NCBI GenBank assembly: GCA_963855995.1
Contig: OY979717.1
Location: 46,280,044-46,344,043, forward strand
DNA: 64,000 nt
Origin: Muricea muricata
Lineage: Eukaryota; Cnidaria; Anthozoa; Malacalcyonacea; Plexauridae
Reading direction: 5' to 3'
Part shown: piece by piece, positions 1 to 64,000 of the stretch
Layout: each line of letters begins with the position of its first letter
How positions within the stretch are numbered: the first letter of the stretch is position 1
Position numbers and translations under genes: made by a program
Notes under the pieces: model-generated
Databases searched by the model: none
Told to the model about the DNA's origin: nothing
The model's input: only the letters and a program-made list of their open reading frames with translations

Positions 1-742
1 AGACATGTTGCAAGAGTGATGTTACACTGTGCAATGACTAGAAAAGGCGTTGCAGCGTAGCGGCAACCTTCACGAGATGTAGAACCTGATGCGTACGTCG
101 TGCAATGCATCTCGCAACAAAAATGTTGCGCGACTTTTTGATTGCGAGGCATAGTAGCCTACACCTTGCATTTTCGTTGGCAACTTGTGCCGCAACAAAA
201 TTGCGAAACAAGTTGCGTCATAAGTTGGATAAATCTTTAATCTTTATTCATAAACTCATTAATAATTCATGAAAAAATTCAAAAGAATTAAATACGTGTT
301 TAATGAGTGTCTTTATATGTGATAAAACGCGCTTCAAATTTCCACTTGTATTTTCTCAGCTAATAAAAAGTTATTTTTGAAAATTATTTCGCCAATGCCG
401 TGATATAACTGAGACGTTTTTGGAGCCGTTTAAAAAACTTGTAGCTAGTTCGTGTTTTATCACATCTAAGAAACTCCGCAGCGCGTCGTGTTTTAAATAT
501 GATAAAACATTCCTACTCGTTTATTAAACATTATACATAAAATATCTTTTAACACGGTAGCCTAATTACTCTTATATATTCATTCTGATTTTCCGTGCCA
601 TATAACTATCACCCATTATATCTAATACCCTTAACATTAATTATATTTACATACATACATACATACGTACAAATATACATACTTAATTACTTTCAGATAT
701 ATAATTTATATTTATTTGTTTATAAGGGTAAAGCCGCTTAAA

Positions 743-1160
743 TTAAGAAAAAGACAAATCCTGTATATTTTTAGTCATTTCATCCGATAATTCGTTCCAC
801 CCATGTGCTGCTCTATAAGAGAAACTTCTTTTTAGAAAATTAGTTTTTGGTTTAGGCAAAGATAATTTAATATTTTTACTCTTCAGAGAATAATTGCACC
901 TAGGAGAATATGAGGAAGTACTAGAGCATTGTACATATTGTTTAAAATATGTATTGAGAAACAAATGACTCTAGCTCTTCTCTATAACGCAATACCTTTT
1001 GAGATTTATTTTACACTGTGCGTCAATCGTGTGCATACCCAGCTAAAAATCTCTGGGAAATCTTCCAAATTTTTAGACGATATCTAGATCCTATTATCAT
1101 ATACTCCGTTTTGGTATCGTTTAGCGTGAGTTTATTGCATCAAAGCCAACTATGAACATT
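743..1160 (-). pseudogene. LINE reverse transcriptase 3' fragment
   Basis: On the minus strand, one frame near 1060-1155 reads NKLTLNDTKTEYMIIGSR, the palm/thumb segment of Jockey/CR1-type LINE reverse transcriptases. A second frame at 743-964 gives the family's C-terminal tail (LSLPKPKTNFLKRSFSYRAA...WNEL). The stretch between them is frameshifted and shortened, so this is a decayed 3' remnant. No endonuclease or upstream RT motifs are visible nearby. Confidence 0.7.
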
Positions 1161-2310
1161 CTTAAGATCTTTTTAAGTTTAATCTCGATTTCACTAGAAT
1201 GCAAAACTTCTCCAAGATTTCCCTCACCAGTTGATATATCTTCGTTTTTTTCAATATTACTCGCATGTTCATCCTCGCTAGCTCTCGTTAATTGATATGT
1301 CTTTATATAGATCGATTATTATTGTTTATATCCTAACCCTCGATATGGTTAACAAACTTTCGATGGACTTTGGCAGCTTAGAAGTTTGTGTCGGACATAT
1401 ATTTATTGCCGTTTGATCGTTCTGCCCGAGCGTTTGATTTAGCTACACAGGCATGTATCCGGCTGGTCAGACATTACCCTTTTCTGCCTGGAAATATTCG
1501 CTTTTACTATGCCATGTAACCAGTAGCACCTAAGAATCGAACCGCTATGTCCTGCAGCTCGGTGATCGCTATATGTACTACATTCGGCTATTCTCCACTA
1601 ATTTCCGTAAGCACAAATGCTTTAAGGTTTTCTAAAGTTCCTGATCGTTTTACCTTTTATAGGGCAAAGTTAGCCATACAAACCTTGTTAACTGTTGCAG
1701 AACACATTTTGTAACACTCCAGGAACATCTACACCTTCTGCACGATTCCGTTGTGTAGTCGATTATTTAATGTGGTGTGTTTTAACTCTATTGCCAAAGT
1801 CTTTTCACTCACATATAATTCGGCAAATTTATCTAAGGGCATGAATGATTTCGAAGCGATTTGGTAAGGTAAATCTTACCTTTCTTGATTCGTGTTCAAG
1901 TCACGACTCCCGTCTTTTAGTGTAACAGTGCCTTTGTACTGAACTTTGACAGCTCTGGATGCTTCGAAAAATGATAACGCATAAGCTAGTACAGTAGCTA
2001 CATAATATTCCCATGTGCATGTTCAAATTGATACAACAGATTCTGATTAATTCATTTGCGGAGCTGCGGGTTAAAGGGTTTATTTTTTATATACCTGTGT
2101 AATAGGATGTTGCTCGCATGTGTGTATCAGTCAGCGTTAGTCATAATAAGGCAGTCCTTGTAAGGTCATCCAATCCTTGATTTTCAAAGCTGAAATTTTT
2201 ATATCTTAATATTCTTTATTTGTTTCTATTATTCTATCATTTTAATATCCTTTATTTGTTTCACAACAACCTTGTTTAACAAACGGTGGTTGTTTATTTC
2301 TTCGAACATT
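1161..2310. other. No recognisable gene
   Basis: No frame shows a family I recognise, and no inverted-repeat element is obvious. Stops are frequent in all frames. Confidence 0.5.
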
Positions 2311-2370
2311 CAAATCTTGTTTTTTCAAATCTTGTTTTTTCAAATCTTGTTTTTTCAAATCTTGTTTTTT
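2311..2370. repeat. 15 bp tandem repeat, four copies
   Basis: CAAATCTTGTTTTTT is repeated exactly four times without interruption, a short perfect minisatellite. Confidence 0.95.
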
Positions 2371-2639
2371 AACGTTGTAAAGCAAAAACAACTGAACTTT
2401 TTTGCTTAAAATACTCTCACTAAAAGTCAGCCCGATCCGGATCTAACACGTAAGAGCAAAAGTGGTCCGTGATATAAATCTAGAATAATAAGGGGGACCT
2501 CAAGCGGCAATTTGCAGATTTACATCCGGCTTCACTTTTTTGTACGGATTTTTAATGAGATGCGTTATCAATTCAATATAGATCAGTGGTAATAACCGAT
2601 ATGTTAGCATAATTTAATACAAACACACAAAAGAGGGAA

Positions 2640-2750
2640 AGTCTTTGTCACACAAATTTGACGCACAAAAGCTTTGCTTGAGAAAATTCGTTCTTGGTTG
2701 TGGCAACTTCAAGTCAGTTTTCGAACTTTCTAAATTATAACCCCTAACAA
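2640..2750 (-). pseudogene. LINE C-terminal tail fragment
   Basis: The minus strand encodes YNLESSKTDLKLPQPRTNFL followed by KQSF, the same RT C-terminal motif as at 743-964 but a diverged copy. Only about 25 residues remain. Confidence 0.55.
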
Positions 2751-3084
2751 GAACATTAAGACTTACCTTAGTAGCTACAGCATGTGGTATGCTCAAATAT
2801 TTCCCTTAAAAAGTCAAGTCTTTGCGATGAAACCGAAGGCAACTAATTCCAAAAATTCATTTTACCATAACTTATACATTTTTTTAGCGAAGTGTACATT
2901 GAAATGGAAAAGTGAGAATGAAGTCGATGTTATGAAATATATCTATAATCATTGTAATTCAAGAAAACAACTCACTCACAACTCACAACTTAAGTGGTTT
3001 TTCTTGGAAACAATGGATTTGGTTTTCTTTTCGCACACTGGCCAATAAAAGAAGTCAATCCGGCGATAGGGTAGTTGTTTGACA

Positions 3085-3923
3085 CGCTGACACTCGATTT
3101 TATGTGGGTGATTCTTTTTTTATTTGATCGAAGTTCACAAAATCATATAAATACACATGAAGACGAAGAGGCTACATCTATATCGGACACAAAAGCGGCA
3201 AGACTTCGTAATCGCTACTTGTTGAGGATACAAAATTGAAGATAAAGTAGACGGCACGCTCTCAGAAAAAGTGGAAACTGAGCTGAATTATCCTTTAGTC
3301 ATAAGTGACTATGAAAAAGTACAAGAATTGTATGATACTTCGGCTACTCGGCGATAAATAAGCAAACAAGACAGAAAAATTGGCGGAAATCGTGTGTGTG
3401 TGTTGTTTTGTTTTGTTTGTTTTTTTTTTGGGGGGGGGGGGGGGGGGTAAGTGAAATAATACAATGCCTTTCAAATCAACAACATAATATTAATCCTGCA
3501 ATAATTGGTTTCAATTGAACATGGTTTTTCATGTTATAATAGTTGGAAATATGAAAATTTAATTTCTGCCAGCGATTTTAGTGATTTTATAGATAATTAG
3601 CTGCTGACGGTACCTGGCATGTTGAGTAGTGATTTTCTTGGAAAATATTATAGTTAGGCAATGTTCTGCTTCTAATAACCAGCCCTATAAGCAACAATCT
3701 TAAACACTATAAGCACATCAGAAAGGCTGTTGCTTGCATTGGTCTGAAGTTAGAGCTATGTCGACACTGCCGATTCAGGGCGGGGTCATTTTGAGGACTT
3801 TCGTCCCAGATTCGGGTTTTGGCACATACGTCATGTTTACCGCTATGGTCATTTTACCCTAAAACAGTTGAGATTATGTCTTAGAAATGAAACGCATAAA
3901 AAACCCCTACAGGACCTAGACTA
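3085..3923 (+). repeat. Solo arm of the 44-46 kb foldback element
   Basis: This stretch matches, in direct orientation, the right arm of the foldback at 44068-46127, from the GACACTCGATTTTATGTGGG block to the CAGGACCTAGACTATG end. It includes the short conserved reading frame with the QELYDTSATRR-like end. It carries a long G homopolymer near 3430-3447 that is not in the other copies. No opposing arm is present here. Confidence 0.85.
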
Positions 3924-4850
3924 TGCATATTTTTACGAGCTCCGTGGCATTTTAACGAATCCACAGGGCGATTGAGTCAAAATACAAATAGCGAGTAAAA
4001 ATATACAGCGATATTGTACACCAGAACCTCCAATAAGCTATTTATTTGCTTGAACAGTATGATTTTATTGAAAAAAAATTCGGCAATCGACACAAGTATC
4101 TAAAAGAGTTTCTTCAGCTGGGCAAAAATAGTTTTGTTTTGTTTAACGTTTTCTAATACCACACGACAAGAAATGTATCTTTGAGATTCTCATGATTTAG
4201 GGAATTTACCAAGTTCCTCTCTAGTTCTAAAAAAATTCAAAGGTTTCATCATTGACATACACCGATGCATTTTCTCTGAATTCTATTCTATTCTATCTAT
4301 CACTTCTAAGTTCTGAGTATATAGCTAATGTCAACGCATGAATAGTGCTTGAGTTGACTAAAAGTCCCTCTAACATATTGATCAAGTTAAATTTTCTGTT
4401 CATCTCTGCACGGACTTGAATGTTAGAGAATGTTCTTTGACTCAACTAAGAAATTTTGTCAATAATTAACATGTCTGTTGTTTGCTATCTGGAATAACAC
4501 TCCTCTCTGCCTTTTATTGATTAGACTACATCATCCACATTCAATCTTGACCATTTTAGGACGACAAATGTATGTGGAGTTAAGGCATTATCATACAGCC
4601 CATGCAAGCTATCCCTGTAGTACCTGTAATTGCGAGAGTTTTGCTTACACTAGAAAATTATACAAGCCTCTTAACAGTAAATGTGTCACATTTTCCATCA
4701 GAGCCAGCCATGAAAACATTGTGACCATTCAAAATAAGGGCACGAACTTGCCACTGATCTGTATTTGAACTGCACGATTGCCTTATGATTATAGAGATAC
4801 AATTAGTTCATGAGAACCTGCAACAGTAAGTAGCATTCAAAAGAACTGCT
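3924..4850. other. No recognisable gene
   Basis: A 96-codon open frame at 4478-4768 has no domain I recognise. I see nothing else. Confidence 0.4.
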
Positions 4851-5148
4851 TTAAAGTGTATATGAAATGAAAATTTCGATATCGGGTTTTTTTGCATTTT
4901 CTGAAAATTTGGTCTTTTCTGATCATAAGAAATATAAACCTTTCTTAAAACCTCGCACTAGAAGTTTGTTAATTTTACGGTTAAAGTTCGATTTTTAGAC
5001 AATTTAGTGGCGAAAGACTGGTACCTAGAGATCCGGTTTTGTGACGTATGCAGTGTGACACATCGAAGGGTTTGGCTATACTATGGCTATACGAAAACAA
5101 CAAAATATAACAAACATCAGACAGTTCCGTACATATTTCGCTATAAAA

Positions 5149-5730
5149 ATGTCCGATAACGAAAGCTTCGAATCAGAGACAGAAGGGTCAACAGATAATA
5201 AGGACATCGTCGAGCAATTGTCTGTCGTTTAGCCACATCAATTTGAGCCAGTCGCAGACAGTGACTACGAAGAACACCAAACGGACGAAGACGGCATTCT
5301 TCGTGAAATTCTCGAGGCGAGATTTAAGAAAAATGTGGCTGTTAATTCATGGTAAGTAAAGTTATGAAATTAATATTATATTAACCCATTTCACGACTAT
5401 TTATTACCCTGTTTCGTCTGATATATATACGAGTTTATTTTAATAAGGTGCACGTGTGGACATTGTAGCGACGAACTATTGCAGGAAGCAAGAGAGTATA
5501 GATGCTGTAAGGAGATTTTGGAGTGCACTGGCAAATTTACATTCGATGGCAAGGACGCAGAATGTATCACGCAGCACTGGGATTATGCGGTGGTCACCCA
5601 TCGAACAGTACTAGAGACTGCAGGGGCTTTTCTCTCTGATAAGTCTGGGAAAAAGTATCAGAAACGAACAAGCAGAACCCAAGATGGGCAATTTTTCAAC
5701 CATTATTTTCAAAAAAAAGCTTTCGATTGA
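5149..5730 (+). pseudogene. P2X7 intracellular-domain-like zinc-binding protein, two exons
   Basis: Exon 1 (5149-5351) starts MSDNESFESETEGS, an acidic N-terminus, and ends at a clean donor (GTAAGT). The intron is 5352-5447. Exon 2 (from 5448) reads WCTCGHCSDELLQEAREYRC then CKEI, followed by CITQHWDYAVV and VLETAG. The W-C-x-C-x2-C...CC-x-E pattern and the downstream CIT...VL block are the signature of the P2X7 receptor cytoplasmic C-terminal domain, also found alone in many invertebrate proteins. An in-frame TAG near 5230 in exon 1, and loss of the family's later RWCWG-type motif, make it a pseudogene. It lies wholly inside the TTAA-flanked element, in plus orientation. Confidence 0.65.
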
Positions 5731-6516
5731 CTGCAGCAAAGCAAAACTATTCGCACTAATATTTTCTATAATTAATAGCCAATTGAATAATGATTCACTC
5801 TGTAGAACATGACTCACCCTTCTCTCAGCGCCAAGTCGTTGGTGTCTCCTCTAGAACGACTGAATCTTTCGTTGGTACCGACCCTTCTGATAAGTATCTT
5901 GCCTTTGCCCGGCCATGGTTTTAGCCGTCTGGTACGTCAATGCACAGGTCAATGTGATACCGTGTTCCGAAGCAAGATTTCTTGAAGTGCGCTGAGCATA
6001 TTACCGACGAATTCGTAGGAGTAAAATTCGGCCTATGTTTTTGCACAACAAGATCTAATAGATTCTTAATGTGGACTTAACGAACGGTTGTCAGAGAACG
6101 TAAATTATATGAAAAAAGTAGACTAGAGATCATCATTAGAAGCAGCTATAAGTCCTAAAACGCTATCGTATTTTGCCACGCTACAATATGCAACTCAAAA
6201 TTGTATATATTTATTTGTAGATATGCAAATATTGAGTATTAATCTCCGTGTTATGCTTACACCAGTTATTACAATGTTTGCCATAATTGTAGCTATAGCC
6301 TATTTAAATAATATGCGGTCTGAAACCCACAACGTAGACCTGTGTCTCGTCTCACATAATTTGCATTTTCGTTAATTTATACGCTACAACTCATCATGTT
6401 GTAATTATATCTTATCTATACGTTGAAAGCGATGTCAGTCAAAGTGAATTCGTTTACATTTTTCTTTAAAATCTCTCAAAAACCCAATTCTACCCAGACA
6501 AAGCCATGATTTTTAT
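5731..6516. other. Internal element sequence without a gene
   Basis: This AT-rich stretch between the P2X7-like exon and the inner inverted repeat has no recognisable protein. Confidence 0.4.
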
Positions 6517-7050
6517 AGTCTTTACATACAATTTCGTTCTCCGAGCCTGCGATCCCTTGGGAAGAAAAAGGAGGCTCCGGGATAATCCGTGATCGACACA
6601 TACAAAAAAACTGCATGTCGTCCGTACCGCGCATGCGTTGGAAATAGATATATTCAATAAGCCGCAACAGCCTTTTTCTAAAGCTCTTTGGAGCAATATT
6701 TTTACTATTTTGTTTGTAATGCCAGTGGAAAATATTAGTTTATTTAATTCTGTGTTGGACGAAGCGTTAGAGCGACTGGGTAAGAAGAATCTCAAATTGA
6801 AGGAGTGTCAATACGAAGCGGTAAAGGCTGTTGTTGTCGACCAGAAAGACACGATTTGGAAAGGGTTATGGAAAGTCACTTGTATACCAGCTTCTTCCCT
6901 TCGTGTTATTGAATCTATTTATTTCCAACGCATGCACAGTACGGGCGACATACAGTTTTTTGTATGTGTCGATCACGGATTATCTCAGAGCCTCCGTTTC
7001 CTTCCCAAGGAATCGCAGGCTCGGGGAACGACATTGTGTTTTCAAATATC
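6517..7050. repeat. Inner inverted repeat around a helicase fragment
   Basis: About 140 bp at 6517-6660 (cap of CCTGCGATCCCTTGGGAAG, core CGCATGCGTTGGAAATAGA) is repeated in inverse at 6905-7050. The roughly 245 bp between the arms is the RecQ-like fragment. The arms create mirror-image open frames on both strands that are not genes. Confidence 0.8.
6640..6910 (+). pseudogene. RecQ-like DNA helicase N-terminal fragment
   Basis: The plus strand reads LKLKECQYEAVKAVVVDQKDT and then, after a shift to another frame, GYGKSLVYQLLPFV. This is the start of a superfamily 2 RecQ-type helicase: the segment before motif I followed by the Walker A loop (GxGKS) and YQLLP. The residues between DT and the GYGKS block are disrupted by a short frame-shifting change. 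No later helicase motifs (DEAH, motif III-VI) are present, so it is a short pseudo-exon. Confidence 0.65.
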
Positions 7051-7272
7051 AAAAGATCGCACTGTGTCACACTGCATACGTCACTGGCCGAGCGATGGAA
7101 TGTCAGGAATTTCGCCACTAAATGGTCTCAAAATCGTACTTTAACCGTAAAATTAACAAACTTCTAGTTCGAATTTTTCAGCAAGGTTGGTATTTTTAGG
7201 ATCGGAAAAGACCAAATTTTGAGAAAATGCCAAAAACCAGATATCGAAATTTTCACTTCATATACACTTTAA

Positions 7273-7904
7273 GTAAGGGAAACTTACATTGTTGAAACTC
7301 CCCACTGCTATTTCTTTAGTGCATGAGAAAAGGCCCTCTTTTCGATGTCAGAAGCGCAAAAAAAATTCAATAATGTTCTAATCACGAATATTTACGAAGA
7401 TTACTCCGAAACCTAAGCCTCATTTAACGACTACGGCATAGTGCAAGCTACTTATGGAGCACAATTGAACGCAACGATTCATCCCAGGAATATTGTTAAT
7501 AATTATTTTATATTTGGGATGATAGCTTAAAATATAATTACCACTGCTTATTAATGAACAGAAGAAAAAGGTTACCTCCAAAATAAGGCAAGATTCAGTA
7601 TAATTTTTCAATTTTAATCTGACCCGACGAGATGTTCCAACGCGTTATTTTTCTCTCCCCTTCTCCTGCGGTCCTTCCGAAGCCCGCTTTCTCTATTTTC
7701 AACGGTTTAATTCCTCCACAATATTTTAATTGCTTACTCTCTAGCTTACAAGGAAAGACTGCAGAGTCGCACACCATGTGCATGATAACACCAAATTTAA
7801 AACCGAAAAGGCGAAGAATTGACAAGGTTTTCAAACCGGTTTACGAAATGAGAAATAGAAGACACCTCGCCAAAATTTCACAACAAAACAAGGCTACTGC
7901 ATAG
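7273..7904. other. No recognisable gene
   Basis: Open frames at 7595-7834 (minus) and 7632-7904 (plus) overlap antisense and match nothing I know. Confidence 0.35.
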
Positions 7905-8160
7905 AACTTAGTGAAGCAAGGCCAACGTTATGATACGATTGGAAGTTCTTCGCAATATATCCAATTAATGAGTATAACGTATCGTAGTAATTTGTCAGCT
8001 CAAATTGCTTTGACGTAATGCTTGCATATGAACACAAGGTCTTGTACTCACAGGACAAAATTGTGTGGAAAAACTTGATTTGACGAGCGATAAGTAAAAT
8101 CAAATAGGTCGTGGGCTATGAGTAATGAGGCTAAATTGTTTCGATTCCTTGCTTGATATG
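7905..8160 (+). repeat. Left part of a segment duplicated at 22.3 kb
   Basis: This stretch aligns collinearly with about 22320-22600, sharing GAACACAAGGTCTTGTACTC and GTGGGCTATGAGTAATGAGG. The match stops at GTTTCGATTCCTTGCTTGA and resumes at 16525. Confidence 0.85.
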
Positions 8161-8204
8161 GGGTGCCATATTCGCCAAAATCATATAAATACAATATTAT
8201 TAGA

Positions 8205-8592
8205 ATATTTCATTATTATTAAGCTTATTTTTGTTATTATCCAGCTTATTTTTGTTATTATCTAGCTTATTTTTGTTATTATCCAGCTTATTTTTATTAT
8301 TATTCAGCTGATTTTGTATTATTCAGTACATTTTTATTATTATTCGGCATATTTTTATTATTATTCAGCTGATTCTTATTATTCTGCTTATTTTTATTAT
8401 TCTGCTTATTTTTAATATTCAGCTTATTTTTGATATTCAGCTAATTTTTATTATTCACGACAGCTTATTTTTATTATTCAGCTTATTTTTGTTATTCAGC
8501 TTATTTCTACTATTCAGCTGATTCTTATTATTCAGCTTATTTTTTATTATTCAGCTTATTTTTATTATTCAGCTTATTTCTATTATTCAGCA
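8205..8592. repeat. Degenerate ~19 bp minisatellite
   Basis: About twenty imperfect copies of TTATTATTCAGCTTATTTT run without interruption, immediately upstream of the DDE transposase gene. Confidence 0.9.
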
Positions 8593-8630
8593 CCAATTTT
8601 TCATTAGCCAGAGGTCTGTGACTAGCGCAC

Positions 8631-9977
8631 GTGTTAGCGCACTTTTCAGCACACGTTCAAAATGGCGGAAATTATGTTGGTGATAACTTGAATTTGAGAG
8701 AAATGGTGTATAGAAAACTGTGTTCTGTGGAGCAACTACTTACAGAGCAGACCAATAATAACTTGTTAGATATACCTAGTTTTTTAGAAACAGTTGAAAC
8801 GTTGATGCAATGTGTTGTTTTGTTGGACTCTTTCGAAACAGTTACAGAAAATGTTATGTGTTGTTTAATGCAAGCACATAACCTGCATTCGAGTAACACT
8901 AACGATATCAGAAGAAATAACAATCAAGCACAGGTCAATGATGGCACTAGTTCGGTTGGTCGTCCTTCGTTAATTATCTCAAGGGAGCAAGTCGAGTATT
9001 TGATGGATTGCAATTTCACAGTCAAAGAGATGAGTGACATACTCGGCGTATCCAAAAGAACAGTTGAAAGATGAATGAGTCAATATGAGCTAACAAACAT
9101 GAATAGGTTCACTGCAATAAATGATGAGCGATTGGATGCCAGAGTGAGTGAAATCAAAAGCTCGTCACCGGATTGCGGCTCCAAATTATTATCTGGATAT
9201 CTTCGAGCAAGAAATATCCATGTCCAAAGAAGGCGTGTTAGGGAATCCCTAACTAGGGTTGATCCATTGGATATTCAAGCTCGGCGTTGTAGAACAGTTC
9301 ATCGGAGGGTCTATAATGTTTCACGTCCTCTTGCTTTATGGCACTTTACGGAAATCACAAACTAATACCCTGGCGCTTGGTTGTGCACGGATGCGTTGAC
9401 GGGTATACCCGCTTACCTGTGTACTTAAAGTGCAGCAACAACAATAAGGCGAACACTGTTCTAGCACTTTTTTTAAAGGCTGTAGATGATTGGGGCCTCC
9501 CATCAAGAGTGCGATGTGACAAGGGAGGAGAGAATGTTGATGTTACTTGTTGTATGATTAATCATCCGATGCGAGGGCCAGATCGTGGGTCTGCAATAAC
9601 TGGCAAAAGTGTACACAATCAGCGGATAGAGCGGCTGTGGCGTGATGTCTTTCAGGGAGTGTTGAAACCGTTTTACATTCTTTTCTATTTAATGGAAGAT
9701 TATGGCATACTAGATCCTTGCGACGAAACTGACCTATGGTGTCTTCATTATGTATTTTTGAAGGAAATAAATGATTGTTTATCTCGTTGGGTTGAAGCAT
9801 GGATAAGACATCCACTAAGAACTTAGCACAACCGAAGCCCTTTGCAGCTTTGTATCACTGGCATGCGTTGGAGTAGTATAAATGTCCCTGAACCAGACAG
9901 CAATAACTGGGACCTTTTTGGTATTGATTGGACTGGTCCTATACCCATGGGGGATGAAGCCATTGCAACTACACTGG
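8631..9977 (+). pseudogene. DDE / integrase-core transposase, 5' part, split by gypsy
   Basis: The N-terminal region ends in a helix-turn-helix (FTVKEMSDILGVSKRTVER). The catalytic core follows: [19 protein letters not shown], then CDKGGENV (second Asp), then [15 protein letters not shown] (catalytic Glu), and later NWDLFGIDWTGPIPM. This is the integrase-core family common in cnidarian and fish genomes. Three lesions are visible: an in-frame TGA at 9072-9074 directly after the HTH, a one-base loss near 9350 in the WHF-GNHK block that removes the first catalytic Asp codon and shifts frame, and an in-frame TAG at 9824-9826. The frame runs on to 9977, where the gypsy LTR begins, and resumes at 14847. 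Confidence 0.8.
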
Positions 9978-10126
9978 TATAATGTTTTCAAACTCAACTA
10001 TAAACACATTTATTTACTACCAATATATTACAAATCAAGACACATAAAAACACGTTTGTATACTTCCCGCCATCTTGGAAAATCCCCATTCCTGCCCAGG
10101 CTCCCTACATAAGCCCATACAGCACA
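9978..10126 (-). repeat. Gypsy 3' LTR
   Basis: 149 bp, from TATAATGTTTTC to CATACAGCACA on the plus strand. In element orientation it begins TGTGCTG and ends CATTATA. By eye it is identical to 14693-14841. Confidence 0.95.
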
Positions 10127-10141
10127 TCTCTCCTTTTTTTT
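10127..10141 (-). other. Polypurine tract of the gypsy element
   Basis: On the minus strand AAAAAAAAGGAGAGA lies directly before the 3' LTR, as expected for the plus-strand primer of reverse transcription. Next to it, 10206-10255 is an AACAAT/AAT simple repeat in the 3' untranslated part. Confidence 0.85.
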
Positions 10142-10276
10142 ATAAACAACGTTAATGTTTGTTCCTACTATAGTTCTAATAAACATTCCTCAACAAAATT
10201 CCGTTTTTCACCAATAACAATAACAATAACAATAACAATAATAATAATAATAGTAATACACTCGATAAAATCCCGT

Positions 10277-13200
10277 TTAATGATGTTCTTCCTCATAGTA
10301 TCGTGGTCGATTGTCTCTATTTTCTCTTCTTGGGTATCTTCTGGCCTGTTCCTCTTCCCTAGGTTCCTCATCAACATCGTCATCCGATACATCATATCCG
10401 ATTTCATTTTCCTTTTCTGAGAACCGGGCCCCGAATTCTTCCTCTTCTTCGCTGTTGCTAAAATACGGGTCATCAACGTCTTTCATGTAAGGTGTTATTC
10501 GCTTGAAATGTGATGAATTCCGTGTAACCGTAACTCCGCGGCGTTTTGCTGTGATCTGTGATCCTTTCACACGCGTTACTCGATAGGGGGACGGATTCCA
10601 AGGCAGATATAGTTTATTTCGCTGATGTTGTTTCATCAATACCAAATCTCCGATACGCAATTGTGACTCTCTAGCATGGTTCCGTATATCTGCACGAACT
10701 TTCATCTTACTCTTTTCGAGAGCATCTCGTTGAAGTACGGTCTCGCGATTTCCCTGTTCTGATACCTCATCTAGTTGATGGCTCTCACTTCCTCTCTCTG
10801 CATCCACTCGATTCTTTTCTGGAATTACTGCGTTGTGGTCAGGCAGTCGGTTTCGGATTTGTCGGTTGAAAAGTAAATCGGCCGGGGCTTTTCCCGTTGT
10901 AGCATGTGGTGTTGTACGATAATCCAGGAGAAAACGATAAAGGTCATGCTTCCAATTCTTACCCTGTGAATGGGCAATTCTAACCGACTTTTCAATCGTC
11001 CTCATAAACCGTTCGACTTGGGAATTGGCCTGCGGCCAATATGGTGTTATTTTTCGATGCTTAATACCATTTGTCGCTAGGTAACTCTGAAAATCGTGTC
11101 CTTGAAAAGGGGGACCATTATCACTTACAAATTCAATTGGAAATCCATGAATAGAAAAAATTTTCTCGAGCTTTTCAATAGTCACTGAAGTAGAAGGTGA
11201 TCGAATGATTTCGACTTCCGGAAACCGCGAGTGTTCATCCATTAACACTAAAAGATAGTCCCCACTGGGAAATGGTCCACAAAAGTCTCCATGAATTACT
11301 TGCCATGGCTTGGATGGCATAGTTGTCATCTTCAATGGTTCGACATTTTTCGAGTCATTTGCAGCTTGACATTGGACACAAGAAGAAATTAGTGTTTCAA
11401 TCTGCCGGTCTATCCCAGGCCACCAAACTTTTGTTCGAAGCAAGGTTTTGGTTTTTACAATACCTTGGTGCTGGCCATGGGCGATATTTAAGGTCTGGTT
11501 TCTCAACTTCCTGGGCATAACAAGACGATTCCCTCGAAGAACAATACCATTATCTGAAACAGTCAGTTCGTTCCGAATACTTTGATAGGGTGTGAGATCA
11601 ATGTTAGTGTTGCTATTTGCCCTCTTTGGTTTTCCTGTCCAGTGACCCGTTCTAATAGCCGTAATGAGGGATTGAATTTCTGCATCTTTTCGACACACGT
11701 TTTCGATTTCCTGTCTACTCATAGATTTCGGCACTGAGTGGTTAGTTAGAAAGTTCACGTAATCTTCAGCAATGCTGTTTTTCTCCAATGTTACCAACGG
11801 TTGACGAGACAGAACATCAGCTGGGTTTGTTTTACCAGGTCTGTGGCGTAGAGTAAACTGGTATTGTTGTAAGCGCAGCGCCCAACGTTCTATCCTTGCA
11901 GATGGCTTTGCTTTAGGATGATATATAACTTCTAGTGGTTTATGATCGGTATCTAGCTCGAAATTAATTCCAATAAGGTAGATGTGAAATTTTTCACATC
12001 CGAAGACAACTCCAAGTGCCTCTTTTTCAGTTTGTGAATAACGTTGCTCAACCTTGCTGAGGCTCCGGCTGGCATATGCAACAATTCTCTCATTACCGTT
12101 GATGTCAAATTGCGATAAAATGGCCCCTAATCCGACGGGACTTGCATCGACTGTTACTCGTGTTCGTTTGGATGGGTCATAAAAAGCAGTCGTACAATCT
12201 TTCGCGATTTCTTCTTTCACTTTGTTAAAAGCCTGTTCGTGCCTATTTGTCCACTTCCACATGACGCCTTTATTTGTTAGCTCACGCAATGGTGCTGTTA
12301 TTGTTGCCAGGTGAGGGATGAACCGTTCACAATAGGTCGCCAACCCCAAAAAACTGCGTAGCTGAGAGACATCTTTCGGCACTTTCATATTAACTAGTGC
12401 TTCAATTTTGTGTTTGTCTGCCGAAATGCCATCCTTGGACAAGATGTACCCGTAGAACCAAATACTGTCAACATTAAATGTACACTTTGAATCATTAAGT
12501 GTAAGATTACTTTCAAAAAGGCGCTTCATGAGAGCTTCTAGACGTGTATCGTGTTCTTTCTGCGTCTTTCCCCAAATGATGATATCATCTGCAATATTTC
12601 TGACACCCTCTAGCCCCTGCAATGTTTTTTGAATTGCAAACTGAAACTGCTCGGGTGCTGAATTCACTCCGAAACACAGACGCTTATACCGCATCAGACC
12701 ATTGTGTGTGTGAAATGTAGTAAGAGATCGGGATTCTTCGTCAAGCACCAACTGATGAAATCCTGCTGTTAAATCCACTTTAGAAAACTTTGTAGCTCCA
12801 GCCATGTCTTCGAAAAGTTCCTCGACGTTAGGGATAACATGCCGCTCTCGCTCAATCATGGGATTAACATTTCGCATGTCAACGCATACTCTAACTTCGG
12901 TTGAATTATGTGGTTTGGGTGCAACAACTAGATTTGATACGTAAGGTGTAGGTGTCCCAGCTGGAACAAATTCAATGATGTCATTATTTTCAAGTTCTTT
13001 TAGTTTTTTCTCGGTTTGTTTTCGAAGATGAAAAGGTGTCTTCCGGGGTTTTTGAACAACGGGTTTAGCATCATTTTTCAGATGTAGGTGCACTTCGTGG
13101 TCTTTTAATTTTCCAATGCCATTGAAAACTGTGGGGTATTCTTGTTTAAGCTTTGACATTATTGGTGAATCAGGTTTTTTGTTTTTAAGGGCTGGTGGAC

Positions 13201-14572
13201 TCTCATTCCCAAACTCAGCATGATCTTCTCGAGGATCAGTATAAGGGGCAGGGCCGGACTGAGCTACTGCATTCACATTTAACTTTACAATGCCTAACTC
13301 TGTTGCTGTAGAATAGCTGAGTAGTGAACCCCCATCACCATTTACCACATGGAATACTGTCACAGCCATTTTTTGCTTTGACTCAATAAGTCCCTCAAAT
13401 TTTCCTAGGACTGGCAAAGGTTGAGATTGCATGTAAGCATAAATTTTGTGCGTCGAATGTTGCAAGTGCAAGCTTGGATTTTTCTTTTTAATTTCATTAA
13501 AAGCTTTGGTATCTAAAATGTTTATTGTTGCCCCAGTGTCAACAATCATTCTTATATTGGTTTTCTCAACCACAACAGGCATGGTTTTAACCTTTGATGC
13601 CGTTTCTGTACCTTTCTTTTCTACTGGTGGGGGCACAGTGAATACATACGAATCCTCGTCTGAGGACTCTGACTTCTCTGCCTTATCAGTAACCGATCGG
13701 ATGTTGAAATCGCCTTTTTTTTCTGATGGTTTGCTACTGGTATTCCGACCCCGGCTACTACGACACATAGAAGCAAAATGATTTTGTTTTCCACAGGCAA
13801 AACAAGACTTCCCCTTGGCTCTACACTCACTAAGGTGACCTGCATAGTAGTTATCACCACAATTATAACATACCTTCTTACCACTCTGTTGCTGTTCATG
13901 TGTTCGCTCTTGTCGGACACCTTTTGCATGATCAGAGTTTTCCCTTGTGCTAGGAGACTGGGCGCCTGAGTTTCCTTGTTGGTTATGTACCAGATTAACA
14001 GAATTCGAAGAAACGCATAAATTACCATTATCTGCTTCTAATGCTTTTACAGCTTTATCTGTAATTTCCAGTGTTCTAGCATATGCCAATGTATCTGCTA
14101 ATGTCAAATCCTCTTGAATAGCTTTTCTTCGTACTCTTGAAGACAAACACGCCTCTACAAGTTGAATTTTGATTTCATGTTCACTGTCGGAAAATTCACA
14201 AATGATTGCTTGTTGTCGAAGTCTAGTACAATACTGATCAATTGTTTCCTCCGTCATTTGTTTCAACTGGCGAAATTTATGGGTTTCGAATAAAAGATTT
14301 TTCTTAGGTGAAAAATATGCACTTAACTTTTCAATTGCTTTCTTGTAATCTTTATCTTCCCCGACATCAGATAAAGTTGCAAAAATCTTCTCAACCTCGT
14401 TTCCAGCAGTATACAAAAGCAGAGCTCTTTTCCTAGTTTCATCTTTTATGTCCATCGCAACCACGAACCGTTCGAATCTTTGCAACCATTCTTTCCAGCG
14501 AACAGATAAAGTAGTTGGGTCAGAATACGGATCGAATTTCTCCAAACTTGACAAATCTAAAGCCATTGCCAT
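10277..14572 (-). CDS. gag-pol: Gypsy gag-pol polyprotein, 1431 aa
   Basis: One open frame carries all replication functions with no frameshift between gag and pol. A capsid-like region spans about residues 1-190. Two zinc knuckles follow at about 235-270; the second is a canonical C-x2-C-x4-H-x4-C, and the first has unusual spacing. The aspartic protease (IVDTGATINIL) is near 345. The reverse transcriptase spans about 500-700, with KVDLTAGFHQL and the active site IADDII in place of the usual YxDD. RNase H (TVDASPVGLGAIL, TDHKPL) covers about 810-930. The integrase has an HHCC finger (WWPGID...CVQC) and catalytic Asp (GDFCGPF), Asp (SDNGPPF) and Glu (NSQVERF). A GPY/F-like module and an acidic, Arg/Tyr-rich tail end the protein; there is no chromodomain. 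I chose the first Met, which lies about 120 bp inside the 5' LTR. Confidence 0.95.
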   Translation of the reverse strand: MAMALDLSSLEKFDPYSDPTTLSVRWKEWLQRFERFVVAMDIKDETRKRALLLYTAGNEVEKIFATLSDVGEDKDYKKAIEKLSAYFSPKKNLLFETHKFRQLKQMTEETIDQYCTRLRQQAIICEFSDSEHEIKIQLVEACLSSRVRRKAIQEDLTLADTLAYARTLEITDKAVKALEADNGNLCVSSNSVNLVHNQQGNSGAQSPSTRENSDHAKGVRQERTHEQQQSGKKVCYNCGDNYYAGHLSECRAKGKSCFACGKQNHFASMCRSSRGRNTSSKPSEKKGDFNIRSVTDKAEKSESSDEDSYVFTVPPPVEKKGTETASKVKTMPVVVEKTNIRMIVDTGATINILDTKAFNEIKKKNPSLHLQHSTHKIYAYMQSQPLPVLGKFEGLIESKQKMAVTVFHVVNGDGGSLLSYSTATELGIVKLNVNAVAQSGPAPYTDPREDHAEFGNESPPALKNKKPDSPIMSKLKQEYPTVFNGIGKLKDHEVHLHLKNDAKPVVQKPRKTPFHLRKQTEKKLKELENNDIIEFVPAGTPTPYVSNLVVAPKPHNSTEVRVCVDMRNVNPMIERERHVIPNVEELFEDMAGATKFSKVDLTAGFHQLVLDEESRSLTTFHTHNGLMRYKRLCFGVNSAPEQFQFAIQKTLQGLEGVRNIADDIIIWGKTQKEHDTRLEALMKRLFESNLTLNDSKCTFNVDSIWFYGYILSKDGISADKHKIEALVNMKVPKDVSQLRSFLGLATYCERFIPHLATITAPLRELTNKGVMWKWTNRHEQAFNKVKEEIAKDCTTAFYDPSKRTRVTVDASPVGLGAILSQFDINGNERIVAYASRSLSKVEQRYSQTEKEALGVVFGCEKFHIYLIGINFELDTDHKPLEVIYHPKAKPSARIERWALRLQQYQFTLRHRPGKTNPADVLSRQPLVTLEKNSIAEDYVNFLTNHSVPKSMSRQEIENVCRKDAEIQSLITAIRTGHWTGKPKRANSNTNIDLTPYQSIRNELTVSDNGIVLRGNRLVMPRKLRNQTLNIAHGQHQGIVKTKTLLRTKVWWPGIDRQIETLISSCVQCQAANDSKNVEPLKMTTMPSKPWQVIHGDFCGPFPSGDYLLVLMDEHSRFPEVEIIRSPSTSVTIEKLEKIFSIHGFPIEFVSDNGPPFQGHDFQSYLATNGIKHRKITPYWPQANSQVERFMRTIEKSVRIAHSQGKNWKHDLYRFLLDYRTTPHATTGKAPADLLFNRQIRNRLPDHNAVIPEKNRVDAERGSESHQLDEVSEQGNRETVLQRDALEKSKMKVRADIRNHARESQLRIGDLVLMKQHQRNKLYLPWNPSPYRVTRVKGSQITAKRRGVTVTRNSSHFKRITPYMKDVDDPYFSNSEEEEEFGARFSEKENEIGYDVSDDDVDEEPREEEQARRYPRRENRDNRPRYYEEEHH

Positions 14573-14674
14573 TTTGAAATATATCCCAAAAATGTAACTT
14601 CAAATCAACGTTAAATTTGTGTCAAAACAAATCTAAATGCATACAGTTTTCCCTCGTTTCTCCTTGGGTGTATT

Positions 14675-14692
14675 TTTCGTCCTCGTCGCCAA
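14675..14692 (-). other. Gypsy primer binding site
   Basis: On the minus strand, TTGGCGACGAGGACGAAA follows the 5' LTR immediately. The TGG start complements a tRNA CCA end. The particular tRNA was not determined. Confidence 0.8.
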
Positions 14693-14841
14693 TATAATGT
14701 TTTCAAACTCAACTATAAACACATTTATTTACTACCAATATATTACAAATCAAGACACATAAAAACACGTTTGTATACTTCCCGCCATCTTGGAAAATCC
14801 CCATTCCTGCCCAGGCTCCCTACATAAGCCCATACAGCACA
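14693..14841 (-). repeat. Gypsy 5' LTR
   Basis: 149 bp, identical by eye to the other LTR. ACTGG follows at 14842-14846 as the target duplication. Confidence 0.95.
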
Positions 14842-14846
14842 ACTGG

Positions 14847-14946
14847 AAGTCCCGGAAACAGCATTTCCGGGGGCCGATAAAATGAGAATTGAGTTGAACG
14901 AAACTTTATCCGAATTAAGCAGCCATCACGGGGATGACATTATGTG
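14847..14946 (+). pseudogene. DDE transposase, 3' part after the gypsy insertion
   Basis: If the LTR element and one ACTGG copy are ignored, the frame ending ...MGDEAIATTL continues as EVPETAFPGADKMRIELNE and runs to a TGA at about 14944. This confirms that the gypsy element landed within the transposase C-terminal coding region. Confidence 0.8.
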
Positions 14947-14967
14947 AGAGTTAAATACCGAGAAGGA

Positions 14968-15033
14968 GGGCTGTATGTCATATACAGCACCCGAGGACGC
15001 GCAGCGTCCGAGGGCTGTATATGACATACAGCC
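14968..15033. repeat. Perfect 21 bp inverted repeat
   Basis: GGGCTGTATGTCATATACAG plus C (14968-14988) is mirrored exactly at 15013-15033 around a GC-rich 24 bp loop. A weaker related half (CTGTATCTGATATACAGC) lies near 15148. It is probably a small MITE or foldback remnant. Confidence 0.85.
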
Positions 15034-15288
15034 CGACTTATTTTATTTTTGAGGAGGTTTTCTAGTAGAATCTTTCGACGTTAAACAATTTAAGTCGAAA
15101 TTCGTCGAGATTTTTCCCCAAGTTTGATCTAATTATTTATTCAAGAACTGTATCTGATATACAGCACGCGGTACATCAAAGAAAACCGACTCAAATATAT
15201 AATAAGGAATAATATTACATTGTACGAAATTGCGTTAGAGCAATAATTTCAGAACAAAGTGGACAAACATATTAGGGCTGTTTGAGGT

Positions 15289-15510
15289 ATACCCTGGATT
15301 CCAGAGCCTTCGACAGTAAATAATAGATTAAAACGTCGAGAAGGCTCTCGTTCAACGGGGAGATTCTTTGATTAAACCGCGCCAATCACAAAACAGAATT
15401 AGTGGTTTTAGTACAGAATATGTTTAATCAAAGAATCTCCCCGTTGAACGACAGCCTTCGCGACGTTTCAGTTTATTATTTACTGTCGAAGGCTCTGGAA
15501 TCCAGGGTAT
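15289..15510. repeat. Foldback repeat with ~89 bp arms
   Basis: 15289-15377 (ATACCCTGGATTCCAGAGCC...) pairs with 15422-15510 in inverse. The 44 bp loop contains a CCAATCA motif. The arms are close to identical. Confidence 0.9.
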
Positions 15511-16026
15511 TTGATGTACAGATATACATAAAATATAAGTATAAAATCCAATACAAGTACATGAAATCACAATGGGAAACAGTTTAGTAAAAGTTTATAA
15601 TATATATATATTCTAAACACAACTGAATTTAATTATAAAAATTGTTATGAGATAAACATAAATACTGCATATATTTAAGTAACATTGACAGCAAGTATGG
15701 TAACAGTTTTCAAAAAACTGTGAATACACAAACAGATTTGTTAATTTCAATTGTTTCCCACGTTTCAACTACCGCTAATAGTAACTATACGTAATAAATT
15801 GTTTACTTTAACCTTGATAATAAAGGCAGATTAAAGGGTCCAATAAGAGAACATAAAGAGAGCCTTTAAACCAAACGAGATGTTGTGGGAGTTGAAAACA
15901 AACAAAAATTGAATGTTTGTGGGAGTTGAAAACAATGAACCAAAAAAACATGTTCACAGGCGCCCTAACAAGTGTGGTAATCCAACAGGAACAATATCAA
16001 AGTACACTAATATACAATCAACTCAG

Positions 16027-16514
16027 TCACTCGAGTTTCTCCCAATAAACGTACATTCTTGTGTTCAAATAAGATATAACAAAACTCTTAGCATTTCTAA
16101 CAGCAAACTGAAAATCAGATTTGAAGTGAACATACTCCGGGTGACCAGCAGGAAGACGGAGAATGCAGGAGCAAGTGTTTGCTTTAGGAAACTTTGAGAG
16201 AAGACCATTTTCTTTTGGTTCATGCAAGAACTCTAATTGCAGTAAAATGCTTCGACAAGGAACAACCCTCAACCCTGATGCAAAAAATAGAATGTCAGAA
16301 AAAGTGAGTTAAGTTCACATTCCTTTTCCTCAACATCCAACAGGAATTCTCTCCAAAACGCAAGAAGTCTGTTCTCTACCTCCCATATGTTCGAGAGTTG
16401 TTCACTTCTATTCACAACGAAAAGTTGCTCAAATGAATCAGAACTTAAAACTTGTGGATAGAAACAAAACACTCTTTGGAACAAATCGGAATTCTTAATA
16501 ACAGCATCACGCAA
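16027..16514 (-). pseudogene. HECT-type E3 ubiquitin ligase C-lobe fragment
   Basis: Minus-strand 16269-16514 reads FEQLFVVNRSEQLSNIWEVE then NRLLAFWREFLLDVEE. In another frame, 16027-16272 reads FLHEPKENGLLSKFPKANTC then SCILRLP. FPKANTCSCxLRLP matches the HECT C-lobe motif around the catalytic cysteine (xxTCxxxLxLP). The segment normally joining the two blocks is missing and the frame changes, so it is a broken copy. Similar G2E3-like HECT proteins are multicopy in cnidarians. Confidence 0.65.
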
Positions 16515-16960
16515 ACCTAATTTCGATTCCTTTCTTGACCCCTATCTCGATAATCACATTCTGTGTTCCTTATTGACGACACGAAAGCAAGTCAATTGCC
16601 GTAAAGTTTAATCACTGGCACGCAATGACATCTTCTGTGAGCTATTATTACGGTTCAGGAGGCCCAAATGATATCTAATGGTATTATTAGACTTATTATT
16701 AACTTTTATCACGCGATGAGATGGCGCCTTTTATTGTGTCTATACTGTATATTTACATACATCTCTTGACCAATAAATGTTCAGAATGAACAGCCATAAT
16801 CATTTTATAATTATTATATACACATTATTCATTAACATAACTGTGTCATTGTCATGCAGTATTGCATGTACTAAAATATGACAAGATTGGTATACAGGCT
16901 ATGTATGCGAGAAAACGTTACAAACATAGAATTGCGACTAACAGAAGGGCAACTTGAGTC
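16515..16960 (+). repeat. Right part of a segment duplicated at 22.6 kb
   Basis: This stretch aligns with about 22590-22980, sharing CGATTCCTTTCTTGACCCC, CACTGGCACGCAATGACATC and ATGAGATGGCGCCTT. Together with 7905-8160 it corresponds to one continuous block at 22 kb. Confidence 0.85.
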
Positions 16961-17690
16961 GAAGCCTTCGAAGTTTGTGTCCCCACGCATGTTGCATTAC
17001 GCATGTTCATTATTCAGCTTCTGGTCAGTGAATTGCATTTTGTGACCAATAAAACGCTAAACTGGCTAATCCGCCATTGTTCCAGCCAGTCAATTGCATA
17101 AAACAGGGGGACTGCTGTTAATTGCCTATTCTGTGGATAAAACTGACATAATTACATGAGAATAAACTGCGACAAAATATATATGGATGAATATGGTGTT
17201 GTATAAACTAAACTAAACGTACTAATATCGGTTAGAGTTAATTCCTCGTATTCAGAGTATATAGAAATTTGATACAAGGCAATTAGTTCCGACTCATATT
17301 GATGACGATTATTCCAAGTGTGGAGTAAATACTAAAAATATTTTGAATAGATATATTGACCAAAGGCAAGGAATTTGCCTGAAGATTTACTCGATTTATC
17401 CTGTAGTGCGGGGTCGATATTTTGCATCTAACGTTGCCAATGCCGATAGTGCAGTTATAAGCACACTAAATGACAAAACCATAGGATCGTTTATTACGTA
17501 CTGATCCTTAAGTCTCGAAATTTCAAGCGAAGCCCCTTCGTCGGAAATGGCCTTCGCTCAAAATATCGACGTTCTGTTTGCATACCGTTTAGGTAGAATA
17601 CTGTGATCCTGTGGCTTGTTGAGCTGCTATCTAATTAGTACACATGTTTTCACGATTGAAATACAACGGAAATTGTTTATGTTGATGTTC
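16961..17690. other. 3' flank of receptor pseudogene C, no gene
   Basis: No protein-coding signal or structured repeat was recognised here. Confidence 0.4.
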
Positions 17691-17692
17691 AC

Positions 17693-18394
17693 CTAATATA
17701 GAGGTGGATTATCTGAAGCACGCCTTGGGTACAACTGGGGGCCGGCTTGTAGCTCAATATTGCCGACAGCATCTGGATCCTCGTTGACCCTCTCACCAGG
17801 AATTCCCAGAGCAGGAATCACGTATCCGTCGTAGTTGCGTGGGGTTGGACCTGAATATGTAGGAATGTGTGGTTCTTGGGGACATGGTTTTGAGGACGGT
17901 TCAAGAGTAAATGCAATGTTTTGTTGTTGTGGTATAGCATTATTAAAGCTAGCGTTGGATACTTCTCCAGTTTGCAAAGATCTGGGGCTGGCATTAGTTG
18001 AATTACTTGGTTGTCTTCTCTTGTAACACCAAAACACAGAAGCGCCGAGGGCAATAAGTAACACTACTGCAGCTGTAACTATAACAGCCACGCGCCATGG
18101 TGGACTCACGCGGGTCCTGAATAGGGCGGTCAGTAGAATACTCCGAGCAACCATCTTGGGTACATTTCTCACCAACACAGCATTCATTTGGAGATCCACA
18201 GTCTTCGTTAAAGTCGCAATCCTTGCCAACGCATGTCGTAAGACAACGACCTTTTCCAAGATAATACGGCTCTTTTCTACAACAATACGTCCCTGAATTG
18301 CATCCAGAGTTCGACTTACAGGAATGTAAGAGACACCAGACACCTTTTGTTTTATTTTGGCAAAACACCAGTCATACAGTGCGCTTGGAATCAC
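17693..18394 (-). pseudogene. Receptor-family paralogue C, truncated and frameshifted
   Basis: The upstream part (18003-18368 frame) holds cysteine repeats such as SGCNSGTYCCRKE and DCGSPNECCVGEKCTQDGC, matching the fifth and sixth repeats of genes A and B. The downstream part, in another frame (17693 to about 18115), gives the membrane span (VAVIVTAAVVLLIALGASVF), a KRR stop-transfer and a tail with DGYVIPALGIP and a terminal PPLY. The frame change lies where A and B have their last DxDC..CC..GKC repeat. The signal peptide and the first four repeats are absent. A donor-like GTGAGT near 18110 leaves open a spliced gene, but the truncation argues for a pseudogene. Confidence 0.7.
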
Positions 18395-19273
<879 letters not shown>

Positions 19274-19277
19274 CATT

Positions 19278-20376
19278 CGAGTGGATAAATGCAGCACTTT
19301 TGGTGCAAAGAAAGCCGAAACGAAATCAATACAATATTTACCAAAGCTTTTCATTAACAACAGTGTAATACCAACCACAAAATTGGGAGAGACATTTTGC
19401 TACTTGGGAAGATACTTTGACTTTAGCATGTCTAACAATTAACACAAATCCGAACTAGTCACTCTTATTAACGATCTGATGAGTGTCATTGACCTCAAAC
19501 CCTTGCACCCGAAAAATTAATTAAACCTTTATAGTCGATATGTCCTGTCTAAATTATCTTGGCACCTAACTGTTGCACCCTTATCCAAAGTATGGATTGT
19601 CGAGAACATTGACTTTATTGTGATTCAGTATATTCGCAAGTGGCTTTATGTACCATGGCCAGTATCAGGAACTTTGAGTAACGTATTCCTAAACTATAAC
19701 AAATTTGGTCTTAATATTATTCCCCCAGCGATAAAATTTCACAATGTCAATCAACCCTTCGAAATGCACTAAAGTCATCACCTAATGATTCCGTCAATCA
19801 TCTCTGGAAATTAACAAGTAATCACACTAATATTCAAGATGATACTTATAATTCTACAAAGGAAGTCATTAAAAAGTTTCGATCGAGTCAAGAAGATAAG
19901 CTTAAAAACCATTTAACATCCCAAGGATCCTTCTTTTCCAGCGTGACAAAATTCTCCCTATCTCAAGTTAATATTATCTGGTCAGCCTGTCAATCAAAGC
20001 TCCCAAAAAACATTTTCAACTTCACGATCCGCTACATAAACAGCACCCTTTCGACCCGCAGAAACCTTGCAAAATGGGGTTAATCTTCGACAGCTGATTG
20101 CTTTTTTTGTCTTAATCCTGAATCCTTGTTACATGTCGTTGCTGGTTGTAACTCATATTTAAATCGATTCACTTGGATACACGACTCAGTACTTAACTTC
20201 ATTGCCAATAATATTGTACAACCTGTACATTCCAAAAAACTTTATGTTGACCTTCCTGGATTTCTCAACCCTTCAATTGTAACTGGTGACAACTATCGGC
20301 CTGATTTGCTCCTAACGACGAAAGACAACTGTTTGTATATTATTTAATTAACTGTGGGATATGAAACTAATCTTAG
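19278..20376 (+). pseudogene. R4-like RT C-part, zinc finger and restriction-like endonuclease
   Basis: RT thumb-region sequence (VDKCSTFGAKK, IQYLPKLFINN, GETFCYLGRYFDFSMSN, LYSRYVLSKLSWHLTVAPLS) is followed by a C-x2-C...H-x4-C finger (CFCLNPESLLHVVAGC). Next is the endonuclease core with YRPDLLLTTKDNCLYI and VGYETNLRNN, the RPD...E/K arrangement of restriction-like endonucleases. Several stop codons and frame changes (for example after FSMSN and near 19750-19860) make it non-functional. Confidence 0.7.
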
Positions 20377-21390
20377 AAATAATCCCCGAGCCAACGGCGC
20401 GAAGCGCCGTTCCGGGCGTAAGCCCGGGGCGAGGGTTACTAATTTCGTATTAGCGGAGTTGAAAGTCGTTGCTCGTGATAGGTAGTAAAAGTGGTATGTC
20501 CTCACTGATCTCAACAATATGGCGGACTATCATGAATGGCTAACACTGATTGGCCAGATTTAAAATTTATTGTTGATTGATTAATCACGAATTCAACTGA
20601 CAGCAAGTATCTAAATTTGCTTTTTGCACTACAATATTTTGTATTTTTGCAAAAAGATTTGGCAACTTTCACAACCAACGAAGGGTGGTCATTGACTCTT
20701 GAAGAGAGATTAATTCTGGTAAAATACAGAGAAGCGCCAAGAATTGACTACGGCGTGAAACACAAGGCAAGTTTGTTGATAATGCGTATTTATACTTGTG
20801 TTTTAATGCTTTATAAAGGCCGGCGTAGCCGTACTCCTCCAGTCTATTCACTGTTTATTGTTTAAATTCCAGAGTAAGTTTATGTTTTGTAAATGCAAGA
20901 CTGTCTTCTTATTACTGTATTTCAAAATATTGACGAACTTTACATGTAAAAGAATATTAGCAAAGATACAAAATTGGCTTGAAACGGTTTTGTTTCAAAC
21001 TCAAAGTTTATGTAGATAAAAATTTAATTTCATCATAGGCAGCCCAGGAGGTTTCATAAATATTTCAAAACGTCTAATATATGTAATTAGTAGGTCGTAT
21101 TTTAAACCAAATTTAAGCTTACATTAGGCGTAATAACATACCGATGACAAATGTTGTGCCATTTTAAAAAATTGTCAATAAAACAAGGATTAAAAAAACC
21201 CCAATATTTTGTCATTTTGAAAAATTAATATAAATAGCAATTGCCGTGTTGCTATGACAACAACCTATTGAAGTACTTCATGTAATTCCGAAAATAAAGT
21301 TGCATGCTCTTAGTTAGTGGCGAGAGGTTGCTGCATGCATGTATTTCTAGTAGTAAACGTAAACAGGCTAAATACATGAATGTTATTTAG
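20377..21390. other. Insertion within the R4-like element
   Basis: Retrotransposon coding homology stops after NLRNN and resumes at about 21395. The insert begins with a GC-rich palindromic block (GGCGCGAAGCGCC, CCGGGCGTAAGCCCGG) and contains an unidentified 82-codon frame (20617-20865). I could not define its ends or a target duplication. Confidence 0.45.
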
Positions 21391-21394
21391 GGGC

Positions 21395-21624
21395 AAAAGA
21401 AACATTTCAAATCCGCTGAATTCATCAATCTTTCTATTAGTGCACTTGGAGTTTTTGACAAAGAATCTTCTACATTTTTGAAAATGCTCAATGACCTTGA
21501 TGTTAGTGAAACTCAAACTAAATATTGTATAAAGAAAATTATTAACATCTGCATTAGATCATTTTACTATATCTTTTGTTGTCGCAATAAGGAATGGACA
21601 AATCCCGATTTAATGAAATTTTAA
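21395..21624 (+). pseudogene. R4-like retrotransposon C-terminal segment
   Basis: The frame reads FINLSISALGVFDKESSTFL, later IKKIINICIRSFYYIFCCRN and KEWTNPDL. I recognise this as the C-terminal block that follows the endonuclease in this retrotransposon group. It is the continuation of the part ending at 20376. Confidence 0.6.
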
Positions 21625-21770
21625 ATATCTAATATCATTTGTGTACATATAGATTAGATTAATGTGTATTATAGAGTATAATGGTGATTTCAAGTAGCCA
21701 ATTGTAAGTTACCTGTAAAAGTGAGATTTACAATTGTTTGTACATATATATCAAAAAGTTAATAAGGTTT

Positions 21771-21897
<127 letters not shown>

Positions 21898-21899
21898 GC

Positions 21900-22319
21900 A
21901 TATATTTTGATTCATAGACAGAAAGTTACACGGACTTACACCGAATAAATGCCATGGCTAAATGCTTCATTAGCTCAGATAGTTATAATAGCTATATCAG
22001 ACGAAATGTGAATATAAAAATGCCTTAATTGCCATATTATACCATAACATCTAAAAATGTATGTATAATAATACATGTTTGCACAGAACTCAGAAAATGT
22101 ATTATAACTCTTAAGTTTGTCTTAACTCTTAGAAGTTTTAAAATTGCGCTTTGCAACAGAGTTCAACATAATTTCATCAGGCCGTGTAAATTGGATTACG
22201 CAAGGCAGCCCGCCACTAGCCCGCATATGTAACATGCCCGTATATGTAAGGTAACGTTACGACATCATATGGAAAAAAGCCGCAGAGTTGACGAGGGTTT
22301 CAAACGGGTTTACACAGAA
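21900..22319. other. No recognisable gene
   Basis: I see nothing beyond short open frames. Confidence 0.4.
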
Positions 22320-22980
22320 CTTAGAGAAGCATAGGCCAACGTTGTGATCGATACTATCTGAAATTTCTTCACAGTAATTATATCCAACCAATAAGTACGA
22401 CGTATCATAGTAATTTGTCAGCTCAAATTGATTTCACGTAAAGCTTGGATAAGAACACAAGGTCTTGTACTCATAGAACAAAACTGTGTGGAAGAACTTG
22501 TGAATTGTGTTTTAGTTTACGCATATTGATTTGACGAGCGATAAATAAAATCAAATAAGCCGTGGGCTATGAGTAATGAGGCTAAATTGTTTCGATTCCT
22601 TTCTTGACCCCTATCTCGATAATCACATTCTGTGTGCCTTATTGACGACACGAAAGCAAGTCAATTGCCGTGAAGTTTGATCACTGGCACGCAATGACAT
22701 CTTCTGTGAGCTATTATTACAGTTCAGGAGGCCCAAAATGATATCTAATTGTACTATTAGACAGAAATTTTATCACGCGATGAGATGGCGCCTTGTATGT
22801 GTCTATTATATTTACACACACATCTGTTGACCAATAAATTTTCGGAATGAACAATCATAATCATTATATAATCATTATATACATTAAGCTAAACATAACT
22901 GTGTGATTGCCAGTATTGCATGTAAAAAATATGACAAGTTTTGTATACTTGCTATGTATGTGAGAAAACATTGCAACCCG
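22320..22980 (+). repeat. Duplicated segment, continuous copy
   Basis: The left half matches 7905-8160 and the right half 16515-16960. This copy carries no insertion at the joint (GTTTCGATTCCTTTCTTGAC). Receptor relic D follows at 23.2 kb, as receptor C follows the other copy, so the duplication probably included the receptor. Confidence 0.85.
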
Positions 22981-23209
22981 TTTTCATACCTTGGAAGTCC
23001 GTGATCACGGCAAGCCGTCCCCTGTTTCCAATCCGGTTTTTTTTTCATTTTCACGCTAAACCGTTGATGTATGCTTTCCCAAAAAGGGTTACATGTACTA
23101 AAAAAGGTATTAAACAGTTAAATCGTAGGCTACTAATGCTGGATTGATATTGCCAATAATTAATCAAGTAGTTGATCGTGCTACGAATTTTCTTGATAAA
23201 AAGTTAATT

Positions 23210-23614
23210 AATACCGAATATTGTTCACTTCTCGATAATCCTTAGGGCAAGGGTGAAGAGTAAATGCAGTGCCTTGTAGTTTATTACAGCCAGTATTAGG
23301 CGCTCCTTGACTTGGAAAAGATACTTAATTCAACTGAGGAAAACAGTCTGGTCGTTTTCTTTTATAACATACCTAATACCGGATGCGCAAACAGAAGTAA
23401 GAAATATTACAGCTATGACTATAACAACAGCAAAGACGTAGTGAAGGAAAATATTTCGCATCATTATGAGGTATTCCATCTTGCATTTCGTATACATTGT
23501 TTGAGTTGCAGATCTCATCAAGACAGCCACAGTCCTTAATTGTATCACATGGTTTTCTAGTGTAATCATCAAAGGACTCTTTTGCGTCGGATTGCGCGAA
23601 CACCAGTTACACAA
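23210..23614 (-). pseudogene. Receptor-family relic D
   Basis: The minus strand holds PCDTIKDCGCLDEICNSNNV (the C..DxDC start of a cysteine repeat). In another frame it has a hydrophobic span (VFAVVIVIAVIFLTSV), and then a tail fragment with CNKLQGTAFTLHPC that resembles the QQGTVFTL and QQKGTAFTL blocks of genes A and B. Order and strand match the family, but every part is in a different frame. Confidence 0.55.
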
Positions 23615-23650
23615 ACTTTGTTGCTGTTACAAGTCCAGCTGGCTCTCTAC

Positions 23651-23724
23651 ATGTTGTTAGCTCAGTCGTCTAGGCGTGCGATTTCAACTAAATTATAGGC
23701 AGGGGTTCGAATCCCATCCTAGCT
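23651..23724 (+). other. tRNA-like sequence, probable SINE head
   Basis: TTAGCTCAGTCG resembles a pol III A box and GGTTCGAATCC is a perfect B box, spaced as in a tRNA. The acceptor strands do not pair and the T stem has a mismatch, so it is not a functional tRNA. A T-run follows. Confidence 0.5.
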
Positions 23725-23979
23725 TTTTTTTATTTTTAAAGTTCGTCAAACTTTTTTTCTTATATTTTTTTACTTTTATACGATTTTAGTAAGGGTTGGG
23801 TTTAGGGTCTGGGTCAGGGATTAGATTATTAAAATTTAAAAAGAAAAATCTATAAGTTTTATCAGACACATAGGCTTGAAAACGAGATCAATGAGGTGGT
23901 CGGCCATCTTGGAGGTGTCCGACCGTCTACGGAGTCGAAATTTGCCGCGCCGGCTGGCATAATTATAATTTCTATTTCG

Positions 23980-26135
23980 ACTATTTGTAATTTTTCTGCA
24001 AATTGTACTGTACTCAAAGACCAAAAGTCGATATCTTTCAATTTCGTGACCATCACTCGAGAAACAAAGCAGCTACTAGCACTTTTATTACCGAAATTGA
24101 CTGGTCACTCCTTGATTCTTTTCCATCATGTGATGAAAAATGGTCTGCCTTTGAATCGATTAATCGAGCGGGAATGGACATTTTCTTCCGTAAAAACAAT
24201 AAAGAAATATCTTAACGAACCACCATGGATGACCCAACACCTAAAAGCCTTAATCCGACAACGTCAAAAAGCGTTAGTCAATGGTCGAGACCAGCTATTC
24301 AAAAGTCTTCGTAACCGTGTTAATAGGGAGCGAAAACAATGCCGGAGTGAATATTTTGACTCAAAAGTCAGTCAACTCAAAGTACCTGATCCCAAACAAT
24401 GGTAGAAGTCTGTTAGATCTTTGTGCGGCATGGATCCAAACACTCGTAAAAATGAATTCCGACATCTTCAAAATCTATCATCTGGCGACGAAACCAACAC
24501 AGGCAACGCAACTCTTTCACATTTTGCGAACGTCATCAATCAAACCTTTCTGGCACCAATGAACACGTTCCAACCCTTGGGCTCGGATTACCAAGATCTT
24601 AATTTGCCTGCTACTACTGACCATCTGCTATCTACAATTACTAATTTACAATTACAGAGTCGCTAATTTTCGATAAACTACCCTCCGGTTGTACCTACGA
24701 AAGGACCTGGCCCAGACACCATTCCTGGTTGGCTTTTAGAAGAAAATGCCGACGTTAACCCCTGCTTGGAAGATGGCTGATGTATTCCCCATTCCAAAAC
24801 AGAAGCCCGTACGAACTATAAATAAAGATCTAAGGCCCATCTCGCTTACACCAATAGTCTCAAAACTGGTCGAGGAAGCGGTAGTTGAACAGTTTATTAA
24901 ACCAGCACTCCTTAAAGTTCTGGATCCTAATTAATATGGAACAGTGCCAAAATTATCTACCACGCACGCTTTAATTAGTATAGTCCACAACCTTGCCAAA
25001 GCCACTGATGGCAATGGGGCCTTAGTTACACTGGTTCTACTAGACTTTAGAAAAGCATTCGACCTCATCGATCATCAGATACTCATGGAAAAGCTCCATT
25101 CTCTCGAACTCCTGCCTAGTGTCATCAACTGGGTAAGAGATTTTTTGACCAATCGCCAACAATGGTTGAAGCTAGTTGGCTAGAGACTGTTTTTCAGAAT
25201 GGTCCCTCGTCTCTGCAGGTGTACCCCAGGGGACCAAATTTGGCTCTTGGCTATACATCCTTATGATTAACGATCTTAACACAGCGAGTAATGATCTCTA
25301 GAAATACGTGGACGATACGACCCTAATGGAGTTAGTAGCTAGAGGTGGGAGTAGTAATGTCCAATCCGCGGTAAACGATATTCAAAACCAGCCCAACGCC
25401 CTAAAATTTACCCTTAACGAAGACAAATGTAAAGAGATGCGAATACAATACAATAAATGTAATACGAGCCAGCAACTCCACCCAGTAACAATCAAGGGTG
25501 AACAGGCAGAGTTGGTTTTCGAAAGTAAAGTTTTAGGATTGACTATTAGGATCGACGTTAAATGGAATAGTCATATTGATAATATCGTCAAAAAGACATC
25601 CAAAAGATTGTACTTTTTGCAACAGTTGAAACGAGCTAAAGTGCCTGTCAGTGAGATGATATGTTTTTACTGCACTTGTATCTGATCTATTGTCGAATAC
25701 GCATCCCCCGTTTTCCACTACGCAATCCCCAATTATCTGTGTAAGCACATCGAACAGATTCAAGGGCGTGCCATGGGAATCGTGTTTGCAAATAAATCTT
25801 ATGTTGAAGCTCTTTCCCATTCTAAGCTTTTAATCCTTGAAGACATACGCCAAAGAAAGTGCGACAAACTCTTTAAAGAAATTATGGAAGATCCAAACCA
25901 TAAATTGCACCCACTTCTACCAGAACTTAACAAGAACTTCGAGAACTTTTAAATATCCTAAATACAAGACTGATAGATTTAGAAACACTTTTATGATAGC
26001 TGCTAGTTTTAATAGTAATTAATAATTCAATTTTTTTTTACAATTTTTATACTCTTATAAATTTAACCTTTGCAATTCAGCTGTAACTTGGCTGCAAACT
26101 CGGTTTTCAATAATAATAATAATAATAATAATAAC
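23980..26135 (+). pseudogene. Decayed LINE (Jockey/CR1-like) with AAT tail
   Basis: The order is typical of LINE ORF2: linker (TDWSLLDSF-like, PWMTQHLKALIRQRQKALV), then RT motifs RTINKDLRPISLTPIVSKLV, TTHALISIVHN, VLLDFRKAFDLIDH, the YVDDTT active site, KFTLNEDKCKEM and VLGLTIRIDVKWNSHI, then the thumb/C-terminal region (IEQIQGRAMGIVF). Multiple stops and frameshifts separate the blocks. It ends in an (AAT)n tail at 26109-26134. The endonuclease domain was not seen. Confidence 0.8.
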
Positions 26136-26948
26136 ACTGTCGCGAAACCACTACGCGAAAGTAACACGGTATTGGGGATTAGGGATAACGGAATAAGTTA
26201 AAAATTAACAACTTAATATGCCACAGCTTACCTGGGAATAGTGCTTGAAATATAAAATGACTAAGTCTGAGCCTGTATAACTCCGGTGAATTCTGGTGTT
26301 TATTACAAAAATTAACTTTCGATTGACTAAGCCATACTAAGGTAGTCCCTTCCCGGTCGCTACGGCCCTGATGGGACTAATTTGGAGCATTAGTCGTATA
26401 ATCTTTAGGCGAATGCATGGTATGGTTTTAGTGCTCAGCTCAGTCTTACTCCAATTTCCCAGCTGAAGTTTTGACCAAGCTCTTGTCCCAGTGAGCAAAT
26501 CATATCGTCCTAGTGGCTGTTTTGCCCCTAAATTTTTATCTCATTACCATTTCCCATTGTTGTTTTTTTCTGATGAATCTCAGTTATACTGGATGCAAAT
26601 CCCATTTTCACGTTACACAATGTAGATAATGCAGCCATATATTCAGTATGTTGTTATTTTGAAATAGAATAAAAATATCTTGTATATATAGAAATAAATC
26701 AAATAGTAATGGTAGTATGGGGTGACTGATGCCTTGATATGATCGTAGCACTCCGTATGATGATGAGGTACATACCCCAAAACCGCCCCGACATTTTTAC
26801 TGTTTGGAAAATCGTGATAATTTTTCAAATTACTGTGGACTTCAATAAAATAGTGCTGTTTTTCCACTAAAATGAGTTAAGTACAGACTGCAATAAACAA
26901 TAGAACCACGGATTTAATCAAATTGTTTCCAATTGTACATAAGTATAA
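26136..26948. other. No recognisable gene
   Basis: No domain or repeat stands out here. Confidence 0.4.
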
Positions 26949-27418
26949 GGGCCTGTTCAAATCTGCCAGGCTGGCCCGCTTAACCGGGCCAGCCCGCTGT
27001 TAACGGGATCTAGCCCGACGTACAATTTGAATATAATTTTAAAATGGCATTTATATGGAAGCGGGCCAGACCGGCTTGGCGAGGTCCCGCCTGAAGGAAG
27101 CGAGATCTCGCCTTCAACTGGCTCATACTCATATGAATGCGTCAAACCGGCCAGCCCGGCTAAACGGGCTAGAAGTAATAAGACAGCGCATGCTCGTTCT
27201 CCTCGTGATGACTTCAAAATAGCCGCTATACAAAAGAAATAAAAAAGAACAAGCAAAGCAACATTTTCGCTGGTGACAAGAAATGATTGAAAACTTATTC
27301 AATTGTTTGTCATCATACAAAAGCGGTATGGAATATAGAAGTTTAAATTTCGACGCTGATAAGCCGGCACAGTATAAATAAAGTTATACCCAGATGAAGA
27401 CGATTAATTGTTTTGACC

Positions 27419-28060
27419 TATGAGCGAAAGGATGCCACTGTCAGACGATGAGTTTGAGAAGATGAATGATGAAGAAAAGGCACAACAAAGAATGAGATGG
27501 CCCTTTTGAAATCGTGTATCACCAAGGGATCCAATCGTACTGTTGAAAATGTCAAGGTAATACGACAGAGTTTTTGGAAAGCAGTAGTGTCAGGCACCCG
27601 AAGTGGATGTGGTAAAATAGTCTTTGAATTCTATGAGAAACTGGTTACTATATGGAGTGGCTCTGCTAATACTGAGCCACTGCCGTTTGGAGTAAGTTCC
27701 GAGTCACTGAATAATAAAAGTGACAGACGACATGATGAATTAAGTGAGAATCGTGATTTTGATGACGCAGAGATTCCTGAGAACGAGGAAGAGAATAATG
27801 GTGGTCAAGCGCAAAAGAGAAAGTCTTTGGAAAATGCTGTCCCAAGACTTGTGGATAACAAGCGCAAACATTTAGTGAAGAACATATCAGCTACAGAGCG
27901 AGACCGAATTCTTATCAATGAGGTCAAGAATGATAAAGAGGCTTGTAATAATTTCACTGCTGCAATAAAGGAGTCTAATCAATGCTTTTTTAAAAGCTGT
28001 GGAGTGCATGAGCAAATCAGTAAGTGAACTTGGAGGTGGAATTAGTCGCTCATTGGAAGT
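27419..28060 (+). pseudogene. Harbinger Myb/SANT-like DNA-binding protein
   Basis: A start MSERMPLSDDEFEKMNDEEK is followed by a TGA near 27508 and a frame change. The main frame (27497-28027) has KSCITKGSNRTVENVKVIRQ then SFWKAVVSGTRSG, the trihelix/SANT-like part. An acidic linker and VPRLVDNKRKHLVKN follow. The last block (VSELGGGISRSLEVLAHA) is in another frame after 28020. In this superfamily the Myb-like protein partners with the transposase for nuclear import and end binding. Confidence 0.6.
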
Positions 28061-28324
28061 GCTTGCTCATGCTGCTTCGGTAAACCGTTTACACCAGAAA
28101 CAACATCCTGTTAACCAAAACATTTTTCACAGGGCATGCATTCACCCAAATTATTTTTTGAACTACTGCATATGAAGGATGTCATCCTAATAGTGTACCA
28201 GGATCTGCAGCCACAAAATCACAATGGCAAATGTGTTATGATATGGATAAAAACAATTTTGTTTTTTTAAAAGCTAGATGCCATGCTGGTAATAGTAAAG
28301 GATTATTGACCGAGCGTGAGGTTT

Positions 28325-28835
28325 GTACCGTGAAATATCGGACTGGGTTTTTTTATAGTACGGACTGGGGGTTTTTTATAGTACGGACCGGACTTTTAAA
28401 TATCGGACTGGGGTTTTTTTATAGTACGGACCGAGCGAGCTTATCGAACAAAGTCCGATATTTCAGGGTACAGACTGAACAAGCGAGCGCAATGAACTGT
28501 TATTATATGGCTCACAGTCATTTTGAGAGTTAGTATGACATTTTGTACTTAGATGACCGGTCGATCGTGGTTTCTTTCATTAGAATACAAAAACGTTGAA
28601 CATGACAAAATTTTATTTTTTACACATAAAGTTTCGAACATATCAGTAAAACGTTAATTTCTTTAACAAGTATATAGCAAGCAGTAAAAAGTGCGATTAA
28701 AAACATTGGAAAAAAGCCCGGTCCGAATACGAAAATTTACGGATAGAATACGAGTTTTTACTGACCGCGCGTCGACCAATCAGAATGCTGGATTCTTCAA
28801 AGCCATATAATAAATATTGATAATCATCAACTGTC
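28325..28835. repeat. Insertion with ~37 bp tandem units in Harbinger
   Basis: GTGAAATATCGGACTGG, GGGTTTTTTATAGTACGGAC and similar phrases repeat three times at 28330-28430. They are mirrored by AAGTCCGATATTTCAGGGTA at 28450. A downstream part with GACCAATCAGAATGC ends near 28810. It is probably a small non-autonomous element. Confidence 0.5.
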
Positions 28836-29439
28836 TTAAATTTTGGCATGGAGGACTATTGACCTTAAAACATGTGTAAAAACAATTTATGTTCATTATA
28901 AACTTTTCTGATATAACTGTTTCTCAAACTGTTTGCATGTACCACTTCTACATGACCATGTTATCGCCCTCGTTGTTCTTTGACAATTTTTGTACAATTA
29001 TAGCAAACTGCAATGTTATAACTATTTCAAGTATGCAATAATTTGCTAGTAAAAACCCAATTTACACTTTTGTAAACAAAAACAATTAATAGTTGTTTTA
29101 GTTTTGTAATGTATATGTCTGTTTCTCGATTGATCAACAGCACTATGTTAAGTGATCTGGAAGGCAAGTGTGAATTTTATGTCTTCATCAGTGTTGACAG
29201 AAAAAATTGGATCTGGTAGGTTTCTATGCTCTTTATTTGCTTGCATTAAGTGAAATTGCTTTTGCACTTAATCAGGGTCAACATATGTCTTGTGCTGCTC
29301 ACAGAGATTATGCAATGTACAGTGAAACTTGCATAAACTACAGTAGGTATGTTCAATGATAAGTCCATTTTTCTTGTTAGGATTGACTAACGCGCCGTTA
29401 GACGTCCAAAAGCATACTCATCTGGGTTTCTTGCTGACC
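28836..29439. other. Harbinger interior without a gene
   Basis: This is AT-rich spacer between the two convergent genes of the element. Confidence 0.35.
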
Positions 29440-29479
29440 CTAGCATTTGATTAAAAACAACCTGCTCTTTTTTTACAGG

Positions 29480-30290
29480 TTTCATGCATAGTCTTTTATA
29501 CAAAAGGGTGTTAAAGGGTAGGCAAGGTCTCCTATAAGATAGTTAGGTACAAGGTTACAGCAACGAACGATAACAACGGCTGATTGAAAGGTTCTTGGCA
29601 GTTTGTTACCTTGCAGCTTATGATTAACAGATGAATTAGCAAACACCTTAGCATCCTGGACGTTTCCTGGCCATACACATTCAACGTTCATGAATTGGCC
29701 TCTGTAGTCACAAATAGCTTGCACATTTAATGAATAAAATTGCTTGTAGCAAAAATAATCTTGTCAGTTTTTGTGTGGCTTTTTAATGGGTACATGTGTC
29801 CCATCTATGCAACCCATTGCCTGAATCATTCCAAATTTTGCTTCAAACTCAGATACCTTTCTTCTAATTTCATCACAATCCTGAGGCATGTAAATGTACT
29901 TTGGTCCAAGGTTCTCCTTGCATACATCCCCAATGATAACAGAAGCAGTATTTATTGCAATACCGAACGCACTGGCTGTCATTCCAAGGGAATCAGTATC
30001 TTTAAAGTAATACAAAGTCACTGCCAGTTTTTTCTTATTTAGTAGACAATGCACGATAATTTGGCAATAAAGGATTCGGTGAAAAAAAATGGACAGAATT
30101 CGTCTGCCAGTTCTATGAACCCTTCTCTGGGAAGTCGAAAATTTATTTTCCACGCTTCCTCTGGAGCATTTCCACCTATCATATTCTGCCACTACTTTTC
30201 GGTCCTGCCAGCCTGAACCCCAAATCTTCTCTTCTTACGAAGTAATTTTCTTTGCCTTTCATATTTCAACTTACGATAGATAACAGATCA
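29480..30290 (-). pseudogene. Harbinger DDE transposase
   Basis: Reading down the minus strand: YRKLKYERQRKLLRKKRR, EEAWKINFRLPREGFIELAD, KKKLAVTLYYFKDTDSLGMT, AFGIAINTASVIIGDVC, KVSEFEAKFGMIQAMGCIDG (first Asp) THVPIKKP, then CDYRGQFMNVECVWPGNVQD (second Asp) AKVF and PNYLIGDLAYPL. This is the DDE_Tnp_4 type. An in-frame stop after KKPHKN (about 29761) and a frameshift near 30050-30190 disrupt it. Confidence 0.8.
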
Positions 30291-30529
30291 CTTTCTCCTC
30301 AGAAAAGCGATCATTGCATCATTCCGATAATTTGCATGTATTTTCCAACTCAAAATGACATTTGCATTTGAAAAAAAGGGAAGCAATTCCACCTAATGCC
30401 GCTGCGATAGTCGACATGGGTAATGTTTCAACGTATCAATGAGCACACTTTAAATTTTCCAACGAAATTCAACATTTACGCGCGAAAATTAACCATTAGC
30501 CGGGCCAGCCCGGCTCATATGAATGCAAA

Positions 30530-31676
30530 TGAATAAAAGCATGCGTTATTTAAGAAACAGAAAACATTTTTCGTCTTTCTATAGAGTAAGAAAAACGCGC
30601 GAAAGGGAAACGAGAAAGTGCGTTGAGTATTTATGCCAAGCATATACATTGTCTATTTTTGTCTCTAAAAATTCTTACGAAATCCGGCCCACGCAACTCC
30701 AGGGGAAATCTCCTGGGTTGGTGCTATAGAAACATGAGTTGTCTGAGCAGTCAACGCCACCCGCTTTCAAAAGGCTGTTTTTTAGAGGAATACCTATGCT
30801 TCAATTACGTTTTTTCAAACAAATAATAAAACTGTTTTAGCAGCATAACCGGCCTGACCATTGGTTATCCTGTCATGCAATTAATACTATTACCGTGTTC
30901 ATTATCTCTTAAAAAACAATCAATTTTTAAAGAATTCGAAATTAACAATGATATGAATTCAGATAAAAGTGGCATAGCAGGGCCCAGTAAATTTTCGGGC
31001 TAGGTAAGCTACTGATATACTGCATGAAGAACTATACTCTATCACTATGTTATACTTCATATACAGTATATATATAAATGCATGGATAAAAGATGGGAAT
31101 TCCGTTACGCATCTGCGAAGTCTACATTTATGCTCTTAAGAAAGTGTTCAGTCAACCACATACAGTCAAATACATAACATAAACAAATAGGCTGTCCAGT
31201 ATGTTCACATCAGCAATTGCAAATTATAAAGATATTTCCCATGTTCCATGAGAAGAGTTTGTTTGATTTATACCTTTTGCCCGTATTTTTTGTTCTTAAA
31301 CAAAATTTAATTAATCAATTTCCAATTTATACTCAAAAAAGTGGGCAGTCTTTGACTGATTTTCCTGAAACTTAATTGTTATAAATGTATTGCTTTTTAA
31401 GTTTTTGATTCATGTAAAAGAAAATTTACTACCTTGGGTTGTTAAAGATAAATTCACCCGATAGTCGGATTTTGGAGTTCAACTTGATCATCAATAACAG
31501 ATCTCCTGTATACTGGATGAAATAAAGTAAGCGAAAATTATTGCAATTTTGCAAAAATTTTGAAATTTGTGCCGATTCGCGGAACGCCATTTATAATATT
31601 GCTATGAATAATTTTAGTTCAAAAACCTTTACCAGCAGACAATTTAATAAAATATAAGAAAAAACATAGTTTGAAA
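30530..31676. other. No recognisable gene
   Basis: AT-rich sequence. The short open frames are unlike known families. Confidence 0.4.
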
Positions 31677-31824
31677 AACAACATCTTGTAACTCAAGATA
31701 TGAGCTGTTAACAACAAGACAACAGTTTTGCGGTGATATTTCGACTCTATTTCGAAGTCACCGCAAAATCTGTTGTCTTGTTACGTTGTTAAGAGCTCAT
31801 ATCTTGAGTTCACAAGATGTTGTT
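31677..31824. repeat. Foldback repeat with ~60 bp arms
   Basis: AACAACATCTTGTAACTCAA (31677 on) is mirrored to 31824 around a 20 bp loop. The arms include TCAAGATATGAGCT and CAAGACAACAG. Confidence 0.85.
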
Positions 31825-33107
31825 CTTCGGAGTATGTTTTTCTTATATAATTCTAGTTCACTCCCTGTACATTGTCTTGGGCAATTACATTGTCTATCAT
31901 CAGTATTTCTCTTGGAATTTTACAAAGAAAATTGCTCAATATTTAGCAGAGGAGGGACTCTATTCTGGTAACTATAGCGACAATAAAAACTAACAAAACA
32001 TTTTATGGCAGGGAGACTGCCATAACGACTGAGTCCCTTCAACAATAACTCCCTCAACTTTGGCAAGAAATAAAATGATTTGACGAATGATTTAAATGAG
32101 TTCTGCTTTGTTTTGTAATTTTAATAAGTTGAATATACACCAATAAAAAGCAATTGAGTTATTTGTAAATGGAAAAAATATAAACTTACGGATCATTTGA
32201 AGTTACCCCCCCCCCCCTCCAGCCCTTGGCGTCTATTCAAATAACAAAATTTAGCATTTGAATATACGGTCACTCTAAAATACAGTCTGTGGTCGTCGGA
32301 GAATCACTCATATTTATAAAATTTTGGCAAATACTTTGGCGATATACTAAGATAGCTGCTTAATGTTTATGCAAAATATTTTAACGTAAACAATGCGCAA
32401 TGACAAATACATAGGCTATTAACGCGCTTCTGTCTCAAAATAATATAACGTGTTTTGTCCAAAACAAACAAGATTTCTCGTTAGTTCATCGCGGCACTTT
32501 CATGACGAAGTTTTGAAGTGTTTAACTAACTGTTATAACGAGAAAACGCAATTACTATGTGTAAATAGCCAGTATGGAAACAAATATCAAATATCAGAAA
32601 TCAACAAATATATAAAAAAGAAATTTTGATGTTTTAACGTGTTTATCTTTTTATTTTGTACCGTAGAGCAGGTAACCACGACGCAATTCGACGATAAATA
32701 TACAGCAAATCTATTATTATACTTCTAGGGGACTTTTCCCTGGGAAGTTACCATGCAGGCGGCGGATTGGTCAACTCGTAATAAATATGATTTATTCGTC
32801 TAGCTCGTGATTGGCGAACGAAACAAGACGAATAGAATGTTGTTCTCAAGCAGTGAACTGAATATAGCTGGAAGGCTACCTTCGTATAAATCCGTACGCA
32901 AAATTTGAAGCCAAACTTGACTTCCAGAAACGCGTGTTTATGTCCCGCGCCCATCACTCGCGTGAGATCTCTGCAAGTGTTGCAGCATGTTGTTTTTGGC
33001 CGAGTTTTTAATTGCGTTGAAAGACTGGGAAGGACTTTAACAAGTTGGCTTCAAATCTCCCGCCTCAGGTGGGACATTGGTAGCTAACATTAAAATCGTT
33101 TCGCCGA

Positions 33108-33108
<1 letters not shown>
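31825..33108. other. No recognisable gene
   Basis: A C homopolymer lies at about 32206-32217. I recognised no conserved protein. Confidence 0.4.

Positions 33109-33148
<40 letters not shown>
33109..33148. repeat. (AT)n tract at the recombinase transposon left end
   Basis: The AT dinucleotide repeat runs directly into the TTATCACATACT terminus. Confidence 0.9.
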
Positions 33149-33152
<4 letters not shown>

Positions 33153-34826
33153 CACATACTTGTGCCTTTATCAAGGCGATAACACGGTGACATAAAAACG
33201 ATATGTCCCGTGATATCGTTTTTTGTCCCGCGATATCGTTTTTTGTCCCGCTCGATTTTCCCGCTAATAAACAAAGATGGCCGACTCAAGGTTTGAGTCA
33301 GTCGAAGTGGATCAATTTATTAATTTAAAAAAGAATGATAACACAAAAAGAAAAACCTCGTCCGACGTGACACTCTTTCAAAGGTTTCTTAAGGAAATAC
33401 ATGACATAGACGAAGATTTAGAAGAAATTGAGCCGGAGCTTTTAAACAACTACATGGCAGAGTTTTTTGTCAGTGTACGAAAGCCTGACGGACAACAATA
33501 CGAGCCTTTATCTCTTCGCAGTTTCTTCGCTTCATTCAACCGCTACTTGAAGGAAAAAGATTACCTGGTTGAAGTCACCCAGTCACCTATGTTTTACAAA
33601 GCTCGTGAAGCCCTTAAGGCAAAACAAAAAGACCTTAAAAGCCTCGGCAAGGGAAGTAAACCGAATGCCGCCCGTTCACTAACCGACGAAGAAATAAATA
33701 TTCTTTATGAAAAGGGAGAACTTGGTTTGTCTAATCCGAAAGCACTTATCAATATGCTTTGGTGGAACAATACAACTCATTTTGGATTGAGGGGTTGCAG
33801 AGAAAACCGAGATCTTTGTTGGGGGGACGTAAAACTTCGAAGCGATTCATCTGGCACGGAATTCCTGCAATACTCAGAACGTCAGACGAAAACAAGATCT
33901 GGAGAAAATCCCCTTGACCTGCGAAAGGTTAATCCCACAATGTGGCCATGCTCTGATCCAATGCGTGACCCAATTGCAGCCTATAAGAAGTATGCTGGGG
34001 AAAGACCACCAAAAGCATGTACACCAGAATCTCCATTTTACTTGGGTATAGACCACAGCAAGAATCCTAAGTACTGGTTCACCACACAGGCTATGGGTAA
34101 GAATACTATTAACAAGTTAATGAAAACTATGTGCAAAAATGCCGGAATTTTTGATGAAGAACAGAAGCTCTCCAACCACTCAGCCCGCAAAACATTGGTA
34201 AAGAAACTAAAAGGAAACAACATTCCGGATACAGATATTATACAAGTAAGTAATTACCTCTTACTTGAATATTAGTAAACATCTAGGCATAGTTGGTGAA
34301 TCATATAATTAATTTTTAGGTCACTGGTCATAAGAACTTAATGAGTTTGAATACCTATGATCAGCTTTCCAATGATCGAATGAGAAGAATGAGTGGTATT
34401 CTCTCTGGAAGTGAGACTAAATTAGCTCAAAATATCCCAGTGTCACCAAATAGAATAGGAGGAATCTTGTCTGGATCCATTATTTCTGGTGGAACAATGA
34501 ATATCTCAATAAATTCAAGTCAGTCATCAAAAATATCACCCACTTTTATTAAAGCAACAACTGTTGTTCGATCAACAAAGAGGAAGCATGCTATAATTGA
34601 ATCAGATTCAGATGAGGAGTGACTTTAAAACTATGTTATAGCAACTAGGTTTTTATTGTTTACAATAATTGAAATATTTCTCAATTATTTTGTTGATGGC
34701 AGTTGCAAAATGTTATTTATTTTTCTTGTTTTGTTATGATAAAGTTTCAATATTGATGTGAAATAAATACTTTTTCCAAATCGACAAGCTTAAATGAAAC
34801 CTGATAAAGGCACAAGTATGTGATAA
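33149..34826 (+). mobile_element. Crypton-type tyrosine recombinase transposon with TIRs
   Basis: The left end starts TTATCACATACTTGTGCC and the right end (34803-34826) is its exact 24 bp inverse. Between them lie the promoter region, a two-exon tyrosine recombinase gene and an AATAAA signal at about 34763. The first 105 bp recur with three differences at the outer end of the derivative at 35526-35886. The outer left flank is (AT)n. No target duplication is recognisable. Confidence 0.8.
33277..34622 (+). CDS. Crypton-like tyrosine recombinase, 423 aa, one intron
   Basis: Exons are 33277-34245 and 34320-34622. The 74 bp intron has a GTAAGT donor and TTTTTAG acceptor, and splicing keeps the frame. 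The N-terminal core-binding part (FQRFLKEIHDI, LRSFFASFNRYLKEK) precedes the catalytic domain. All tyrosine-recombinase residues are visible: Arg in HFGLRGCRENRDL, HxxR in NHSARKTLVKK, His in VTGHKN and Tyr in SLNTYDQLS, the last two in exon 2. The GLRGxRE style matches the DUF3504/KCTD1-QRICH1-ZMYM group of Crypton-derived proteins. A serine-rich tail ends in an acidic SDSDEE. The start codon lies 24 bp inside the 105 bp end repeat. No lesions were seen. Confidence 0.9.
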
Positions 34827-34829
34827 AAA

Positions 34830-34981
34830 GGTTATCACATTCGAGGCTCGGTAATATCAGTTTTATCGCTCTCGTTACGATATCATATTTGTCCCTCGTT
34901 CGCTGCGCTCACTCGTGACAAGATATGATATCGTCCCTCGAGCGATAAAACTGATATCACCTCACCCTTCATGTGATAACC
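34830..34981. repeat. Palindromic MITE, copy 1
   Basis: This 152 bp unit begins GGTTATCACAT and ends ATGTGATAACC. Its interior is self-complementary (CAGTTTTATCGCTC, GAGCGATAAAACTG). A second copy is at 35370-35522. Confidence 0.85.
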
Positions 34982-34982
34982 T

Positions 34983-35115
<133 letters not shown>

Positions 35116-35223
35116 TAACTAAAGAACAACTAACACTGAAGAAGCCCGAACGGGCGAAACGTCTGTTTACAAATAATTATATTTTATCTTTCTGGAGTTC
35201 GCGTTCATCTTTTATACTTATAA

Positions 35224-35368
<145 letters not shown>

Positions 35369-35369
35369 A

Positions 35370-35522
35370 GGTTATCATATGAGAGGCGAGGTGATATCAG
35401 TTTTATCGCTCTCGTTACGATATCATATTTTGTCACGAGTGAGCGCAGCGAACGAGGGACAAAATATGATATCGTAACGAGAGCGATAAAACTGATATTA
35501 CCGAGTCCCGAATATTATAACC
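35370..35522. repeat. Palindromic MITE, copy 2
   Basis: About 153 bp from GGTTATCATATG to ATTATAACC, with the same interior hairpin as copy 1 (CAGTTTTATCGCTCTCG and inverse). Confidence 0.85.
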
Positions 35523-35525
35523 TAT

Positions 35526-36003
<478 letters not shown>

Positions 36004-36259
36004 CCACACGATGAAATACAAAATGTGCACAAGTGTTGTTTATTGTTTATTAACACAGTGCTACTTCGAATGATGTTGTTAAGTATAATAAACATGAAAA
36101 CATATTGTATATTGAAACGGTTGCTATGTATAATCATTATAACATTGTAGAGCATAGATTTCCCTAAATATTTAGTAATCTCTTGCCGATGTGGGATACG
36201 ATATAAGAGAGTGATTATATGAGGATTAAAATGTAGCAGAACTCTTGGTATAACGAAAA

Positions 36260-37429
36260 TCAATGAATACTTGAATAAGGAGGCGGATCATCAGGGAAAG
36301 AAGTAGGGGTCTGGCCACTTGCTGGCCGTCGGATTCCTCTGACTTCTCCATAAGGGCTATCGTATATTTGATCAGCAGCATTGGGTACATTAGGAATCGT
36401 GTATCCATAGTCTTCATTGCGTGGAATGTGACTTGAAAATTTGGGAATTTGAAGAGTGAATACAGTTCCTTGTTGCAGTGTAGGATCATGAACGCATGTG
36501 TTTTGCGCCCCGTTAACTTGGCTTGTATTGTTACGTCGTTTTACCTTACAACGCCAAAACACAATAGCGCTGGCAGCGATAAGTAACACTACAACAACTG
36601 CAATTATAGCAACCATGAGCATCGAGTTTGAAGACTCTTTCGTCGGCGATGGCACAGGAGGCTTTTTCGTCGATGTCATAGGAGGCTCTTTCGTCGCACA
36701 AACGCTGCGATTGACACATTTTCCAGAAAGACAACAGTACGTACAGTCCGAGTCAGTAGAACACTTCGGGCAACCATTTTTGGTGCATTTTCCTGCAATA
36801 CAGCATTCATTTGGTGGTCCACAGTCAGTGTCCGAGTCACATTCCTCGCCTATGCAAGTTTCACTACAGCCATCTTGCACAATCCAAACGTTTTTCTCTC
36901 TGCAACAATACTGTCCCGAATGGCAGTCAGAGTTCGCTTTGCAGTTTACCAGACATGACAGCGATGATAGTCCACCAACACACTTACCATCTCGACAACA
37001 TTCCCTACTGTTAGTTGCACAGTCGTCGTCGTTGTTACAATCTAGGCCATGACATTTTTCAGCACAGAGAGTTTGATCTGTAGGAAAGCTCTTCTTACAA
37101 CAAACATGACCAGAGGCAGAACAGTCCGAGTCATATTTACAGTTGGAACAACCATGGACAGTGCATTTATTCGAGCGACAACAGTATTTCGGATCACCAC
37201 AGTGGCTTTCAATTTCACAGTAGTGATTCAAGCAATCACCTCTTTGGCAGCTTCGACGTGTAACAGGAAAAATTGTCCATTCACCTCCGCAGCAATGAGG
37301 AAGAACGCCAAAGAGAATGTCCTCGCAGTCTTTGTTAGTATCGCATGGATATACACTTTGAAGAAGATTAACCTCGTTCCAAACCAAGATGCAAAGAGCA
37401 AACCAAGAAATAATACCACTTGCCATCAT
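36260..37429 (-). CDS. Receptor-like protein A: Cys-repeat ectodomain, TM, PPPY tail
   Basis: 389 aa in one exon. The signal peptide is [20 protein letters not shown] plus NLLQS. The ectodomain (about 28-245) has seven or so imperfect units of the form C-x3-DxDC-x5-8-CC-x2-GKC, e.g. [19 protein letters not shown] and [20 protein letters not shown]. These resemble EB, WAP or Dickkopf-like disulfide modules, but I cannot assign a family. A Pro/Thr/Ser stalk ([16 protein letters not shown]) precedes one membrane span ([20 protein letters not shown]) and an RCKVKRR stop-transfer. The tail has possible SH2 sites (YGYTIP, IYDSPY) and ends [10 protein letters not shown], a PPxY WW-domain ligand. Paralogues are B, C and D. 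The start is supported by the conserved signal peptide. Confidence 0.88.
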
Positions 37430-37652
37430 TAGTATTTTTCAGGTGAATATGCTGAACCCGACTGGACAGAAAACCATATAGAGCTTGCAAGACAGGAAGA
37501 CCACGTCTTAAATGTTTCCTTTAGCTGGTAATTGTTACCGTTTATACTTATCGTGAGGCGTAGTTCTTTGTCTTTTGTATTCTCTCGGTGCGAAGAATTT
37601 CTCTTTTGTATTATCTGGTTATAGAAATGAAATTTTTGTGAAGTAAACAACC
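37430..37652 (-). promoter_or_regulatory. Conserved 5' flank of receptor gene A
   Basis: The blocks TAGAGCTTG.AAGACAGGAA, TTAAATGTTTC.TT and GTAATTGTTACCGTT recur directly upstream of every copy of the first coding segment in the locus, including gene B. Conservation alongside the exon suggests promoter or 5' UTR, but it may only reflect shared duplication. Confidence 0.45.
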
Positions 37653-38000
37653 TGGAACACGCTTAAGCGGATTACTGTTAATCAAATTCGTTTCAATTTC
37701 CTTAAAAATTAATAGCAACATAATTTAAGGAAACTTTATAAGTGTTGATCAATAGTAATAAACAAACAGAGTTATAATTTTATACTATTCTGTCATCAGA
37801 CATTATTGTGATTTACATTCTCAAAGACATTATATTATGTCAAGTACATGGTTATCTAGTATACCATACATTGCTGCTATTATACATGTTTAAATAGCAT
37901 TAATTTTGCTGCTTTTGCTGAGCTCTTTACTTGTTGAGTATAATGTCATGATAGATTTGACACCGTTGTTCCTAGTTGTAAATAATTGAAATAAAAGGGG
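37653..38000. other. Receptor locus spacer
   Basis: No gene. AT-rich sequence between gene A's flank and the next truncated unit. Confidence 0.4.
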
Positions 38001-38159
38001 GCGTTCTGTTGAATTATGTTAATTTACATAAAATTAGTTGGAAGGTTACCTAAATATGCTAGTAAATAGTAAAGAAATTGGTGTCAAACATGCTTAGATC
38101 GTAACCAACGATCTCACATTGACATATTCCTTATATTTTATTGAGTCCTCGCAGCCTCT

Positions 38160-38430
38160 GTGAGTATTGTAGGAGTAAAAACTTTGAACAAGATTAACCT
38201 TGTAACAAAAGAAGATGTAAAGAGTAAACCAACAAATTATACCATTGGCCGTCATTAATTAGTTTTTCTTCGCTTGCCAAATATGCTGCAACCCGACAGA
38301 AGAGATCTAGACAAATGTTTAGAGCTTGGAAGACAGGAAGATCATACCTTAAATGTTTCTTTCAATTGGTAATTGTTACCGTTGATATTTATCGTGGGGC
38401 CTAATTATTTGTCTATTGTATCCTCTCAGT
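38160..38430 (-). pseudogene. Truncated receptor copy U2 (signal exon and 5' flank)
   Basis: The minus strand from about 38260 reads MTANGIICWFTLYIFFCYKV NLVQSFYS, matching the family signal peptide, then C-poor diverged sequence (CEDSIKYKEY). The 5' flank follows at 38260-38430. Cysteine repeats 2-7, the TM and the tail are absent. Confidence 0.65.
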
Positions 38431-38649
38431 AAGAAGAATAACCGCAAAAACATTAAATTCATGAAAGTACACAAAATATTGAACTAATTTTTAGCTCACA
38501 CTCATAAGATATAATAGAAAATTTTGTAAAGTAAATGAGAACGTTGTATTACGTCATAAGCATGGCTATGCGTACTGCATACACAGCTACTATGATGCAT
38601 GGTTGACTTCATAAAGAGTATAACTTCATAAAGGATTGAACGCCGTTGT

Positions 38650-38970
38650 CAAATTAGCCACGAATTGTAAACCGTAATGGGTTTATTCCCGTGGGTCTAC
38701 AGAGAACAGATCGTGACTTAGTACACCGGGTGAGTAAAAAAATGATACTATTGAAATTCAAACTAGCATAATTGCATTCTTGCAATTTGGCAGACGCTGA
38801 TGTAAGACAAAATCTAATTGCTTGTGGAAGGTATGCTAGGCGTGCAAGATTTGTCACAATCACGACAAAGTCAACAGACCCATGGGAATAAACCGTAGTG
38901 AAATTTCCGGCTAATTTGAATTTGAAAATCACTTGGACATCATTAGTTTTTTTTTACTCACCCTGTACAG
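38650..38970. mobile_element. ~320 bp insertion shared with 55.1 kb
   Basis: Outer inverted blocks (GGGTTTATTCCCGTGGGTCT and AGACCCATGGGAATAAACC) and inner ones (GGGTGAGTAAAAAAATGAT and TTTTTACTCACCCTGTA) bracket this stretch. It is present at the same site in unit U4 (55130-55460) and absent at 53.86 and 57.76 kb. Confidence 0.7.
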
Positions 38971-39024
38971 TTTTTAATAATTGGACTGAATACGTGGCTA
39001 TTGAATTTATTGTAATTGACTTAA

Positions 39025-39232
39025 GGCCCTGTCACGCGATGCAATTTTCTTGCAACTTGCAATGCAATTCTACCCCCTTAGAGATGTATAATTAATTGGC
39101 AGATACAAGTTTCCATCACAGTTTGCTAATTTATTTTTAACAATGATACCAAACGTTTGTCACAAATTCACATCTCTTAAGAGTAGAATTGCGTTGCAAG
39201 TTGCACGAAAAATTGCACGGTGTGACGGGCCT
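39025..39232. mobile_element. TTAA-flanked MITE, copy 1
   Basis: The inverted ends (GGCCCTGTCACGCGATGC, right-end GTGTGACGGGCC) span about 65 bp. TTAA lies at 39021-39024 and 39233-39236. Paralogous units at 53.92 and 58.98 kb show a single TTAA without the insert. Confidence 0.88.
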
Positions 39233-39659
39233 TTAAACTTTGGCTAGCAACATTTTTTTAATCTCAAAGCATTCGATACGGAAGTCTGCATCAATGCGCC
39301 AACACTGGATAATTTTGATCAGAAAAAATTTCTGCGACAGTAAAGATATTTCATTTATATATACTTCACTTCTTTCCGTTTAAACTGTGATCACGGCAAT
39401 GTTGCTATAATCATGCTGCAAAATATTTCAGCCATATTCTTAACTATTGCAATTTAAACAATTTTGTGTTTTAAAAAGAGAACATAATAGTGAATAACCT
39501 TCAAATTTTAAATAGTAAATTATCATGTTTACAATCATGATGATATATTTGTTGAGTGCATTTTTGCTGCTATTAACCTGCAACCTATATGTTAATTAAT
39601 ACCAAAGGTTTGCGCAACTGAAATTTTTGTACAAGGCTCAGGGTGAGTAAAAAAAACAA

Positions 39660-40270
39660 CTGATGTCGTAACCAACGATCTCACATTGGCATATTTCTTA
39701 TATTTTATTGAGTCCTCACATTCTTTGTGAGTATTGTAGGAATAAAAAGTTTGAACGAGATTAGCCCATTGATCTGAATAATACTGGATCACGCATACAT
39801 AATAAAATTTTGAAGTCATCGCCGCCATCTTGGTACTCCAGGTCCAGTGTTCTTTGCGGGTGTAAGAGTAATCTTTTAAGCAGCGTTTTCAATTTCCGTA
39901 AATTTCCTTAAAATAAGGAAGTTTATTTATCTATTGAAAATTCTGATTGTCCGCCATCTTGGTACTCCAAATTCGTCATTTCTGCTGGCTTCACTTGAGG
40001 CATATGTATGCGTGATCCAGTATTATTCAGATCAATGGATTAGCCTCATTACAAAAGAAAAAGTAAAAAGTAAACCAAGAAATAATACCACTGGCCGCCA
40101 TTAGTTTTTCTTTGCCAGCCAATAATGCTGCAACCCAACAGGAGAGACAAATACTTAGAGTTTGGAAGACAGGAAGACCATACCTTAAATGTTTCTTTCA
40201 ATTGGCAATTGTTACCGTTGATATTTATCGTGGGGCTTAATTATTTGTCTATTGAATCCTCTCAATGCGA
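39660..40270 (-). pseudogene. Truncated receptor copy U3, split by a MITE
   Basis: The signal segment ([20 protein letters not shown] at about 40045-40105) continues as NLVQTFYSYNTHKECEDS at 39680-39765 once the 271 bp MITE is skipped. The shared 5' flank is at 40105-40270. No later cysteine repeats remain. Confidence 0.65.
39767..40037. mobile_element. 271 bp MITE with 8 bp target duplication (hAT-like)
   Basis: The inverted ends begin CATTGATCTGAATAATACTG and span about 32 bp. GATTAGCC occurs at 39759-39766 and again at 40038-40045. An 8 bp duplication fits hAT. Paralogous signal exons at 38.2 and 54.66 kb lack the insert. Confidence 0.88.
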
Positions 40271-40929
40271 AGAAAACCGCAAAAACATTAAATTCATAGA
40301 GCATGCCAAACTAGGGCAAAAAAGTACACAAATATTGAACTAATTTCCAGTTCACACTCATGCATAATAGAACATTTTGTAAAGTAAACAAGAACGTTGT
40401 AATTACTATGTCATGCGCATGGTTATGCGTACTGCATACATATAGCTATTAGTATGGATGGTTAAATAGCATCAATTTTACCACAGCTTTAGTTTCAGTT
40501 GTCAGTTAAAGCTATTGGAGAGTATAACTTCATGATCGATAAGACCCCGTTGTTTCCTACATTTTGTATATAATTTGACTGAATGGTCATCGAATTATTT
40601 TAAACAACATTTTTAGGCTCAAAGCTTTTGGCAAACAACATTTTTAGTCTCAAAACTTTTAATACGGAAGTCTGCATCAATTTGCAAACACTGCGCAAAT
40701 TTGCCTCCGTAAGTACATTATGGGACTTCGTTGATCTCTTCAAGGATTTTTGTATACTCTGCGTACAAGAGTGAAATATGGTATTTACATATATTTATAA
40801 AGCCCAACCGATTATAAATGTTGACGGGAAAGAATTTCCAGCCTCAGCTACGTAAGGTATATGATATAATGTTAATGATATAGTAATATAAGTAAGATAC
40901 AGTAATATAAGTCGTAACGTAACGTGTAT
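40271..40929. other. Receptor locus spacer
   Basis: It contains one copy of the AATACGGAAGTCTGCATCAA motif near 40665. No gene. Confidence 0.4.
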
Positions 40930-41092
40930 ATAGATTTCTTAATGAGAAGTGTTGACGTATGGTATTTACGCACGCGTTAATTTGTTTTCGCAAAACGAAC
41001 GAGCGAGTGCAACGAGCGAGTGAGTTTGGCGAAAACAAATTAACAAGTGCGTAAATACCATACGTCAACACTTCCCATTAAGAAATTTGTTT
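40930..41092. repeat. Foldback repeat with ~75 bp arms
   Basis: TTTCTTAATGAGAAGTGTTG and GTATGGTATTTACG are mirrored to 41092 around the centre CGAGCGAGTGCAACGAGCGA. Confidence 0.85.
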
Positions 41093-41879
41093 ATTTTACA
41101 GATACTGATATTTTCTATTCATTAGATTGCCTTTACCCAACCTAAATTTGGTTCACTTAAACGTCAAGCGCCTGGCAAAGAGCACTTTACTTTTACAAAA
41201 ACCCAAAACAAAAATCAAAACTTCATCGTGTACGATGCCGTATGTACAGTATACAAATGAAAATTACTTTGCTTTTTGAATCCAGATCTAATAATATAAA
41301 GTGAAAACCCTAAATAAATCAGCAGTTTTTAATTTTTCCTTCAAATAAGCGAAGAATACAAAGCCTATATATCTTTTCAAAATCTCAAAAAGTGAATATA
41401 ATATAAATGCAACTTACCTAGCTGTTTTTTTGGTATAACTGCCGTGCCTTTTGCTTGCATATTTCTCTTCCAAAAATATATTTTTGGTTTTTATAGCATT
41501 GTAAATCTTTGTAAACATAGGAAATTGCCCAACGTGTCGATTTTAAATTCAAAATGGACTTTAAGCCACAAGAAACTGCCAGCAACTTGAAAAAATCTCG
41601 CCGAAAACTTTGCCGGCTGTGAACGAATTCACTGCTATGTAAACACAGCCTCGCACTGATTGGACGAAACGGTTTTTGCACGTGTGAAAAAATCGTTTCA
41701 TGATTCTGATTGGATAACGTTCGTTAAGAACATGTCACGAAACGGCTTTTCACACGAGAAAAATCGTGCGTAAATATCAGTATCTATATAATAAATATAT
41801 ATATACGAACAATTCCATTCAGTCTTTTTCGTATGCGTTTGGTAGTGAACAGACATAGGATCCTGGTAAAACATCTACT
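41093..41879. other. No gene; possible rest of a MITE
   Basis: The GATACTGATATTT block near 41101 is mirrored by AAATATCAGTATC near 41774, so the foldback may sit at one end of a roughly 0.85 kb inverted-repeat element. Confidence 0.4.
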
Positions 41880-41948
41880 TTCAGAACCTTCCTCAATATT
41901 CTTGATACCGGAACTGCAGTTACCCTGTTAAGGAAAGGAAGCTATTGT
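41880..41948 (+). pseudogene. Retropepsin-like fragment
   Basis: The frame reads TFLNILDTGTAVTLLRKGS then stops. DTGTAVTLLRK is the active-site motif of gypsy-type proteases. No RT or integrase is nearby. Confidence 0.4.
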
Positions 41949-42918
41949 TAGGCATTGATTTAATGACACCACAGTATATTCAGGGTGTCTCCACCTTTAG
42001 AAATTAATCTATTGTTGCATGTTGACAAAAAAAGATTTTACGCTCTTACATGTCATAAATATATTGTATGAATACTGTACCTATTCGGACTTTCTTGATG
42101 TGATTAACCACTATTTTGTTCTTGAATTTAGGAAGTTGTTGTTCATCTTCCATTAAAGTTTCAACAAGAGCAAAGTAGCTACATTCAATCCACGACAGTA
42201 TATACAGCATGTTATTGATTGTGTGCTTCTTCAAATTTTAGTTAAATTAAACACCATACAGGCAATCATCTAGTGTGTTTTCTTGCATATAAGCCTACAG
42301 CTGTTTTTCACTCAAGTACTGAGGCCCATGCAACTGCCTTGCTTGAAGTAAAAATGATTTTTTCTTTTCAAGAAATGTATGCTTTAATATCATGGAACAC
42401 AAAAAATGGAATTGCCTTAGGCAAGGAAGAATTAGAAGTCCTGCCTTCCACCAAGTTTGTTGTGATGAATGGAGGAAGGTTACAAGCTGGGGCAGAGTCG
42501 ACATAGAAGTCACAGAAAAGACATATTTTAAAACTATTTATTATCTATTTTTAAACTATATTTAATAATTATGTATCTCGTATTTTCTAACTATTTATTA
42601 ACTATATATATTGTATAATACGACTATTGGCGATATTAAACTGAAAAAGCAATTATATTTTTTCCCTATTTTTAATGTATATATTATCTATTTTTTACGA
42701 TATTGGAACTGTATTTCAACTATTTACAATCTATTTATGATGATTGTTTCGGTAATTAATTACTATTTAAGTGTTATTTAATTAGTATTTTTGACTATTT
42801 TTCACATGTCTGGTACACTTGTACAAGCCTATTTCTACAATATTTTTAGTGTATTTTTATACTATTTTACTGAATTGAGAATTTTTTCAAAAGCAAAATA
42901 TAGCAAAAAAATAGGGTT
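41949..42918. other. No assigned gene; unidentified open frame
   Basis: Plus 42273-42506 is open (KEELEVLPSTKFVVMNGGRL near its end) but has no family I recognise. The rest is AT-rich. Confidence 0.3.
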
Positions 42919-43089
42919 TCACTTATATAGGAAGAAAATAGCTTTATACATCAAATCTAATAGCATATTTAATAGGAATAAAATAGTATGCCTATTATAA
43001 TTGCATGCAAATCTTGAATGTAGGAAATAAATAGTACCAGAACAGAAAAAAATAGTTTCAAAAAATAGCAAAAAAATACTTTTAAAATA

Positions 43090-43262
43090 GCGTTGGTTTC
43101 TACAAGGGACTGCACCGTCACGCAGGATTCGTCTGTCAGATTGTGCTTCTGTAAAGTCCTCCGGTTTGAAGTGCCTTGAGCAAACACTTTTATTATTGTT
43201 TACTTGAAAGTCTGGGCCAATATCTCTTCGTATGGCGTTCCGTTGGGGACAAAATACGAACA
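43090..43262 (-). pseudogene. THAP zinc-finger fragment
   Basis: The frame reads AIRRDIGPDFQVNNNKSVCS RHFKPEDFTE...RRILRDGAVP. The CSRHF.PEDF and AVP blocks are diagnostic of THAP domains. The first Cys pair is only partly visible (FCPQRN) and the continuation is low complexity. It is probably a relic of a THAP-bearing transposon or gene. Confidence 0.7.
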
Positions 43263-43273
43263 ATAATTTTTCA

Positions 43274-43410
43274 GTTGAAGTCGAGTATTTCGAATTCCAA
43301 GTCGAATATTTCGAATTCGAAGTCAAATATATAAAAATCGAAGTCGAAAACATATAAATCGAGAAGCCCAAAACATATGGGTCGAAGTCGAAAACATGAA
43401 ATTCGAAAGT
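43274..43410. repeat. TTCGAAGTCGAA-rich tandem repeat
   Basis: Several degenerate copies of an 18-24 bp unit built from GAAGTCGAAAA and CATATAAATCGA. Confidence 0.75.
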
Positions 43411-44067
43411 GGAGAGGAAATGAAAAAATTAGAAACAAGGGGAAACGAAAGTAATCGCAGTGGGCAAACAAATATTCGATGGTCGAGAGGAAGCAGATAA
43501 GAGAAACACAAAACCGCAAATAGGTTGTACATCCGGGACAAGCAACAATCCAAAACAAAAATCCTTGGCACACGTAGGGAAAAATCACAGATTCATCTAG
43601 CTTGTATTAGCAACGCACATATACGTATACGCCTTCGCTGTTTTCAAAGCATGATGTTTAGACCCCCCTTTCCCCCACACAATTAATGTTGTGGTAGAGA
43701 CTTAGCATTCGCCCAAATCATGTGCAACATTGAATGGGGGGGGGGGGGGGGGGAGAATGGAGTCAATATCTTTAAAACCTGGGGGAATAGAGAGTCTATG
43801 TCTTCATATTTGAGGTGTGTTATTATTTTTGTCCAGGATTGTCTGAGTTAATATATCCATAATTATATGTATTTTTTTCATTATTTTTACTCAAAATTTG
43901 CCAAATCCTTATTACATGCTGTTCCTACTTATAGGCGGGGATTTAAGTATACGTTAGAATGATTCTAGATTAAATACAGGGTGTGCGAAAGAATTTTATT
44001 GATTGTGACGTCATCGTTAATGTGCGGTGATATAAGTCACGCGTTCCGTGAATATAAAATAGGGCTA
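43411..44067. other. No gene; G homopolymer
   Basis: A run of about 17 G lies at 43737-43753. Nothing else was identified. Confidence 0.4.
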
Positions 44068-46127
44068 ATAGTCTAGATCCTGTATAGGGTTTTGTATGCG
44101 TTTCATTTACCAGAGATAATCTCAACTGTTTTAGGGTAAAATGACCATGTCGGTCAACATGGCATATGTGCCAAAACCTGAATCCGGGACGAAAGTCCTC
44201 AAAATGACCCCGCCCTAAAACGGCAGTGTCGACATAGCTCTAACTTCAGACCAATGCAAGCAACAGCCTTCCTGAAGTGCTTATAGTGTTTAAAAGGGTT
44301 GTTTATAGGGGTGGTTATTAGAAGTAAAACATTGCCTAACTGTAATATATTCCAAAGAAAATCCCCATTCAACATGCCAGGTCAACAGCTAATTATGCAT
44401 AAAATCACTAAAATCGCTGGCAGAAATTTACATATTTTCTACAAAAAATTATTATAACATGAAAAGCCATGTTCAATTGAATCCAATTATTGCAGATTTC
44501 AAAAGAATTGACATTGTCTTGTTGATATACAAGGCATTGTATTTCACTTACCCCCCGCAAAAACACGATTTCAGCCATATTTTCCGTCTTGTTTGCTTTT
44601 TTATCGCCGAGTAGCCGAAGTCTCATACAATTCTTGTACTTTTCCATAATCACAGATGACCAAAGAACAACTCAGCTCATTTTTTACTTGTTCTGAGACT
44701 GTGCCGTCTACTTTATCTTCGATTTGGTATCCTCGACAATTAGCCAAAATTGCCGCCATTGTGAAGTCTTGCCGCTTTTGTGTCCGATAAATGTGACTTC
44801 TTCGTCTTCCTGTGTATTCGCGAATACGTTGGCTTGTTTCCACAGCAAGACAAGTAAACATTTCATATTATTATATTTTCATGTATATTTGCGTATTGCT
44901 TTGTTTTTTAGCTTTAACTACCAGAAAATCTGACAGACTTATGTATTTTTCGCATTTTTATTTAAAAGGCGGTTCTTATTATGCCAAAGTAAAACATAAC
45001 TAAGCGTCTAAGCAAATAAAAGCCACTATTGTTTCAAAATTGAAACGTACGTATTGTCACTGCAGTGACATAGCCCTCAAAATAAAAATAGGGGAAATGC
45101 AAAACTGTCAGATTTTCTTGTAGTTAAAGCTTAAAAACAAAACAACACGCAAATATGAACAAGCAAACGTATTCGCGAAATATTCACTCCCCCCCGGTAT
45201 GGTCGCCCACGAGGAATTTTCGTGACGATTGCGCGTGACTTTCAAATTATTTCGAAGCTTGAAGACACTCGATTTTATGTGGGTGGATTTTTATATTTAA
45301 ATTTCATAGAAGTTTACAAAATTACCTTTAGAAATTCAATAGTATAAAGTACTGTTGGATTACATAATATAAATACACAGGAAGACGAAGAAGTCACATT
45401 TATCGGACACAAAAGCGGCAAGACTTCACAATGGCGGCAATTTTGGCTAGTTGTCGAGGATACCAAATCGAAGATAAAGTAGACGGCACAGTCTCAGAAC
45501 AAGTAAAAAATGGGCTGAGTTGTTCTTTGGTCATCTGTGATTATGGAAAAGTACAAGAATTGTATGAGACTTCGGCTACTCGGCGATAAAAAAGCAAACA
45601 AGACGGAAAATATGGCTGAAATCGTGTTTTTGCGGGGGGTAAGTGAAATACAATGCATTGTATATCAACAAGACAATGTCAATCCTTTTGAAATCTGCAA
45701 TAATTGGATTCAATTGAACATGGTTTTTCATGTTATAATAATTTTTTGTAGGAAATATGTAAATTTAACTTCTGCCAGCGATTTTAGTGATTTTATGCAT
45801 AATTAGCTGTTGACCTGGCATGTTGAATGGGGATTTTCTTGGAATATATTATAGTTAGGCAATGTTTTACTTCTAATAACCACCCCTATAAACAACCCTT
45901 CTAAACACTATAAGCACTTCAGGAAGGCTGTTGCTTGCATTGGTCTGAAGTTAGAGCTATGTCGACACTGCCGTTTTAGGGCGGGGTCATTTTGAGGACT
46001 TTCGTCCCGGATTCAGGTTTTGGCACATATGCCATGTTGACCGACATGGTCATTTTACCCTAAAACAGTTGAGATTATCTCTGGTAAATGAAACGCATAC
46101 AAAACCCCATACAGGACCTAGACTATA
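44068..46127. mobile_element. 2 kb foldback element with ~0.9 kb arms
   Basis: Left arm 44068 to about 44945 and right arm about 45095-46127 are near-identical inverse copies from the TAGTCTAG ends to the CTGTCAGATTTTCT centre. Each arm encodes the same small frame (MAAILA-CRGYQIEDKVDGT, VSEQVKN, YGKVQELYETSATRR). The right arm has an extra block near 45178-45360. No transposase was seen. A solo arm lies at 3085-3923. Confidence 0.88.
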
Positions 46128-46179
46128 AGAGACAAATTTCAAAAGTATATAGATTTTTGAAATATTGCAATGCTCAGTT

Positions 46180-46473
46180 ATGGCTTACACGAGAAAAATA
46201 TCTGAAAAGCAAAAGACCATGGCGTTGTATTATAGGAGGGAGTTACACCACTCCCACAGACAAATAGCAAAGAAATGTTACATGAGTGTATCGTCTGTAG
46301 CAAGGATTTGTAACGGTGAAAGAAAAGACAAACGTTCTGTTGGAGTAAAAAACAAGAGAGGACGGCCTAGAAAACTTGACGAAAGAAGTGTAAAGAAATT
46401 AATCAGGTGCATTACTAACGTGAGAAAAACCAACCCTAACATGACAGTTAAACACTGGCGACAGGAAGTATAA
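46180..46473 (+). pseudogene. Tc1-like transposase N-terminal HTH fragment
   Basis: MAYTRKISEKQKTMALYYRR, then [19 protein letters not shown], then [20 protein letters not shown] and [14 protein letters not shown] give both helix-turn-helix parts and the GRPR hook of Tc1/mariner transposases. The frame is cut off by the (AT)n tract at 46475. The DDE domain is missing. Confidence 0.75.
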
Positions 46474-46474
46474 A

Positions 46475-46782
<308 letters not shown>

Positions 46783-46811
46783 ACACAAGGAACAGACAAG
46801 TTTTTGCTGCT

Positions 46812-46854
46812 GTCGCTACCCTGAGTTTCACGCACTAGGCGATGATCAGGCGAC
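46812..46854 (-). ncRNA. Hammerhead ribozyme-like motif, core mutated
   Basis: On minus, stem I GTCGC pairs with a distal GCGAC. Stem II is CGC-CTAGT-GCG, then GAAA, and stem III is ACT-CAG-GGT followed by A at the cleavage position. The catalytic core reads CTGATCA, not CTGATGA, so the G8 equivalent is changed and cleavage is unlikely. Confidence 0.55.
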
Positions 46855-46934
46855 TGACAGATAAGTTTAATTTATTCATTGTATAGGACACTGGAAATGT
46901 ATCAGGTATTATGTTACGTTACATGACTATTGGT

Positions 46935-47422
46935 TATATGTTTACATAAAGTGAAAAGTTCTGAACGTTTATTCAGGAGGTTGTTCGCTTTGTTTCCTTT
47001 CATGATCAAAAGCTTTTCTTCAAGACAGAGATTGCATTTTCGGGAACCAGCTTTGCACGAGGGTACGCGTTTGACGATCGACCATTTTATGTCATATGAG
47101 CGTTTCGTTTGAGCTTCCAAATGTACTTTGACAATTCTGTTTCGTTGCCATGGCGTTCGTTCTTAATGGACTTTGTGTGATTTTTGAATCTTTCTTTAAA
47201 CGAGTTAGCCGTCACCCCGATATACACTTTGGCATTATCTTTGCCTGTGGAGACTTCAGCTTTGTACACTAAGCTCTTTGCCAGGCATGTGTTGCTCACA
47301 GGACATTCGTCGGGTTTTCTGCAGTTGCATGTCTTTGTGTCATTGTTCGTCTTAGTATTTTTGGCCTTGTCGTTATGCTTCTTTAGCACGTATTTGTTGT
47401 GCTTAGATAGGAAAGATTCCAT
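46935..47422 (-). pseudogene. Penelope GIY-YIG endonuclease region
   Basis: The minus frame has CNCRKPDECPVSNTCLAKSL, VYKAEVST and KVYIGVTANSFKERFKNHTK. The CxC...C zinc-binding linker and the VYIGxT..FKxRxxxH pattern are the Penelope GIY-YIG nuclease that nicks the target. Coding shifts frame near 47105 into IKWSIVKRVPSCKAGSRKCN LCLEEKLLI. Confidence 0.75.
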
Positions 47423-49047
47423 GTTATCGCTACAACTATAGCTAACACGGACGGTATATCTGTTGAATATAGAGTGTAGTCTGTGGTGCGGTGGAAAATG
47501 TTTGTCGAGGAGCAGTAGGAAATTTCGTGCAATGTTTGTCGTAACGTTCTTACAAAATGGTGGGTTATACCAAATGTGTTTCGTTGCCGTGTGCGTCGTT
47601 TGTTAATAGAGTTAGTGTTAGCACTGGGTTCGTAATTAATTTCAGCGTGAAAGTTGCTGCGTTTAAGAGCGTCATTGTAGATAGGCGCAGCAGTATCAAA
47701 GGCCTGTTGATTGTGCGAGAGGGAGTTAATGCGTTGTTGCATGGAGGAAGGAATCTGTTTTAAGATAGAAGGAGGATGGTTAGAGAGGCGGTTAATATAA
47801 AAAGGAGTATCGTTTGGCTTGCGGTATGGCTTGTATGTGTTGTTGGCTAAGTCAAGTGTCAGGTCCAGGAAGTTAGTTTGCAGTTGGTTAGTCAGTACAG
47901 TTATGTTCAAGCCAAAGTCGTTGAAAATGTGTTCTAGGTCCTTGCGTGCTTTGTCGTTTAGTCGTCCTGATCTTGTGTTTAATGTAGCAAGTCCATCGTC
48001 ACGATATAGACCAATGTCGTACCCGAACCGATCTTTCAGTGTGTCTAAAACGAATAGGCCAATCAGCTCGCAAACTTCTGCGCCATCATAGCTGCCCATG
48101 GTGACATCAAACGTGCTGTCAGAATTTCGTTTCCTCCAAGCTGTGCCGTCGTGGTGTAGAAGTGATTTTCTTGCATGCTTGATCACCTGTATGTTTTGGT
48201 CGCTGATCTCCGAGTGTTGTTTGGCCCATTCGATAGCTTGGTCAAGTAGCGACTCTGAGATAGACGGATAAAAATCCACTATGTCATAGGAGATGAACGA
48301 CTTTCTGCTTTTATCCTTGATGTTGATAAACCACGAAATCACGTCGGTTGAATTTCGCCATTGGTTTACATGGACTTGGTCGCAAATGTCGTTGTTAATT
48401 CTGTCTAGGATTACTTTGCTTACTTTTCCGAGGGAGCTTTTCGAAGGGTTAATAAGTCGACACTTCGGGTGGTTTTCAAAATTAGGTTTGTGGTCCTTGA
48501 GAGTTATAAATGCGGGATTTTCGCTCGTTCGGTCTACACGTCCGGATATGTCTAATTTGCTGGCTAGTTGCATTAGTTCGTCGTTTATAGCGTTAACGGT
48601 GCCTTCTTCAGCGTGTTTGTAGATGTTAGTCACGTTTTCTGTGAGTAGCTTGCTGTATGCCGCAGGGTTCATTTCGTAGATGTTCCTAGTTTTGTCCGCT
48701 GGGACGAATACATTTGTTGACGCTCTTATCTTCACTTTGTCTCTTTCTATCGATTGCAAGAAGTCGTTGGTTTTCTGCGTGAAGTTAATGCTTTCAATCA
48801 TTTTAGCGACATCATCTTCGAATGGTTTCAAGTCAGCAACGCTCGGGGCCCCGTGTCTTGATTTCAAGCCATAAGTCTGTCGTCTTCGAGGTAAATTGTC
48901 ACTATTTGATTGTTGGAGGAAGAAATGTGCGCGCCATCGCATACGTTGAATGACGCTTTGAGTTTTATCGATCATGTTCCTACGGTAGTCGTCGTGAGTT
49001 GGGAGTCCAATGTTCTTCAATGAATAGTTAAAGCTGATCTGTTGCAT
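47383..49047 (-). pseudogene. Penelope-like reverse transcriptase
   Basis: The frame has conserved blocks in order: FVPADKTRNIYEM, FITLKDHKPNFENHPKCRLI NPSKS, SYDIVDFYPSISESLL (catalytic Asp), TMGSYDGAEVCELIGLFVL, and the active site GLYRDDGLA. FLDLTLDL and YRKPNDTPFYI follow. The last 55 residues are out of frame: the family's LLDKHFPPHH...FNR-TV..SYSC continuation is in another frame after about 47590. One frameshift in the RT end and another near the GIY-YIG end make it defective, although the RT core is intact. Confidence 0.82.
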
Positions 49048-49132
49048 CTTATACCAATAGTCATGTAACGTAACATAATACCTGATACATTTCCAGTGTC
49101 CTATACAATGAATAAATTAAACTTATCTGTCA

Positions 49133-49175
49133 GTCGCCTGATGATCGCCTAGTGCGTGAAACCCAGGATAGCGAC
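49133..49175 (+). ncRNA. Hammerhead ribozyme-like motif
   Basis: GTCGC, intact core CTGATGA, stem II CGC-CTAGT-GCG, GAAA, then a stem III region weakened by a change (ACCCAGGAT), then A and GCGAC closing stem I. It is antisense to the Penelope genes because the end repeat is inverted. Confidence 0.55.
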
Positions 49176-49276
49176 AGCAGCAAAAACTTGTCTGTTCCTT
49201 GTGTTTTACGCTCTACTTTCTCCGGTATTGAGCGCTCTTTTAGTTCCAGTCATATATATGCTACTTTTCGTAACAT

Positions 49277-49396
<120 letters not shown>

Positions 49397-49485
49397 ACTT
49401 TTGAAAGTATTCAAGATTGAAGAGTGCTCGATATTAATTTTAATAGAGCAATTCAAATAGTTTATTTAAAACAATTAGTTACAAA

Positions 49486-49530
49486 TTTTGCTACACAGTG
49501 TTTCACGCCAGAAGGCGATCATCAGGCGAA
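49486..49530 (-). ncRNA. Hammerhead ribozyme-like motif, complete
   Basis: On minus, TTCGC (stem I), core CTGATGA, stem II CGCC-TTCT-GGCG, GAAA, stem III ACA-CTG-TGT, cleavage-site A, then GCAAA closing stem I with one mismatch. All conserved core bases of a type I hammerhead are present. The base pair next to the core in stem II is a U-U mismatch. Confidence 0.6.
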
Positions 49531-50160
49531 TGAATACTTGTATACTATATCGTTAGACAGTTTGTGTGATGACGCTCGTCATATCGCTTGCGCTAACAAT
49601 TTAAATTTGAATTATGTATTTGCACAAGCGCGCGCGCTTGAAGTTCTGTGCGTTGAACTTTTTTCTATGGCGGCACTTCGTGAAATCTGATCTCTTGTTC
49701 AACGTTTTGTCCTTATTCGATTTCAGGATAAAAATCTTTTTTTCTAAGCATAGGTCGCATGATCTTCCCCGGCAGTGTATGCAGGGACACGTTTGATAAC
49801 AGACCATTTAATCCTAAATGATCTACCGTTCTCTCTCAAGTTCCAGGCGTACTTCGACAGCTCTGTTTCTTTCGCGTACTTTGCGTTCGTCAACGATTTT
49901 TTGTGGTTGTTATAGCGCTCTTTAAATGGCCTGCCGTGATACCGATGTAAATTTTCGATTCTTGAGTGTCTGTCGGTGTAATTTCTGCTTTGTAAACAAC
50001 GCTAGCAGTCAGGCATCTTCCATCAAGAGGACATCCACTCTTAGCTCGACAGTTTCAGGTTTTCTCGTTGATAGTGGTCACATTATTATTTAATACGCGG
50101 CGGTTGTGGTTGGAGATGGTACTTTTCGTATTGGGCATACAGGAATAGCTATTCTTCACA
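49531..50160 (-). mobile_element. Second Penelope-like fragment (GIY-YIG part)
   Basis: Broken frames give CPLDGRCLTASVVYKAEIT, KIYIGITAG, TCPCIHCRGRSCDLCLEKKI and related GIY-YIG C-terminal sequence, ending beside the hammerhead-like motif. The RT part is absent. Confidence 0.65.
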
Positions 50161-50230
50161 AGGTTTTTAACAGGAACTCTGTCAAGGTTAGCTACTCCTG
50201 TATGCCCAATGCGATTAATCAATGCGATTT
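50161..50230 (+). pseudogene. Penelope fragment in opposite orientation
   Basis: The plus strand reads ILHKVFNRNSVKVSYSCMPN, the RT-to-nuclease linker motif. It meets the minus-strand fragment head to head through the repeat ATTGGGCATACAGGA. Confidence 0.6.
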
Positions 50231-51073
50231 GTCAATTAACGCCAAAATTAATATATATTTACGAGAAAAAAGTATTTTGCGCGTTTCTTCCAAATTTTAT
50301 ACTGAAAATAAATGCGACTGGTATTCTGTGGTACCGAGGTATTTTGTGGTACGTATACCTGTAATATATTTATGTTCGCAACCATATTTCAAGCGTTTCC
50401 ACTTAGAAGGAAGTCTCCTTGGAAGGAATCCATTCAAAATTGGATATTTTGGCATTTGGCAGAAATTTTGGAAAGAAATTGACTTGGGAAGGAAATTCGG
50501 CCTTCGGAAAGGGAAAAAAGCAAATTTTCACTTTTTTCTCGTGATCATCATGGCTTTTCTGAGCTGAGTGCATCAGTGTAAATAAAATATTTACCCATCT
50601 TATAGAATTTTTTTCTCCACAAAACAAGCGAGAGATAGAGAAGCGCTAGACTGATAGCAAGATATAGATCCCATCTAGCGCCTTTATATGTTTATTACAG
50701 CCTAGCCCTTTCCTCGACTGTTGTTTGTTTTGTTAATTTACAGTTCAAAAGACTGACGTTTTCAACAAAATGGTGTAAATCAGATTATCAGTTATCTTAT
50801 ATTTTATATAAAGTCGTAAGAGGCTAAAAAATGGATGTTTTTTATGATAATGGAAAAAGAAATTTAAAAAATTTGTAAGGAAATTGGATGAAAGAAATAG
50901 AAGTTTTGATATGTCGAGAAGGAATTTTTTTCTCAGTGATAATGCTGCTGATATTTCTACCTACTTAAGTATGAGCAAATCCACAGAGTTATGATGGATT
51001 AAAAAATTACATGTATACAACAATTAGCACTGTTAGCATTGTATCTTGAACTAACGTTACAAGTCCAGTTCAC
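50231..51073. other. No recognisable gene
   Basis: An open frame runs to 50567 without recognisable domain beyond the Penelope part. Confidence 0.4.
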
Positions 51074-51249
51074 TCGATCCGAACGTTGTATCCCAATAAA
51101 TTATTGTATCCAATAAATTATTGGGATTATCACGGTTAGGGTTGGGATTGGAGTTCATTTTATATGAATGAAATGACAATTCCAGTAACTATTGGAATTA
51201 TCAAACGTTGTAGCCAGTAATTTTATTGGAATACAACGTTCGGATCGGT
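51074..51249. mobile_element. 176 bp MITE
   Basis: The inverted ends begin CGATCCGAACGTTGTAT and continue CCAATAAA. The interior has further CAATAAATTATTG palindromes. I see no clear target duplication. Confidence 0.7.
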
Positions 51250-51885
51250 TGTCTAGTTAGTGCGTGAAAAGTACACCAAGGTGAAGGCTCTATACAACTA
51301 ACTGAAACGATACTATAAAATTCACCACCTTCGCAATAAATTTGTATCGTTTCAGGTAGCAAAAGAACTTAGGCTTTTAAAATTGAAAAATTAATAAGAA
51401 GAGCACGGTTCCAGTATCGCTGTACGTATCGCATTTTGAAGCAGCCGAAAAACATGTGAAATCTTAGTTTATTTCAAGAGGCTGTATTTCCTACACCTTT
51501 ACTGTTTTTTTAACTTCTACACCAGATATTTTATACGTGGCTCCATGAAACACCGGATGGTACTTTACACTTCCGAGCGTTACTAAATAATTCTACAGAA
51601 TAAGATTTTCAGTCGTTTAAAAATTGTTCCTATATAGAACACAGGCATAGTTTTTTAGACAGAGAAAAAAACTTGCCTTTTTAGAACAAACACAAATATA
51701 ATTTTGAATCATTAATCAATTATATTATTGACCACAATCATTCAAAACATTAATATATGAGTTTAACACTACGTTTTATGCATACACTGCTACTTAAAAT
51801 GACAGTGCCTTTAACTCCATTAAAAGGTACGATCTCATTAAACTTGTTGAATAATATAAAAGTATAAATAAGCTATCTTATATAC
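51250..51885. other. No recognisable gene
   Basis: I see nothing here. Confidence 0.4.
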
Positions 51886-52232
51886 TTGTTAAGCTTTGTG
51901 GAAACACCACGTAAATTTATTATTGCAGAGCTTTCAATCCGTAAGCTCGGATCATCATCAGTGCTATAATGATATGACTATTTGAATTCACACGCCCCTT
52001 TTTATACATAAAGTGTCGTGATTGTATGCTCGCATTATTTAAAAGTTAATTAAACGGTCAAATCAGCTACGTCATTTCTAACGTAGCGAAATGGTTCTAA
52101 TTAACCAGCATGCGTGCGCAAAGAAGAAAGAGAAATTTAATTTTGAAAAAAAAAATTAGAGAAATTAAATTTTTATTTTTTTAATTTTTTTTTAAGTTTA
52201 ATTTTGCAAGGTGTTTCCACAAAGCTTAACAA
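51886..52232 (-). mobile_element. Short element with 23 bp inverted ends and hammerhead-like block
   Basis: TTGTTAAGCTTTGTGGAAAC plus ACC is mirrored exactly at 52210-52232. On minus, near 51931-51975, GCACTGATGATGATCCGAGC ...CGGATTGAAAG resembles a hammerhead core with a 5 bp stem II, but its register is imperfect. It is probably a solo Penelope-type terminal repeat or a SINE-like relative. Confidence 0.55.
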
Positions 52233-52408
52233 ATATATTGTATTCACCATGCAAACGTACAAGAAACTTAGGCTATCTTATATTCAAAATGTCCAAGTGT
52301 GTACTACCGTACTTGATAAAAAAAGTTATTTACGGAATCAAAACAATAACGAAGCTTTCTTGGCCACTAGTTAAAGCCTAAGTTAAACCAATTCCAGGAA
52401 TAACGAAA

Positions 52409-53509
52409 TCAATGAATACTTGGATAAGGAGGTGGATAATCTGTGGCTCCGGGTTGTCGTTGGACGTCATCGTATGTTTCACCAGCAGCAATATCTAAAT
52501 TAGGGATCACGTAACCGTCACCGTCCCTTTCGCTGGAATTTGAAAACTTAGAAATTTCTTGTTGAAGAGTAAATGCAGTGCCTTTTTGCTGAGAAATAGT
52601 CTTATTAAAGCAAGCATTAGATGCTCCTTTAATTGGCAATGATCGTCCGTTGACTTGAGTTGCATTGGTTGCTCGTGTTCTCTTATAACAGCAAACAAAG
52701 ATTCCGCTGAGAGCAATAAATAATACGGCAGCTATAACTATAACAGCAATGCACAATAGTGAACAAGGCTCTTTCATCGCACAAACACTGTTTTCGACAC
52801 ATTTTCCAGAACGACAACAGTGCGGGCAGTCCGAGTCAGTAGAACACTCTGGGCAACCATTTTTGGTGCATTTTCCTGCAATACAGCATTCATTTGGTGG
52901 TCCACAGTCAGTGTCCGAGTCACATTCCTCACCTATGCAAGTTTCACTACAGCCATCTTGCACAATCCAAACATTTTTCTTTCTGCAACAATGCTGTCCT
53001 GAATGGCAGTCAGAGTTCGCTTTGCAGTTTACCAGACATGACAACGATGATTGTCCACCAACGCACTTACCATCTCGACAACATTCCCTACTGCCAGTTG
53101 CACAGTCGTCGTCGTTGTTACAATCTAGGCCATGACATTTTTCAGCACAGAAAGTTTGAGCTGAAGGAAAGCTCTTCTTACAGCAAACTTGACCAGGGGA
53201 AGAACAGTCTGAGTCATATTTACAGCTGGTACAACCATGGACAGTACATTTATTCGAGCGACAACAGTATTTCGGATCACCACAGTGGCTTTCAATTTCA
53301 CAGTAGTGATTCAAGCAATCACCTTTTTGGCAGCTTCGACGTGTAACAGGCGCAATTGTCCATTCGCCTCCGCAGCAATGAGGAAGAACGCCAAAGAGAA
53401 TGTCCTCGCAGTCTTTGTTAGTATCGCACGAATATAAACTCTGAACGAGAGTAACCTCGTTCCAAAAGAAGATGTAAAGAGCAAATCCACAAAAAATGTG
53501 ACTTGCCAT
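52409..53509 (-). CDS. Receptor-like protein B, paralogue of A
   Basis: 366 aa in one exon from the Met of MASHIFCGFALYIFFWNEVT, aligned with gene A's signal peptide; an upstream in-frame MVKKKLI would add seven residues. The ectodomain has the same cysteine units as A at roughly 90% identity by eye ([39 protein letters not shown]). The A-type Pro/Thr stalk is missing. The ectodomain joins directly to the membrane span (LLCIAVIVIAAVLFIALSGI), CCYKRTR and a different tail with DGYVIP, TYDDV and a terminal DYPPPYPSIH. GY-V/T-IP and PPPY are conserved with A. It probably binds WW-domain proteins through PPxY; its ligand is unknown. Confidence 0.88.
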   Translation of the reverse strand: MASHIFCGFALYIFFWNEVTLVQSLYSCDTNKDCEDILFGVLPHCCGGEWTIAPVTRRSCQKGDCLNHYCEIESHCGDPKYCCRSNKCTVHGCTSCKYDSDCSSPGQVCCKKSFPSAQTFCAEKCHGLDCNNDDDCATGSRECCRDGKCVGGQSSLSCLVNCKANSDCHSGQHCCRKKNVWIVQDGCSETCIGEECDSDTDCGPPNECCIAGKCTKNGCPECSTDSDCPHCCRSGKCVENSVCAMKEPCSLLCIAVIVIAAVLFIALSGIFVCCYKRTRATNATQVNGRSLPIKGASNACFNKTISQQKGTAFTLQQEISKFSNSSERDGDGYVIPNLDIAAGETYDDVQRQPGATDYPPPYPSIH

Positions 53510-54450
53510 TATTAGTTTTTTTTTAACCAAATGCGCCGCATTCCAACAGATGAGTCAAATATATAGAGCTTGGGAGACAGGAAGATCATAACTTAATTTT
53601 TTGTTTTTTCAATTCGTAATTATTTCCGTTAATCTGCTAATTATTTGCCTATTATGTTCTGTCATTGATAAAAATAACCGCAACACATTAATTCATAAAG
53701 CTTCCAAATCCAGGGTTAAAAACTACACAAATATTCAACCAATTGTTAGTTCACACACGTAATTGAAGATTTTGTAAAGTAAACAAGGACGTCATATTAT
53801 GTCATAAGCATGGCTATGCGTACTGCATACACATATAACTTCATAACGGATTGAACGCCATTGTTTCCTATAGTTTATAATATTTGGACTGAATACGTGG
53901 TTATTGAATTTATTGTAGTTGACTTAAACTTTGGCCAGCAGCATTTTTTAGTCTCAAAGATTTTGATACGGAAGTCTGCATCAATGCGCCAACACGTCAT
54001 AATTTTGATCAGTAAAAATATCTGCTACAGTAAATATTTCATTTGTATGTATACTTCACTTCTTCCGTTTAAACTACGATCACGACAGTGTATAATCATG
54101 CAGCAAAATATTTCAGCCATATTTTAAACTATTGCAATTTAAACAATTTTGTGTTTTAAAAAGAGAACATGGAGGATAACCTACAAATTTTGAATAATAA
54201 ATTATCATGTTTACAATCATGATGATACATTTGTTGAGCGTAATTTTTTGTGCTATTAACCTGCAACCTATGTTAATTAATACCAAAGGCTGGCGCAAGT
54301 GAAATTTCTGTACAGTAAACAATCCGGAACCACGCTTATGATTACTGCTTTCGACACTGGTTTCCATTTACTGGATAATTAACAGCAAAAAAAAATTGAG
54401 GAAACGAAGTGGTGACCAACATAATATACAAACACAGCACACCGTTGTTC
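53510..54450 (-). other. 5' flank of receptor gene B
   Basis: The shared blocks GAGCTTGG.AGACAGGAAGA, GATTGAACGCCATTGTTTCC and GATACGGAAGTCTGCATCAA appear in the family order. It has no MITE inserts, so it serves as the empty-site reference for the other units. Confidence 0.6.
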
Positions 54451-54589
54451 CTAGTTGAAATAAAAAGGGGGGCGTTCTGTTGAATTATGTTAATTTACCT
54501 AAAATTAGTTGGAAGGTTACCAAAATGTGCAAGGAGGTAATAAAGAAATTGGTATCGAACATGCTTAGAATCGCAACCAAACCTCACAT

Positions 54590-54900
54590 TGACATATTCC
54601 TTATATTTTATTCAGTCCTTGCAGCCTTTCTGAGTATTGTAGAAATAAAAACTTTGAACGAGATCAACCTCGTTACAAAAGAAGATGTAAAGAGCAAACC
54701 AAGAAATAATACCACTGGCCGTCATTAATTAGTTTTTCTTCGCCAGCCAAATATGCTGCAACCCGACAGGAGAGACAATGTTTAGAGCTTGGAAGACAGG
54801 AAGATCATACCTTAAATGTTTCTTTCAATTGGTAATTGTTACCATTGATATTTATCGTGGGGTCTAAGCTAATTATTTGTCTATTGTATCCTTTCAGTGA
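54590..54900 (-). pseudogene. Truncated receptor copy U4
   Basis: The minus strand from about 54728 reads [20 protein letters not shown], then diverged sequence without CC repeats. Its 5' flank follows to 54900. Confidence 0.65.
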
Positions 54901-55129
54901 GAAGAATATCCGCAAAAACATTAAATTCATGAAAGTACACAAAATATTGAACTAATTTTTAGCTCACACTCATAAGACATAATAAAAAATTTTGTAAAGT
55001 AAACGAGAACGTTATATTATGTCATAAGCATGGTTATGCGTACTGCATACACAGCTATTATCATGGATGGTTCAGCAGCTTTAGTTTCAAGTGAGAGTAT
55101 AACTTCATAAAGGATTGACGGCGTTGTCA

Positions 55130-55460
55130 AATTAGCCACGAATTTCATTACGGTTTATTCCCATTGGTCTACAGAGAACAGATCTTGACTCAGTACACCG
55201 GGTGAGTAAAAAAATGATATTATTGAAATTCAAACTAGCATAATTGCATTCTTGCAATTTGACAGACGCTGATGTAAGACAAAATCTAATTGCTTGTGGA
55301 AGTTAAAATGCATAATTCTAGCCGTGCAAGATTTGTCAGAAACACGACAAAGTCAAAAACAGGACAACAATACAGACCCATGGGAATAAATCATAATGAA
55401 ATTTGCGGCTAATTTGAATTTGAAAAGACATCGTTGGTTTTTTTTACTCACCCTGTACAG
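55130..55460. mobile_element. ~320 bp insertion, second copy
   Basis: Same element and same paralogous site as 38650-38970, with GGGTGAGTAAAAAAATGAT and TTTTTACTCACCCTGTA. Confidence 0.7.
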
Positions 55461-55514
55461 TTTATAATAATTGGACTGAATACGTGGCTATTGAATTTAT
55501 TGTAATTCACTTAA

Positions 55515-55715
55515 GGCCCTGTCACACGATGCAATTTTTCTTGCAACTTGCAATGTAATTCTACCCCTTTAGAGATGTATAAGTGGCAAATACAAGTTTC
55601 CATCACAGTTTGCTAATATATTTTTAACATACCAAACGTTTATCACAAATTAACATGTCTTAAAAGTAGAATTGCGTTGCAAGTTGCACGAAAAATTGCA
55701 CTGTGTGACGGGCCT
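55515..55715. mobile_element. TTAA-flanked MITE, copy 2
   Basis: TTAA lies at 55511-55514 and 55716-55719. The sequence corresponds to 39025-39232 and sits at the same paralogous site. Confidence 0.88.
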
Positions 55716-56229
55716 TTAAACTTTGGCTAGCAGCATTTTTTGGTCTCAAAGATTTCGATACGGAAGTCTGCATCAATGCGCCAACACTGCATAATTTTGA
55801 TCAGTAAAAATATCTGCCACAGTAAATATTTCATTTATATGTATACTTCACTTCCTTCCGTTTAAACTACGATCACGACAATGTATAATCATACAGCAAA
55901 ATATTTCAGCCATATTTTAAACTATTGCAATTTAAATAATTTTGTGTTTTAAAAAGAGAACATAGAGGATAACCTACAAATTGTGAATAATAAATTATCA
56001 TGTTTACAATCATGATACATTTGTTGAGTGTAATTTTTTGTGCTATTAACCTGCAACCTATGTTAATTAATACCAAAGGCTGGCGCTAGTGAAATTTCTG
56101 TACAGTAAACAATCCGGAACCACACTTATGATTACTGCTTTCGAAACTGGTTTCCATTTACTGGATAATTAACAGCAAAAAAAATTGAGGAAACTAAGTG
56201 GTGACCAACATAATATAAAAACACAGCAC

Positions 56230-56850
56230 AATTCTTTGCGATTCTGTCATTATAGACATCATCATTTCTTCATTCTGAAAGTACTATTTCATACACGAAA
56301 AGGAGCGTTTTATCATATTTAAAACGCGAGGCGCAGCCGAGCATTTTAGATATGATAAAGCGCAATTGTTCGAGTGTATTAAAGGACTTCAAATACGCCG
56401 CATTGTAAGTGCGCCGCATTCTAAATAAGATGCAACATTATATATTATATACTAATGCAACATTATATAAAGAATACTAATGAACGTGACAGATTATATA
56501 AAGTGTCATCCTAATTAGCACTTAATCAGGTATAAAGCCTCCTCATATGACCTATTATGGTTGACATGATTGGCCAATAATCTTATGAATTATCTCATTG
56601 ATATTAATAGAGTTGAATAATTATCTCATTGAAGCTGTTATGTTATGCCAAGTGCATCGTACTATGCGTACTATACATTCATAGCTATTATGCATGGTTT
56701 TAAATAGTATTAATTTTACTGCTTCAGCTAAGCTCTTTAGTAGTTTAGGTTCAATATTTATCACTTTATGTCATTGTTGAGTAAACGTCATGATGGATTA
56801 GTCTCCGTTGTTTCCTAGTTATAAATAAGTGGATTAAATAAGTCATTCTA
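56230..56850. other. Spacer with a small TATGATAAA palindrome
   Basis: CGTTTTATCATATTTAAAAC and its near inverse lie at 56310-56365, resembling 450-520 at the window start. No gene. Confidence 0.45.
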
Positions 56851-57215
56851 CAGGGTGTCCCAAAAAACCCCAAAAACTATTGAAATCACCTATTGTTAAC
56901 ATTTGAATGCCCTAGCACTTGTTAAAAAATTAAAATATCTTTGTAAAGTACGATTGTTTTGCTCATGGGAATATTGATAAAAACCAAATTGAATAGGCTA
57001 AAATAACCCATGCATAAAATTTGATTGCATTTTTAATATGCACTCGTAGATCTAGTTTTTTTGTCTGGCATAAAAATGGTTAACACTGAGTATTACTATT
57101 AATTATGACAGTTATGTCAATAGCTTATCCACTCGTGGGTTCAATTTAGTGCTGGGCATTGAAATTCTAACAATAGATCATTTCAATAGTTTTTGGGGTT
57201 TTTTGGGACACCGTG
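56851..57215. mobile_element. 365 bp mariner-like MITE
   Basis: The ends CAGGGTGTCCCAAAAAACCC and right-end GGGACACCGTG are inverted over about 65 bp. TA flanks both sides (56849-56850 and 57216-57217). It is inserted in the 5' part of a receptor-derived unit. Confidence 0.85.
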
Positions 57216-57259
57216 TATTGAATTATGTTAATTTACGTAAAATTTATTTTAGTTTGCAA

Positions 57260-57480
57260 ACAACATTTTTCTTTCGCCTCGGCAACAATGAGGAAGAATG
57301 CCAAAGGTCATTGCAATCATTAGTTTTTTTTTCAGCCAAATGCACTGCAACCAGACAGATGAGAGAAGTAAATATAGAGTTTGGGAGACAGGAAGACCAT
57401 ACTTTAAGTTTTCTTTCAATTCGTAATTTTTCCGTTAATATTTATCGTGGGGCCTAATTATTTGTCTATTGTCTTCTCTC
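57260..57480 (-). pseudogene. Truncated receptor copy U5
   Basis: The minus strand retains only MIAMTFGILPHCCRGE-like residues, with the signal peptide mostly deleted. The shared 5' flank follows at 57330-57480. Confidence 0.5.
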
Positions 57481-57821
57481 AACGAGAAAAATAACCGCTA
57501 CACATTAAATTCACAAAGCCGCCAAATCAAGGCATAAAAACTACACAAATATTGAACTAATTTTTACTTCACACAATATAATTGAATATTTTGTGAAATA
57601 AACAAGGACGTTAATCGTTATATTATGTCATAAGCATGGCTATGCGTACTGCATACACACTGTCAGTTATTATTATGCATGGTTAAACAGCATTAGTTTC
57701 AAGTGCCACTTCAATTAATTCATGAGAGTGTAACTTCATAATGGATTAAACCCGGTTGTTTCCCATAGTTTATAATAATTGGACTGAATGCGTGGTTATT
57801 GAATTTATTGTAATTGACGCC

Positions 57822-58100
57822 AGCACTTTCGCCTCCACAACAATAAGTAAGAATGCCAAAGGGAAGGTTATCGCATTCTTTGTTAGAATTGCACGGAAAG
57901 ATGTAAAGGGCAAACCAAGAAATAATACCACTTGCAATCATTAGTTATTGTTGTTTTTTCAGCCAAATGCGCTGCAACCCAGCAGATAAAACAAGTACAT
58001 AGAGCTTGGAAGACAGGAAGATCATACCTCAATTCGTAATTTTTGCCGTTAGTATTTATCGTAGGGCTTAATTATTTGTCTATTGTCTTCTCTCAACGAG
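57822..58100 (-). pseudogene. Truncated receptor copy U6
   Basis: 57822-57941 reads [38 protein letters not shown], the signal peptide plus the first cysteine unit. It breaks at the same point (GGE) as U5 and U7 and runs into flank sequence. Confidence 0.65.
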
Positions 58101-58384
58101 AAAAATAACCGCTGCACATTAAATTCACAAAGCTTTCAAACCAATTTTTAGTTCACACAACATAATTGAATATTTTGTGAAATATACGTCAAGGACGTTA
58201 ATCGTTATATTACGTCATAATCATGGCTATGCGTACTGCTTACACAGTTATTATTATGCATGGTTAAACAGCATTAGTTTCAAGTGCCACTTCATGAGAG
58301 CGTAACTTCATAATAGACTGAACCCCGTTTTTTTTCCATTGTTTATAACAATTGGACTGAATGCATGGTTATTGAATTTATTGT

Positions 58385-58680
58385 AAATGATGCCAACACT
58401 TTCGCCTCCGCAACAATGAGTAAGAATTCGAAAGGACGCAGTCTTTGTTAGTATTGCACGGAAAGATGCAAAGGGCAAACCAAGAAATAATACCACTTGC
58501 AATCATTGGTTTTTTTTAGCCAAATGTGCTGCAACCCGACAGATAAGACAAGTAGATAGAGCTTGGTAGACAGGAAGACCGTACCTTAAATGTTTCTTTC
58601 AATTCGCAAGTTTTGCCGTTAATAATTATCGTGGAGCCCAATTATTCTTCCATTGTCTTCTCTCAATGAGAAAAATAACC
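58385..58680 (-). pseudogene. Truncated receptor copy U7
   Basis: 58385-58505 reads [23 protein letters not shown], then a frame change before LTHCCGGE. The shared 5' flank follows to 58680. Confidence 0.6.
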
Positions 58681-59726
58681 ACTACACATTAAGTTCATAA
58701 AGCTTTCAAATCAAGGGATAAAAACTATACAAATATTAAACCAATTTTTAGTTCACACAACATAATTGAAAATCTTGTAAAGTAAACAAGAACATTATAT
58801 CATGTCATAAGCATGGCTATGCGTACTGCATACACAGTTATTATCATGCATGATTAAACAGCTTTAGTCTCAAGTGCCACTTCATGAGAGCATAACTTAA
58901 AAATGGATTGAACCCCGTTGTTTTCTATAGTTTATAATAATTGAACTGAATGCGTGGTTATTGAATTCACTGTCATTGACTTAAAATTTGCTGGCAACAT
59001 CTTTTAGTCTCAAAGCTTTCAACACGGAAGTCTGCATCGATCAGTAAAAATATCTTCTATAGTAAAAATATTTTATTTATATATACTTCACTTCCTTCTG
59101 TGTAAACTACGATCACGACAATGCACGTATAATCATGCTGTAAAATATTTCAGCCATATTCTTAACTATTGCAATTTAAACAATTTTGCGTTTTAAAAGG
59201 AGAACATAGTGAATAACCTCAAAATTTTGAATAATGAATAATCATATTTACAATCATGATGATGTATTTGTTGAGTGCAATTTCTGCTGCTAATATGCAC
59301 ACATATTGTCACATAATATTAATATTGAGGGAGACGATCGTCTCTTCATGAAGGATGAGTTAATGGTTATAGTATATTGCTTATCATACCTAAAGCGGTA
59401 TTTCATTGTCTCTATAATAAACCTATAAGTATATGATACTTAAGTAATATCATATAACATTAAGACAGTCTCCGACACTAGAACGTAGATAAAGCCTTCA
59501 ATACATGTATTCCAGCTTGTGGCTGAAATTGCTATGTCCTATGCATCGTCGAATGCTTGTTTGTCAGATGACAGTGTTGTGCTTGTTGATAGATGCTGGA
59601 AGTCTCCTTAAAATGCTATGTGGGTGGTTAGACTTGTTGAAATCGAATACGTCAAACCAAACGAAATTGATGAATGAATGCCTAGTTTTTTCCCCGATGT
59701 TGCCAAACCATTTTTAGCATTTTATA
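58681..59726. other. Receptor unit flank, then unannotated sequence
   Basis: Up to about 59280 this is family flank, with CGGAAGTCTGCATCGATCAG near 59027. Beyond that I recognise nothing. Confidence 0.4.
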
Positions 59727-59985
59727 ACGGTCATGGCTTTATAGGATACCCTAAAGGTCGAGATGTCGAGAGAGCACTGGGTTTCTCACTCACTGGGACT
59801 GTATCTACTTCACCAAATTTAGCTAAAGAGGGAGCGCGTAGCGTGACAATCATTACTCGCCCTTCGGGCTCGCGCTTTAGCTAAATTTGGTGAAGTAGAT
59901 ACCGTCCCAGTGAGTGAGAAACCCAGTGCTCTCTTGACATTTCGACCTTTAGAGTATTCTATAAAGCCATGACCATTTTATAACG
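59727..59985. repeat. Foldback repeat with ~105 bp arms
   Basis: GGTCATGGCTTTATAGGATA on the left is mirrored by TATAAAGCCATGACC on the right. The arms include GTGAGAAACCCAGTGCTCTC. The 40 bp loop has its own small hairpin. Confidence 0.88.
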
Positions 59986-60420
59986 TTTTTCGTGTTTCTC
60001 CATTTCGTGTTTTTGAAATTTTCCTTATGATCTTGAAAAGAAATAAAAGCTTTTCGTTTTTTTATGCATTCAATTCGGTTGTCAATCGAAAATTTATTTG
60101 TGATATGATTTAGTTCCTTGTTTATTTCCGAAATGTTGTCCTCGGATCCGCGTTTGTATGTTTTTGTAATGTTGTCGTGTAAGAGCTTGTTGTATGTGTT
60201 GAGCGAGGTTTCATATATATTTCTAGTTTTATCAGCGAAAACAAACATTTTGTCAGATAGATTAATGTGCCTTGAAAATTGTTTTTTGTGTCTCGAAAAT
60301 TAATGTTTTCTAATGATCTTATAACGTCTTCTTAAAAACGTTTCAGTTCCAAAACTATGGGAGGTGTTTTTTAGACGAAAGGCGGACATTTTTTAATGTT
60401 TTTCTGACTTCTTGCTTAAT
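59949..60420 (-). pseudogene. Penelope-like RT fragment
   Basis: The minus frame reads MFVFADKTRNIYETSLNTYN KLLHDNITKTYKRG and FISFQDHKENFKN, matching the FVPADKTRNIYEM and FITLKDHKPNF blocks of the 47-49 kb element. It is cut at 59949 by the foldback repeat. Confidence 0.75.
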
Positions 60421-62039
60421 AAATATTTAAGATCATATGAGTCACATGTTTCAGAAATTCAGACAACCAACCCTAGTGATCCTAAACTGAATCCTGTAAG
60501 GAAGGTATAGGAAGATCAACATAAAATTATGTCGAAATTACTAAAAAAGTAATAAAAAATTTCTTAGCAGTAAAATTTCCAGGTTTGGAAGTATTGACTA
60601 ATTAAAACACCTCAAGCACTTTTACAACTTCGTTGGTCAAACAGATAGTGGCCAAGTGTTAGTTGATCTTTACTATTGTTTACTTAATATTCAAGCAAAT
60701 TGGATCAGTTTAAATTTTAAAACAAATTTTCAATGCGCAAAAATGTAAAATTAGACACAATTATGCCCAAACAACTGACAGAATTTTTGTTATCTTACCC
60801 ACTTGCTAGGGCCGAGGTGTGTATCTTTCCAGGAATCGAAATGTGATCAAACAATTCCTGGCTAATTAAAAAAGGCTGTCGTATATGAACAGAAAAATTT
60901 AGTTCAAAAGCAACAATCATTTTGTTCAAATAATTTCAATTTCACATAGCATTTTTTAAATTAATTTTGCATAAAATGTGGCATGAACAGCATGGTTATT
61001 TTATAGGTGTCTCTTCATGATGCCAGCGCACCTATTGAACTGAATTAAGCTTTATGACTTGCATTGACTACTTTATGCTGCATTGCAACAAGTGATAAAA
61101 AATAACCATGGAAAAAGCTTATGCAAAAAATAAGGACAGCATCATGGTAAAACTATTTTGTATCAGCATAATCATACAATTAAAACGTGAAACATATTTG
61201 TATACTAAAGTAGACTGCAAAAAGTTTGTCACTTGGTTTTCTCTTCTTTGTGCATGTGTTCGAGTGAATTTGCAGTGCAATTATGATAGAAAATCACTGA
61301 TGGAGTACACTATTTTGATAATTTGACATGCCACTTGCTGGTCTACCCAATCACATCCACCTGCCAGGCGGGCGGAATGCTGACAAGTAAGGCATTGTGA
61401 AGTACGCTTTAGTTGGATCATGCACATACACAAGTTACGCAATTGGCTTTTGACCATAGGAAAGATTTTAAAAGCAATGGATAATAAAAAGGCTTACATA
61501 TATAAAGGACTAGTCATGAGTCATTCCCATAGATATTTCATATACACTAAATGGTGCATCCCACACTGTTGGCAGGCGAAAATTGAAGTCAGATCGCAGG
61601 CGCTGGTCGTTCCCACGGAGGTGACATGGAGCATGATAGTTTCTGTATTTTGTATTGCGAAAATGGACAAAGTTGACAATAAATCCTCTTTTACACAGCT
61701 GAAAAGTATTTAATACACAAATGCAGAAAAGTATAGTGTTTTCTGTAGCATTTTTTTGATGAGTGGGAATGAACAATATGGCCGCCGGCTATTGTTATGA
61801 GGGGATACCGCGGAGATTTTTGGCTTCACTTTTTGATATACAGAAGCGCTATCTAGTGTATATGACATATCTATGGTCATTCTATTAAAGATAAGTTACA
61901 GTCGCATCTGTGCATGGGCCAGTTTCCCAATCTTTGCTTACTTTCAGGACCTATTATTAATTGCGGAAATTTCATTCAAGATGAGTGTAGCGAAGCTTCA
62001 AGCTCAAATCCTACGATTTCGAGCGCAAATCCTCCTGAA
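60421..62039. other. No recognisable gene
   Basis: Short open frames at 61108, 61420 and 61510 show no known domain. Confidence 0.35.
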
Positions 62040-62229
62040 ACTTGCAAGCAGAAAAGATAACTATGCCACAAGTGGGTCTTCTAGAATTTACTTATGTGAA
62101 TTGTTTCCTCCGTTGCGGGAATTTAAAAACAATCAAACACACTCTGAAAACCGATGCGGATGTTGCACAAATATTGCTAGATTCCTTCGACCTACAGAAG
62201 CCCCAAAAGCGACAAAACAGGCTTTGTGG
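62040..62229 (+). other. Possible coding exon of unknown family
   Basis: An open frame (ITMPQVGLLEFTYVNCFLRC, IKHTLKTDADVAQILLDSFD) ends near a donor-like GGTAAGAAC at 62229. No acceptor or partner exon was identified, so it may be chance. Confidence 0.2.
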
Positions 62230-62474
62230 TAAGAACTTGATTAATTAACAATACATGAAAGCTGCCAATTTGATACGGTAACGAACTATTACGTTTTTTC
62301 ATAGTTAATAGAGCAGATGGTTTGGAAACTCATTAGAATAACAATATTTATTTTTTTCCGGTCCGTAACTCCAGGTCCGTAACCGAAATGGAGCTTTCTG
62401 ATTGGTTGCTGAGAGGTCCGTTTCACACGGTACGGGCCGCTTCTAAGACTTCAGGGAAATATGTTTCAGTACCC

Positions 62475-62970
62475 AGCTAGCACAATCACGTTGAGGCAAC
62501 GTTGTATCAACGTTCGCCGAACGTTTATAGAACGTCGTGCTCAACGTTGTGTCAACGTTTTTTGTGAACTCGTAGGAACGTTGTGACAACGTTGGTTCTA
62601 ACGTTAGATTACGACGTTATTACAACGTTCAAGCAACGTTTAGCCGACGTTCACACAACCTTAAACCGACTTTCAAAATATGTACGTTAGAATACGACGT
62701 AATTACAACGTTCAGACAACGTTCAGCCGACGTTCACACAACCTTAGACCAACGTTCAAAATACGACGTAATTACAACGTTGAGACAACGTTGAGACAAC
62801 GTTCAGCCGACGTTCACACGACGTTCACACGACGTTCACACGACGTTCACACGACCTTAGACCAACGTTCAAAATACGACGTAATTACAACGTTGAGACA
62901 ACGTTCAGCCGACGTTCACACGACCTTAGACCAACGTTCAAAATGCGATGTATAATTATACAACGTTCAG
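62475..62970. repeat. AACGTT-rich minisatellite
   Basis: Nested repeats of ACAACGTTCAGCCGACGTTC, ACACGACCTTAGACCAACGT and TACGACGTAATTACAACG form units of roughly 80 bp. AACGTT phrases return at the window's last 50 bases. Confidence 0.9.
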
Positions 62971-64000
62971 CTGACGCGTCGAATATAATTCAAACAACAG
63001 ATAATGAGATCACTGTTCTCATAGTTCTATGTTGCTGGAATTGCATTCAACCCGACTGAAATGCGACGTATATAAAGACATTAAGGCAATAAGGGAAATG
63101 TGGAATGTTACCGCTCATTCTGTTTTATTAATATATTCGACACAGTCCTTCGCGGAGGATAAATTAAAGAGACCTTATAAAATCACTGAAACAAAGTCGT
63201 CAATTTTGAATCTTTTAATGTTTTTACAGAGCATTTTGTATGGGATGTAAATTTGAGAGTAAAACTATCTATATTGGGTCTTTATAATAGTCTTTAAATA
63301 TCTCGTGATCAATATAGGATCTTGCTCCCGCATCATAAACTATATGTAAATACAGCTTGCTCTTCATATATGTTCCTAAAAGACAAAAATTATGACCATA
63401 TATTACTAGACATCCTTTTTATCGATACTGTCATACTATCTTGGGGACTTTATCACTTCATAAACACACTATAAACGTTTATGAATGCGGGCATATTAAT
63501 CAATATAAGTCGGGCTTTAAATTCAGCAGGGAACCAGTCCAACTAATATCATATTTAAAGATTTTATTACCTTGTCGCCCACGGAGTAATAATAATGTAT
63601 ACTGCTTTGATCAACGTACACTCAACAATGAAATAACCAATAACCAATGCTCTAAAATATGCAATAAATTAAGTTGCGCGTGAACGGTGAGAAATATATA
63701 TCACTTATATGTTATTAAATAAGTTACCTTTTCAGCAATTCAACATAATATATAACTGTGACTAACATAAATCTTAAGAACACAATGTCTACTTACATTT
63801 GAGTTGTGAAAAATACTTTTGTAGAGAAAAATATACTGATGTGCAAACGGTTGATGTTTTGAGAGAAGACTTTGATTTTTTGTATTTTGCGCGCTTGCTT
63901 ATCGCTAACATATATGGTAAGAGTTGCCTTATATGTCTTAATACAATTATCTCCAGCAAACGTTAGGTAAAAATCAACTTAGCGAACGTTAATCTCAACG
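62971..64000. other. No recognisable gene at the right edge
   Basis: AT-rich sequence. The AACGTT motif reappears at 63958-64000, so the minisatellite may be one end of an element that continues past the window. Confidence 0.35.

Follow-up and report, generated by a model that had tools for sequence, protein, structure and literature searches.

The window analysed here, a stretch of 64,000 nucleotides from Muricea muricata, carries an intact tyrosine recombinase (YR) gene of two exons, which encodes 423 aa with the catalytic residues R172, K205, H301xxR304, H327 and Y336 (Table 1). The original prediction, an intact recombinase gene with R, HxxR, H and Y and one intron, is confirmed in every residue and in the GT-AG intron. 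As the gene aligns as two exons at all the genomic loci compared (Table 1), the intron travels with the element. In Pfam, exon 1 (with intron read-through) matched DUF3504 at 1e-17, over the cut-off, with matches below the cut-off to QRICH1 (3.5e-6) and Phage_integrase (0.017), and a profile of 31 sequences matched QRICH1 in the PDB at 9.1e-16. A DUF3504-type YR with R-H-R-Y is characteristic of CryptonA, and our class assignment is based on this type and these residues, the YR tree being one of database homologues. As in CryptonA, the YR is the sole gene of its unit: the ORFs of at least 60 aa listed for 33149-34986 consist of both YR exons plus a pair of antisense frames of 60-61 aa.

Table 1. 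Features of the YR unit and its neighbour (window coordinates)
Feature	Position	Strand	Remarks
TA-rich run	33107..33148	.	left edge; either target DNA or a microsatellite associated with the element
5' terminal repeat TTATCACATACTTGTGCCTTTATC, left end of unit	33149..33172	+	start ambiguous by one T (33148/33149)
Subterminal region	33177..33251	+	self-complementary 33177-33238; ~20-bp repeats 33204-33251
YR exon 1	33277..34245	+	R172, K205, HxxR 301-304
YR intron, GT-AG, 74 bp	34246..34319	+	8/8 genomic loci of at least 86% identity align as two exons
YR exon 2	34320..34622	+	H327, Y336, C-terminal tail
Inverted copy of 5' repeat	34803..34826	-	internal, not the right terminus
3' fold-back palindrome, 154 bp	34829..34982	.	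DNA folding z -9.5; 0/200 shuffles fold as well
Right end of unit, CCTATAC	34980..34986	+	CC/TATAC in 31/32 units; read directly at the L074 head-to-tail junction
Second, non-autonomous unit, 522 bp	35365..35886	-	5' repeat 35863-35886 (-); internal copy 35526-35549 (+)
Palindrome of second unit	about 35369..35523	-	end of the unit GTATAGG 35365-35371

Several other features were observed in the window. A retroelement polyprotein of 1431 aa with RT, RNase H and integrase domains lies at 10277-14572 (-), and an integrase core domain (PF24764, 3.6e-65) with no relation to the YR unit is found at 9338-9826 (+). A 554-aa ORF at 47383-49047 (-), without a Pfam match at 0.001 and presumably reverse-transcriptase-like (Penelope-like by eye), is enclosed by inverted 152-bp arms of 98% identity (46783-46934, 49053-49204), and a large inverted repeat of 97-98% identity, with arms of 301 and 395 bp and a short centre, occupies 44065-46129. 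Two similar ORFs resembling cysteine-rich membrane proteins, neither with a Pfam match at 0.001, were found at 36260-37429 (-) and 52409-53530 (-), together with an apparent piece of a third, by eye, at 17693-18394 (-). Between the two units of Table 1, CTGAAGAAGCCCGAACGGGCGAAAC (35140-35170) has what we take to be a resemblance to a hammerhead-ribozyme core; Rfam gave no match to it. The Rfam search gave nothing at gathering level, and its 12 permissive matches, mostly on TA runs, were all far below gathering scores.

Boundaries of the mobile unit

TTATCACATACTTGTGCCTTTATC occurs four times exactly in the window, and two of these copies flank the gene as inverted repeats, as predicted. Within 33149-34826 exact inverted matches reach a length of 25, whereas 500 dinucleotide shuffles yielded 18 at most, and throughout the single 453-Mb assembly studied the exact 24-mer has 399 forward and 392 reverse copies (791), with 0 for the reversed-pattern control; the shuffles and this count rule out a chance origin of the repeats. 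Copies of the window lineage (E) were chosen by their 5'-end match, 40 of 745 candidates being scored, so that the sample favours young, well-matching ones; across these 40 the first 105-116 bp of the unit show 97-100% identity. We read 32 units, namely the window's two, 25 in loci L006-L014 and L016-L030, and five in the longer regions L031-L035, leaving out L001 (the window itself) as well as L002-L005 and L015, which are contained whole in L031-L034 and L035.

In all 32 units a palindrome begins 2 bp after the right-hand 24-mer. It is ~155 bp long, shortened in one unit (that of L033, 69 bp) and cut off in another. Behind it, ahead of a TA run, lies the end ATAACC/TATAC in 31 units, 29 counted by script and two (L020, L021) added from the printed context because the strict pattern missed them; the sole exception is L024, where no unit end can be recognised beyond the point at which the palindrome begins. 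The 16 bases to the left of the unit comprise 14-16 A or T in all 32, the TA run was found only outside the palindrome, and none of the units stops at the right 24-bp copy with a clean junction to unique DNA. In L074, two similar, non-identical units stand head to tail, and their junction, CCTATAC/TTATCAC, gives the 3' end directly; the pair could represent adjacent insertions instead of a sign of a circle.

Since the right-hand 24-mer is followed by the palindrome in every unit read, with the end behind it in 31, the window units extend over about 33149-34986 (+) and, reversed, 35365-35886. The 24-bp repeats, which the original prediction regarded as the true termini of the mobile unit, form an asymmetric inverted pair, with one copy at the terminus and the other internal; the units read across the genome place the boundary behind the palindrome, and in the sister lineage G2 the empty sites (below) demonstrate outer limits of the same kind. 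Given repeats that are both exact and symmetrical, and a palindrome that in the window alone resembled a separate MITE, terminal repeats with an unrelated palindromic MITE next door might have been supposed. With the palindrome at +2 bp in 32/32 units, the TA run only beyond it, and a palindrome also following the gene in each of the six further lineages read, this is scarcely credible, and the constant adjacency to the 24-mer rules out the palindrome as an independent MITE. The coral CMITEs, TTAA-type in the available part of their description, are unrelated (PMC2872659). We also considered the junction of 24-mer and palindrome (ATGTGATAA-ATAGG-TTATCACAT) as a YR core site, an idea that was dropped because the palindrome arms of lineages G1 and G2 are unlike the 5' repeat.

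Identity to the window unit is 98.8-99.1% in four further E units, in the case of L033 over 1738 of 1835 bp. Their first exon is without a stop in L031 and L034, holds one stop in L032 and has a disturbed frame in L033. These data support the E family as a young mobile unit with an intact Crypton-type YR, repeated ends and non-autonomous derivatives. DNA of relatives was not found in viral and prokaryotic contig collections.

Non-autonomous relatives

The neighbouring unit had been described as a deletion derivative with the same ends. It is indeed a non-autonomous relative that shares the 24-mers, and its first ~104 bp match E almost fully; the collinear homology extends through the start ATG and some 25 codons (1/1000 shuffles as good), the neighbour's reading frame meeting a stop after four codons. 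The other side shares with E the 24 bp alone, for which 743/1000 shuffles are as good. These shuffle-tested alignments rule out a simple internal deletion of the window copy, and the homology running into the gene start shows descent from a YR-coding element that is diverged from E but bears the same ends. The neighbour represents a family of ~520 bp, as 30 pairs 330-380 bp apart were found among the first 100 24-mers listed. A further unit of 2.3 kb (L035, 2001-4277) has the same ends and palindrome and retains the gene-start region, plus a longer non-coding middle; its longest stop-to-stop frame is 82 codons.

Related recombinase lineages share the end architecture

Searching the genome with the YR protein gave 582 candidates, the best 99 of which were scored, and from these we read six further lineages, G1 and G2 in two copies each and G3-G6 in one copy each. 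Their YRs are 34-47% identical to that of E and 32-63% among themselves, G3 and G4 being closest. In all seven lineages a palindrome of 114-176 bp lies just behind the YR gene, with a self-complement identity of 0.77-0.89 and a folding energy far under that of 100 shuffles each. Five of the seven also have a 5' repeat starting TTTAT and an inverted copy beside the palindrome, of 26 bp in E, 23 bp in G1, 28 bp at 86% in G2, and 14 bp in both G3 and G4. The repeat score is reached by none of 500 shuffles for E, G1, G2 and G3, although for G3 it stands barely above them (28 against 27), and by 5 for G4; G5 and G6 gave no significant repeat pair (91/500 and 359/500 shuffles reach the score). The left arms of the palindromes are related in some pairs (E-G3 0.66, E-G4 0.65, G1-G2 0.70, G3-G4 0.71; shuffles about 0.5) and unrelated in many others, so that the shape of the palindrome is kept while much of its sequence changes. 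The proposal that end-specific recombination marks a distinct lineage can be kept in modified form: what recurs across YR lineages is the architecture and not the 24-mer.

A perfect palindrome would hold CTCG and CGAG equally. In the seven palindromes pooled, CTCG occurs 34 times against 2 for CGAG and is the most skewed 4-mer, a bias noticed post hoc in seven sequences. The six CTCGs of G3 all face each other with an offset of no more than one base, forming mispairs in the hairpin, and are mostly spaced by 22-23 bp; this mirror placement is nearly reached in G2, G5 and G6, partly in E and G1, and not in G4. Palindromes with one-strand CTCG are those at 34829-34982 and 35369-35525 in the window, L066 2017-2180, L068 2218-2381 and those of L070-L073, and in several of them CTCG stands at mirror positions about every 22-25 bp, such that the folded strand has CTCG/CTCG internal loops. 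Proteins binding to the duplex in a polar array may also account for the bias.

Empty sites of a sister lineage

The target could be read for G2, whose copy L069 sits outside microsatellite DNA; this result holds for the sister lineage, the E and D units read lying in or beside TA runs. A gapped pattern of the L069 flanks found 20 empty paralogous sites, 19 of which read AAGTAATATTATATTAACCCATTCC and one of which has two extra bases, while the filled site reads AAGTAATATTATATT/TTATGCC...CTCTAT/AACCCATTCC. Comparison of empty and filled sites shows that the G2 unit runs from the 5' repeat through to beyond the palindrome and was inserted at T^A, between the two bases, duplicating nothing or a single T at most (0-1 bp). 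The flanks themselves are a repeated sequence interrupted by the G2 copy, and by eye they resemble exons of a multicopy gene.

Location of insertions in TA runs would also suit a TA-targeting DDE (mariner-like) transposon with the YR as cargo and the 24-bp repeats as its terminal inverted repeats, as in MarCry-1_FO, for which the accessible part of the 2011 survey gives 16-bp terminal inverted repeats and TA duplications (PMC3212892). Against this, the unit extends past the right repeat in 32/32 cases, it holds no ORF of at least 60 aa beyond the YR exons and the two short antisense frames, and the G2 sister-lineage empty sites lack a TA duplication; a DDE transposon is thus largely refuted and most improbable.

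Discussion

The ends of Cryptons have proved difficult to define. A survey from 2011 (Kojima and Jurka) reports, in the portion available, animal Cryptons found without terminal repeats (PMC3212892), and a curation guide from 2022, likewise as far as its accessible text goes, has Cryptons identified by their coding sequence and names a short direct repeat as their sole distinguishing feature (PMC8969392). The unit described here resembles CryptonA in encoding a DUF3504-type YR alone, with R-H-R-Y, and in having non-autonomous derivatives, as these are presented in the same part of the survey (PMC3212892). CryptonA has no target-site duplication, and in the G2 sister lineage 0 or 1 bp was duplicated. 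The unit differs in its ends: CryptonA is described there as lacking terminal repeats, whereas several of the present lineages combine a 5' repeat, an internal inverted copy and a 3' palindrome. In the mainly open-access literature searched, we found no description of this end anatomy for Crypton, DUF3504 or YR elements.

The nearest match in end structure is to Helitron2, as described in the accessible part of PMC3627910: a 5' repeat starting with T and situated 0-2 bp from the 5' end, and a subterminal inverted copy immediately upstream of a 3' hairpin. Helitron2 further has a 5' terminal hairpin; of the 5' ends folded here, that of E gave z -4.0 and two of D type gave z -1.7 and -1.5. In addition, Helitron2 elements with Fanzor1 genes are known from the same text (PMC3627910), and RepHel genes are abundant in the genome (best 150 scored of 352 candidates). 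The unit could therefore be a non-autonomous Helitron2/Helentron with the YR gene as passenger, moved in trans by a RepHel. The dimensions fit less well, since the published Helitron2 copy lies ~20-30 bp from the 3' end, with a repeat of 8-15 bp (PMC3627910, available part), compared with about 160 bp and 24 bp in E; the 14-bp repeats of G3 and G4 fall within the published range, those of E, G1 and G2 are longer, and the palindromes, of 114-176 bp, are much longer. The unit has a YR and no RepHel, and none of 21 RepHel matches lies within 10 kb of an exact 24-mer, the nearest being at 11.3 kb (part of one contig, C1, up to 34.4 Mb). No motif was found in 30 RepHel loci of 3.4-3.6 kb, a weak test in that the loci need not reach the element ends. 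The YR and the 3' palindrome occur together in all seven diverged lineages, and a passenger is not expected to be the one constant gene. We regard movement by a RepHel as unlikely.

Because the unit lacks a RepHel, no RepHel lies near an exact 24-mer in the part of C1 compared and the YR is the recurring gene, we prefer an element moved by its YR. It is probably a self-mobilising Crypton-type (DUF3504) YR transposon with an end architecture unreported in the literature searched. We infer the YR as the catalyst, the folded form as its substrate and any circular intermediate. The mobile unit begins with the 5' TTATCAC repeat (33149), contains the YR gene, the internal inverted copy and the ~155-bp palindrome, and ends with CCTATAC (34986). 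Pairing of the 5' repeat with the internal copy, together with folding of the adjacent palindrome to a hairpin, would bring the outer ends together; the YR might then exchange strands at the joined ends and insert the unit at T^A in TA-rich stretches, leaving no fixed target duplication.

In integrons, a YR acts on the attC site, an imperfect palindrome folded from one strand, in which mispaired bases give strand choice. The attC site differs in being a cassette site and not a transposon end, and use of a folded strand in the present element is hypothetical. As a tentative and rather speculative extension, animal Crypton-type YRs might mobilise their element while it is folded from a single strand or extruded as a cruciform, in the manner of attC, with ends that have converged on the Helitron2 structure: the 5' repeat would pair with the internal copy, the palindrome hairpin would be read via strand-specific CTCG/CTCG mismatches, and the YR would join the abutting ends. 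Starships belong to another YR family. They are also eukaryotic DNA elements moved by a YR, and in the accessible portion of PMC12506042 they are far larger (Sanctuary, 170-196 kb) and have direct repeats at their ends. That a YR can work with inverted repeats at the ends and with AT-rich targets has a precedent in Tn1549; for this transposon and Tn916, the available text of PMC5871717 describes imperfect repeats of 11 bp at the two true ends, along with a demonstrated circular intermediate; a long palindrome like the present one does not figure in that part of the description, and the present case is drawn from sequence only.

If this anatomy is general, sequence alone could suffice to delimit animal Cryptons, large sets of palindromic repeats now anonymous (with 791 exact 24-mers in this family alone) would gain an enzyme, and end joining by a eukaryotic YR transposon would become testable. 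Crypton YRs are regarded as the ancestors of host genes with DUF3504 domains, QRICH1 and ZMYM2-4 among them (PMC3212892, in the part available), and the ancestral DNA substrate may therefore have been a folded end. A general anatomy of this kind would further mean that Helitron2-like ends are by themselves no proof of rolling-circle transposition.
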